Source: an uncultured Bacteroidota bacterium (GTDB lineage Bacteria; Bacteroidota; Bacteroidia; Bacteroidales; P3). Taken from it: a stretch of DNA of 38,631 nucleotides. The DNA lies in contig CACZUZ010000020.1 in NCBI GenBank assembly GCA_902784465.1, forward strand, positions 1 through 38,631. Reading direction: 5' to 3'. The notes below the pieces were generated by a model that saw nothing but the letters and a program-made list of their open reading frames with translations, had not been told where the DNA came from and searched no databases. Of the stretch, positions 1-38,631 are shown one piece after another (the stretch's first letter is position 1; each line of letters opens with the position of its first letter). Position numbers and translations under genes: made by a program.

Positions 1-81
1 TGGCGCAATTTAAACACCGATGTCAGTTTTGAAAGCTTTTACTACGAAAAAGGGTCTACCGCACTGATGTATGTGGGATAA
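1..81 (+). CDS. 3' end of an unidentified gene (partial)
   Basis: An open frame enters from the left edge and stops with TAA at 79-81, giving a 26-residue tail that ends in YYEKGSTALMYVG. The composition looks protein-like, but the piece is too short to assign to a family. Its 5' part lies outside the window. It is on the same strand as the large surface protein downstream but separated from it by more than 400 bp, so co-transcription is unlikely. It could also be a chance open frame. Confidence 0.35.
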   Translation, partial: WRNLNTDVSFESFYYEKGSTALMYVG

Positions 82-380
82 TCCACAAAGAACCTTTCCT
101 CGTCCGATGATATAGGGTGCCACTATGGTAAATGTCAAGCACTTTTGCGCTCAAAAAAATGCCTCTCTAAGAACCAATTTTAGAGCAAACTAATAACTAA
201 CTGATAGACAAATGCAATAAACAGCAAAAACGCTTTCTATGTCTTTGTTATTCTATCCCAATTATTATATCTTTTTCGTTCTTAACATCTTGTGTTAATA
301 ACCTATTGTTTGTTGTCTGCTACAAATATACACATTCTTTTTGATTGTGAAAGAGTGTTGCTGTTTTTTTTGTTAATTGA
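82..380. other. AT-rich intergenic region, no convincing gene
   Basis: About 300 bp between the partial first gene and the fossil at 381. It is AT-rich and interrupted by stops in all frames. A possible plus-strand promoter is listed separately at 244-275. On the minus strand a perfect -7-like TATATTTG lies near 322-331, but it has no obvious target. No tRNA or stable hairpin was seen. Confidence 0.5.
244..275 (+). promoter_or_regulatory. possible promoter for the beta-helix surface protein
   Basis: TTTG at 244-247 (-33 element) is followed after 20 nt by TATCTTTT at 268-275, one mismatch from the Bacteroidetes -7 consensus TAnnTTTG. It points at the gene starting at 515 and would leave a leader of about 230 nt, which is long. 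The mismatch and the long leader keep confidence low. Confidence 0.3.
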
Positions 381-476
381 TTACACTTTATTTATCAGTT
401 CGTCGGCGAGAATTTCCATCTTTGAGAATGCGAACCATCGGCGGCCGAGGTCTTTGAGGGATGCACCGATATATTC
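381..476 (-). pseudogene. fossil C-terminus of an ORF6N-type protein
   Basis: Read on the minus strand, 31 codons ending in TAA (383-381) give EYIGASLKDLGRRWFAFSKM followed by EILADELINKV. From memory, the block (Y)(H)IGASLKDLGKKWFAFSKM is the typical ending of ORF6N/KilA-N-like proteins common in Bacteroidetes, where it follows an HDRFLIID motif. Upstream of the block (above 476) the frame loses any resemblance, and the start of the surface-protein gene intervenes, so only the tail survives. The sequence match to the block is seen directly. The family name is recall and not database-verified. It suggests a former gene was cut off here by a rearrangement. Confidence 0.5.
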
Positions 477-514
477 CCAACTTGAGCAAAAACAATACAA
501 TCAACATAAATTAT

Positions 515-3500
515 ATGAACAAAAGACTGACACTTATTATGCTTGCCCTGTTGCTTGCCTTTGCGCCGGCGGCTGTGGCACAGACCACCTACGAGCAACT
601 GACATCGATAGCCGACATCGACGAGAATGCACTGTATGTGCTGGGGGTCGAAGACATCGGGTTCCACTACAGCGGCACCTCGAGTTGGGGCAATGTGGCG
701 CTCCCCTCAGAGGAGACACCCATATATTATACCCTGTACAAGGCGCAGGACGGCACCTCGTTCACGGCACAGGCTACCATCGGGGAAGAGACATTATACC
801 TGAAAATTGTGAACTCCAATAAGTTCAAGATGTCTACCATCGCGACCGACACCACCAACCTCGTCATCGGAGTTGAAGGTGGCGACGAGTATGCCGTTGC
901 TGGCAAACTCTTCACCGACCGCCGCCTCTGCATCAACGGCACGTTGGGTCTGCGGGCATACAACCATCCGCAAGGTAACACGGCCTACTTCTACAAGGTG
1001 GTGACCACGGTCACCGCAACCTACGCTGTCAGTTTCAATGCCGCAGGCGGCACCTTTGTGGGCAACAGTGATTTCCCCAACACGACGAACCACAAGGAGG
1101 CTGGAATTTACACCCTGCCGATGGCCACACGCCAGGGCTGCACATTCAACGGCTGGACCACTCTGGAAAACAGCACTCCGCTGACCGGCAACTATGCCGT
1201 TGCAAATGCTGTCGATTTCACCGCCTCATTCACTGTTAACGAGATAGTAGTGACACCGCCCAGCATAGCGGCCAACGATGTTGAGATTGCCTGTGACGCC
1301 ACATCCGGCACGTTGGCCTATACCATCCAGAACGAGCCGGAACCCGCCGGCAGCGTTACCTCGGCAACGGTCACCAGCGGCGACTGGATCAGCGTGACAG
1401 GCAGCAACCCCTACACGAGCCCCATAGCCTTCAGCTGCACGGCCAACAGTCTCTCCACCTCGAGAACCGCCACCCTTCGGCTCACCTACACCTACGGCAA
1501 TAGCCAAACCATCACGAAGGATGTCACCGTGACCCAATCCGCCAACGCCAACTACACCGTCGTCTACACCGAGACGCAGTTGAACAACGCCATCGCGCAG
1601 ACCACCACAACCTTCGTCAAGCTCGGAGCCGACATCACCCTGTCGGCCCACCTCTCGATAGGCAACGGTTCCACCCGCAACGTCACCCTCGACCTCAACG
1701 GCCACACGCTGCAACGCAACCTTGCGGCCACCGACGCCAACGGCCACGTCATCGAGATTTACGCCCAAGGCACCCTAACCATTATCGACGGTGCCGGCGG
1801 CGGCATGCTCAAGGGCGGCAACGCCAACAACGGCGGCGGCATCTGCAACTACGGCACCCTCTATTTCAAGGGCGGCACCATCACCCTCTGCCAAGCGGCG
1901 CAGCAGGGCGGCGCCATCAAGAACAACGCGGACTGCACCGTCAATATGTCGGGCGGCACCATCCTCGGCTGCTGGGGTGCGGACTGCGGAGGAATATTCA
2001 ATGCCGCCGGAGGCATACTCATCATCAGCGGCGGCACCATCTCCGGCAACACCAGCAATACGGGTGGCGGCGGCGTGGTGAACTACGGCACCGCCACCAT
2101 CACCGGCGGCACAATCCACAACAACACCGCCACCACCCGAGGCGGCGGCATCTGGAACAACAGCACGCTGAGCATCACCGGTGCAACCATCATCGGCAAC
2201 CGTGCCAAAATCAATGGCGGCGGCATCCATTGCGCTGGCGGCACCGCAACAATCTCCGGCACCTCCATCACAGGCAACACGTCGCCAAACGGCGGCGGCA
2301 TCTATGGACTGGAAGGCAGCACACTCGCCATTAGCGGATGCACCGTCACCGCCAACACCGCCAGAAAGGACGGCGGCGGCATTGCGAACCGAGGCACCGT
2401 CACTATCACCGGCTCGACCATTAGCGACAACAAGGCCGCGGAGAACGGTGCCGGCGTTTGGAACTGCGGCACGCTGAATATGGAAGGCACCGTCATAGTC
2501 ACCGGCAACAGCAAGCAGGAGGGCTGGGCCAGCAACCTCTATTGCACTAACGGCCACGTCATCACCGTCACAGGCGACCTCGGCAACTCGCGCATCAGCG
2601 TCAGCCATGAGGGTAACGACGGCTACCTCACCTCCGGCTACAATGACCACAACGCCACCACCAACCACTTCGACAACGACTACCCCGAAGCCTGCAACCT
2701 CGACCTCATCAACAACGAAGCCAAGCTCACCCGCCGCTCTGACGTAGTCTGCTACGTCGAGCGCAGCTGGGACGGCAGCAAGGTGGTTCAGACGATGAAG
2801 ACTGTCCCCGCCGGCAGCACCACTACTTTAAGCGGCTGCACCGACGATTATGAGAGCTATCAATCGGGAACCTGGCTGGTGGTTAATGGCAACAACGTAG
2901 CAAGGTCGCAAATCACCGCCACTTCGGGCACCGTCAACCTCATCCTTTGCGACGGCGCAAAGCTCACCAATAAAATAGGCATAATGATAAAGAGTGATGC
3001 CACGTTGAACATCTATGGACAACGCGACAACAGCGGATCCCTTGACGGATTCATCTGCGTCAGGTCGGGCAGGACCCTGAACATCCATGGCGGCAACATC
3101 TCCGCCAACGGAGGCAGCGGCCAGTCAGGCATCGGCGGCGATTTCCATGAAACCTGCGGCACCATAGCCATCTATGGCGGCACGGTGTCGGCAGAAGGTG
3201 GGGAAGGTGGGGCAGGCATCGGCTCAGGATACGATAAAACAAACAACATCTCCTCAGGCAACATAAAAATCTACGGAGGCTCGGTGACAGCCCAGGGCGG
3301 CTATCACAACACTGGGCAATCCGGTGCCGGCATTGGCGGCGGTGGCCAAAGCAGCGGTGAAACCGTCGAAATCTATGGCGGCGACGTGGTGGCCTTTGCA
3401 GCCGACGACGCTGCAGGCATAGGCAGCGGCGAGGAGGCAACAGTAGGTAGCAGAAATATTGACGGCGGCACTATCACCATCTATGGAGGCGAAGTCCATG

Positions 3501-4891
3501 CCCGCGGCAAAGACGAGGGTGCCGGCATCGGCGCAGGACAGAATGCCGCACTCGGCATCGTCAACCTCCTGGGCGGCAGCATCGAGGTTTGGGGCGACGG
3601 CAACAGCAATGCCATTGCAGGCCACGACGCCACTGACGGTAACAAGATCCTGACCATTGGCGACCACATGAAGGTGGAAGGGGGTGAATACCTGACGAAT
3701 CTCTCGCCTTACGGTGCCGATATCCGTTTTTTGGGTATTACTAAAAAATATGTCCGCCTGACCCCATGCGAACACAACGGCGCCACCTACACTGACAACG
3801 CAGGCGAATTCGCATCACACGCCAGCTGCACCTACTGCACAGCCCCGCTCTTCAACGTAAGCGGCGGCGTTTGGCACGCCATTGCCTCGCCCACAAGCGA
3901 ATACGGCAAGACCACCGTTGCTGCAACCGACATCACAGGCCTCACCGATGGCAGCTACGACCTACTCCGCTACAACGAAGCCACTGCCACCTGGGAAAAC
4001 CAGAAGGCGGGCGACGGTGCCGCCGGTTTCACCACCCTCGAACGCGGCCGCGGCTACATCTACCGCCGTGCCGACAACGCTGTGGTCGGCTTCAGCGGCT
4101 ACAAGAACAGCGGCAACATAGCCGTGAGCCATTCCGCCTCCTGCGCTGACGCCTCGCTACGCGGTTTCAACCTTGTCGGCAACCCCTACAACCACACCTA
4201 CACGTACGGCAGCCCCTACTACGAGTTGCTCCCCGACGGCACATGGCTGGCACACACCAGCGGCACCATCGCCGTCGGTCAGGCATTCCTGGTCAATTCC
4301 TCCGCCGGTAGCTACACCTTCACCGAGGGCAACAAATCTTGTGCCACATCTACCCTGACCTTTACCATCACCGACGGTGAGCACAGCGACGTTGCATACG
4401 TCCGGCTCGACGGGGGCGAGAGCATGAAGAAGATAGCCCATCTGGACGGCAACGCACCATTGATCTATATCCCACATGATGATGCCGACTATGCCGTTGA
4501 CGTCATGGACAAGGGGGAATTCCAATTGCACGTAAAGACTACAGTCCCCAAACAATATACGCTCGACGCCACAGGCCCACTTCAAGGAATGCAAATCATC
4601 GACCTGCATACAGGCGACGAGATTACCTTGCCTTACAAACTTGAAAGTGCCGGTCACTTCCTGGTCAGAATGCTTCCCCAAAACAACAATGCCACATTCG
4701 CGGTCATAGACGGCAACAACGTTATAGTCTCAGGCACCGGCACCCTCCAGACCTTCGACATCCTCGGTCGCCCAATCTTCAGCCGTGAGGTTTCAGGTCT
4801 CAGGTCTCTTGTTTCAACTAACAACTTTCCAGGAGCTGGCGTGTACATCCTCCGCCTCGGCGAGAAGAGCCAAAAGATTGTGATACGATAA
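515..4891 (+). CDS. Giant right-handed beta-helix surface protein with T9SS sorting domain
   Basis: A predicted secreted or cell-surface protein of 1458 residues. The ATG at 515 is chosen over an in-frame upstream start at 461 because it directly begins a signal peptide (MNKRLTLIMLALLLAFAPAA, cleavage near VA-Q23). About residues 168-215 resemble an InlB/Listeria-Bacteroides repeat (FNAAGGTF...GCTFNGWTT). About 248-348 look like a BACON/Ig-type domain ending VTVTQSA. From about 347 to 700 there are many GGGI-N-GT-ITGGTI-N rungs typical of right-handed beta-helices, then a second glycine-rich block (IYGGxV...GAGIG) to about residue 1050. The C-terminus (TFDILGR...GVYILRLGEKSQKIVIR) is a type A T9SS signal, which predicts export across the outer membrane and surface attachment. 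The substrate is unknown. Adhesin or polysaccharide binding is inference only. Confidence 0.85.
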   Translation: MNKRLTLIMLALLLAFAPAAVAQTTYEQLTSIADIDENALYVLGVEDIGFHYSGTSSWGNVALPSEETPIYYTLYKAQDGTSFTAQATIGEETLYLKIVNSNKFKMSTIATDTTNLVIGVEGGDEYAVAGKLFTDRRLCINGTLGLRAYNHPQGNTAYFYKVVTTVTATYAVSFNAAGGTFVGNSDFPNTTNHKEAGIYTLPMATRQGCTFNGWTTLENSTPLTGNYAVANAVDFTASFTVNEIVVTPPSIAANDVEIACDATSGTLAYTIQNEPEPAGSVTSATVTSGDWISVTGSNPYTSPIAFSCTANSLSTSRTATLRLTYTYGNSQTITKDVTVTQSANANYTVVYTETQLNNAIAQTTTTFVKLGADITLSAHLSIGNGSTRNVTLDLNGHTLQRNLAATDANGHVIEIYAQGTLTIIDGAGGGMLKGGNANNGGGICNYGTLYFKGGTITLCQAAQQGGAIKNNADCTVNMSGGTILGCWGADCGGIFNAAGGILIISGGTISGNTSNTGGGGVVNYGTATITGGTIHNNTATTRGGGIWNNSTLSITGATIIGNRAKINGGGIHCAGGTATISGTSITGNTSPNGGGIYGLEGSTLAISGCTVTANTARKDGGGIANRGTVTITGSTISDNKAAENGAGVWNCGTLNMEGTVIVTGNSKQEGWASNLYCTNGHVITVTGDLGNSRISVSHEGNDGYLTSGYNDHNATTNHFDNDYPEACNLDLINNEAKLTRRSDVVCYVERSWDGSKVVQTMKTVPAGSTTTLSGCTDDYESYQSGTWLVVNGNNVARSQITATSGTVNLILCDGAKLTNKIGIMIKSDATLNIYGQRDNSGSLDGFICVRSGRTLNIHGGNISANGGSGQSGIGGDFHETCGTIAIYGGTVSAEGGEGGAGIGSGYDKTNNISSGNIKIYGGSVTAQGGYHNTGQSGAGIGGGGQSSGETVEIYGGDVVAFAADDAAGIGSGEEATVGSRNIDGGTITIYGGEVHARGKDEGAGIGAGQNAALGIVNLLGGSIEVWGDGNSNAIAGHDATDGNKILTIGDHMKVEGGEYLTNLSPYGADIRFLGITKKYVRLTPCEHNGATYTDNAGEFASHASCTYCTAPLFNVSGGVWHAIASPTSEYGKTTVAATDITGLTDGSYDLLRYNEATATWENQKAGDGAAGFTTLERGRGYIYRRADNAVVGFSGYKNSGNIAVSHSASCADASLRGFNLVGNPYNHTYTYGSPYYELLPDGTWLAHTSGTIAVGQAFLVNSSAGSYTFTEGNKSCATSTLTFTITDGEHSDVAYVRLDGGESMKKIAHLDGNAPLIYIPHDDADYAVDVMDKGEFQLHVKTTVPKQYTLDATGPLQGMQIIDLHTGDEITLPYKLESAGHFLVRMLPQNNNATFAVIDGNNVIVSGTGTLQTFDILGRPIFSREVSGLRSLVSTNNFPGAGVYILRLGEKSQKIVIR
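1795..2520 (+). repeat. intragenic beta-helix repeat block
   Basis: Degenerate rungs of about 60 nt (20 residues) recur inside the surface-protein gene. Each is marked by GGCGGCGGCATC or GGCGGCACCATC, encoding GGGI or GGTI. The high GC and biased codons of this block create long open frames on the opposite strand and in other frames that are not genes. Such near-identical rungs could recombine to change the rung number. Confidence 0.7.
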
Positions 4892-4902
4892 CGAAAACCG
4901 AA

Positions 4903-5073
4903 ATGACTATTGTCAAAATGGTAACATTGCTGTGCTGTGGCAGAGTTATCAGAAAGGGCGATATCGACCATGTCATTAGTCTGTTAGGCAAAGGTGATGT
5001 CGTTGTACTCACTGAACATCGTAATACGGGGGAAAGCTGTATTTGGGGATTACACTCACCAAATTTATATTGA
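4903..5073 (+). CDS. possible 56-residue ORF running into the 33-bp array
   Basis: An ATG 11 nt after the surface-protein stop opens a frame of 56 codons. The first 46 residues (MTIVKMVTLLCCGRVIRKGD..., VVVLTEHRNTGESC) have ordinary protein-like composition. The last residues are encoded by the first unit of the 33-bp array, where the frame stops. It is not recognised. It may be a real small protein, or the 5' remnant of a longer gene cut off where the repeats begin. No promoter of its own was seen. Confidence 0.25.
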   Translation: MTIVKMVTLLCCGRVIRKGDIDHVISLLGKGDVVVLTEHRNTGESCIWGLHSPNLY

Positions 5074-5254
5074 ATTTAGGGATTACATTCACTAAATTTA
5101 TATTGAATTTAGGGATTACATTCACTAAATTTATATTGAATTTGGGGATTACACTCGCTAAATTTATATTGAATTTGGGGATTACACTCACCAAATTTAT
5201 ATTGAATTTGGGGATTACACTCACCAAATTTATATTGAATTTGGGGATTATATC
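5046..5254 (+). repeat. 33-bp tandem array (6 units plus a partial) before the ATPase gene
   Basis: Six consecutive 33-bp units start at 5046, 5079, 5112, 5145, 5178 and 5211, with a partial seventh at 5244-5254. Each begins GGGATTACAC/T and contains TTTATATTGAATTT. Within a unit the arms CCAAATT and AATTTGG flank a 7-bp centre. In the second unit both arms change together to CTAAATT/AATTTAG, which keeps the dyad. Because 33 is a multiple of 3, both strands stay open across the array, but the resulting 11-residue repeats are artefacts. The last full unit ends in TTTG, 22 bp before the -7 box of the ATPase gene. Confidence 0.95.
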
Positions 5255-5273
5255 AAAAAAAGTAGTAATTTTG
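5240..5273 (+). promoter_or_regulatory. promoter of the first DUF4143 ATPase gene
   Basis: TAATTTTG at 5266-5273 is a perfect Bacteroidetes -7 box (TAnnTTTG), about 20 bp before the ATG at 5293. The candidate -33 element TTTG at 5240-5243 is the end of the last 33-bp repeat, with a spacer of 22 bp, slightly long. The array therefore reaches into the promoter, so anything binding the repeats should affect transcription. Confidence 0.6.
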
Positions 5274-5292
5274 CAGCACAAAATCAAAGCTT

Positions 5293-6405
5293 ATGATACA
5301 CCGTAAACTTGAGCAAGTTATTAAAAATGACTTTAATAAAAGCAAAGCCATTGTTGTGATGGGGGCTCGGCAAGTGGGGAAAACCACAGCATTGAAACAC
5401 CTTGTGGATTCAAAGAACAGCCTAATGCTCAATTGCGACGACTATGACGACCGGGTAGGACTGGAGAACAGAACATCCACTGAACTGCGCAATCTTATAG
5501 GCAACCACAAGGTGGTTATTATCGACGAGGCACAGCGCGTCCGCAATATCGGACTGGCACTTAAAATGATTGTCGACATGAACCTGCCCGTACAAATACT
5601 GGTGTCGGGATCCTCGTCGCTCTCGCTGTCCGACGAAATCAACGAGCCTGCCACGGGACGCCTGATTGAGCATGAGATGTTCCCGCTATCACTCTCCGAA
5701 CTTGCGGCACACACATCACCGCGCGAGGAGCAACGCCTCCTCGGACAACGGATGATATACGGTATGTATCCCGAGGTGGTGACAAAACCCGAAGATGCAC
5801 GGCGACTACTGATGAACCTGTCCAACAATTATCTCTATAGAGACCTGCTTGGGTATAAAGGCATCAAGAAGCCCGACACACTCCAGAAACTGGTGCGAGC
5901 GCTGGCCCTCCAGGTGGGCAGCGAGGTGTCATACAACGAATTGTCGAACCTCGTCGGTGTTGACAAAGCCACCGTGGAAAACTACATCGACCTGCTGGAG
6001 AAGTGCTATGTCTTGTTCCGCCTGCCCTCGTTCAGCAGAAACCTGCGGAGCGAGATAAAGAAAGGGAAAAAGATATACTTCTACGACAATGGCATACGAA
6101 ACGCACTTATCTCCAACTTTGCCCCGCTGGAGCAGCGCAACGATGTGGGGGTACTGTGGGAGAACCTGATGGTCAGCGAGCGAATAAAAAGAAACTCATA
6201 CACAGAGAGCTACGCCCAGATGTTTTTCTGGCGGACACAACAGCAGCAGGAGATTGACCTAATAGAGGAGATGGACGGGCAACTGACAGCCTACGAGTTC
6301 AAATGGAAAAGGGCCAATGCACGCCTTCCGAAAGCCTTTGCAGACAATTATCCCAATGTCCAGTTGCAAGTCGTCACCCCGGAAAACTACTGGGAGTTTG
6401 TATGA
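5293..6405 (+). CDS. AAA+ ATPase with C-terminal DUF4143 domain (paralog 1)
   Basis: A 370-residue P-loop ATPase. Walker A is GARQVGKTT (residues 24-32), Walker B is VVIIDEA (74-80), and VSGSSS (104-109) fits the sensor strand. Residues about 208-245 (EVSYNELSNLVGVDKATVEN) form the winged-helix-like part of DUF4143. Near the C-terminus EIDLIEE (D322) and YEFKW (E335, K337) match a PD-(D/E)XK nuclease-fold signature, a superfamily to which DUF4143 is thought to belong. The biological role of this large prokaryotic family is not settled. The gene is preceded by the 33-bp array and converges on mnmE, with only 23 bp between the stops. The paralog at 28175-29296 has the same architecture and nearly the same length. 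Both look intact. Confidence 0.9.
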   Translation: MIHRKLEQVIKNDFNKSKAIVVMGARQVGKTTALKHLVDSKNSLMLNCDDYDDRVGLENRTSTELRNLIGNHKVVIIDEAQRVRNIGLALKMIVDMNLPVQILVSGSSSLSLSDEINEPATGRLIEHEMFPLSLSELAAHTSPREEQRLLGQRMIYGMYPEVVTKPEDARRLLMNLSNNYLYRDLLGYKGIKKPDTLQKLVRALALQVGSEVSYNELSNLVGVDKATVENYIDLLEKCYVLFRLPSFSRNLRSEIKKGKKIYFYDNGIRNALISNFAPLEQRNDVGVLWENLMVSERIKRNSYTESYAQMFFWRTQQQQEIDLIEEMDGQLTAYEFKWKRANARLPKAFADNYPNVQLQVVTPENYWEFV

Positions 6406-6428
6406 CAACGATGGTCATTAGGATGGTT

Positions 6429-7793
6429 TTATTTCCCGATGCAGAAGCGGGAGAAGACTGAAGAGAGTACATCTTCGGATGTCACCGTGCCAGTGATTGT
6501 TCCGAGGTGGTAGAGGGCATCGCGGAGGTTGATGACCACCAAGTCGGGGCTTAGGTCGGCGTCGAGGTCTTTCTGCACTTCGCCCAGTGCGGCAAGCACC
6601 TTTTGCATTGCCTCGTAGTGGCGCATATTGGTGAGCATGACACCGTCGTTCCGGTCGACATCATTTCTAATCACCTTGACCATGCTTTGCTTCAGTTCCT
6701 CGACACCTATGCCCTCCTTGGCCGACACGATATGGCCGGGAGGTGTGCTGTCGTGGGGTATATCACACTTGTTGTGGACAAAGAACAGATGCTTGTTGTT
6801 CATGTCGCACCGGTCTGTAATATAGGCGATGTCATCCATAGCCAAAGCATCAAACGGGACGGTGACATTACGCACAAACAGTATTATCCTTGCCTGCTGG
6901 GCCGACCTGATAGCGCGTTCAAATCCCATATTCTCTATTGGGTCGGCACTATGGCGAAGGCCCGCGGTGTCGATGAAACGGAAAGTGATGCCGTCGATAG
7001 TCATCGTCTCCTCGATGGTGTCGCGTGTGGTCCCTGGGATTTCGCTTACTATGGCACGTTCCTCGGACAGCAAGGCATTGAGGAGCGACGACTTGCCCGC
7101 ATTGGGACGTCCGACGATGGCAACCGGGACACCCTGCTTGAAAGCATTACCTATCTGGAATGAATCGACAAGGCGTTGCACCTTGCCGGAAAGCACATTG
7201 AGCGTGTCCTGCAACCGTTGGCGGTTGGCAAATTCAACATCCTCGTCGCTGAAGTCGAGCTCCAGCTCAAGCAACGCCGCAAGGTCGATGAGCTCCTGGC
7301 GCAGATGTTCCAGCTCCTTGGCATAGCCGCCACGCATCTGACTGACAGCCAGGCTGTGCGACATCTGCGAACGGGAGTCGATAAGGTCAGCAACAGCCTC
7401 AGCCTGCGACAGGTTCATACGACCGTTCATAAAAGCCCTCATGGTAAACTCTCCGGCCTCGGCAATGCGTGCACCGCCATCCACAAAGAGCTGAAGGAGA
7501 CGCTGCTGTACGTAGAGTGAGCCGTGACAACTGAGTTCCACCACATCGTCGCCCGTATAGGAGTGGGGCGATTTGAAATAAGTCGCCACCACATCATCAA
7601 TAAAACCGCCCTCTTCAGAGACAACACTGGCATACATAGCCTTTCGATCGCACAGACTTATCCTCTTGCCAGACAAAGAACGCAGATACCGTTCCGACAA
7701 CTGCTTGGATTGCTGTCCCGACAGGCGGATAACGGCAATGCCACCCACACCTGATGGAGTGCTGACAGCACAAATGGTGTCGTCATTTATCAT
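6429..7793 (-). CDS. mnmE: tRNA uridine-5-carboxymethylaminomethyl modification GTPase MnmE
   Basis: MnmE (TrmE, ThdF) works with MnmG to modify C5 of wobble uridine U34 in certain tRNAs, using folate and GTP hydrolysis. At 454 residues it is full length. The N-terminal formyl-THF-binding domain starts TICAVSTPSGVGGIAVIRLS. A helical domain contains the inserted G domain with G1 GRPNAGKSS near residue 229, followed by PGTTRDT, DTAGLR and NKCD. The protein ends in FCIGK, the conserved C-terminal cysteine motif. The start overlaps the stop of the upstream membrane-protein gene by 4 bp (ATGA), which suggests translational coupling. With mnmA at 30108-31277, two enzymes acting on U34 lie in this window. 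Confidence 0.97.
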   Translation of the reverse strand: MINDDTICAVSTPSGVGGIAVIRLSGQQSKQLSERYLRSLSGKRISLCDRKAMYASVVSEEGGFIDDVVATYFKSPHSYTGDDVVELSCHGSLYVQQRLLQLFVDGGARIAEAGEFTMRAFMNGRMNLSQAEAVADLIDSRSQMSHSLAVSQMRGGYAKELEHLRQELIDLAALLELELDFSDEDVEFANRQRLQDTLNVLSGKVQRLVDSFQIGNAFKQGVPVAIVGRPNAGKSSLLNALLSEERAIVSEIPGTTRDTIEETMTIDGITFRFIDTAGLRHSADPIENMGFERAIRSAQQARIILFVRNVTVPFDALAMDDIAYITDRCDMNNKHLFFVHNKCDIPHDSTPPGHIVSAKEGIGVEELKQSMVKVIRNDVDRNDGVMLTNMRHYEAMQKVLAALGEVQKDLDADLSPDLVVINLRDALYHLGTITGTVTSEDVLSSVFSRFCIGK

Positions 7794-8302
7794 TTCTTGT
7801 CTCCTTCACCTTTAATGTAGGACGAGCCAAACAGTTCGGTCATCTCATCGTCGTCAAGGCCCAAATCCACCTTCATCTTGTACATGTTGGGGTAGTTCAA
7901 CATCATCAGCAAAAACAGCAGCAACAGCAACATAATCAAGGTATTCTCACGCAATATTACAACTATCGCACCGACGACGATGACGCTGAAAAGAGACAGG
8001 TAGTAGGTGTTGCCAATAAGCTTGGCATAGCCACTCAGTTTATTCTCGACCCCATCAGTCTGGCGAAGTCGAGGAACACCTTTCCGCATTGCAAAGAGTA
8101 CGTAAGCTATGGAGGATACCGCAAGGACAAGACCCACAATCAAAAAAAGCCGGTGGGTATAGTCGTTAGTGGTTATCTCCCTGACCCATAAATATTTATC
8201 AAGGAAATGTTCAGCCACAACACAGATGCATATCAGCAAGGAGCCATAGAGTCCAATATTTGCGGCATTACGAATTTTTTTTATATAACGATTGGAAAGC
8301 AT
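7790..8302 (-). CDS. small membrane protein of unknown function
   Basis: About 170 residues from the ATG at 8302 (MLSNRYIKKIRNAANIGLYG). An in-frame start at 8344 would add 14 polar residues translated from a repeat-containing spacer, so the shorter form is preferred. Four hydrophobic segments are visible: GLYGSLLICICVVAEHFL, LFLIVGLVLAVSSIAYVLFA, YLSLFSVIVVGAIVVIL and LIMLLLLLFLLMML. The hydrophilic C-terminus (MYKMKVDLGLDDDEMTELFG) is acidic. The stop overlaps the mnmE start by 4 bp. I recognise no named family. Similar small proteins are, as far as I recall, annotated as hypothetical in Bacteroidales. Confidence 0.8.
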   Translation of the reverse strand: MLSNRYIKKIRNAANIGLYGSLLICICVVAEHFLDKYLWVREITTNDYTHRLFLIVGLVLAVSSIAYVLFAMRKGVPRLRQTDGVENKLSGYAKLIGNTYYLSLFSVIVVGAIVVILRENTLIMLLLLLFLLMMLNYPNMYKMKVDLGLDDDEMTELFGSSYIKGEGDKK

Positions 8303-8344
8303 AAATGTTAATTTGATTTTTTGTTGATCTGTTGATTTCACCAT

Positions 8345-8416
8345 TCACATGGGACTAAGGACGGGGCAGCCCCGCACATCGTCCCCTCTACGCGAGCCAC
8401 TGGCTCTTGTACCAAT
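8345..8416. repeat. GC-rich hairpin element flanked by heptad repeats
   Basis: Between uvrA and the small membrane gene, a GC-rich segment has two compact dyads: GGGGC-A-GCCCC near 8363-8375 and GAGCCA-C-TGGCTC near 8394-8406. On each side are copies of ATTCACC/ATTCACA. The segment differs from the surrounding AT-rich spacers and looks like a dispersed intergenic element rather than a normal terminator, because no T-run follows the stems. The uvrA stop codon itself lies in the heptad tract. Confidence 0.45.
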
Positions 8417-11326
8417 TCACCATTCACCAATATACTTTGCCGTATATGATTTTGGGCATTTCAGCAGTTCCTCGGGGGTGCCTGCAAAGACCACGTTGCC
8501 GCCTTCGCTGCCGCCCTCGGGACCCATGTCGATAATCCAGTCGGCCTGCTTTATGATGTCTGGGTGGTGTTCGATGACAACGATTGTATGGCCATTGGCA
8601 ACAAGAGTGGCAAACGACTTGAGAAGTTTCTGAATATCATGAAAATGCAGACCTGTGGATGGTTCGTCGAAGATGAAAAGACGCGGTTGTTCTGACGTGC
8701 CGCGAGTGAGGAAGGATGCAAGCTTGATACGCTGTGCCTCGCCGCCGCTAAGAGAGCTGGAACTCTGCCCCAGTTTCAGGTAGCCAAGACCCACATCCTG
8801 AAGGGGTTGTAAGCGGCTCTCTATCTGTCGGCAGGTGGGCTTGAAAGCATCTTCTGCCACGTCGGGGTTGAAGAAATCGACAGCCTGGTCGACAGTCATA
8901 TCCAACACCTCGCTGACATTCTTGCCATGGTATAGCACCTCGAGCGTGTCGCTCTGGAAACGAGTACCGTGACATTCGTCGCAAACCAGATGCACGTCGG
9001 CCATAAACTGCATGCCTATAGTGACATAGCCCTCACCCTGACAGTTTTCGCAACGTCCACCCTCGACATTGAACGAGAAATAGCCGGCCTTGTAGCCGCG
9101 CGACTTGGAAAGGGGTTGCATGGCATAGAGCTGGCGTATCTCATCGTAGGCTTTCATATAGGTGGCGGGGTTGCTGCGCGAAGAACGGCCTATAGGGTTC
9201 TGGTCGACAAGCTCGACACCGGATATGCGACTGATGTCGCCACCCACCGAACGGCACTTGCCTACGTAAGCGTCGCTGCCGTCGAAGCGCTTCTGCAACA
9301 CGTCGTAAAGCACATGCTTCACCAGGCTGGTCTTGCCCGAGCCCGAGACGCCTGTCACGACCGTGAAGACACCAAGAGGGAAGTCTACATCAATGCGTTT
9401 CAGGTTGTTGCAATAGACGCCGCGCAACTCGATGCGGTCACGCCACGGGCGACGCGATTTCGGCACCTCGATGCGGCGTTCACCTAGCAGGTATTGAGCA
9501 GTAAGGGAATTCTTGATGTCGTAATTAGAATTGAGAATCATCTCATTCTCAACCCTTGTCTTGGAATTTTCAATCTCCATTACCACCTCGCCACCAAGGC
9601 GACCGGCACCGGGGCCGATGTCGATAATGTAGTCGGCAGCACGGATAATGTCCTCGTCGTGTTCGACGACGATGACAGTGTTGCCAAGGTCTCTCAGATG
9701 TTTGAGTACGCCGATGAGTTGCTCCGTGTCGCGCGAATGGAGACCGATGGAAGGCTCGTCGAGGATATACATCGAGCCAACCAGCGAACTTCCTAGTGAG
9801 GTAGCCAGGTTGATACGCTGGCTCTCGCCACCGCTGAGGGTGTTAGACAAACGGCTCAGAGTCAGATAGCCAAGTCCCACATCCAGCAGGTACCCCACAC
9901 GGTTATGGAGTTCCTTGAGGATGCGGTCGGTGAGTTTTCGCTCGTAGTCTGTCAATGTAGGCAACTGCGTCCCGCAGTCGGCTACAATTTCATCCAAGAA
10001 TTTGGCCAGTTCCTTGACAGGCATATCGGCTAGCTCGGAAATCGACCGACCGCAAACCTTCACATATTGGGCATCTTTGCGGAGTCGAGAGCCGTGACAG
10101 TCGGGACAGGTAGTCTTGCCACGATAGCGGGCAAGCATGACTCGATACTGAATCTTATAGCTTTGTGACTCAACCCATTCGAAGAAGCCATCGATGCCAG
10201 GCCATTTGCTGTCGCCATGCCATAGGAGGTTGCGTTCGGCGGCGGTGAGGTCGCAATAAGGAGTGTGGATGGGGAAGTCGTTGTTGGCCGTATAACGGAT
10301 GAAATGAGTCTTCCACTCCGACATCTTTTCGCCCTTCCAGCAGACCACAGCATCGTCATAGACAGAGAGTTGCTTGTTTGGCACAACGATGTCCTCATCG
10401 ATGCCGATAACGTTGCCATAACCCTGGCAACGAGGGCATGCACCATACGGATTATTGAAACTAAAGAAGTTAGGGTTGGGCTTTTCGAACGTGATGCCAT
10501 CAGCCTCGAAACGGTTCGAGAAGTCTGCGGTGACGACACCGCCGCTTCCATTTTTCTCTTCGTTTTCAAGCGGAAGCGCCATAACGCTGCAGGCTCCGCG
10601 TCCTTCGAAGAAAGCGGTCTGCACCGACTCCGAGACCCTTGCCGTCTGGTCATCGTCGCCGTGGCGGAGAGTGATACGGTCGACGAGAAGGTCGATATTT
10701 AATGGTGAATTGTGAATTGTGAATTGTGAATTGTCGGAGAGGAGGTCTTCGATCTTGACCACCGTTCCGGCGATGGAGACGCGCATGAAACCCTCCTGGT
10801 GGAGTATTTCGAGCTGTGCACGCAAGGGTCGCTTCTCTGTTGCCACCAGTGGCGAGAGAAGCATTATCTTGCGGCCCTCCTCAAGGGAGTAGATATAGTC
10901 TACGACATCGGAGACGCTGTGACGCTTCACCTCCACGCCGGAGACTGGCGAGAAAGTGCGACCTATGCGTGCAAAAAGCAGTTTCAGGTATTCGTAGATT
11001 TCGGTCGAAGTGCCAACAGTGGAGCGGGGATTGGAAGTGTTGACCTTCTGTTCGATGGCGATGGCTGGAGCCACACCGAGGATATAGTCGACCTCGGGTT
11101 TGCTCATGCGGCCCATGAACTGACGGGCATAGCTGCTGAGGCTCTCCACATAGCGGCGCTGTCCTTCGGCATAAAGAGTGTCGAACGCCAGCGATGACTT
11201 ACCGCTGCCGCTCAATCCCGTAATCACAACCAGCTTGTTGCGTGGTATGCGTACATCGATGTTCTTGAGGTTGTTAACCCTCGCACCTTTTATGATGATA
11301 TAGTTGTCTTCCTCTTTCTTTTTCAA
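8417..11326 (-). CDS. uvrA: excinuclease ABC subunit A (UvrA)
   Basis: The damage-recognition ATPase of nucleotide excision repair, which loads UvrB on distorted DNA. At 969 residues it is slightly longer than the usual 940 or so. It has two ABC modules: Walker [10 protein letters not shown] (37-45) with LSGGESQRI, and GVSGSGKTS with LSGGEAQRI and FDEPSTGLH. Zinc-binding clusters include [18 protein letters not shown] and CDECHG. The start is TTG at 11326, since an in-frame stop lies just upstream and no other start fits the N-terminus. Two oddities are seen. Residues about 196-211 ([15 protein letters not shown]) are encoded by four perfect GTGAATT units. An extra stretch ([16 protein letters not shown]) sits before SLTAQYLLG and contains a hairpin at 9531-9552. 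The last codons and stop also lie in heptad repeats. Confidence 0.97.
9531..9552. repeat. perfect inverted repeat inside uvrA
   Basis: TTGAGAAT at 9531-9538 and ATTCTCAA at 9545-9552 form an 8-bp stem around a 6-nt loop. It lies in the stretch encoding an extra segment of UvrA before the conserved SLTAQYLLG, so it probably marks an in-frame insertion tolerated in a surface loop. Confidence 0.5.
10705..10732 (-). repeat. four perfect GTGAATT heptads inside uvrA
   Basis: Units at 10705, 10712, 10719 and 10726 read GTGAATT on the plus strand (AATTCAC on the coding strand). They encode part of [10 protein letters not shown] in UvrA. The unit length of 7 is not a multiple of 3, so gain or loss of one unit would shift the reading frame. 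The same heptad occurs in several spacers of this window. Confidence 0.9.
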
Positions 11327-11457
11327 AGCTCTTAGTGATTTGTTGAATTATGACAAGAACGAGTATGTCTCCCCATAACGGAGAAAAAACATGAAAATTG
11401 CATATCCAAGCCACAAAACGCCAACCTGGAATGCAAAAATGAAGAATGTCAGGATGT

Positions 11458-14400
11458 CTACTGCTCTGTGCCGCTGTCTATCATTGCCAAAAGGTCCTTG
11501 CTGGTCAGCTTATGGCTCTCGTTGGTGCCGGCCAGCATGGCGTCGGCGAGGTTGCGCTTGGTCTGGTGTAGGCGAAGGATTTTCTCTTCGATGGTGTGCA
11601 TCGAGATAAGATGGTAAACAGTGACGTTTTGACGCTGTCCGATGCGGTAGGCACGGTCGGTGGCCTGCTGCTCGATGGCGGGGTTCCACCAGGGGTCGAG
11701 ATGTATCACGTAGTTGGCACCCGTCAAGTTCAAGCCCAGGCCTCCAGCCTTCAGACTTATAAGGAAAACGGGGCATTGCCCATGCTGGAACTGCTGCACC
11801 AGTTCGTCGCGTTTATGTACCGGCACTGACCCGTCGAGATAGTAGTACGGACAACCCTGCTTGTCGAGACGCTCGCGAACCAACGACAGGAACGAAGTGA
11901 ACTGACTGAACACCAGAACGGAGTTGCCGCCATCGACAATCTCCTGCAACAGGTCGCTTAGTGCGTTGATTTTGGAGCATTCCCCCTTCCACTTCTTTTC
12001 AACCAGCTCTGCCGAGCAGGCCGCCTGACGGAGTCGGGTGATTTCCGCCAGCGTGTTCACGCTGACGCCAGAGCCCGACGACTCCTCCTCGAGCATCTTT
12101 TTTGCTTTGCGGCGTATAAGCTCATAGATGGCCATTTCCTCGTCGTTAAGTTCCACGGGGAGATTGATCTCTGTCTTGTCGGGCAATTCCTCCACGACCT
12201 CCTGCTTGGTGCGACGCAACATGAAGGGACCCACGATACGTTTCAGCTGACCAGAACGCTCCTTGTTCTGCAGCTGCTCTATGGGGATGATGTACTTCTG
12301 GCGGAACTGTTCGTGGCTTCCCAGCAGACCGGGATTGGCGAACTGGAACAGGTTCCACAACTCACCCAAATGATTCTGCACTGGGGTGCCGGTAAGGATG
12401 ATGCGGTTGGTGGCTTTCAGCCTCATCACCACGGCAGATGTCTTGGTCTGGCGGTTCTTGATAACATGAGCCTCGTCGAGGCAGACGGTGTTCCACTCCT
12501 TGGAGCAGATGGACTCATCCTCGTTGACGAAAAGACCGTAGGAAGTCAGGATGACATCACCGGCGGCAGCCTTTTCCACCAAGGCTTTGCGGTCTGCAGC
12601 CTCATTGAGTACCTCGACATGAAGCATTGGTGCGAAGCGCGTCAGCTCACGCCTCCAGTTCAACACCACAGATGCCGGAGCTGCCACGAGGGCAGCGCCC
12701 TGGTCGGAGGTGTGTAGCAGGAACGCGATGGTCTGGACGGTTTTGCCAAGACCCATGTCGTCGGCCAGACAGACACCTGCCCCCCAGCCTGTCATGCGTG
12801 CCATCCATTGGAAGCCATCGGTCTGGTAGTCTCGCAGCTCAGCTTTAAGGGCCGTCGGTGTGGCAGGTGTCAACGCCATGCTCTTTTCAATTTTTTTCTG
12901 TAGCTGTTCGAGACGCTTGTCGTGCTTGATTTTGAGTTCGCCGTTGAGTGCGCTACCCAAAAGCGAAGCGTGCAGTTCGGAAATCTGTAGGTGTCCGCGG
13001 TTGCTGATAGCGAGGCTCTCAAGCCGGGCCAGCTGCTTGCGTAGCCGGTCGCTGATTGCCATGTAATCGGTATCGTTGAGACGGATGAATCCTGTACGCG
13101 GGCTCTCCGAAGCCAGCTTTAGCAGTTCCCCTACCGTGAGGACGGTCTCGTCGTCTATCGGTATCTCGCCCTCCACCTCGAACCACCCGTTCTTTGACTG
13201 CAGCGAGACATTCCACGACGAGGGCTGGGCGGTCTTCAGGTTCAGCTGTCCGCCCTCAGGCCATTCCATATAGAAACTGTCAGGATGCTGTCGCACGAAA
13301 TCGATAAGCATCAGCAATGCCGTCAAATCGAGGAATGCCGGCGTCCTGTCAGCAAACAGTTCGTCACTGTCGGTATCATCCAAGTCGTTGTCGCTGAAAA
13401 AGGTACGCAACATAAGCAGGTTGGCTCGCTCGCCCTTTATGTCGCGCGTCACCTGATAGCGAACACCATCCTGCTCAGCCACACAGGGATTCATTCCGCT
13501 TCCAGCCTCAAGGAAGGTCTTTCCATCAACGAGTGGGCGTGCCATGCACCACACATCGAAGCAGTTAGGCGTGCCGCCGTGTGGCATCACTTGCAGGCAT
13601 AGCAGTGGCGAGCCTTCACGCTGTTCCAATGTCGAGCCGCCCTCCACAAGTTCGCTGTGAACCTCAACAATCTCACTCACCTTGGGCAGGAACTCGCGCA
13701 ACTGCTGCTCGGCCTCGAGCGGGAATACACCGACCGAGAGCAACTTCTGATAGTAGAGCAATTGGAGTTTGTTGATTTTGATGACCGTATAATGCGTTTC
13801 GCTGTCTTTACGGTATATGATGTTGCTTCTCCGGGTGTTCGGCGTCACATTAGACTTCAGCTTGAACCCCTTATTGGTACGCTCAATAACAAGATAGGGC
13901 TTTTCTTCTGCAATGGTGACCGGCTTTAAAGGGGCATAGACACCAGTGGCGACACGGTCGGAGCCAACGAAGAGCGACAATAACTTCTCAAAGTTTGATT
14001 CATTATCCCAGGGGTCATATTCTGCAGCAAACCGGCGGTCTTTATCATCCATAGAATCAAGGCCCTCTTTGAATTTACGCAGAGACACACTCTTGCCGAC
14101 ACCCCACGCTCCTGACCTCAACCGTGTCTGTTCACGTATCTCTATCGAGCTGTAACTTGTGATTATATAACATATTCGCGTCGACTTTGCCACCTTCGAC
14201 TGGACTTGTTCCTCGCTGGGAGTGAGTTCTTCGAGCAGCAACTCCCACTGCTGCTTGAAGTGTATGCGCGACAATAGCGGTTCCCCGCCGAACATTTCAT
14301 GAAGCCGGCTCCGCTCACTGTCGTCGATGGGTAGCCAAGGTGAAAGCTCTTGACGCAAAAACATCATGTTGGGAACCTTTGGCAAATCATCGGGCCACTT

Positions 14401-15483
14401 CACCTGCAGATGCGAGAAATGTGCCACCAGCAGGGCAAAGTATTTCTCAACTTTTGTTATTCCATAGCGACTGATAAAAGTCTCCACTGTTTCATGATAT
14501 GGTATCCGACCCGACGTAAAATAATTGGTCATCCACAGTGCAGGAATGAACTCGTAGTTCTCAACAAAGCCGCTTTTGTTGAGCAAGGCAGACAGTTTCC
14601 TGCCCTTGTCGTCCTTGTAAAGATAGTAGGCCAACACCAACAGATAGTTGTTTATTAGCCTGGCAAAGAAACCATTGTTCCGATAATATGCTTGTTTGTT
14701 GATGATGCGTATAGCCAGGACCATATTGTTGAAGGCCTCTGCGTACTCACCATCATACAAAGCCTTCGCAGCAGACAGGATATAGCCATAGATATTTTTC
14801 GCTTTTGCGGCGGCCTTATCGAAACGGCCATACCTAAAGAAATCGTACAGTGCCACCAAGGATTTCATTCCTTGTGATTCTTCAGCTGACATTCGCTTGT
14901 AGTCGAAGTCGGCAACCTTCGATACACAATAGTCAGGGTCGCAAATGTCGTTTACCATCTGGTGGACCAAAGCACTCTGCACGAACGAGAACTTGTCGCG
15001 GACAAACTCGAACATCGGTAGAAAACGAATATCTGACGCCAATGGTGTCAGAATCCTTATCTCGTCGACAGTGTTGGTATAGTATACATTTCTCCTTTTT
15101 CTATTTAAAGGTGAACCTTCAACACAACATTTTATGTCGTCCAGCAACATGGTAGATTCGGAAGACGGCATATCGCTGTAATTTTCTCCAAGATGGACAA
15201 GCAACGGTAGATTCGTCTCCACCATATACAGCAGCAAAGGAGTATAACGGTCCAGTTCAAGTATGTAATAGCCGTAGTATGAATTATAGATGTCTGATTG
15301 CGTATATGGTTTTATAGAATCCTTCAATCTCTTGAAGTCGGTCTTTGACAGTCCTTCTGTTTTTTGGTATCTCATTTTTGCATCATCATCAAGCCGACGG
15401 CCTGTATAAGCCATGAAACACAGAAGTTTGAGCAAATCTTCCGGCAATTTCAGGTATTGTTGATAGATAGGTTCTTTATTCAT
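11458..15483 (-). CDS. SNF2-family DEAD/DEAH-type helicase with long N-terminal region
   Basis: A 1341-residue Swi2/Snf2-type ATPase, presumably a double-stranded DNA translocase. The C-terminal 500 residues hold the motor: LADDMGLGKT (about 905), LTSYGLF, DEAH (about 1001), ILTGTPVQN, LVFSQFTSF, LISLKAGGLGLNLTGA and the arginine-finger region QQATDRAYRIGQ. The first 850 residues have no motif I recognise. They are unusually rich in aromatic and charged residues and may include a SWIM-less bacterial SNF2-associated domain. Bacterial members of this kind are often called RapA-like or HepA-like, but RapA identity cannot be claimed. The gene is 43 bp upstream of recJ's stop on the same strand. 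A role in repair or transcription recycling is inference from family and neighbours. Confidence 0.92.
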   Translation of the reverse strand: MNKEPIYQQYLKLPEDLLKLLCFMAYTGRRLDDDAKMRYQKTEGLSKTDFKRLKDSIKPYTQSDIYNSYYGYYILELDRYTPLLLYMVETNLPLLVHLGENYSDMPSSESTMLLDDIKCCVEGSPLNRKRRNVYYTNTVDEIRILTPLASDIRFLPMFEFVRDKFSFVQSALVHQMVNDICDPDYCVSKVADFDYKRMSAEESQGMKSLVALYDFFRYGRFDKAAAKAKNIYGYILSAAKALYDGEYAEAFNNMVLAIRIINKQAYYRNNGFFARLINNYLLVLAYYLYKDDKGRKLSALLNKSGFVENYEFIPALWMTNYFTSGRIPYHETVETFISRYGITKVEKYFALLVAHFSHLQVKWPDDLPKVPNMMFLRQELSPWLPIDDSERSRLHEMFGGEPLLSRIHFKQQWELLLEELTPSEEQVQSKVAKSTRICYIITSYSSIEIREQTRLRSGAWGVGKSVSLRKFKEGLDSMDDKDRRFAAEYDPWDNESNFEKLLSLFVGSDRVATGVYAPLKPVTIAEEKPYLVIERTNKGFKLKSNVTPNTRRSNIIYRKDSETHYTVIKINKLQLLYYQKLLSVGVFPLEAEQQLREFLPKVSEIVEVHSELVEGGSTLEQREGSPLLCLQVMPHGGTPNCFDVWCMARPLVDGKTFLEAGSGMNPCVAEQDGVRYQVTRDIKGERANLLMLRTFFSDNDLDDTDSDELFADRTPAFLDLTALLMLIDFVRQHPDSFYMEWPEGGQLNLKTAQPSSWNVSLQSKNGWFEVEGEIPIDDETVLTVGELLKLASESPRTGFIRLNDTDYMAISDRLRKQLARLESLAISNRGHLQISELHASLLGSALNGELKIKHDKRLEQLQKKIEKSMALTPATPTALKAELRDYQTDGFQWMARMTGWGAGVCLADDMGLGKTVQTIAFLLHTSDQGAALVAAPASVVLNWRRELTRFAPMLHVEVLNEAADRKALVEKAAAGDVILTSYGLFVNEDESICSKEWNTVCLDEAHVIKNRQTKTSAVVMRLKATNRIILTGTPVQNHLGELWNLFQFANPGLLGSHEQFRQKYIIPIEQLQNKERSGQLKRIVGPFMLRRTKQEVVEELPDKTEINLPVELNDEEMAIYELIRRKAKKMLEEESSGSGVSVNTLAEITRLRQAACSAELVEKKWKGECSKINALSDLLQEIVDGGNSVLVFSQFTSFLSLVRERLDKQGCPYYYLDGSVPVHKRDELVQQFQHGQCPVFLISLKAGGLGLNLTGANYVIHLDPWWNPAIEQQATDRAYRIGQRQNVTVYHLISMHTIEEKILRLHQTKRNLADAMLAGTNESHKLTSKDLLAMIDSGTEQ

Positions 15484-15526
15484 CTTTTCGAATATGCCAT
15501 GTTCGCAAAGAGATGAGACTTACGGT

Positions 15527-17356
15527 CTAATTCAGCCTTATATCCTTGACGTTGAGCTGGATTTCGGTTTTGCCGCGCCAGAAGTTTTCCTCTAGTTGGT
15601 AGCAGATGTCGAACATACGCTGATGGCTGATGGGGCTGTAGTATTCGCCCAACTGGAACCCGATGGCAGGATAGGCATTGGGGCTGTCGGATGAAAGCAC
15701 CGAGAACTTGAGATGGTTGGAGCCCACTATGCGAGGGGGCTGCAAGGGATTGCTTTCCAGATGGCGGGTGCAGAAGACGGGTACCGCGTTGTCGGGTCCG
15801 AATGGGGAGAACTGTTTGAGTATTCGCAAGAATTTGGGGGTGATGTCCGAGAACTGGACCTCGGCATCGATCTCCACCTCTGGGACGATGGCTTCGCTAG
15901 GCATGGTACGCGCGACGACCTCTTCGAAACGCTCGACAAAGCGGTCGAAATTCTCTGGTCGAAGCGATACACCGGCGGCGCTCTTGTGTCCGCCAAAGTG
16001 CTCGAGCAGCTCACTGCATTCCTCGAGGGCGGAATGGACATCGAATTCTTTGATGCTGCGTGCCGAACCCACATAGAGGTCGTCGGTGGAACGAGTGAGG
16101 ACGATGGCAGGGCGATAATAGGTCTCAACAAGACGGGAGGCTACAATGCCAACAACTCCACGGTGCCAGTCTTCGCCGAAGAGGACAATGGAATGGCGGC
16201 TGGAAAGCTGCGGGTCTGACGCCAGTCTACGCTTGGCATCCTCCGTCGCCAAGGTGTCGAGGCCCTTGCGTTCGGTGTTGTAGTTGTTGATTTCCTCGGC
16301 GAGGCACTGAGCCATCTCGCGGTTTTCGGCAAGGAGCAGACGGACAGAGTCGAAGGCACTATGGATGCGGCCTGCGGCATTGATGCGAGGACCCACGAGG
16401 AACACGAGGTCGCTAATATTCAAATCTTTGACAAAGTAGGACTCTTTGTTCGGACTGGTAGCCTTATCCTCTTTCGTGCGAGGCTCGATATGACCGTAGG
16501 TGAGAATTGCCTCCAGACCAGGACGGGGACAGGTATTGATGACCTTGAGGCCAAAAGCGGCAAGGACACGGTTTTCGCCGGTCATGGGCACTATGTCGCT
16601 GGCAATACTGACGGCGACGAGGTCGAGATAACGCAGAAGCTTGATTTTAAGCATCTCCATGTTTCGTTTCTGCGCTGCCGTGAGTTCTCCTGCCGAATCA
16701 CAGAGTCGCACACCAATCTTCTGCTCCATATAGGCCTCGACTATTTTAAACCCTATGCCACAACCGGAAAGCTCTTTGTAGGGATAGGGACAGTCTTGAC
16801 GCTTAGGGTCGAGGACGGCGCAACAAGGAGGCAACACATCGCCAGGAAGGTGGTGGTCGCCAACGATGATGTCGATGCCGAACTGGTTTGCATACTCAGC
16901 CTGCTCAACGGCTTTGATGCCGCAGTCGAGGGCTATAATAAGCTTGACGCCAGTATTTTTGGCGTAGTCGATACCCTGAAAAGATATACCATATCCTTCG
17001 GTATCGCGATCAGGAATATAGAAATCGATGTTGTAGTGGAGAGTGTGGAAGTAGCTGTAGACCAAAGCCACAGCAGAAGTACCGTCAACGTCGTAGTCGC
17101 CATAGATGAGCATACGTTCCTTGTTACGTATAGCATCGTTAATGCGTGCAATGGCACGGTCCATGTCCTTCATGAGGAACGGATCGTGAAGTTGGTCAAG
17201 TCCTGGACGGAAGAAACGCTTGGCTTCGTCAAAGGTAGTGACACCACGCTCTACAAGTAGCGTGGCAAGAATTTTGTCCACGCCCAAAGAATCCGCTAAT
17301 TTTTCAACAACTTCTAAATCATAATCTTTCCTTAATATCCAACGTTTTTCTTTCAT
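15527..17356 (-). CDS. recJ: single-stranded-DNA-specific exonuclease RecJ
   Basis: A 5'-3' ssDNA exonuclease of the DHH phosphoesterase superfamily, used in recombination and mismatch or base-excision repair. At 609 residues it is slightly longer than the average bacterial RecJ. Motif I is GDYDVDGTSA (86-95), motif III is the DHH signature VGDHHLPGD (D167, H168, H169), and the DHHA1 part has GPRINAAGRI and HRGVVGIVASRL followed by GGHKSAAGVSL. The C-terminal OB region ends QLNVKDIRLN. The ATG at 17356 begins MKEKRWILR, a typical family start. A -7-like TACTTTTA lies about 20 bp upstream on the minus strand. Together with uvrA, nth and the SNF2 protein it makes this arm rich in DNA-repair genes. 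Confidence 0.96.
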   Translation of the reverse strand: MKEKRWILRKDYDLEVVEKLADSLGVDKILATLLVERGVTTFDEAKRFFRPGLDQLHDPFLMKDMDRAIARINDAIRNKERMLIYGDYDVDGTSAVALVYSYFHTLHYNIDFYIPDRDTEGYGISFQGIDYAKNTGVKLIIALDCGIKAVEQAEYANQFGIDIIVGDHHLPGDVLPPCCAVLDPKRQDCPYPYKELSGCGIGFKIVEAYMEQKIGVRLCDSAGELTAAQKRNMEMLKIKLLRYLDLVAVSIASDIVPMTGENRVLAAFGLKVINTCPRPGLEAILTYGHIEPRTKEDKATSPNKESYFVKDLNISDLVFLVGPRINAAGRIHSAFDSVRLLLAENREMAQCLAEEINNYNTERKGLDTLATEDAKRRLASDPQLSSRHSIVLFGEDWHRGVVGIVASRLVETYYRPAIVLTRSTDDLYVGSARSIKEFDVHSALEECSELLEHFGGHKSAAGVSLRPENFDRFVERFEEVVARTMPSEAIVPEVEIDAEVQFSDITPKFLRILKQFSPFGPDNAVPVFCTRHLESNPLQPPRIVGSNHLKFSVLSSDSPNAYPAIGFQLGEYYSPISHQRMFDICYQLEENFWRGKTEIQLNVKDIRLN

Positions 17357-17452
17357 TTTTTACTGGGCGTAAAAGTACGAACTTTTCGCGACATGGAAAA
17401 AATTATTTTTCGTAACGCCTGTAAAAAAGGGAAACAAACGCAACAACGAACT

Positions 17453-17471
17453 GAATTACAATATGTAATTC
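17453..17471. repeat. inverted repeat upstream of recJ
   Basis: GAATTACA (17453-17460) and TGTAATTC (17464-17471) form an 8-bp dyad around ATA. It lies in the AT-rich spacer between the ABC permease and recJ. It could be an operator upstream of recJ. No T-run follows it on either strand, so it is a poor terminator. Confidence 0.4.
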
Positions 17472-17511
17472 GTTCAAAAAATATCAAGACCCCGATAGTC
17501 CTAGGGAAAGA

Positions 17512-17553
17512 CTAAAAATGTCACGACAGGTCATCTTCACGGCGACCTGCCGT
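17512..17553 (-). terminator. terminator after the ABC exporter operon
   Basis: On the minus strand, two bases after the permease stop, a 10-bp stem (17544-17553 with 17523-17532, one G-T pair) closes an 11-nt loop. It is followed at 17512-17519 by a short T-rich stretch (TTTTTAG). This fits a weak rho-independent terminator ending the BatA-ATPase-permease transcript. Confidence 0.55.
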
Positions 17554-17555
17554 CA

Positions 17556-18905
17556 TCACATACTCTTTTTTAATCTGAACTTAGCCAGTATGTTGAAGCG
17601 GAGTATGGAGGTGCGGTAGATTTTTGCGGCAAGCCATGTGCAGAGGGGGAATGTGGCAACAAGCAAGGCCATCGAGAGCCATAGTTGCCAGAGAGGGACA
17701 CCAAAGGGGACCCTCAGCATCATGGCCACCGGCGATGTGAATGGGACAATGGAGAGCACCTGACTGAGAGTTCCCGAAGGGGAGTCTATCATGGTTGGAA
17801 GAAGCAGTATGACGGCAAGAAGCGGTATGGTGACAGGGAGCGAGAAGAGCGACGTGTCGGTATCGGTATCGCTCATGGCACCGGCGGCGGCGAAGAGGGT
17901 GGCATATAGCAGGTAGCCAAAGACAAAGAAGAAGAAAAAGACCGGCACGATGACCCCGAAGTCGATGGAGGCAATGCCCTCGACAATCTGCGGCAGGTCA
18001 GCCATGTCGGCAGCCTGCTGCATCTGGATGGCGGCATCGTCGCCCTTGGTGGCAAGCTCGGTGATGTTATGCTTTTGGGTGGCAACACCGAAGAGGTCGT
18101 TGTTAGACAGCTGTATGCCTACAACGGCAATGCCGGTGAGCAGAACCCAGAGCATGAATTGCGTAAGCCCCACCAGCGCTATGCCGATGACCTTGCCCAT
18201 CATAAGATGGAAAGGCTTGACAGAGCAGACAATCACCTCGACGATGCGACTCGACTTTTCCTCGACGACACCACGCATCACCTGCGACCCGAAGAGGAAT
18301 ATCGCCATATAGATAAGCAATGCCAGAACAATACCGAGGACTGTCTTGACTTCTGTAAACGTCTCGCGGCCAGTCTCGAGGTCCTGGGTACGCAGATTGA
18401 TTTTGGTACCCGTAATCATCGCATACTCGTCATCGCTGATACCATGAGCCTGTAGAAGACGGTTGCGGAGTATGCGCTGGAGCTGGCGGTCGACATCGGA
18501 ACGCACCTGCATTGGTGGCAAGTCTCGCTTATAGTAGAGACAGGCGTCGGTGGGGATGGCTTCGCTGGCGCGGCTACGGATGAAGACTATGGCCGACACA
18601 TCGTCGTCGGCATCCATGGTACGGCGTGCATAGTCGAAATCGGCTGCATAGCGGTATTCTATCTCGTCCGACGAGGCGAAATGGCTGTCGCTGCGCTTGG
18701 TATCGTCGCGGTCGAAGCCACCAAAGAGACCCGACTCGTCGGCAACGAGAATGACGGTTTTCTCCATCGGCCTGAGAGCCATATAGATGGGTATGGCATA
18801 GACAAAAGCAAGCATGATAGGCACCATGATGGTGAGTATCCAAAAGGATTTTTTGCGGACGCGGGTGCTGTACTCGCGACGGATGACAAGCGGAATGTTA
18901 TTCAA
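17556..18905 (-). CDS. ABC-2 type transporter permease (NatB-like)
   Basis: The integral membrane subunit of an ABC exporter, 449 residues. It starts NNIPLVIRREYSTRVRKKSF, the usual short cytoplasmic leader, then a first transmembrane helix (FWILTIMVPIMLAFVYAIPI). A long extracytoplasmic segment of about 140 residues follows, then a group of about five helices (VLGIVLALLIYMAIFLFG, VIGIALVGLTQFMLWVLLTG, IVPVFFFFFVFGYLLYATLF and others). GVVEEKSSRIVEVIVCSVKP is characteristic of the ABC-2/NatB family. The ATG overlaps the stop of the ATPase gene by 4 bp, so the two are translationally coupled. The substrate cannot be told. Sodium or drug export is known in relatives. Confidence 0.92.
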   Translation of the reverse strand: MNNIPLVIRREYSTRVRKKSFWILTIMVPIMLAFVYAIPIYMALRPMEKTVILVADESGLFGGFDRDDTKRSDSHFASSDEIEYRYAADFDYARRTMDADDDVSAIVFIRSRASEAIPTDACLYYKRDLPPMQVRSDVDRQLQRILRNRLLQAHGISDDEYAMITGTKINLRTQDLETGRETFTEVKTVLGIVLALLIYMAIFLFGSQVMRGVVEEKSSRIVEVIVCSVKPFHLMMGKVIGIALVGLTQFMLWVLLTGIAVVGIQLSNNDLFGVATQKHNITELATKGDDAAIQMQQAADMADLPQIVEGIASIDFGVIVPVFFFFFVFGYLLYATLFAAAGAMSDTDTDTSLFSLPVTIPLLAVILLLPTMIDSPSGTLSQVLSIVPFTSPVAMMLRVPFGVPLWQLWLSMALLVATFPLCTWLAAKIYRTSILRFNILAKFRLKKSM

Positions 18906-19756
18906 GGCTCTGGGTTGTTATGGGTTACTTTTTCGACAAATATGTCGTTCATGGAGGGGAGCAGTTCGCGGAAAGAGATGATGGTGTGCTGCTTCATGAG
19001 TTCCGAGAGGAGCTCGTTGCCTGTCTGCCCCGGCGATGGCGACAGCTGCATCACCTTGCCGTCATCCACCACCACCTCAAAGATGTTTTTGCTGAAGGAC
19101 TTGCGTATCTGCGGCACCGAACCGCTAAGTACGACATGGGAGCTGTTGATGAGGGCTATATCATCGCAGAGTTCTTCGACCGATGCCATATTGTGGGTCG
19201 ACAGGATGATGGTGGCCCCCTTGCGTCTCAGTTCCAGGATTTCATTTTTGAGCAATGTGGCGTTGACAGGGTCGAAACCGCTGAAAGGCTCGTCGAATAT
19301 CAAGAGCGAAGGCTCATGAAGCACGGTGACGATGAACTGCACCTTCTGCTGCATGCCCTTGGACAGCTGCTCCACGGGGCGGTTCCACCAGTCGCTGATG
19401 TCGAATTTGCGAAACCAGCGACCCAACCGGGCTGTGGCCTCTTGGCGCGAGAGTCCCTTGAGTTGAGCAAGATAGACAGCCTGCTCGCCCACACGCATCT
19501 TCTTGTATAGGCCACGCTCCTCGGGGAGGTAGCCGATGGTACGCACCAGCTCGTCGGTGATGGGTCTGCCGTCAAGGAGCAGTTCGCCCTGGTCGGGACG
19601 AATAATGCGGTTGATAATCCTGATGAGGGTCGTCTTGCCGGCACCATTGGGCCCTAGAAGCCCGAAAACAGAACCTTCGCGGACAGAGATGTTGACATCC
19701 TCGAGGGCTTTGTATGAACCGAAGGACTTGTGAATATTTGTCGCCTGGAGTTTCAA
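18902..19756 (-). CDS. ABC transporter ATP-binding protein (NatA-like)
   Basis: The cytoplasmic ATPase partner of the adjacent permease, 284 residues. Walker A is GPNGAGKT (35-42), the signature is QLSKGMQQK, Walker B is LLIFDEPFSGFDP, and the H-loop is STHNM. A C-terminal tail of about 70 residues follows the nucleotide-binding domain. The start is TTG at 19756, one base after the stop of the BatA-like gene. No ATG lies between the preceding in-frame stop and the conserved KLQATNIHKSFG. Expression therefore probably depends on coupling with the upstream gene. Confidence 0.94.
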   Translation of the reverse strand: MKLQATNIHKSFGSYKALEDVNISVREGSVFGLLGPNGAGKTTLIRIINRIIRPDQGELLLDGRPITDELVRTIGYLPEERGLYKKMRVGEQAVYLAQLKGLSRQEATARLGRWFRKFDISDWWNRPVEQLSKGMQQKVQFIVTVLHEPSLLIFDEPFSGFDPVNATLLKNEILELRRKGATIILSTHNMASVEELCDDIALINSSHVVLSGSVPQIRKSFSKNIFEVVVDDGKVMQLSPSPGQTGNELLSELMKQHTIISFRELLPSMNDIFVEKVTHNNPEP

Positions 19757-19757
19757 T

Positions 19758-21860
19758 TTATTTGACTTTTATTTTAACAAGTAGTATTTCAGCGAGTAAC
19801 ATAAGCAAGCTGAGTATCAAGCACCATCGCCAAAGCGAACGACCTTCCATCTGCTCACGCAGATAGGTGTCGATGGGTTTGTCGGGGTTGGGGACAAGCG
19901 AAACATTGTTCAGCCCAAAATCGTCAATCAAGGCTTGAATGGCATCATTCTCAAGGAACTGCATCTTCGACTCATTGCGAGAGTAGTTGAACGAGACTCC
20001 TTCGCGAACCTCGCCATCCTGCGACAGCAGGTAGTTGCCAGCCTCGGAAGGGCTGTCGTGGGTGACGAGACGACAGACGCCGCCATTGGAACGGATGTCG
20101 GGAATGATGCCCGACGTCTCTCCGTCAGCCGAACCATGGCTTTCCTTTTCGAGCCTTACGGCATGACCCTCAGTCTCATAACGGCCTACCAGCGTCAACG
20201 ATTGTTCACGACCGAGGATGGCTGGGGGTGCTGATGGCCTCACACTGTAGAGCGCCATATTGTAGAGCGTGGGGACAAAGAGCGCCTGCCGTACGAAATC
20301 GGTATGGTTGTCGCGCAGGGGCGCTGTGATAAGGTATAGGTGCCCGTCGCCGCAAGGGGTGTGGCAGATATAGTCATCGCCGCCAGCCAGTGTGATTATC
20401 GACTCGTGAAGAGAGTTTTGCAAGGGCTGTAGACTCCAATAGTTATTGACCGTAGGGAGTTCAATGTCATTCACCGCAGCCGAATTGGAACGGTTACCTG
20501 TACGGTTTCCTTCGCCCGAACTGAAAACATTGAGATATAGCGAGCACTCCCTATTGAGTAGGGCTGCTGTGGCTCGTCCGCTGTGCTTGCTTGCCAAAAG
20601 TGGCGCTGAAAAGAGCGACAACGCTGCATTGTAGGATGTTGCGTCGGCATCATCAGCCGCCACGACGACGACTGTGCCGCCCTGTTGGGCAAAGCCGAGG
20701 AGGGCCTGAGCCATTCCAGAAGTGATGGACGACGGCTCATCCAAGAGGATCATGTCGTGACCGTCCAGGTTGCTGAAATCCATCTGGCGGAGCGACATGG
20801 AAGAACAACGCACCGACGAATCGCCCTCGAAGAGACTGGCAAGGAACGGGTTGCGGTCGGCACCGTCGACGATGAGGCAGTCGACGCGACTACGCACATT
20901 AAGGCTGAAAAAGTACTCGTTGTCGAAGGTGACGGGATAATCCTCAGTCTCCACCCTACAGCTGAGTACACCGCTTTGATCCACAACAAAATGGAGGTCC
21001 ACTGTAGAGGTGCTGCGCGATGGCAGGTCGATGGTTGCAAGGGCGCGCTGCTTGTCGTTGACAAAAAGCGACACCGGCACCTTGTCGAGATTTTCATCGC
21101 CTTCATTGGCAATCCAAACCCTGACAGTCACGCTGTTGCCTATATGAATTGCCGGCGAGCCAATGGCTATGGAGTCGATATAGACATTGTTGCTCGATGT
21201 TGATGTCAATGGCACAAAGGTAATCTGGACGCTGCTATCAGTGGGCATGGCATCCATATCGACAGCTGCAGCCTGGAAGTCTGAAATAAGATAGGCATAG
21301 CGGTTTTGTCCGCGACCGCCATGCAGGAAGTCGGCCTGCCTGCCGGCAGCGTCGGAGAGCATGGCTGAGCTTCCCCCTATCTGCACCTCGTCGATGGCCG
21401 ACAGCATTTCCTCCTTGCTAAGCCAATGGAACTGACGGCCTTCCATATCGGACGTAAGCAGCTGGAAGCGGTCGCTGGGGGCATAGGCCGCAACTATCTC
21501 GCGAGCCTTGACTTTGGCCTTGTCGAGGATGATGCCGTTGCCGTCGCTGTTCTCCATGCTGAAAGAGTTGTCGATGAAGATGCTCACATCGTTGGCGCCG
21601 GCACGCACCACCTTGTCGCCACTGGAGAGCACCGGACGGGCAAAGGCGAGGACAAGGAAAACAATGGCCAGAATGCGCGCGGCAAGGATGAGGAGCTGAC
21701 GCAGGTTGGACTGGCGACGGGTCTCAGTCTGGAGTTGTTCCAGTTGGTCCACATTGCTGAAATAGACCTTCTTATAGCGTCGAAAGTTAAAGAGATGGAC
21801 AACTATAGGAATGGCAACAGCGATGAGGCCTATAAGGAATAGAGGGGATGCGAAGGACAT
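19758..21860 (-). CDS. BatA-like membrane protein with VWA domain
   Basis: A 700-residue protein from the ATG at 21860. The frame is open for a further 54 codons upstream, but that part is translated from heptad repeats and the antisense of nth, so it is rejected. The N-terminus MSFASPLFLIGLIAVAIPIV plus VHLFNFRRYKKVYFSN and a second helix (LAARILAIVFLVLAFARPVL) match the aerotolerance-regulator N-terminal (BatA) family. A VWA domain follows with a MIDAS-like D97-N-S99-F-S101. Later there is an extracytoplasmic region with an Ig-like segment (VTVRVWIANEGD) and a glutamine-amidotransferase-like part (MILLDEPSS). A single helix near the C-terminus (CLILSLLMLLAEILLV) re-anchors it. It is 1 bp from the ABC ATPase gene. 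The function in Bacteroidetes is poorly defined. Confidence 0.85.
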   Translation of the reverse strand: MSFASPLFLIGLIAVAIPIVVHLFNFRRYKKVYFSNVDQLEQLQTETRRQSNLRQLLILAARILAIVFLVLAFARPVLSSGDKVVRAGANDVSIFIDNSFSMENSDGNGIILDKAKVKAREIVAAYAPSDRFQLLTSDMEGRQFHWLSKEEMLSAIDEVQIGGSSAMLSDAAGRQADFLHGGRGQNRYAYLISDFQAAAVDMDAMPTDSSVQITFVPLTSTSSNNVYIDSIAIGSPAIHIGNSVTVRVWIANEGDENLDKVPVSLFVNDKQRALATIDLPSRSTSTVDLHFVVDQSGVLSCRVETEDYPVTFDNEYFFSLNVRSRVDCLIVDGADRNPFLASLFEGDSSVRCSSMSLRQMDFSNLDGHDMILLDEPSSITSGMAQALLGFAQQGGTVVVVAADDADATSYNAALSLFSAPLLASKHSGRATAALLNRECSLYLNVFSSGEGNRTGNRSNSAAVNDIELPTVNNYWSLQPLQNSLHESIITLAGGDDYICHTPCGDGHLYLITAPLRDNHTDFVRQALFVPTLYNMALYSVRPSAPPAILGREQSLTLVGRYETEGHAVRLEKESHGSADGETSGIIPDIRSNGGVCRLVTHDSPSEAGNYLLSQDGEVREGVSFNYSRNESKMQFLENDAIQALIDDFGLNNVSLVPNPDKPIDTYLREQMEGRSLWRWCLILSLLMLLAEILLVKIKVK

Positions 21861-21869
21861 TAGTGAGGG

Positions 21870-21890
21870 GTGAATTGTGAATCGTGAATC
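21870..21890. repeat. heptad tract between nth and the BatA-like gene
   Basis: Three heptads, GTGAATT, GTGAATC and GTGAATC, at 21870, 21877 and 21884, followed by GTGACTA. They fill the 34-bp spacer between the BatA-like start and the nth stop. They belong to the same family as the tracts in uvrA and upstream of the CBS-domain gene. Confidence 0.85.
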
Positions 21891-21894
21891 GTGA

Positions 21895-22548
21895 CTATTG
21901 ATTGGTGTGATTGGTGTGATTGTTGTAATAGCGGCAGATAGAGCAGATGCCGCATTCTTTGCAGTGGGGTGAGCGAGCGGTGCAGACGTATCGGCCGTGG
22001 AGGATAAGCCAGTGGTGGGCAATGGGTATCTTCTCGGCAGGGATGTGCTTCTCGAGGGTCAGCTCGGTCTGAAGCGGGGTCTTGGACTTGGTTGTCAGCC
22101 CTATACGCTCCGACACGCGAAACACATGAGTGTCGACAGGCATCACCGACTGGTTGAAGAAGACAGCTGCCACGACATTGGCGGTCTTGCGGCCCACCCC
22201 CGGCAGTGTTTGAAGCAGGGCGACATCGTCGGGAACCTCGCCACCGAAGTCGGAGACCAACTTCCGCGACATGCCGCTCAGGTGCCGACTCTTGTTGTTG
22301 GGATATGACACCGACTTTATGTATTCATAAATCTCTTCAACCGATGCCGCAGCCATAGCATGAGCATCCGGGTAGGCTTCGAAGAGTGCCGGGGTCACCA
22401 TATTGACACGCTTGTCGGTACACTGCGCGGAAAGGATGACGGCCACGAGCAGCTGGAAAGGGTCCTCGTAGCGAAGCTCGCTCTGAGCATCGGGACGCTC
22501 CTGCTCGAAGTACTCAATAAGCTTGGTATAACGTTCTTTTATGGTCAC
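21895..22548 (-). CDS. nth: endonuclease III (Nth)
   Basis: A bifunctional DNA N-glycosylase and AP lyase for oxidised pyrimidines, 217 residues. The start is GTG at 22548 (MTIKERYTKLIEYFE). The longer open frame up to 22773 is antisense to the neighbouring gene. The helix-hairpin-helix is LPGVGRKTA (115-123) with catalytic K121, and the catalytic aspartate is D139 in MPVDTHVFRV. The [4Fe-4S] cluster motif C-X6-C-X2-C-X5-C is intact (CTARSPHCKECGICSIC). The last residues NNHTNHTNQ are encoded by a 9-bp tandem repeat (ATTGGTGTG on the plus strand at 21901-21918), an atypical repeat-derived tail. The EEP-domain gene lies 22 bp upstream on the same strand. Confidence 0.96.
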   Translation of the reverse strand: MTIKERYTKLIEYFEQERPDAQSELRYEDPFQLLVAVILSAQCTDKRVNMVTPALFEAYPDAHAMAAASVEEIYEYIKSVSYPNNKSRHLSGMSRKLVSDFGGEVPDDVALLQTLPGVGRKTANVVAAVFFNQSVMPVDTHVFRVSERIGLTTKSKTPLQTELTLEKHIPAEKIPIAHHWLILHGRYVCTARSPHCKECGICSICRYYNNHTNHTNQ

Positions 22549-22570
22549 GTAAACAGATATTTGCGAATTG

Positions 22571-23656
22571 TCAATCGTCAACTTTCCCAAGGGTAACAAC
22601 CACGGGATAGTGGTCGGAGATTCCGGACTTGAGGCGGCGATAGGCGACAGCCTCCAGGTCGGAAGTATGGAGCACCATATCGATGCGGAAAGCCGGGAAG
22701 GTGGCCCCCCCGGTGAAGACTCCGTGATAGGTAGTGCTGAAGCCCTGCCCCACCTCACAATAGCTGTCGACAAAAAGTTTGCGGCACTGCTGATAGAAGT
22801 AGGATGCGGGAGTGTCGTTGAAGTCTCCCACCACTATAGTGAGCCTGCCGCTCGAGTCGAACAAAGGCTTCAGGGTGTCCCATTCCATCTCGTGGGCCAG
22901 TATTGTTTCGCGGAACTTGTGCATGGTACTGCGGCCTGTGGTGCTGTCCACATTGCCGTGCGACAGGTCATGAATCTGCTTTTTGTCGGTGTCGTCGAGG
23001 CGATAGGAGTCGAGGTGTAGATTGAAGAGCCTCACAGTGTCGTCGTCCCACAAAAGGTCTACATACAACTTGGAATTGCTCCTCAAACAGACCTCGTTGA
23101 CTATAGGCATTTTCGAGAAGACGACAAGCCCTCTGGTCGATCCCCTTTTGTTGCCGGAAGTGTTGTGGACATATCCCAACATGTTGAGACGTTCGGTCAA
23201 ATCGAGAGTGTCGCTCTTAACCAAATATTCCTGCAAGGCCAGCACATCGGGTTTCTCATCCTCCACGATACGGATGAAATCGAGCATATTGCTGTCATTG
23301 AAGTTCCATGTGTTTTCCACTCCGCGGAAATGATGGGCATTGAATGTCATCACTTTGAGGTACCGGTTTTCGGCATCGTCGACTTGGTCGCTGCCCCCCA
23401 CCTGAAAATAGAGAGGCAAAAAGCCCACCCTGACAAGGATGCCCGCAAGCGAGAGGAGAAACCATTTGCTACTCATCAGCAGCCAGGCGACGATGAAGAC
23501 AACGTTGAGCAAGACGAGGTAGAGGTATCCATAGCTGAGCAACGAGAAGCCGATGCATTTGGAAGGGGGAACCATGCCTGCCATGGTGGAAGCAAGCATG
23601 ACAATCAGAACCAAGAAGTTCAGTACCAGCAATATGGTTTTAAGTATCTTTTTCAA
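22571..23656 (-). CDS. membrane-anchored endonuclease/exonuclease/phosphatase family protein
   Basis: A 361-residue protein. Three N-terminal hydrophobic segments (LKTILLVLNFLVLIVMLAST, YLYLVLLNVVFIVAWLLM and LLSLAGILVRVGFLPLYF) precede an EEP domain. The metal-binding and catalytic motifs are present: VMTFNAHHF, DVLALQEYL, LFNLHLDSY, VVGDFND and ISDHYPVVV. The start is TTG at 23656, because an in-frame TAA directly precedes it and the next ATG would remove most of the first helix. The fold covers nucleases, phospholipases and inositol phosphatases, so the substrate is unknown. It lies directly between nth and the rhomboid gene on the same strand. Confidence 0.9.
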   Translation of the reverse strand: MKKILKTILLVLNFLVLIVMLASTMAGMVPPSKCIGFSLLSYGYLYLVLLNVVFIVAWLLMSSKWFLLSLAGILVRVGFLPLYFQVGGSDQVDDAENRYLKVMTFNAHHFRGVENTWNFNDSNMLDFIRIVEDEKPDVLALQEYLVKSDTLDLTERLNMLGYVHNTSGNKRGSTRGLVVFSKMPIVNEVCLRSNSKLYVDLLWDDDTVRLFNLHLDSYRLDDTDKKQIHDLSHGNVDSTTGRSTMHKFRETILAHEMEWDTLKPLFDSSGRLTIVVGDFNDTPASYFYQQCRKLFVDSYCEVGQGFSTTYHGVFTGGATFPAFRIDMVLHTSDLEAVAYRRLKSGISDHYPVVVTLGKVDD

Positions 23657-23690
23657 TTAGGGTTTGGTTTTGGGTAAAAAAACAGAGTTA

Positions 23691-24530
23691 TCACTTCTGG
23701 CGGAACAGAAATTCTTTCTCTTCCTTGCTGAGCTTATCGTAGCCAGACTTGGAGATCTTGTCGAGAATGGCATCCACGCGCTTCTGGTCGTCGGCACGGC
23801 GACGATTGTATTCATCGTCGGACAGTGGACGGCGTCCCGCCGACGGTGCCTTGCGGGGTTTCTTGTTCTTCCAGCGCATCGCCACCACAAAGAGCCACCC
23901 GAAGAGTGCTCCTCCGATATGGGCGATGTGGCCTCCAGCGTTGTTGGCTGGTATCGACAGCAGGTCGACGACTACAAATATCAATGCCAACCATTTAAGT
24001 TTGATGGAGAAGGTACGGATAAGCCACAGCGAGACCTCCTGGTTGGGGACGTAGGCTGCCACGGCGACAAAAACGCCCAACACCGCAGCCGATGCTCCAA
24101 GAAGCACGGAGACCTGAAGCCTACCAACAGGGAAAAGATTGTACACCAACAGATAAAGCAAAGCCCCAAACAAGCCGCTGAAGAAATAAATCCATCCAAA
24201 GCGTCGAGGATTGAGGTAGCGGCAACACATTGTGCCACCAAAATAGAGCATCAGCATATTGAAGAGGATGTGCCAAAAACCATCGTGCAGGAACATGTAG
24301 GTCAACAATGTCCACGGACGATGGATAACAACATCCCACTGCGACGACAGGGCGAGCCACTCATACCATCCTGCTTTGGCACTGCCCGAAGGAAGGGCAT
24401 AGAGGTAGTCGACCAGCGGGAAGAGCAGCATGAGGAGCCAAACGGCGACATTGGCTATGAAGAGTATGGAGAGCAAGCTACCACTTCTCAGAAAAGAAGC
24501 AAACTCATTACCAATATGTTGCGATTGCAT
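23691..24530 (-). CDS. rhomboid family intramembrane serine protease
   Basis: A 279-residue polytopic membrane protein. Rhomboid motifs are intact: HDGFWHILFN (H82, H87, N91), the catalytic serine in GASAAVLG (S147), and the catalytic histidine in AHIGGALFG (H204). About six transmembrane helices are visible. The C-terminal 60 residues are basic and charged (RWKNKKPRKAP and later KLSKEEKEFLFRQK), so they lie in the cytoplasm. Its promoter faces that of aroE. The substrate is unknown. Confidence 0.94.
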   Translation of the reverse strand: MQSQHIGNEFASFLRSGSLLSILFIANVAVWLLMLLFPLVDYLYALPSGSAKAGWYEWLALSSQWDVVIHRPWTLLTYMFLHDGFWHILFNMLMLYFGGTMCCRYLNPRRFGWIYFFSGLFGALLYLLVYNLFPVGRLQVSVLLGASAAVLGVFVAVAAYVPNQEVSLWLIRTFSIKLKWLALIFVVVDLLSIPANNAGGHIAHIGGALFGWLFVVAMRWKNKKPRKAPSAGRRPLSDDEYNRRRADDQKRVDAILDKISKSGYDKLSKEEKEFLFRQK

Positions 24531-24560
24531 ATTACAAAAATTTTAGTCTGCAAATGTACG

Positions 24561-24568
24561 CAAAAATA
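24561..24568 (-). promoter_or_regulatory. -7 box for the rhomboid gene
   Basis: TATTTTTG on the minus strand, about 30 bp before the rhomboid ATG (24530), is a perfect TAnnTTTG. No clear -33 TTTG at ideal spacing was seen. It lies 20 bp from the oppositely oriented aroE -7 box, so the two promoters are divergent and overlapping. Confidence 0.55.
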
Positions 24569-24588
24569 TGCAATTGGCTCACTTTATT

Positions 24589-24596
24589 TATTTTTG
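24589..24596 (+). promoter_or_regulatory. -7 box for aroE
   Basis: TATTTTTG at 24589-24596 is a perfect Bacteroidetes -7 box, 33 bp before the aroE ATG at 24630. The close divergent arrangement with the rhomboid promoter suggests the two could compete for polymerase. Confidence 0.6.
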
Positions 24597-24629
24597 CAAA
24601 ATCAAAAGGGCAATATTGCATCTTACATA

Positions 24630-25418
24630 ATGTTCACTCACAGCAACATACACAAAGAAAAAGGAATACTAAATCTCGGACTAATTGGCCGAAAGCTGTC
24701 GCATTCGTTCTCAAAAAAATACTTCGAGGAGAAATATGGGATTTCCACTTACGAGCTTATAGAGCTAGACACTATCGGAGAGCTGCCCGAAGCCGTCGAG
24801 AGGCTGGATCTCAACGGATTCAACGTCACAATACCCTACAAATGCGACATCATTCCTTTGCTCGACAAAATTGACCCTTCGGCGCACGAGATAGGAGCCG
24901 TCAACACCGTGGTGAGGTACAAAAAGGATGACAACCGATGGGGACTGTACGGCTATAACACTGATGCGCCGGCTTTTCGCGACACACTGCAACCACACCT
25001 GCTGCCACATCATCGCCACGCCCTCATACTCGGCAGCGGCGGAGCATCGCGAGCAGTGGCATGGGCGTTGGGGCAACTTGGCATCGAATACCAGATCGTG
25101 AGCCGCTCGCCCCTCTCCCACCCCGCAACCATCTCGTACGACAAGGCACGCGAACTGGTCGCTGGGGGGGACTACACCGTCATTGTCAACACCACACCCG
25201 TCGGCATGTACCCCGTCTGCGATGCTACCCCCTGGCCGTGGACCGAACTGATTGGTTCGCAGCATCTATGCTACGACCTGATATACAACCCGTCTCCCAC
25301 CCTCTTCCTGGAGCAAGCCGCCGGAAGGGGAGCCAAGACCATCGACGGACTCGCCATGCTGCACCGTCAAGCCGACCTTGCATTGGAAATATGGGAGAGG
25401 GCATACAATAATAATTAG
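24630..25418 (+). CDS. aroE: shikimate dehydrogenase
   Basis: NADPH-dependent reduction of 3-dehydroshikimate to shikimate in aromatic amino acid synthesis. From the ATG at 24630 the protein has 262 residues. The open frame continues far upstream, but that part is antisense to the rhomboid gene and lies before the promoter. Substrate-binding SHSFS (24-28), catalytic lysine in NVTIPYK (K71), GAVNTVV, the nucleotide-binding GSGGASRAV and NTTPVGMYP are all present, followed by DLIYNPSPT and the C-terminal GLAMLHRQA. The flippase gene follows 81 bp downstream on the same strand. Confidence 0.95.
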   Translation: MFTHSNIHKEKGILNLGLIGRKLSHSFSKKYFEEKYGISTYELIELDTIGELPEAVERLDLNGFNVTIPYKCDIIPLLDKIDPSAHEIGAVNTVVRYKKDDNRWGLYGYNTDAPAFRDTLQPHLLPHHRHALILGSGGASRAVAWALGQLGIEYQIVSRSPLSHPATISYDKARELVAGGDYTVIVNTTPVGMYPVCDATPWPWTELIGSQHLCYDLIYNPSPTLFLEQAAGRGAKTIDGLAMLHRQADLALEIWERAYNNN

Positions 25419-25470
25419 ATGTCGGCGTTATCTTTTTTTTGACTTCATTTTTTTTCATCACTCATCATTC

Positions 25471-25498
25471 CTAACTCCTAATTCCTAATTCCTGATTA
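25471..25498. repeat. heptad tract before the flippase gene
   Basis: CTAACTC, CTAATTC, CTAATTC and CTGATTA run at 7-bp spacing immediately before the ATG at 25500, preceded by a less regular ACTCATC/ATTC stretch. The period matches the GTGAATT tracts elsewhere, but the unit differs. The tract occupies the position where a ribosome would land. Confidence 0.75.
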
Positions 25499-25499
25499 A

Positions 25500-26996
25500 A
25501 TGGGCGTAATAGCACGACAAAGCATAAAAGGCGCATTAGCCAACTACCTGGGGGTGGTGATAGGGTTCTTCATCACCTTCTTCGTGCTGACCGACTTCCT
25601 GACCCAGGAGGAGATAGGCCTGACGCGCGTGATGGTTGATGCGGCAATGCTTTTCTCCGGCATCGCACAGCTGGGCACAAATGCCTCGATAATAAGGTTC
25701 TTCCCGTTCTTCAAAAGCGACGATGGAAAGAACCACGGCATCTTCGGATGGTCCATACTCATCCCCTTCATCGGCTTCTCCCTATTCGCGCTGCTCTTCT
25801 TCCTGTTCAAGGACCGAATCGTCGAGGTCTATTCCAACAAGTCGCCCCTGATAGCCAACTACTGCTACTACATTCTACCGCTCACCTTTTTCGCCCTATA
25901 CCTTACAGTCTTTGAGATAAATGCCAGCGTACTGCTGCACATAGCGGTGCCGAAACTGGTACGCGAGGTGGGAATCCGACTCTTCAACTTGGCAAGCTAT
26001 CTGCTTTACGGCAAGGGCATCATCTCGCTCGACATGTTCGTCATGCTTTTCTGCGCCTCATACGGCGTGGCGATGCTCATCAACTTCTTCTACCTCATTT
26101 CGCTAGGCAAGATATCTTTCCGCATCGACTGGGGTTTTGTCAATCGCGACCGTCTCAAAGAGATAATACTCTACACCCTCTTCATGACAGCCACCATACT
26201 GGCCGGCAACATACCGTTGATTAATTCGTTGTTCCTCGGCGCCCAGACAGGACTAGCCCTCACGGGTGTATACACCATCGCCTCCTATATCGCCAACATT
26301 GTAGAGGTCCCCTATCGCTCACTGGGAGCCATATCGCGCCCGATGATAGCACAGGCTGTGCGTGACAACGACTGGAACGAAGTCAACCGCCTGGGGCAGC
26401 AGGTATCTCTTCACCAGCTACTTGTCAGCTCACTAATATTCATTTTTATATGGGTGAACCTGAAAGCCCTTTTCGCTGTCATACCCCACGGAGCCGAATA
26501 TATAGCAGGCATGGGTGTGGTCTTCTTCCTGGGGCTGGCAAAGATTGTCAACTCCTCGTTATCGATAGGCACCGACATACTCAATTTCTCACGCCACTAT
26601 CCTTACTCTCTTATTTTCATCGCATTGCTCACTGTGTCAGCCATCATCTTCAACCATTGCCTTATCCCTGTATGGAGCATCAACGGCTCGGCATGTGCCA
26701 CGCTGTTCTCCTACATCATCTATTTTGCCTGCCTACTGCTCTTCATACACAGTAGGCTGAAGGTGAACCTTTTCTCGACGAAGCACCTCATGGTTGTGGC
26801 TTTCATCCTTGTCCTCTTCGCCCTTGGCGTAGCATGGGATGCCACAGTGGGGAGAATGACAGAGTCGTCAACGCTAATCATGGCATTGATCAATTCCGCA
26901 GCCAAAAGCGTCATTCTTCTCATCATCTGCTATTTGATGCTACGCAAACTGCACGTCTCCAAGGAGGTGGACCGCATACTGAACTTCAAGAAATAG
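25500..26996 (+). CDS. polysaccharide flippase of the MOP superfamily (Wzx-like)
   Basis: A 498-residue integral membrane protein with 12 to 14 hydrophobic helices. It starts MGVIARQSIKGALANYLGVV with a first helix VIGFFITFFVLTDFLTQEEI and has the repeated layout of oligosaccharide/teichoic-acid exporters (MATE/MVF/PST, MOP superfamily). Such proteins move lipid-linked glycans across the inner membrane. No glycosyltransferase or other glycan gene is adjacent, so the substrate is open. It is followed 62 bp later by prfA. Confidence 0.88.
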   Translation: MGVIARQSIKGALANYLGVVIGFFITFFVLTDFLTQEEIGLTRVMVDAAMLFSGIAQLGTNASIIRFFPFFKSDDGKNHGIFGWSILIPFIGFSLFALLFFLFKDRIVEVYSNKSPLIANYCYYILPLTFFALYLTVFEINASVLLHIAVPKLVREVGIRLFNLASYLLYGKGIISLDMFVMLFCASYGVAMLINFFYLISLGKISFRIDWGFVNRDRLKEIILYTLFMTATILAGNIPLINSLFLGAQTGLALTGVYTIASYIANIVEVPYRSLGAISRPMIAQAVRDNDWNEVNRLGQQVSLHQLLVSSLIFIFIWVNLKALFAVIPHGAEYIAGMGVVFFLGLAKIVNSSLSIGTDILNFSRHYPYSLIFIALLTVSAIIFNHCLIPVWSINGSACATLFSYIIYFACLLLFIHSRLKVNLFSTKHLMVVAFILVLFALGVAWDATVGRMTESSTLIMALINSAAKSVILLIICYLMLRKLHVSKEVDRILNFKK

Positions 26997-27058
26997 CACT
27001 CATTTAACCCTCATTTTTTTTAGTCAACAAATCATCATACAAATAAACCCATCCATAA

Positions 27059-28129
27059 ATGTTAGAAAAATTAGAAGCCATTTATTCACGCTATAACGAG
27101 ATTGAGCAACAGATGAACGATCCGCAGGTTACGGCGGACATGAAACGCTATGTCAAGCTGTCGAAAGACTATAAAGACCTGCAGCCTGTAGTGAAGGCCT
27201 ACAAAGAGTACAAGTCGCTTCTCGACAACATCAGCGAATGCAAAGAGCTGTTGGAGAACGAGAAAGACCCAGAGTTGAAAGAGATGGCAAAAGAGGAGCT
27301 CCTCACAAGCCAGGAACGCCGCGAGAAGATGGAGGATGAAATCCGCATCCTGCTCATCCCTGCCGACCCACAAGACTCCAAGAATGCCGTGGTAGAGATA
27401 CGCGGCGGCACGGGTGGCGACGAGGCTTGCATCTTTGCCGGCGACCTCTTCCGCATGTATACCCGCTTCTGCGAAAAGAAGCACTGGAAGGTGGAAATCA
27501 ACGACTTCAACGAGGGCACCTCGGGAGGTTACAAGGACATCTCCTTCACTGTCACCGGCGAGGGCGTCTATGGTCTGCTGAAATACGAAAGCGGCGTACA
27601 CCGCGTGCAGCGCGTTCCTGCCACCGAGACTCAGGGACGCATCCACACCAGCGCTGCCGGCGTGGTGGTGCTGCCCGAAGCCGAAGAATTTGACGTGGAA
27701 CTGAATATGAGCGACGTGCGTATCGACACCTTCTGTGCCAGCGGCCCAGGAGGGCAGTGCGTCAACACCACCTATTCTGCCGTACGACTTACACATATCC
27801 CCACAGGCATCGTCGTCTCTATGCAGGACCAGAAGTCGCAAATAAAGAATAAGGAGAAGGCCATCGCCATCCTGCGTACACGCCTCTACGAACGCGAATA
27901 CAACAAATACATGGAAGAACTCAGCAGCAAACGCAAGACCATGGTGGCGACCGGCGACCGCAGCGAGAAGGTGCGCACCTACAACTACCCTCAGAGCCGC
28001 GTCACCGACCACCGCATCGGCTGGTCGATGCACAACCTGCCCGCTTTCATGGATGGCGACATTGAGGATTGCATCGAAGCCCTCCAGCTCGCCGAGAATG
28101 CCGAGAAACTGAAGGCCTCGGTAGGATAA
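27059..28129 (+). CDS. prfA: peptide chain release factor 1
   Basis: RF1 ends translation at UAA and UAG. The protein has 356 residues, the normal length. The stop-codon-reading tripeptide PAT (187-189) lies in RVPATETQGRIHTSA, which marks RF1 rather than RF2. The peptidyl-hydrolysis motif GGQ is at 231-233 (SGPGGQCVNTTYSAVRLTH), and Q233 is the residue normally N5-methylated. The N-terminal coiled coil and the C-terminal NYPQSRVTDHRIG are standard. No methyltransferase prmC is next to it in this window. It converges on the second DUF4143 ATPase gene. Confidence 0.97.
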   Translation: MLEKLEAIYSRYNEIEQQMNDPQVTADMKRYVKLSKDYKDLQPVVKAYKEYKSLLDNISECKELLENEKDPELKEMAKEELLTSQERREKMEDEIRILLIPADPQDSKNAVVEIRGGTGGDEACIFAGDLFRMYTRFCEKKHWKVEINDFNEGTSGGYKDISFTVTGEGVYGLLKYESGVHRVQRVPATETQGRIHTSAAGVVVLPEAEEFDVELNMSDVRIDTFCASGPGGQCVNTTYSAVRLTHIPTGIVVSMQDQKSQIKNKEKAIAILRTRLYEREYNKYMEELSSKRKTMVATGDRSEKVRTYNYPQSRVTDHRIGWSMHNLPAFMDGDIEDCIEALQLAENAEKLKASVG

Positions 28130-28174
28130 TTCTACTGTTTACGTACTCACCCTTTTAGCTGTCAGAAAGATAAT

Positions 28175-29296
28175 CTACAGCAAGAACTCGTCAATATTCT
28201 TCGGTGTCACCTCAAGAAAAGTCGCACCAAGGTATGCTGTAGCGAAATTCTTCGGGATAACAGCTTGTTTACGAGCATTGTATTTAAACTCGTAAGCATG
28301 CAAAACACCGTCATATTCTTCCAAATAATCAATCTCTTTTTGCTCACGTGTACGCCAAAAATAGCTGTTGCACCAATGTTTAGCATATTCGTTACGCTTC
28401 ACCCTCTCGGAAATAACAAAATTTTCCCATAGCGCACCAGTGTCCATTCTTATCTCCATCGGTGAAAAAGCAGATATCAGAGCATTGCGGACCCCATTGT
28501 CATAAAAATAAATCTTTTTACTGTGCTTCAATTCGTTACGCATATTCCGACTGAAAGACCGCAATCTGAATATAACATACGATTTCTCGAGCAAGTCAAT
28601 ATACGTCTCAACGGTCTTGGCATCAATACCAACTGTTGATGCCAGTTCTGAGTACGAGACCTGGGAGCCTATCTGATAAGCAATAGCCTGCAATAATGCA
28701 AGAATCTTGTCGTTTTTCTTCACCAACCCAAAAGTGAAAATATCTTTATACAGATAGCCATCTGTCAATTCCTTCAATACGTCACGCTCACTTCCAGGAG
28801 AAGTCACCACCTCTGGATAATAACCATACACAAGACGATGGTTCAATAATCTCATTTCCTCAATCAGCCCATTTTCACGAACCATCTCGGAAAAAGAGAG
28901 CGGGAACATCTTGTATTCACGTTTTCTGCCAGTTAATGGCTCGTTCAAGACATTTGCCAAGTCAAAAGAAGAACTACCAGTGGCAACAAGTTGAACTTCT
29001 GGTATTTGATCAGTGACCAACTTCATTTTCAATCCGATGTCAGCTATCCGCTGAGCCTCGTCAATAACCAATATACGCTTATTTCCTATCAATTCCCGCA
29101 ACCGAGAGGAAGTCACATTCTCCATTATTGCTCTGATGTCCGGTTCGTCACCATTCATCCACTTTACATCATCCCTTCCTGAGAATAGTTGTTTCAATAG
29201 AGTTGTTTTTCCGATCTGACGGCATCCCATCAAAACAATCGCTTTACCTTTAAACAACTGATTTTTAACAGTATCAAACAATATTCTATTTACCAT
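28175..29296 (-). CDS. AAA+ ATPase with C-terminal DUF4143 domain (paralog 2)
   Basis: A 373-residue homolog of the protein at 5293-6405. Walker A is GCRQIGKTT (24-32), Walker B is ILVIDEA (75-81), and ATGSSS is the sensor strand. The DUF4143 part has SQVSYSELASTVGIDAKTVE and FYDNGVRNALIS. Near the end EIDYLEE (D323) and YEFKY (E336, K338) keep the PD-(D/E)XK-type residues. It aligns colinearly with paralog 1 throughout. The gene is visibly richer in A and T than its neighbours prfA and mnmA, which suggests recent acquisition. The ATG at 29296 lies about 20 bp after a perfect -7 box. Two palindromes sit immediately upstream of that box. The biological role is not established. Confidence 0.9.
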   Translation of the reverse strand: MVNRILFDTVKNQLFKGKAIVLMGCRQIGKTTLLKQLFSGRDDVKWMNGDEPDIRAIMENVTSSRLRELIGNKRILVIDEAQRIADIGLKMKLVTDQIPEVQLVATGSSSFDLANVLNEPLTGRKREYKMFPLSFSEMVRENGLIEEMRLLNHRLVYGYYPEVVTSPGSERDVLKELTDGYLYKDIFTFGLVKKNDKILALLQAIAYQIGSQVSYSELASTVGIDAKTVETYIDLLEKSYVIFRLRSFSRNMRNELKHSKKIYFYDNGVRNALISAFSPMEIRMDTGALWENFVISERVKRNEYAKHWCNSYFWRTREQKEIDYLEEYDGVLHAYEFKYNARKQAVIPKNFATAYLGATFLEVTPKNIDEFLL

Positions 29297-29316
29297 AGCT
29301 TCTTATGTTTAAAGTG

Positions 29317-29324
29317 CAAAAATA
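29317..29324 (-). promoter_or_regulatory. -7 box of the second DUF4143 ATPase gene
   Basis: TATTTTTG on the minus strand, 20 bp before the ATG at 29296, is a perfect TAnnTTTG. The palindromic units begin 2 bp upstream of it and cover the spacer and the -33 position, so occupation of the palindromes should block or alter transcription. Confidence 0.65.
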
Positions 29325-29326
29325 CA

Positions 29327-29386
29327 ACTTTTCGGGAATGTATTCCCGAAAAGTTTAAACTTTTGCGGAATACATTCCCGAAAAGT
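29327..29386. repeat. two tandem 28-bp palindromes before the second ATPase gene
   Basis: Unit A (29327-29354) has arms ACTTTTCGGGAAT and ATTCCCGAAAAGT around GT and is a perfect palindrome. Unit B (29359-29386) has the same right arm and a left arm ACTTTTGCGGAAT with two changed bases. A TTAA links them, and AAAAGTTTAAACTTTT (29349-29364) across the join is also palindromic. The start-to-start period is 32 bp. The layout resembles tandem operator sites or a small repeat array. It is unrelated in sequence to the 33-bp array of paralog 1. Confidence 0.95.
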
Positions 29387-29564
29387 CGAAAAAACCACCA
29401 GAAAGCCTCCTGATTTCATCCATTGGCGTACACCGTTCATCGGCTTGTATCACAGAGCGGAAGCTATTCAACAACTGTTCCTTGTCATCTACGGTAATTG
29501 AAATATATTGCTTACTCGGGTCTAGCCGGTGTTTTTTTTTTACATACCTATAAAATAATATCAA
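29355..29564 (-). CDS. possible small ORF or gene remnant
   Basis: The minus-strand frame is open from 29597 to 29355 (80 codons). The middle, KQYISITVDDKEQLLNSFRS then VIQADERCTPMDEIRRLSGG, has protein-like composition. The only early starts are TTG codons (29597 or 29564), and the frame ends inside the palindromic unit B (FDFSGMYSAKV). A perfect -7 box TATTTTTG lies at 29595-29602, which would favour the TTG at 29564. I recognise no family. It is either a small gene or a decayed fragment cut by the palindromes. Confidence 0.25.
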   Translation of the reverse strand: MILFYRYVKKKHRLDPSKQYISITVDDKEQLLNSFRSVIQADERCTPMDEIRRLSGGFFDFSGMYSAKV

Positions 29565-29594
29565 CAGTCTTATGTTATTGTTTTGAAATGCGGG

Positions 29595-29602
29595 CAAAAA
29601 TA
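29595..29602 (-). promoter_or_regulatory. -7-like box facing the second ATPase
   Basis: TATTTTTG on the minus strand, a perfect TAnnTTTG, 16 bp before the lipoprotein start on the other strand. It could drive the small ORF at 29355-29564 and read on towards the palindromes and the ATPase gene. Confidence 0.4.
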
Positions 29603-29617
29603 GAGATTCTTTAAAAG

Positions 29618-30064
29618 ATGAAAAAAAAATATTTAAAAGTCAAAAACTGGCTTTATACAGCCATTGGCGGCATCTTGGGATTGAACCTCTCGGGATGCAA
29701 CGGCTCCTCTCCCTTTGGCATCGACGAACCCGTATGCGAATATGGGGCTCCGGTAGCAACATACCAGGTCAAAGGACGTGTCACTGACATGAACGACAAC
29801 CCCATCAAGAACATCACGGTGGAAATGAATTATTCCAGTACGAAAACCATGTCCGACGGCACATACGAAATCATGAGCGAAGCATTTCCTCATACCGAGG
29901 AGTTCGAAATGTTTTTCAGGGATGAGGATGGCGACACAAACGGTTCTTACGCTGACACCACAGTGAATGTCTCGTTCAAGGATTTGCCATACACTGGAGG
30001 CGATGGCAACTGGAACTCTGGTGTTGTCAAAACCACCAAAGATGTAAAACTCAGAAACAAATAG
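29618..30064 (+). CDS. putative lipoprotein of the radical-SAM-associated type
   Basis: A 148-residue exported lipoprotein. The N-terminus MKKKYLKVKNWLYTAIGGIL ends in a lipobox LNLSGC with the lipidated cysteine near residue 27. Then come ...EYGAPVATYQVKGRVTD and a carboxypeptidase-regulatory-like beta segment (NPIKNITVEMNYSSTKTMSD). From memory, the block EYGxPxATYxVKGxV is typical of Bacteroidetes lipoproteins encoded next to a radical SAM enzyme (rSAM/lipoprotein system). No radical SAM gene is visible in this window, so the partner is missing or elsewhere. The gene faces mnmA convergently, and no clear promoter of its own was found. Confidence 0.7.
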   Translation: MKKKYLKVKNWLYTAIGGILGLNLSGCNGSSPFGIDEPVCEYGAPVATYQVKGRVTDMNDNPIKNITVEMNYSSTKTMSDGTYEIMSEAFPHTEEFEMFFRDEDGDTNGSYADTTVNVSFKDLPYTGGDGNWNSGVVKTTKDVKLRNK

Positions 30065-30107
30065 CCCTCCTTTTCCGAGACAGAACGGAATACTGTTTTA
30101 CGAGGGA

Positions 30108-31277
30108 TTACGCAATCATGCCGGAGGCAACAACAAGACGGGCGTCGCAGTCGTAGATGGTAGCATACTGTCCAGCTGCGATACCTTGTATTTTGGTGTC
30201 GCTACTGAGGTGGTAGACAAGACCATAGACAGGGTCTTCCCTTTTGGTGAGACGACCGTGGGCAAACTCAGGGGTGTGGCGGATTTTGAACTGCACCTCG
30301 ACCGACCAACCGTCATCAGGGCGACCCTCCTTGTCCGCTTTCTCCCATATATTTGCACTGAGATAGTGGAAGCCCAGCAGGTCTATCTCCTTGCCGTACT
30401 GAGCCTCGGGCGTATATCCCTGGCTTACATACAGCACATTCTCTCCGATATCCTTCTTGACTACAAACCAGGGGCCTCCGCTGAGGAAAAGGCCTTTGCG
30501 CTGCCCTATGGTGTGGAACCAATAGCCCTTGTGGGTGCCCAGCACCTTGCCCGTTTCCAACTCGACAATCTTACCTTCTCGCTCGCCGAGGTAGCGACGC
30601 AGGAAGTCGTTGTAGTTGATTTTACCCAAGAAACAGATACCCTGGCTGTCCTTTCGGTCGGCCGACGGGAGATGAGCCTCGTGGGCAATCTGGCGGACCT
30701 CGTTTTTCATCAGATGGCCGATGGGGAACATCGCCTTGGCAATCTGGGGATAGGTGAGCTGGGTGAGGAAGTCGGTCTGATCCTTGATGGGGTCCTTCGC
30801 CGTAGCGAGAAAAATTGCTTGATTGTTTGATTGTTTGATTGTTTGAGTATTGGTTGCGTCAGCACTCAGGCATTCAGGCATTAACACATTCAAGCATTCT
30901 GTACGAGCGTAGTGGCCTGTGGCAATGCGGTCATAGTCTTTGCCGCATTTGTCGTCGAAAGCGCCAAACTTAATGAGGCGGTTGCACATCACGTCAGGAT
31001 TGGGAGTCAGTCCTTTGCGGACCGACTCGATGGTGTAGCTCACCACGTTGTCCCAGTACTCCTTGTGGAGGTTGACCTCCTCGAAGCGACAGCCGTACTT
31101 CTTGGCAATATACGATGTTATCTCAATATCCTCCTCTGCGGGGCAGTCGATATAGCCCTCGGCATCCTCCATGCCGATGCGGATATAGAAAATGTCGGGG
31201 TTATAGCCCTGTTCCTTGAGGAGATGGACAACGACGCTACTGTCGACGCCACCCGAAACCAATGCTGCTATGGTCAT
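30108..31277 (-). CDS. mnmA: tRNA-specific 2-thiouridylase MnmA
   Basis: Thiolates C2 of the wobble uridine of tRNAs for Lys, Glu and Gln, using ATP and a persulfide relay. At 389 residues it is longer than the usual 355-370. The PP-loop SGGVDSS is at 8-14. The two catalytic cysteines are C98 in PNPDVMCN and C215 in GICFLGK. Residues about 127-156 ([20 protein letters not shown] then [10 protein letters not shown]) form an extra segment encoded by two octanucleotide repeats, placed between ATGHYAR and the conserved [11 protein letters not shown]. The remainder looks intact. It complements MnmE (6429-7793) at the same nucleotide. Confidence 0.95.
30815..30899 (-). repeat. octanucleotide repeats inside mnmA
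   Basis: Plus-strand TTGCTTGA followed by three TTGTTTGA units (30815-30846), then after about 17 bp the units ACTCAGGC, ATTCAGGC, ATTAACAC, ATTCAAGC and ATTC (30864-30899). Both have an 8-bp period. They encode an in-frame extra segment of MnmA. A change of one unit would shift the frame. Confidence 0.85.
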
Positions 31278-31281
31278 TTTG

Positions 31282-31295
31282 GTGAATTGTGAATC
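31282..31295. repeat. heptad pair between mnmA and the CBS-domain gene
   Basis: GTGAATT (31282-31288) and GTGAATC (31289-31295) occupy the 27-bp spacer upstream of mnmA. Same family as the uvrA tract. Confidence 0.7.
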
Positions 31296-31304
31296 GTTAT
31301 TGGA

Positions 31305-32369
31305 CTATTTCTTGACATCGGCAATTTTCTTGAAGCGCTTCTGCCGTTGCTGCCAGCGTTCGCGGGCATACTGCTGCATGTCGGTGACCTCGTCGTTCTC
31401 GTCGATGATTTCAAGTCCGAAGATAGTCTCGATGATGTCCTCCATGGTGAGGATGCCTTGGAAGCTGCCGTACTCATCAATGATGATACCAATCTGCACC
31501 TTCTGCTTTAGCAACGACTCCCAGATGTCGCTAATCGACTGCTCCTCGTTAAAGAGAGGCACATCGCGCTTTATCTCCTTGAGGGTCTTGTCGAAATGGT
31601 CTTCGGCGAGGTCTTCGAGGGCATCGCTGCGGAGAATATAGCCGGTGATATACTCCGGGTCGTCGGCATATACCGGTATGCGGCTGAAATGGCTGCACTC
31701 ATCCTCGTCATAGAAATCCTTGAGGGTCATGTTCTCCGGTGCTATTGCAGCCACAGCGCGGGGGGTCATCACGTCGTAAGCTTTGACATCGTCGAGCTTG
31801 ATGACGTTCTGGATAATCTTGTTCTCGTCCTCGTCGAGCACGCCCTCGTCCTCCCCCACGTCGGCCATGGCGGCCACCTCTTCGCGGCTCACCGAGGTCT
31901 CATCCTCTTTGCTGGAGAAAATCTTTGTCAGCAGTCCGATGAGAAACACCAGCGGGTACATCACCACTATCAGCATCCTGATAGTGCGTGCGGTGAAGCC
32001 CATCAGCCGTTTCCAATAGGTGGTTCCTATGGTTTTGGGTATAATCTCCGAGAAAACGAGGATAAGAATCGTCGTTATCGCCGACACCAGACCGAACCAC
32101 TGGCTACCAAAGGCATCCGTAACCTGTGCACCAACACCGGCAGCACCGATAGTATTGGCTATGGTGTTGAGCGACAGGATAGCAGCTATAGGTTTGCCAT
32201 TGTCGGTCTTGTATTCCTTGAAGCGTGTGGCCGGTTTGTAGCCGGCATCCTCACGCATGGTGATGTATGACAGCGGCGTCGACATCAGCACCGACTCCAG
32301 GATGGAGCAGAGAAACGATATCGACATGGCTCCGAAAAGGAATAAGAGCAATAGAGTTACTGCAGACAT
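31305..32369 (-). CDS. DUF21/CBS-domain membrane protein (CNNM/HlyC-CorC family)
   Basis: A 354-residue protein. Three to four N-terminal helices of DUF21 (TLLLLFLFGAMSISFLCSIL ... AITTILILVFSEIIPKTIGT and VVMYPLVFLIGLL) precede a pair of CBS domains (about 200-320) with MTPRAVAAI, SRIPVYADDPE and IDEYGSFQGILTMEDIIETI. Relatives are implicated in divalent cation transport, mainly magnesium, or cobalt resistance. The usual CorC-HlyC C-terminal domain is absent. The start overlaps the stop of the EamA gene by one base (TAATG), so the two are co-translated. Confidence 0.92.
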   Translation of the reverse strand: MSAVTLLLLFLFGAMSISFLCSILESVLMSTPLSYITMREDAGYKPATRFKEYKTDNGKPIAAILSLNTIANTIGAAGVGAQVTDAFGSQWFGLVSAITTILILVFSEIIPKTIGTTYWKRLMGFTARTIRMLIVVMYPLVFLIGLLTKIFSSKEDETSVSREEVAAMADVGEDEGVLDEDENKIIQNVIKLDDVKAYDVMTPRAVAAIAPENMTLKDFYDEDECSHFSRIPVYADDPEYITGYILRSDALEDLAEDHFDKTLKEIKRDVPLFNEEQSISDIWESLLKQKVQIGIIIDEYGSFQGILTMEDIIETIFGLEIIDENDEVTDMQQYARERWQQRQKRFKKIADVKK

Positions 32370-33286
32370 TATAATTTAGTGAATTGTGAATTCAATGATT
32401 TTTTTGTTTTGTTATTATTAACAGCAATGATAATCACCGAGGTGAAGATCAATGCGATGCCGATGGCTAGACGGGTAGTGAACAGTTCGCCGAAGAGGAA
32501 GATGCCTATAAGGACCGCCGTTGTCGGTTCGAGGGCACCCATGATGGCTGTAGGGGTAGAGCCTATATATTTGGCGGCATAGACCATCATCACCAGTGCC
32601 AGGATTGCCGGCACGATGGCGAGCCATCCTACATAGAACCAGCTGGTTGCATTCGCAGGAAACTGGAGTCCACCGTCAGGTAAGGCCATAATGAAATCGC
32701 CTAAAGCACATACAATGAGGACATAGAAATTAATCTTGAATGACGACATCTGCAGTTTGGAGCGATTCATAACGATGATATACACCGCGTATGTGAGTGC
32801 GGAGACAAGTACCAAAACAATACCCCATGTCGACAGTCGACCGCCTCCTGGTGTCCAATAGAGCAGCAGTACGCCAATGAACGACAGCACTATCGATATT
32901 GAGGTAGAGAGGGTTATCTTTTCTTTGAAGAAGATGGCCATGATAGCTGCCGTAATGACGGGATAGACAAACAAAATGGTAGATGCCACTCCTACATCCA
33001 TCAAGCGGAAACTGACATAGAGCGTGATGGAAGAGGCGAAGAAGAGCAGGCCAAGTGCCATGAGTACTTTAAACTCTTTGAGGGTGACACGCAGGCTCTC
33101 CTTGCGGAACAACATGACTACGGCAATGATAAGCCAGGCGAGGCCAAAACGCCAGAAAAGCACGCTGGAAGGATCCATGCCCTCCTTATATAACTGAGCA
33201 CCCAAAGGATTGGTCCCATAGCATACCGCAGCACCTATTCCGCATAAAGTGCCGAAGATTTTTTTGTTCTTTATTACATCAACCAT
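32369..33286 (-). CDS. EamA/DMT-family transporter
   Basis: A 305-residue drug/metabolite superfamily transporter with about ten helices in two EamA halves. The first half includes LFWRFGLAWLIIAVVMLF and FRLMDVGVASTILFVYPVI, the second SPxx-like IGSTPTAIMGALEPTTAVLI. Substrate unknown, typically amino acids, nucleosides or other metabolites. The last residues NSQFTKL are encoded by two GTGAATT heptads (32379-32392), so the C-terminus is repeat-derived. Translational coupling with the CBS gene through TAATG. Confidence 0.9.
   Translation of the reverse strand: MVDVIKNKKIFGTLCGIGAAVCYGTNPLGAQLYKEGMDPSSVLFWRFGLAWLIIAVVMLFRKESLRVTLKEFKVLMALGLLFFASSITLYVSFRLMDVGVASTILFVYPVITAAIMAIFFKEKITLSTSISIVLSFIGVLLLYWTPGGGRLSTWGIVLVLVSALTYAVYIIVMNRSKLQMSSFKINFYVLIVCALGDFIMALPDGGLQFPANATSWFYVGWLAIVPAILALVMMVYAAKYIGSTPTAIMGALEPTTAVLIGIFLFGELFTTRLAIGIALIFTSVIIIAVNNNKTKKSLNSQFTKL
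32379..32392 (-). repeat. GTGAATT pair at the 3' end of the EamA gene
   Basis: Two exact GTGAATT units (plus strand) that encode the end of the EamA transporter (NSQFT) just before its TAA stop and the start of the next gene. Same family as the uvrA tract. Confidence 0.8.
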
Positions 33287-33333
33287 CAGACGGTCAAGAA
33301 ATTATAAAGTTATTGTAGTTATAAACGAGATTA

Positions 33334-33341
33334 CAAAAATA
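33334..33341 (-). promoter_or_regulatory. -7 box for the EamA-CBS operon
   Basis: TATTTTTG on the minus strand is a perfect TAnnTTTG, about 48 bp before the EamA ATG (33286). It directly follows the T-run of the ftsZ terminator, so transcription stops and restarts within 30 bp. No -33 TTTG at ideal spacing was seen. Confidence 0.5.
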
Positions 33342-33342
33342 C

Positions 33343-33374
33343 AAAAAAAAGAGCATCCACAGCGGGATGCTCTT
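33343..33374 (-). terminator. rho-independent terminator after ftsZ
   Basis: On the minus strand a perfect 10-bp stem (33365-33374 with 33349-33358, arms AAGAGCATCC and GGATGCTCTT) closes a 6-nt loop and runs into eight T residues (33343-33350). It lies 31 bp after the ftsZ stop. It is the clearest terminator of the window and ends the murC-ftsQ-ftsA-ftsZ transcript. Confidence 0.92.
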
Positions 33375-33405
33375 GCTATATAGGCTTCAAAGATGTATTT
33401 TTCTA

Positions 33406-35343
33406 TTAGTCGGGCAGGTCGTCGAGGAAGCTTACGCCTGACGACATGATGCCGGATGCACCGATGGTAGTCCTGGCGGCGTCGCTCTCCGACGAGTGGG
33501 CCACTTGGAATACCGGCTCGCCAGTGAGTTGCTCGGTGGTCAATTCCTCTATCTTGCGAGGACCGTCGGGGTCGTTGCGGAGTAGTTCATTCATCTTGCG
33601 TATACGCTCGGCGCGAGCCATGATTTTCTGCTCGTCAGTCTGCGGAGTGAAGGCGTTTGCCAGCTGTTGGTCGGCATACGAAGGCTGGGGCTTGCTATCA
33701 ACCACAGGTTCCTTGACAGTGACTGTCTCCAGTCTTGACACATTGACAGGCTCTGGCTTCACCACGGTGGCAACAGGTTGTTCCACAGCAGTGTCAGCGA
33801 AGACCTTCACCGGCTGTGCAGCAACAGGAGCATGGACCTCTCTGACAGAGGGCTGATCGAAGACAGTTGCGACAGGTTCCACCGTCTTCTTGAAGACGCG
33901 GATTTGGTCGAGGCTGTTCTGTTCGCTCTGTTTTTCTTCAGCCTGCTTTTCGGCATTGTGAGCTTCATTTTCAGGCTGTTCTGCCACATCCGCAGTAGCA
34001 GGCATCTCCAAGGTGATATGGCGTTTGCCATCGGCCTTACTCACCTCAACCGAGTCAAAAGGGTCGCCGGTGGCGTGGGCAACAGGTTCAGCCTTCTGAG
34101 GCCGTACAGGTTCAGCGGTATTCTCGACATTGCCCTTATGCACAACATGGGTTCCCCTCTCGTCGACAGGTGGCTCATGGATGTCCTGGACAGGTGCCTG
34201 AGCTTCAGGTTCCCCTACAGGTTTATGAGTATCTGGGGCGGGGTCGGGTTTATTGTTGGTATTATTGGGGGCCAACTCGTGGATTACAGGGCCTGGCTTC
34301 TGTTGGAAACCAGTGGCTATGAGAGTGATATGCAGCTCATCGTCGAGCGAGTCATCATCACCTATACCCCAGATGACGTTGGCGCCATTGTTGCCTGTAA
34401 GGTTGGTAAGGTAGTCCGTCACCTCGCCAAGCTCATCCATCGTAATCTGATGGTCGGGCGAGCAGGAGAAATAGAGCAGTATATTCTGAGCTCCGCAGAT
34501 ATCGTTGTCGTTGAGCAATGCCGAAGTGGTGGCAGCCTCGACAGCCATACGGGCACGGTCTTCGCCGCGACCTTCGCCTGCACCCATGAGAGCCGTTCCG
34601 CTGTTCTCCATAACGGTGTTGACATCGCGGAAGTCGATGTTGACGTATGCCGACACAGTGATGATTTCGGCGATACCCTTGGCAGCGGTGAGAAGCACGT
34701 CATCGGCCTGGCTGAAAGCCTGTTTCAGAGGCACATTGCCATACTTGCGAAGCTTGTCGTTGTTGATGACCAGAATGGCGTCGACATACTTTTTAAGTTC
34801 CTCGATGCCAGCCTTAGCCTGTTCGAGACGCTTGCGTCCCTCGAAGAAGAAAGGTTCTGTGACAATAGCGACGACAAGTATATGCTTCACCATTTCGTCG
34901 TCCAGTTCGATGCTCTTGGCAATTTCGGCGATGACTGGGGCAGCACCTGTACCGGTGCCGCCGCCCATGCCGGCGGTGATGAAAAGCATCTGGGTGTCGG
35001 TAGAAATAGCCTGACGAATCTCGTCCTTGTGGGCGAGAGCCATCTCGCGGGCATGACTCGGGACATTGCCGGCACCGAGCTTACCCAGGACAATCTTGTT
35101 AGGCACCGGACTTGCTTCCAACGCCTTGGCATCAGTGTTGCAGACTATGAACTCGACACCATGAATACCCTGACGGTACATGTGGTTCACAGCGTTTCCA
35201 CCGCCGCCACCGACACCGATGACCTTGATTTTGGCGGGACCCTCATGAAGAGGTTCGAACTGCATACCTGGCATTGTGCTTTCCAACTGTACTGTTTCCT
35301 GATTCTCGTCTAGATTATTAAAAGAAAATGTGCTATCTTCCAT
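33406..35343 (-). CDS. ftsZ: cell division protein FtsZ
   Basis: Tubulin-like GTPase that forms the Z ring at midcell. At 645 residues it is much longer than the typical 380-400, through a long C-terminal linker. The GTPase core has VIGVGGGGGNAVNHM (41-55), the tubulin signature GGGTGTG (127-133), and NIDFRDVNTVMENSGTALMG. From about residue 350 to 590 the linker is rich in proline, valine, glutamate and alanine. The extreme C-terminus (ASGIMSSGVSFLDDLPD) is probably the conserved tail that binds FtsA, since it is set apart by the preceding REE-rich segment (QKIMARAERIRKMNELLRN). Long linkers are usual in Bacteroidetes FtsZ. Separated from ftsA by 158 bp containing a dyad. Confidence 0.97.
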   Translation of the reverse strand: MEDSTFSFNNLDENQETVQLESTMPGMQFEPLHEGPAKIKVIGVGGGGGNAVNHMYRQGIHGVEFIVCNTDAKALEASPVPNKIVLGKLGAGNVPSHAREMALAHKDEIRQAISTDTQMLFITAGMGGGTGTGAAPVIAEIAKSIELDDEMVKHILVVAIVTEPFFFEGRKRLEQAKAGIEELKKYVDAILVINNDKLRKYGNVPLKQAFSQADDVLLTAAKGIAEIITVSAYVNIDFRDVNTVMENSGTALMGAGEGRGEDRARMAVEAATTSALLNDNDICGAQNILLYFSCSPDHQITMDELGEVTDYLTNLTGNNGANVIWGIGDDDSLDDELHITLIATGFQQKPGPVIHELAPNNTNNKPDPAPDTHKPVGEPEAQAPVQDIHEPPVDERGTHVVHKGNVENTAEPVRPQKAEPVAHATGDPFDSVEVSKADGKRHITLEMPATADVAEQPENEAHNAEKQAEEKQSEQNSLDQIRVFKKTVEPVATVFDQPSVREVHAPVAAQPVKVFADTAVEQPVATVVKPEPVNVSRLETVTVKEPVVDSKPQPSYADQQLANAFTPQTDEQKIMARAERIRKMNELLRNDPDGPRKIEELTTEQLTGEPVFQVAHSSESDAARTTIGASGIMSSGVSFLDDLPD

Positions 35344-35458
35344 ATTACTTATTTCTTGTCAATGAATTGATTCTGAATGATATATAAACAAAAACAGAAC
35401 AATAAATTTTTTGTAAAATTAATTAGATTCCATCATACTACAAATAGCCGTAGCCATT

Positions 35459-35480
35459 TGTTATCAACAAGTTGTGAACA
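35459..35480. promoter_or_regulatory. dyad in the ftsA-ftsZ spacer
   Basis: Two nested arms, TGTT and CAAC on the left and GTTG and AACA on the right, make a 22-bp interrupted dyad (16 of 22 positions symmetric). It lies about 120 bp before the ftsZ start and just after ftsA. This is an operator-like layout, but no regulator is known. One half, TTATCAACA, is also one mismatch from a DnaA box. Confidence 0.3.
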
Positions 35481-35501
35481 GCATTGCGTTTGGGGAATTT
35501 G

Positions 35502-37040
35502 TTACAAGTCGCGTTCTTCGGAGCCTTCGTCGCTGATGGAGCCGTCGATGAAGACACGCTTGAAATAGGTTTCGAGGGCGTCTTTGGATTTCTGTGCAGC
35601 ACGCTTCCAGATACTTCCTTTCTCATCTTCCGGATTTCCTTTCGGTGTCTCTTTATCGAACAGTTTCTTCCTGCGTTTCTTCTCTTTCACTTCATCTTCA
35701 TTTTCATCCCCATTGTATCGTTCCAGCACGCTATCATCGTGATCGTTCTTCTCTACCTTGTCGGGGTCTTCTTCCTCGATGGGCTGGACCTCTGGCTCAG
35801 GCTGGTTGGCAAGCTCTTCCATTGGCATGCCGCCGTCGCTGTTCTCTGCATACTCTATCTCCTGCAGACGCATGCGGTCTAACTCGTAGAAGCCATGCAG
35901 CACTAGTCCGATGCCGGTGGCATACATCGTGTTGATGATTTCGGGGTCGGTATTCTTGTCGAGATGGGCATCCGGCAGACCCACACGGGTGTCGATACCT
36001 GTCATGAACTCGGTAAGCTCCTTCAGGTGACGCAGCTGAGCGCCGCCGCCCGTCAGCACGATGCCGGCGAAGATGTCCTTCTCAAGATGCGACTTTCTGA
36101 TTTCAAAATCCACCTGTTCGAGTATAGTCTCGGTACGGGCCTTGATGATGGTTGCCAGTGTACGCATGCTTATCTCGCGTGCCGGCTGGGTGTGGAGGCC
36201 TGGTATGGAGATGATGTCGTTTTCGCTGACGTTCTGAGGCAGACAGGATCCAAAGCGTGTCTTGAGGGTCTCGGCCTGGGGCCGCATGATTTTGCATCCA
36301 TCCTTGATGTCGTTGGTGATGGCGTTGCCGGCGAGAGGCAGCACCGTGGTATGGCGGATGATGCCCTCCTTGAAGATGGCTATGTCGGTAGTGCCGCCAC
36401 CTATGTCGACAAGGGCCACGCCAGCCTCGCGGTCATCGTCGTCGAGGACTGCGTAAGCAGAGGCGATAGGCTCAAGCACAACGCCTTTGATGCGTAGACC
36501 GGCACGTTCCACGCTGTCATGGATATTGCGGAGGTTGACAGTGTTGCCAGTGACTATATGGAAGTTGGATTTCAACTGTTTGCCGCTGACACCCACAGGG
36601 TTGACCTCGGGACTCAGTTCCTCGCCGTCGACAACGAAGTTTTGCGGGAAGATATGGATAATGTCCTCGCCAGGGTTCAGCAGCATGTTGTGCTGCTCTT
36701 CGATAAGACGGTCGACATCTTCCTGCTTGATGAGACGCTGCTCCGGAGGAATGACGATGGTGCCCATGTTCTGCTGGCTCTTGATGTGCTGGCCTGCGAT
36801 GCCCACATAAACCTCAGTAACCTCGACGCCAGCCTGTTCCGAGGCGGTCTGCACGGCCTTGATGATAGACTTCGATGTGTCCTTGATGTTCTTTACTACG
36901 CCGCGTTCAACACCCTTGGAGTCGGTCTTGCCGAAGCCAATGATTTTGATTTTGTCGGCCTCGGTACGCTGACCGATGAAGCAGGCAATTTTCGTCGTTC
37001 CAATGTCGAGTCCAACGATGATGTCGTTCAGATTATTCAT
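35502..37040 (-). CDS. ftsA: cell division protein FtsA
   Basis: Actin-like ATPase that tethers FtsZ to the membrane. At 512 residues it is longer than the E. coli protein (about 420). Actin-fold motifs are VGLDIGTTKIACFIG (10-24), the SHS2 (1C) region VYVGIAGQHIKSQ, ALVDIGGGTTDIAIF and VLTGGGAQLRHLKEL. The C-terminal 100 residues are a highly charged linker (PIEEEDPDKVEKNDHDD, KEKKRRKKLF), then a predicted amphipathic helix GSIWKRAAQKSKDALETYFK, the likely membrane-targeting element, followed by an acidic tail. It lies 56 bp from ftsQ in the same direction. Confidence 0.96.
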   Translation of the reverse strand: MNNLNDIIVGLDIGTTKIACFIGQRTEADKIKIIGFGKTDSKGVERGVVKNIKDTSKSIIKAVQTASEQAGVEVTEVYVGIAGQHIKSQQNMGTIVIPPEQRLIKQEDVDRLIEEQHNMLLNPGEDIIHIFPQNFVVDGEELSPEVNPVGVSGKQLKSNFHIVTGNTVNLRNIHDSVERAGLRIKGVVLEPIASAYAVLDDDDREAGVALVDIGGGTTDIAIFKEGIIRHTTVLPLAGNAITNDIKDGCKIMRPQAETLKTRFGSCLPQNVSENDIISIPGLHTQPAREISMRTLATIIKARTETILEQVDFEIRKSHLEKDIFAGIVLTGGGAQLRHLKELTEFMTGIDTRVGLPDAHLDKNTDPEIINTMYATGIGLVLHGFYELDRMRLQEIEYAENSDGGMPMEELANQPEPEVQPIEEEDPDKVEKNDHDDSVLERYNGDENEDEVKEKKRRKKLFDKETPKGNPEDEKGSIWKRAAQKSKDALETYFKRVFIDGSISDEGSEERDL

Positions 37041-37096
37041 GGCAATGTATTTTTGTTTGTTATTATCGGATTAAGCAGTGTTGATGGCAGACCATA

Positions 37097-37864
37097 TTAC
37101 TTCACGCCCACCACTTGGTTTCTGTATTTCAGGTTGATGGCCTTGTATGTATCCCAACCCATCTTTTTGACTCCTTTGTCGTAGAAGGCCCAGAGGTTCT
37201 CAAACTTTTCGTCCAGCATCGTGGTGTCGCCGACGATGACGACGGTGCTCCCCAGTTTGGGTGTCAGCACCAGATCGCCCTTGGCGGTCATCGTCACCTG
37301 GTCGAAGACCCCGTCGTAACGAGGATTTTCGCGCAGAAACTTTGTCAGTCGCCAGATGCTCATCAGCGAGAAAGGATGCACACCGGCGGTATCGGCGAGG
37401 TTAATCTCTTTAATCTTCTTGACTTTAGCCTCTTCCCTCTCGCTGCTGCCGACAATCACGTCGCAGAAATGGTTGGCACAGAGCGGCATGTAGGTACCCT
37501 GTTCAGAGAGATAGAATTCCTTGTCTTGGAAGAAGAGACGCACCACGGGAGTCCGTTGCATGACCTCGACCTGCAATTTGCCGCCTGCCGACATACTCAC
37601 GTCGGCATTCAAAACATAGGGATGGTTCTCCAGCGTGCGGCATATATCCTTTTTCTCCACACGTTTGATGTCGGTATGCAGCAGCTTGGGGTATGCGGCG
37701 AGGATGATGCTGTCGACATCCCTCTCGGTGAGGAGGCAGATGTCGTTGCCCTTCACGACAGTCTCAACGCCACGCATAGTGGAGTTGCGACGCACCACAT
37801 GGAACGCCACGACAACCGCGATAATAAGCAGCCAGATAACAAGGTTTCTAACGTTGAGACGCAT
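37097..37864 (-). CDS. ftsQ: cell division protein FtsQ
   Basis: Bitopic divisome protein, 255 residues. A short cytoplasmic start is followed by one helix (LVIWLLIIAVVVAFHVV) and a periplasmic POTRA/FtsQ domain (about 45-250), with VEKKDICRTLENHPYVLNAD and VEVMQRTPVVRLF matching the POTRA-beta region. The identification rests on size, topology and position between murC and ftsA, supported by these motifs. It is 12 bp from murC, so the two are co-transcribed. Confidence 0.93.
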   Translation of the reverse strand: MRLNVRNLVIWLLIIAVVVAFHVVRRNSTMRGVETVVKGNDICLLTERDVDSIILAAYPKLLHTDIKRVEKKDICRTLENHPYVLNADVSMSAGGKLQVEVMQRTPVVRLFFQDKEFYLSEQGTYMPLCANHFCDVIVGSSEREEAKVKKIKEINLADTAGVHPFSLMSIWRLTKFLRENPRYDGVFDQVTMTAKGDLVLTPKLGSTVVIVGDTTMLDEKFENLWAFYDKGVKKMGWDTYKAINLKYRNQVVGVK

Positions 37865-37876
37865 TTTTTTAGACTT

Positions 37877-38631
37877 TTAATTTTCTCTAAATCTATCTTC
37901 TAGTATGGGGACGAGGCGGTCAATGTCGCCGGCTCCCATGGTGAGGAGGACATCGGGGCAGAGCGCTTCGGCGAGGTCGGGAATCTGGTCGGCACTGCTC
38001 AGGTACTTGCTCATGCTCTCGATTTTACGTAATATCATGCCCGACGACACACCAGGGATAGGCTTTTCGCGAGCCGGATAGATGGGCATCAGTACAATCT
38101 CGTCGAGCGGCTTCAGCGCCTCGGCAAACTCGTCGGCGAAGTCGCGTGTACGCGTGTACAGATGCGGCTGGAAGATTCCCACTATACGTTTCCCCGGATA
38201 GAGATATTTCACCGACTCGATGGTCGCAGATATCTCCTTAGGGTGATGCGCATAGTCATCGATATAGACAAAGTCCTTGGTCTTGACCCTGACATCGAAA
38301 CGGCGCTTGATACCCTTGAAGGTCTTCAGGCCATGACGCAGCTGGTACTCGTCGACACCGCAACGCAGAGCCACTGCCGATGCCGCGACAGCGTTCTCCA
38401 CATTGTAGAGACAGGAGTCTTGAAGTTCAAGGTCGAAGAACACCCTCTCGGGTGTACGCAGGTCGAAATAGATGTTTCCGTTGTAGTTGCGGACGTTGAT
38501 GGCATAGTAGTCGGGCTCGATGGAACGGGCCGAGTAAGTGAAGCTCTTCAGTTCAGATGATATATTTATATGTTTTGCAGAGTCGGCGTGGTCATGGTCA
38601 TGGTGGTGGTCGTCGTTGTCGTTGTCATGGT
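37877..38631 (-). CDS. murC: UDP-N-acetylmuramate--L-alanine ligase MurC (3' part)
   Basis: Adds L-alanine to UDP-MurNAc in peptidoglycan precursor synthesis. The frame is open to the right edge, so about 250 C-terminal residues are seen and the N-terminal ATP-binding part is outside. Motifs NVENAVAASAVALRCGVD, DDYAHHPKEI and FQPHLYTRTRDF are characteristic of MurC. The apparent internal start at 38443 (GTG) is only a codon of the longer frame. Near the window edge residues read HDNDNDDHHHDHDHADSAKH, a histidine/aspartate-rich insertion before FTYSARSIEPDYYAINV. Confidence 0.95.
   Translation of the reverse strand, partial: HDNDNDDHHHDHDHADSAKHINISSELKSFTYSARSIEPDYYAINVRNYNGNIYFDLRTPERVFFDLELQDSCLYNVENAVAASAVALRCGVDEYQLRHGLKTFKGIKRRFDVRVKTKDFVYIDDYAHHPKEISATIESVKYLYPGKRIVGIFQPHLYTRTRDFADEFAEALKPLDEIVLMPIYPAREKPIPGVSSGMILRKIESMSKYLSSADQIPDLAEALCPDVLLTMGAGDIDRLVPILEDRFREN

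Follow-up and report, generated by a model that had tools for sequence, protein, structure and literature searches.

In restriction-modification systems with C-proteins and in autoregulated toxin-antitoxin operons, tandem palindromes at a promoter are bound by the product of the same operon; however, C-proteins and antitoxins are small dedicated DNA-binding proteins, not AAA+ ATPase-nucleases. The locus described here, which encodes the ATPase-nuclease P0001, may work in the same manner by analogy, and no homology to these proteins is claimed. Repression through repeated promoter sites, as is proposed here, has also been described for a restriction-modification defence island controlled by RptR; in the passages of that account (PMC12255303), RptR is a small regulator in its own right, whose minimal site is a 6-bp palindrome, whereas P0001 would combine regulator and effector in one protein whose site changes with the protein.

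The closest relatives of P0001 itself are known as a candidate defence family. P0001 matches the PADLOC PDC-S01 profile PDLC04789 over residues 1-372 (E 4.1e-159), and the passages of PMC12988326 describe PDC-S01 as an ATPase fused to PD-(D/E)XK, i.e., the same protein family. PDC-S01 is ranked there fourth among the most common defences of all prokaryotes, most PDCs still awaiting validation, and in the passages of PMC13356809 it is the most frequent individual locus in rumen genomes; no mechanism of PDC-S01 is given in the literature passages and abstracts. Unlike the account of the P0001 locus given here, the PDC-S01 passages of PMC12988326 contain no operator, autoregulation or DNA-recognition rule. 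Similarly, TT_P0211 of Thermus thermophilus is, like P0001, an AAA_14-DUF4143 protein with HTH motifs, and its RNA is up 6.6-fold with plasmid DNA in Argonaute-positive cells, with no changes above 4-fold in the ago deletion strain; the passages of PMC4406477 on it contain no operator, unlike the P0001 locus. A literature search, mainly of titles and abstracts, found no operator or recognition rule for DUF4143, COG1373, PDC-S01 or AAA_14/PF13173.

P0001 is encoded on the minus strand of the window, by which is meant the whole stretch of 38,631 nucleotides that was analysed, from an uncultured Bacteroidota bacterium (contig CACZUZ010000020.1). The features of its locus, where P0001 is the second of two paralogs (paralog 2), are as follows:

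28175-29296, minus strand: P0001, a 373-aa protein with an AAA_14 ATPase, a winged HTH and a DUF4143 PD-(D/E)XK-like nuclease, from domain matches and the model
28883-29248, minus strand: AAA_14 domain, residues 17-138, with conserved motifs that we take to be Walker A and Walker B (DE79-80), and conserved S108
28583-28621, minus strand: codons of the predicted recognition helix 226-238; Lys227 (codon 28616-28618) is associated with G at -6 of each half-site
28283-28426, minus strand: nuclease core with E291, D323 and E336-x-K338; residue 317 lies in the turn before the D323 strand
29317-29324, minus strand: TATTTTTG, which we take to be a Bacteroidetes-type -7 box, 2 bp from the proximal palindrome
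29327-29354, minus strand: proximal operator palindrome, ACTTTTCGGGAATACATTCCCGAAAAGT on the minus strand, with 14-bp arms (100% complementary) and a 2-nt centre
29359-29386, minus strand: distal operator palindrome of 28 bp, 32 bp from the proximal one, start to start

The domain assignments exceed both Pfam gathering cut-offs (AAA_14, 94.4 bits against 27; DUF4143, 141.9 bits against 28.1), and an AlphaFold model of P0001 (pLDDT 90.2, pTM 0.90) places residue 227 at the N-terminus of helix 226-238 in a winged-helix arrangement. The core of the PD-(D/E)XK superfamily follows the order alpha-beta-beta-beta-alpha-beta, and this order, along with E, D and E-x-K, is present in the predicted nuclease as read from the model without structural superposition, its elements being H286-304 (E291), E310-316, E321-328 (D323), E331-337 (E336, then K338), H349-354 and E359-363. 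E291, D323 and E336 are invariant among 65 sequences, and K338 is conserved in at least 90% of them. No solved structure of a P0001 relative was found by sequence. Among the 50 PDB rows listed by Foldseek, most are AAA+ or STAND proteins (RuvB, Orc, clamp loaders, Apaf-1, Avs5) at low TM scores, and two are Cdn1, a CRISPR-associated nuclease, at TM 0.22 or less; the fold search is therefore neutral, speaking neither for nor against the nuclease assignment.

The first-pass annotation had described two 28-bp palindromes with a 32-bp period lying 2 bp from the -7 box, and both the repeats and their position were confirmed: no match to the palindrome pair was found in 100 dinucleotide shuffles of the window, and the 60-bp block holding both palindromes is itself an inverted repeat with 30-nt arms (93%). 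The same annotation had called this array unrelated to that of the first paralog, which turned out to be wrong. The features of paralog 1 are as follows:

5041-5250, plus strand: paralog-1 operator array, 33-bp period, of a motif family common to paralog 2
5293-6405, plus strand: paralog-1 ATPase, 370 aa, 52% identical to paralog 2

One position matrix scores both arrays (the paralog-1 sites shown reach 19.7-22.5 bits and those of paralog 2 reach 21.9-22.4), although the two window paralogs were among the genes used to refine it, and the two cores share 15 of 24 positions in an ungapped alignment by eye. Judged from these bases, the paralog-1 array is a diverged version of the paralog-2 motif, within one motif family of 33- versus 32-bp period. 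A search of the own genome (2.53 Mb, 84% complete) for the 24-bp core of paralog 2, allowing up to three mismatches, gives its two sites only, while the reversed control pattern has no match; the core of paralog 1 likewise occurs at its own locus only, with six sites, to which the matrix adds a degenerate proximal one. As neither window operator has extra copies in the own genome, either as a regulon or as element ends, private autoregulation is favoured over a regulon, and the regulon or element-end reading was rejected.

The motif is widespread in the family. Among 41 homologs of 320 bits or more, it reads roughly AATTTT[GT][GT][GC]GATTA in the left half and TAATC[C][AC][AC]AAAATT in the right half, and is usually present twice at 32-33 bp spacing. 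A matrix was built from 34 of these genes (39 of the 41 scored at least 8 with the matrix, and 34 of those remained below 90% identity) and applied to an enlarged set of 204 homologs of 320 bits or more, which was drawn from the best 80 of 565 relatives, with loci from named genomes, and from genomes of the window's order, where 179 of the 393 searched gave a match at E 1e-60 or better and loci were taken from part of the matching genomes. Positions +-5 to +-8 were masked in the site search, so that base choice at these positions could not sway site selection, and the null was the 95% level of three shuffles of each upstream region. As a result, the motif exceeded the null in 152 of 204 homologs (about 10 expected), including 117 of 163 genes outside the matrix-building set; 80 of these 117 have a second site, which lies exactly 32 bp away in 60 of the 80. 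Many of the 52 homologs under the threshold carry diverged palindromes by eye, which were not counted. Homologs under 320 bits (e.g., L055, L057, L078-L100) and L060, which has no start, were outside motif scoring. The 152 genes were reduced to 131 by a 90% identity filter (29 from the first sets, 102 later), and the counts on the recognition code use these 131.

Promoter repeats also extend to more distant DUF4143 genes. The own genome (G000, 2.53 Mb) holds 33 DUF4143 matches (L001-L030), several of which are fragments or contain internal stops (L024, L025); so many matches, several of them broken, in one genome of this size suggest fast gain and loss of DUF4143 genes. With a cut-off of z above 3 relative to dinucleotide shuffles, 17 of 20 DUF4143 promoters have strong direct repeats or dyads, after exclusion of fragments and of matches with no usable ATG start or no locus; among 81 control promoters, taken from twelve stretches of 20 kb in this genome, 12 have them (Mann-Whitney p 1.2e-8). 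Outside the P0001-like subfamily, these repeats are mostly direct, not palindromic; for instance, the longer DUF4143 proteins (about 400-450 aa) L006, L010, L013, L016, L019 and L020 have tandem direct repeats at their promoters.

The two halves of the operator vary together. At +-6, the half-sites are complementary in 98 of 131 genes versus 46.0 in shuffles (z 11), with G.C, C.G and T.A pairs all common among these genes of less than 90% protein identity; covariation is also seen at +-13 (z 7.2), +-5 (z 5.4), +-7 (z 4.5) and +-8 (z 3.4), all of these values, including that at +-6, being uncorrected for kinship. Sequence statistics thus show the operator to be selected as a two-fold DNA dyad that would be read symmetrically. 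An RNA hairpin should favour G.T over A.C mismatches, whereas a DNA site of a symmetric dimer should not; the first 34-gene set leaned to G.T (24 versus 15 A.C, or 59 versus 35 over all 68 sites), but in the 131 genes the mismatches at +-5 to +-8 are balanced (40 G.T, 49 A.C), which argues for a DNA dyad and not an RNA hairpin.

The base at -6 follows one residue of the ATPase. Residue 227 is its best predictor among 300 variable protein columns (MI z 22.0, next 8.6), with K-G in 120/130, E-C in 32/38, N-T in 19/26 and Q-C in 13/22 half-sites when both halves of the 131 genes are counted. Taking K, E, N and Q genes together, the coded base stands in at least one half in 100 of 108 and in both halves in 84. 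Genes not in the discovery set have the coded base in one or both halves in 50/51 cases for K, 17/18 for E, 10/12 for N, 8/10 for Q and 3/3 for V, and a stricter hold-out, without genes 75% or more identical to the first set, gives K 44/45, E 17/18, N 5/6 and Q 5/7. When close relatives are paired without overlap (distance up to 0.45, measured outside the helix), the base at -6 is shared in 46 of 52 pairs with the same residue and in 3 of 32 with a different code. Tree tests on supported branches lean the same way as the code, with too few pairs for significance: of 5 pairs for K versus GG, 3.7 go in the same direction and 0.0 in the other (median p 0.125); the corresponding figures are 2.6 and 0.4 of 6 for E versus CC, 3.0 and 0.0 of 5 for N versus TT, and 1.4 and 0.3 of 5 for Q versus any C. 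A third close paralog of the own genome (L005, identical to L074), treated as a duplicate region and absent from the counts, has Lys227 and a TTGGATTATAATCCAA palindrome, which fits the code.

The amino acid-base code appears to hold beyond one phylum, as judged by eye from 14 single examples, which include a plasmid pair, a faecal phage record and records named Spirochaetes, Desulfobacteria, KSB1, Delongbacteria, Termititenax and others. Most of these examples seem to agree with the code, some in one half-site only, and several are MAGs that may be mis-binned. Among homologs below the motif threshold, the His227 proteins L220, L225 and L230 have palindromes of another specificity by eye, TGAGTTATAACTCA-like, and L054, L246 and L251, with Asn-Lys-x-Thr helices, have TAATGACC-like ones; both groups are possible extra letters of the recognition code.

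On the scale of whole sequences, operator distance correlates with protein distance in Mantel tests (whole protein and wHTH, rho 0.23-0.38; p 0.002, the lowest value that 500 permutations allow). The AAA part (p 0.002) and the nuclease (p 0.002-0.006) are also significant, with the 141-190 linker at p 0.048-0.35; hence the Mantel test fails to single out the wHTH, which the residue scan does. As the best predictor of the base is a residue in the predicted recognition helix of the ATPase, we hold it very probable that the ATPase itself binds the operator and that each ATPase reads its own; that its own DNA-binding domain reads the dyad at its own promoter is indicated by covariation throughout. 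The expectation that repeat type would follow the protein or its winged-helix residues was thereby borne out, by Mantel test and more sharply by residue 227, and the general design proposed earlier, in which each ATPase carries a private repeat, gains support from the motif counts and the promoter comparison above. Of the roles suggested in the first-pass annotation, autoregulation fits best, while a restriction-like or partition-like role found no direct support. Selection for orthogonality is likewise unsupported, as the operators of 25 within-genome paralog pairs are no more different than those of matched between-genome pairs (p 0.41).

The outer edge of the operator tracks a second residue. 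The turn that joins the first two strands of the nuclease domain holds residue 317, which varies with +-12 (z 11.9) and +-13 (z 9.4), and C at -13 goes with Lys317 in 50/76 and with Arg317 in 11/20 half-sites. On supported branches, Lys or Arg317 versus C at -13 gives 6.8 pairs in the same direction and 0.2 in the other of 12 (median p 0.0156); for Lys317 and TT at +-12, the same test falls short of significance (4.5 versus 1.2 of 10). This tracking is suggestive of an arrangement in which the nuclease domain may lie over the operator edge.

The operator and gene together apparently form a conserved unit of about 1.2 kb that is transferred between genomes, judging from alignments of relatives. 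From 144 pairs of 80-100% identity, 120 had enough flank on both sides, and in 87 of these the alignable block starts 50-120 bp upstream of the ATG, close to the outer edge of the operators, and stops no more than 100 bp from the stop codon, the others keeping longer shared flanks; pairs overlap and are not independent. For example, the alignable block of L111 and L114 (96% identical) runs from -84 to +20. The window copy is flanked by prfA and mnmA, and a scan of 8 nearby ORFs showed no defence genes among its near neighbours; location among known defence genes, the basis of the PDC candidate list and not of the profile, is thus not a property of this copy. We put the chances that the module is a defence system at about even. 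A search of 25 same-genus genomes, the own genome among them, recovered prfA in 23, and the ATPase was absent from the DNA around prfA in all 22 others, some of these loci ending at contig ends. Gene order after prfA is not conserved among same-genus genomes; in G005, prfA and mnmA stand side by side in convergent orientation, with less than 60 bp and no ATPase between them. These observations are consistent with, and not proof of, insertion of the ATPase between prfA and mnmA. Plasmid and phage records also contain matches, in 5 of 72,556 (E 1e-60) and 4 of 50,697 (E 1e-20), respectively.

Elsewhere in the own genome, L006, L009 and L016 (G000:C38, C52, C55) are different ATPases with different private repeats and one shared upstream flank (up to 119 bp, partial at contig ends), which has five full or partial copies in the genome, also at C21:1-83 and C55:1634-1677, and looks like a common insertion context. 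Within the window, short 8-bp tandem repeats at 30814-30846 and 30862-30899 lie in the mnmA-like frame 30108-31277, which a change in their copy number would shift, and a 7-bp unit is repeated 4.9 times at 10701-10734 within the UvrA-like frame 8417-11326.

Taken as a whole, the evidence is best explained by the palindromes being the private operator of the ATPase, which we consider probable. After the operator, 102 of 131 homologs have a TAnn(n)TTTG box, against 5 of 131 with shuffled tails; the gap between them is most commonly 2 bp (31/102) and in 18/102 is 33-35 bp, about one period. The -33 region of the promoter would then fall inside the operator, so that repression by occlusion is favoured, and autorepression is rather likely. 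In the alternative of autoactivation, the operator-bound ATPase next to the -7 box would recruit RNA polymerase in a positive feedback switch; activators also use a position directly upstream of the -7 box, where the operator commonly lies, but a few homologs have it at or past the promoter, with the dyad centre 14 bp (L043) and 21 bp (L036) before the ATG, the box overlapping the operator in 2/102, and TATAAT lying within a dyad half in L146 by eye. Position by itself does not tell repression from activation; we consider autoactivation unlikely. Less likely again is that the palindromes serve the movement of the ATPase-nuclease, as mobile-element ends or as a homing target that it recognizes or cleaves. 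The conserved nuclease core, the apparent transfer of operator and gene as a unit and the tracking of +-13 by a nuclease-domain residue would all suit such a role, but the sites of the window paralogs were found only upstream of the gene, with none downstream or elsewhere in the genome, and the -7 box follows the operator in most homologs.

Type III toxin-antitoxin systems carry a repeat RNA upstream of the effector, and the tandem 32-33-bp repeats directly upstream of this gene, with the excess of G.T in the first 34 genes, recall that arrangement. However, the mismatches are balanced in the larger set, the operators are mostly upstream of the -7 box and hence outside the transcript, and base choice follows a recognition-helix residue; an RNA-level function is accordingly most improbable, and the RNA-hairpin or type III reading was rejected on the balanced mismatches and the promoter position. 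It is just as hard to believe that another host regulator reads the site and that the link to the ATPase is a coincidence: the evidence for autoregulation comes from sequence, which leaves some room for such a regulator, but -6 follows residue 227 of the ATPase far better than any other of the 300 columns, and the match is found also outside the discovery set and, by eye, in the examples from other phyla.

Under autorepression by a private operator, two dimers would bind the same face of the DNA, 32 bp being close to three helical turns; they would lie over the -33 region, reach up to the -7 box and keep the gene repressed. In response to a trigger linked with foreign DNA or the ATP state, the protein would leave the operator and its level would rise, whereupon its nuclease domain would act, the whole being a single-gene defence module (PDC-S01). 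In its fullest form, which we advance tentatively and hold to be doubtful, one polypeptide would be sensor, repressor and nuclease effector at once, with AAA+ dimers parked on a private tandem operator, the winged helix reading -6 through residue 227 and the nuclease domain reading the edge (residue 317 versus +-13), so that the operator keeps both the nuclease and the gene in check. If this is true, a short code would let dozens of modules share one genome and be re-addressed by single substitutions. For the PDC-S01 family, the locus offers a testable handle, namely where the protein would bind, which residue would read which base and a probable self-control; a readable code together with an operator makes binding, induction and nuclease-release experiments possible on many of its members.
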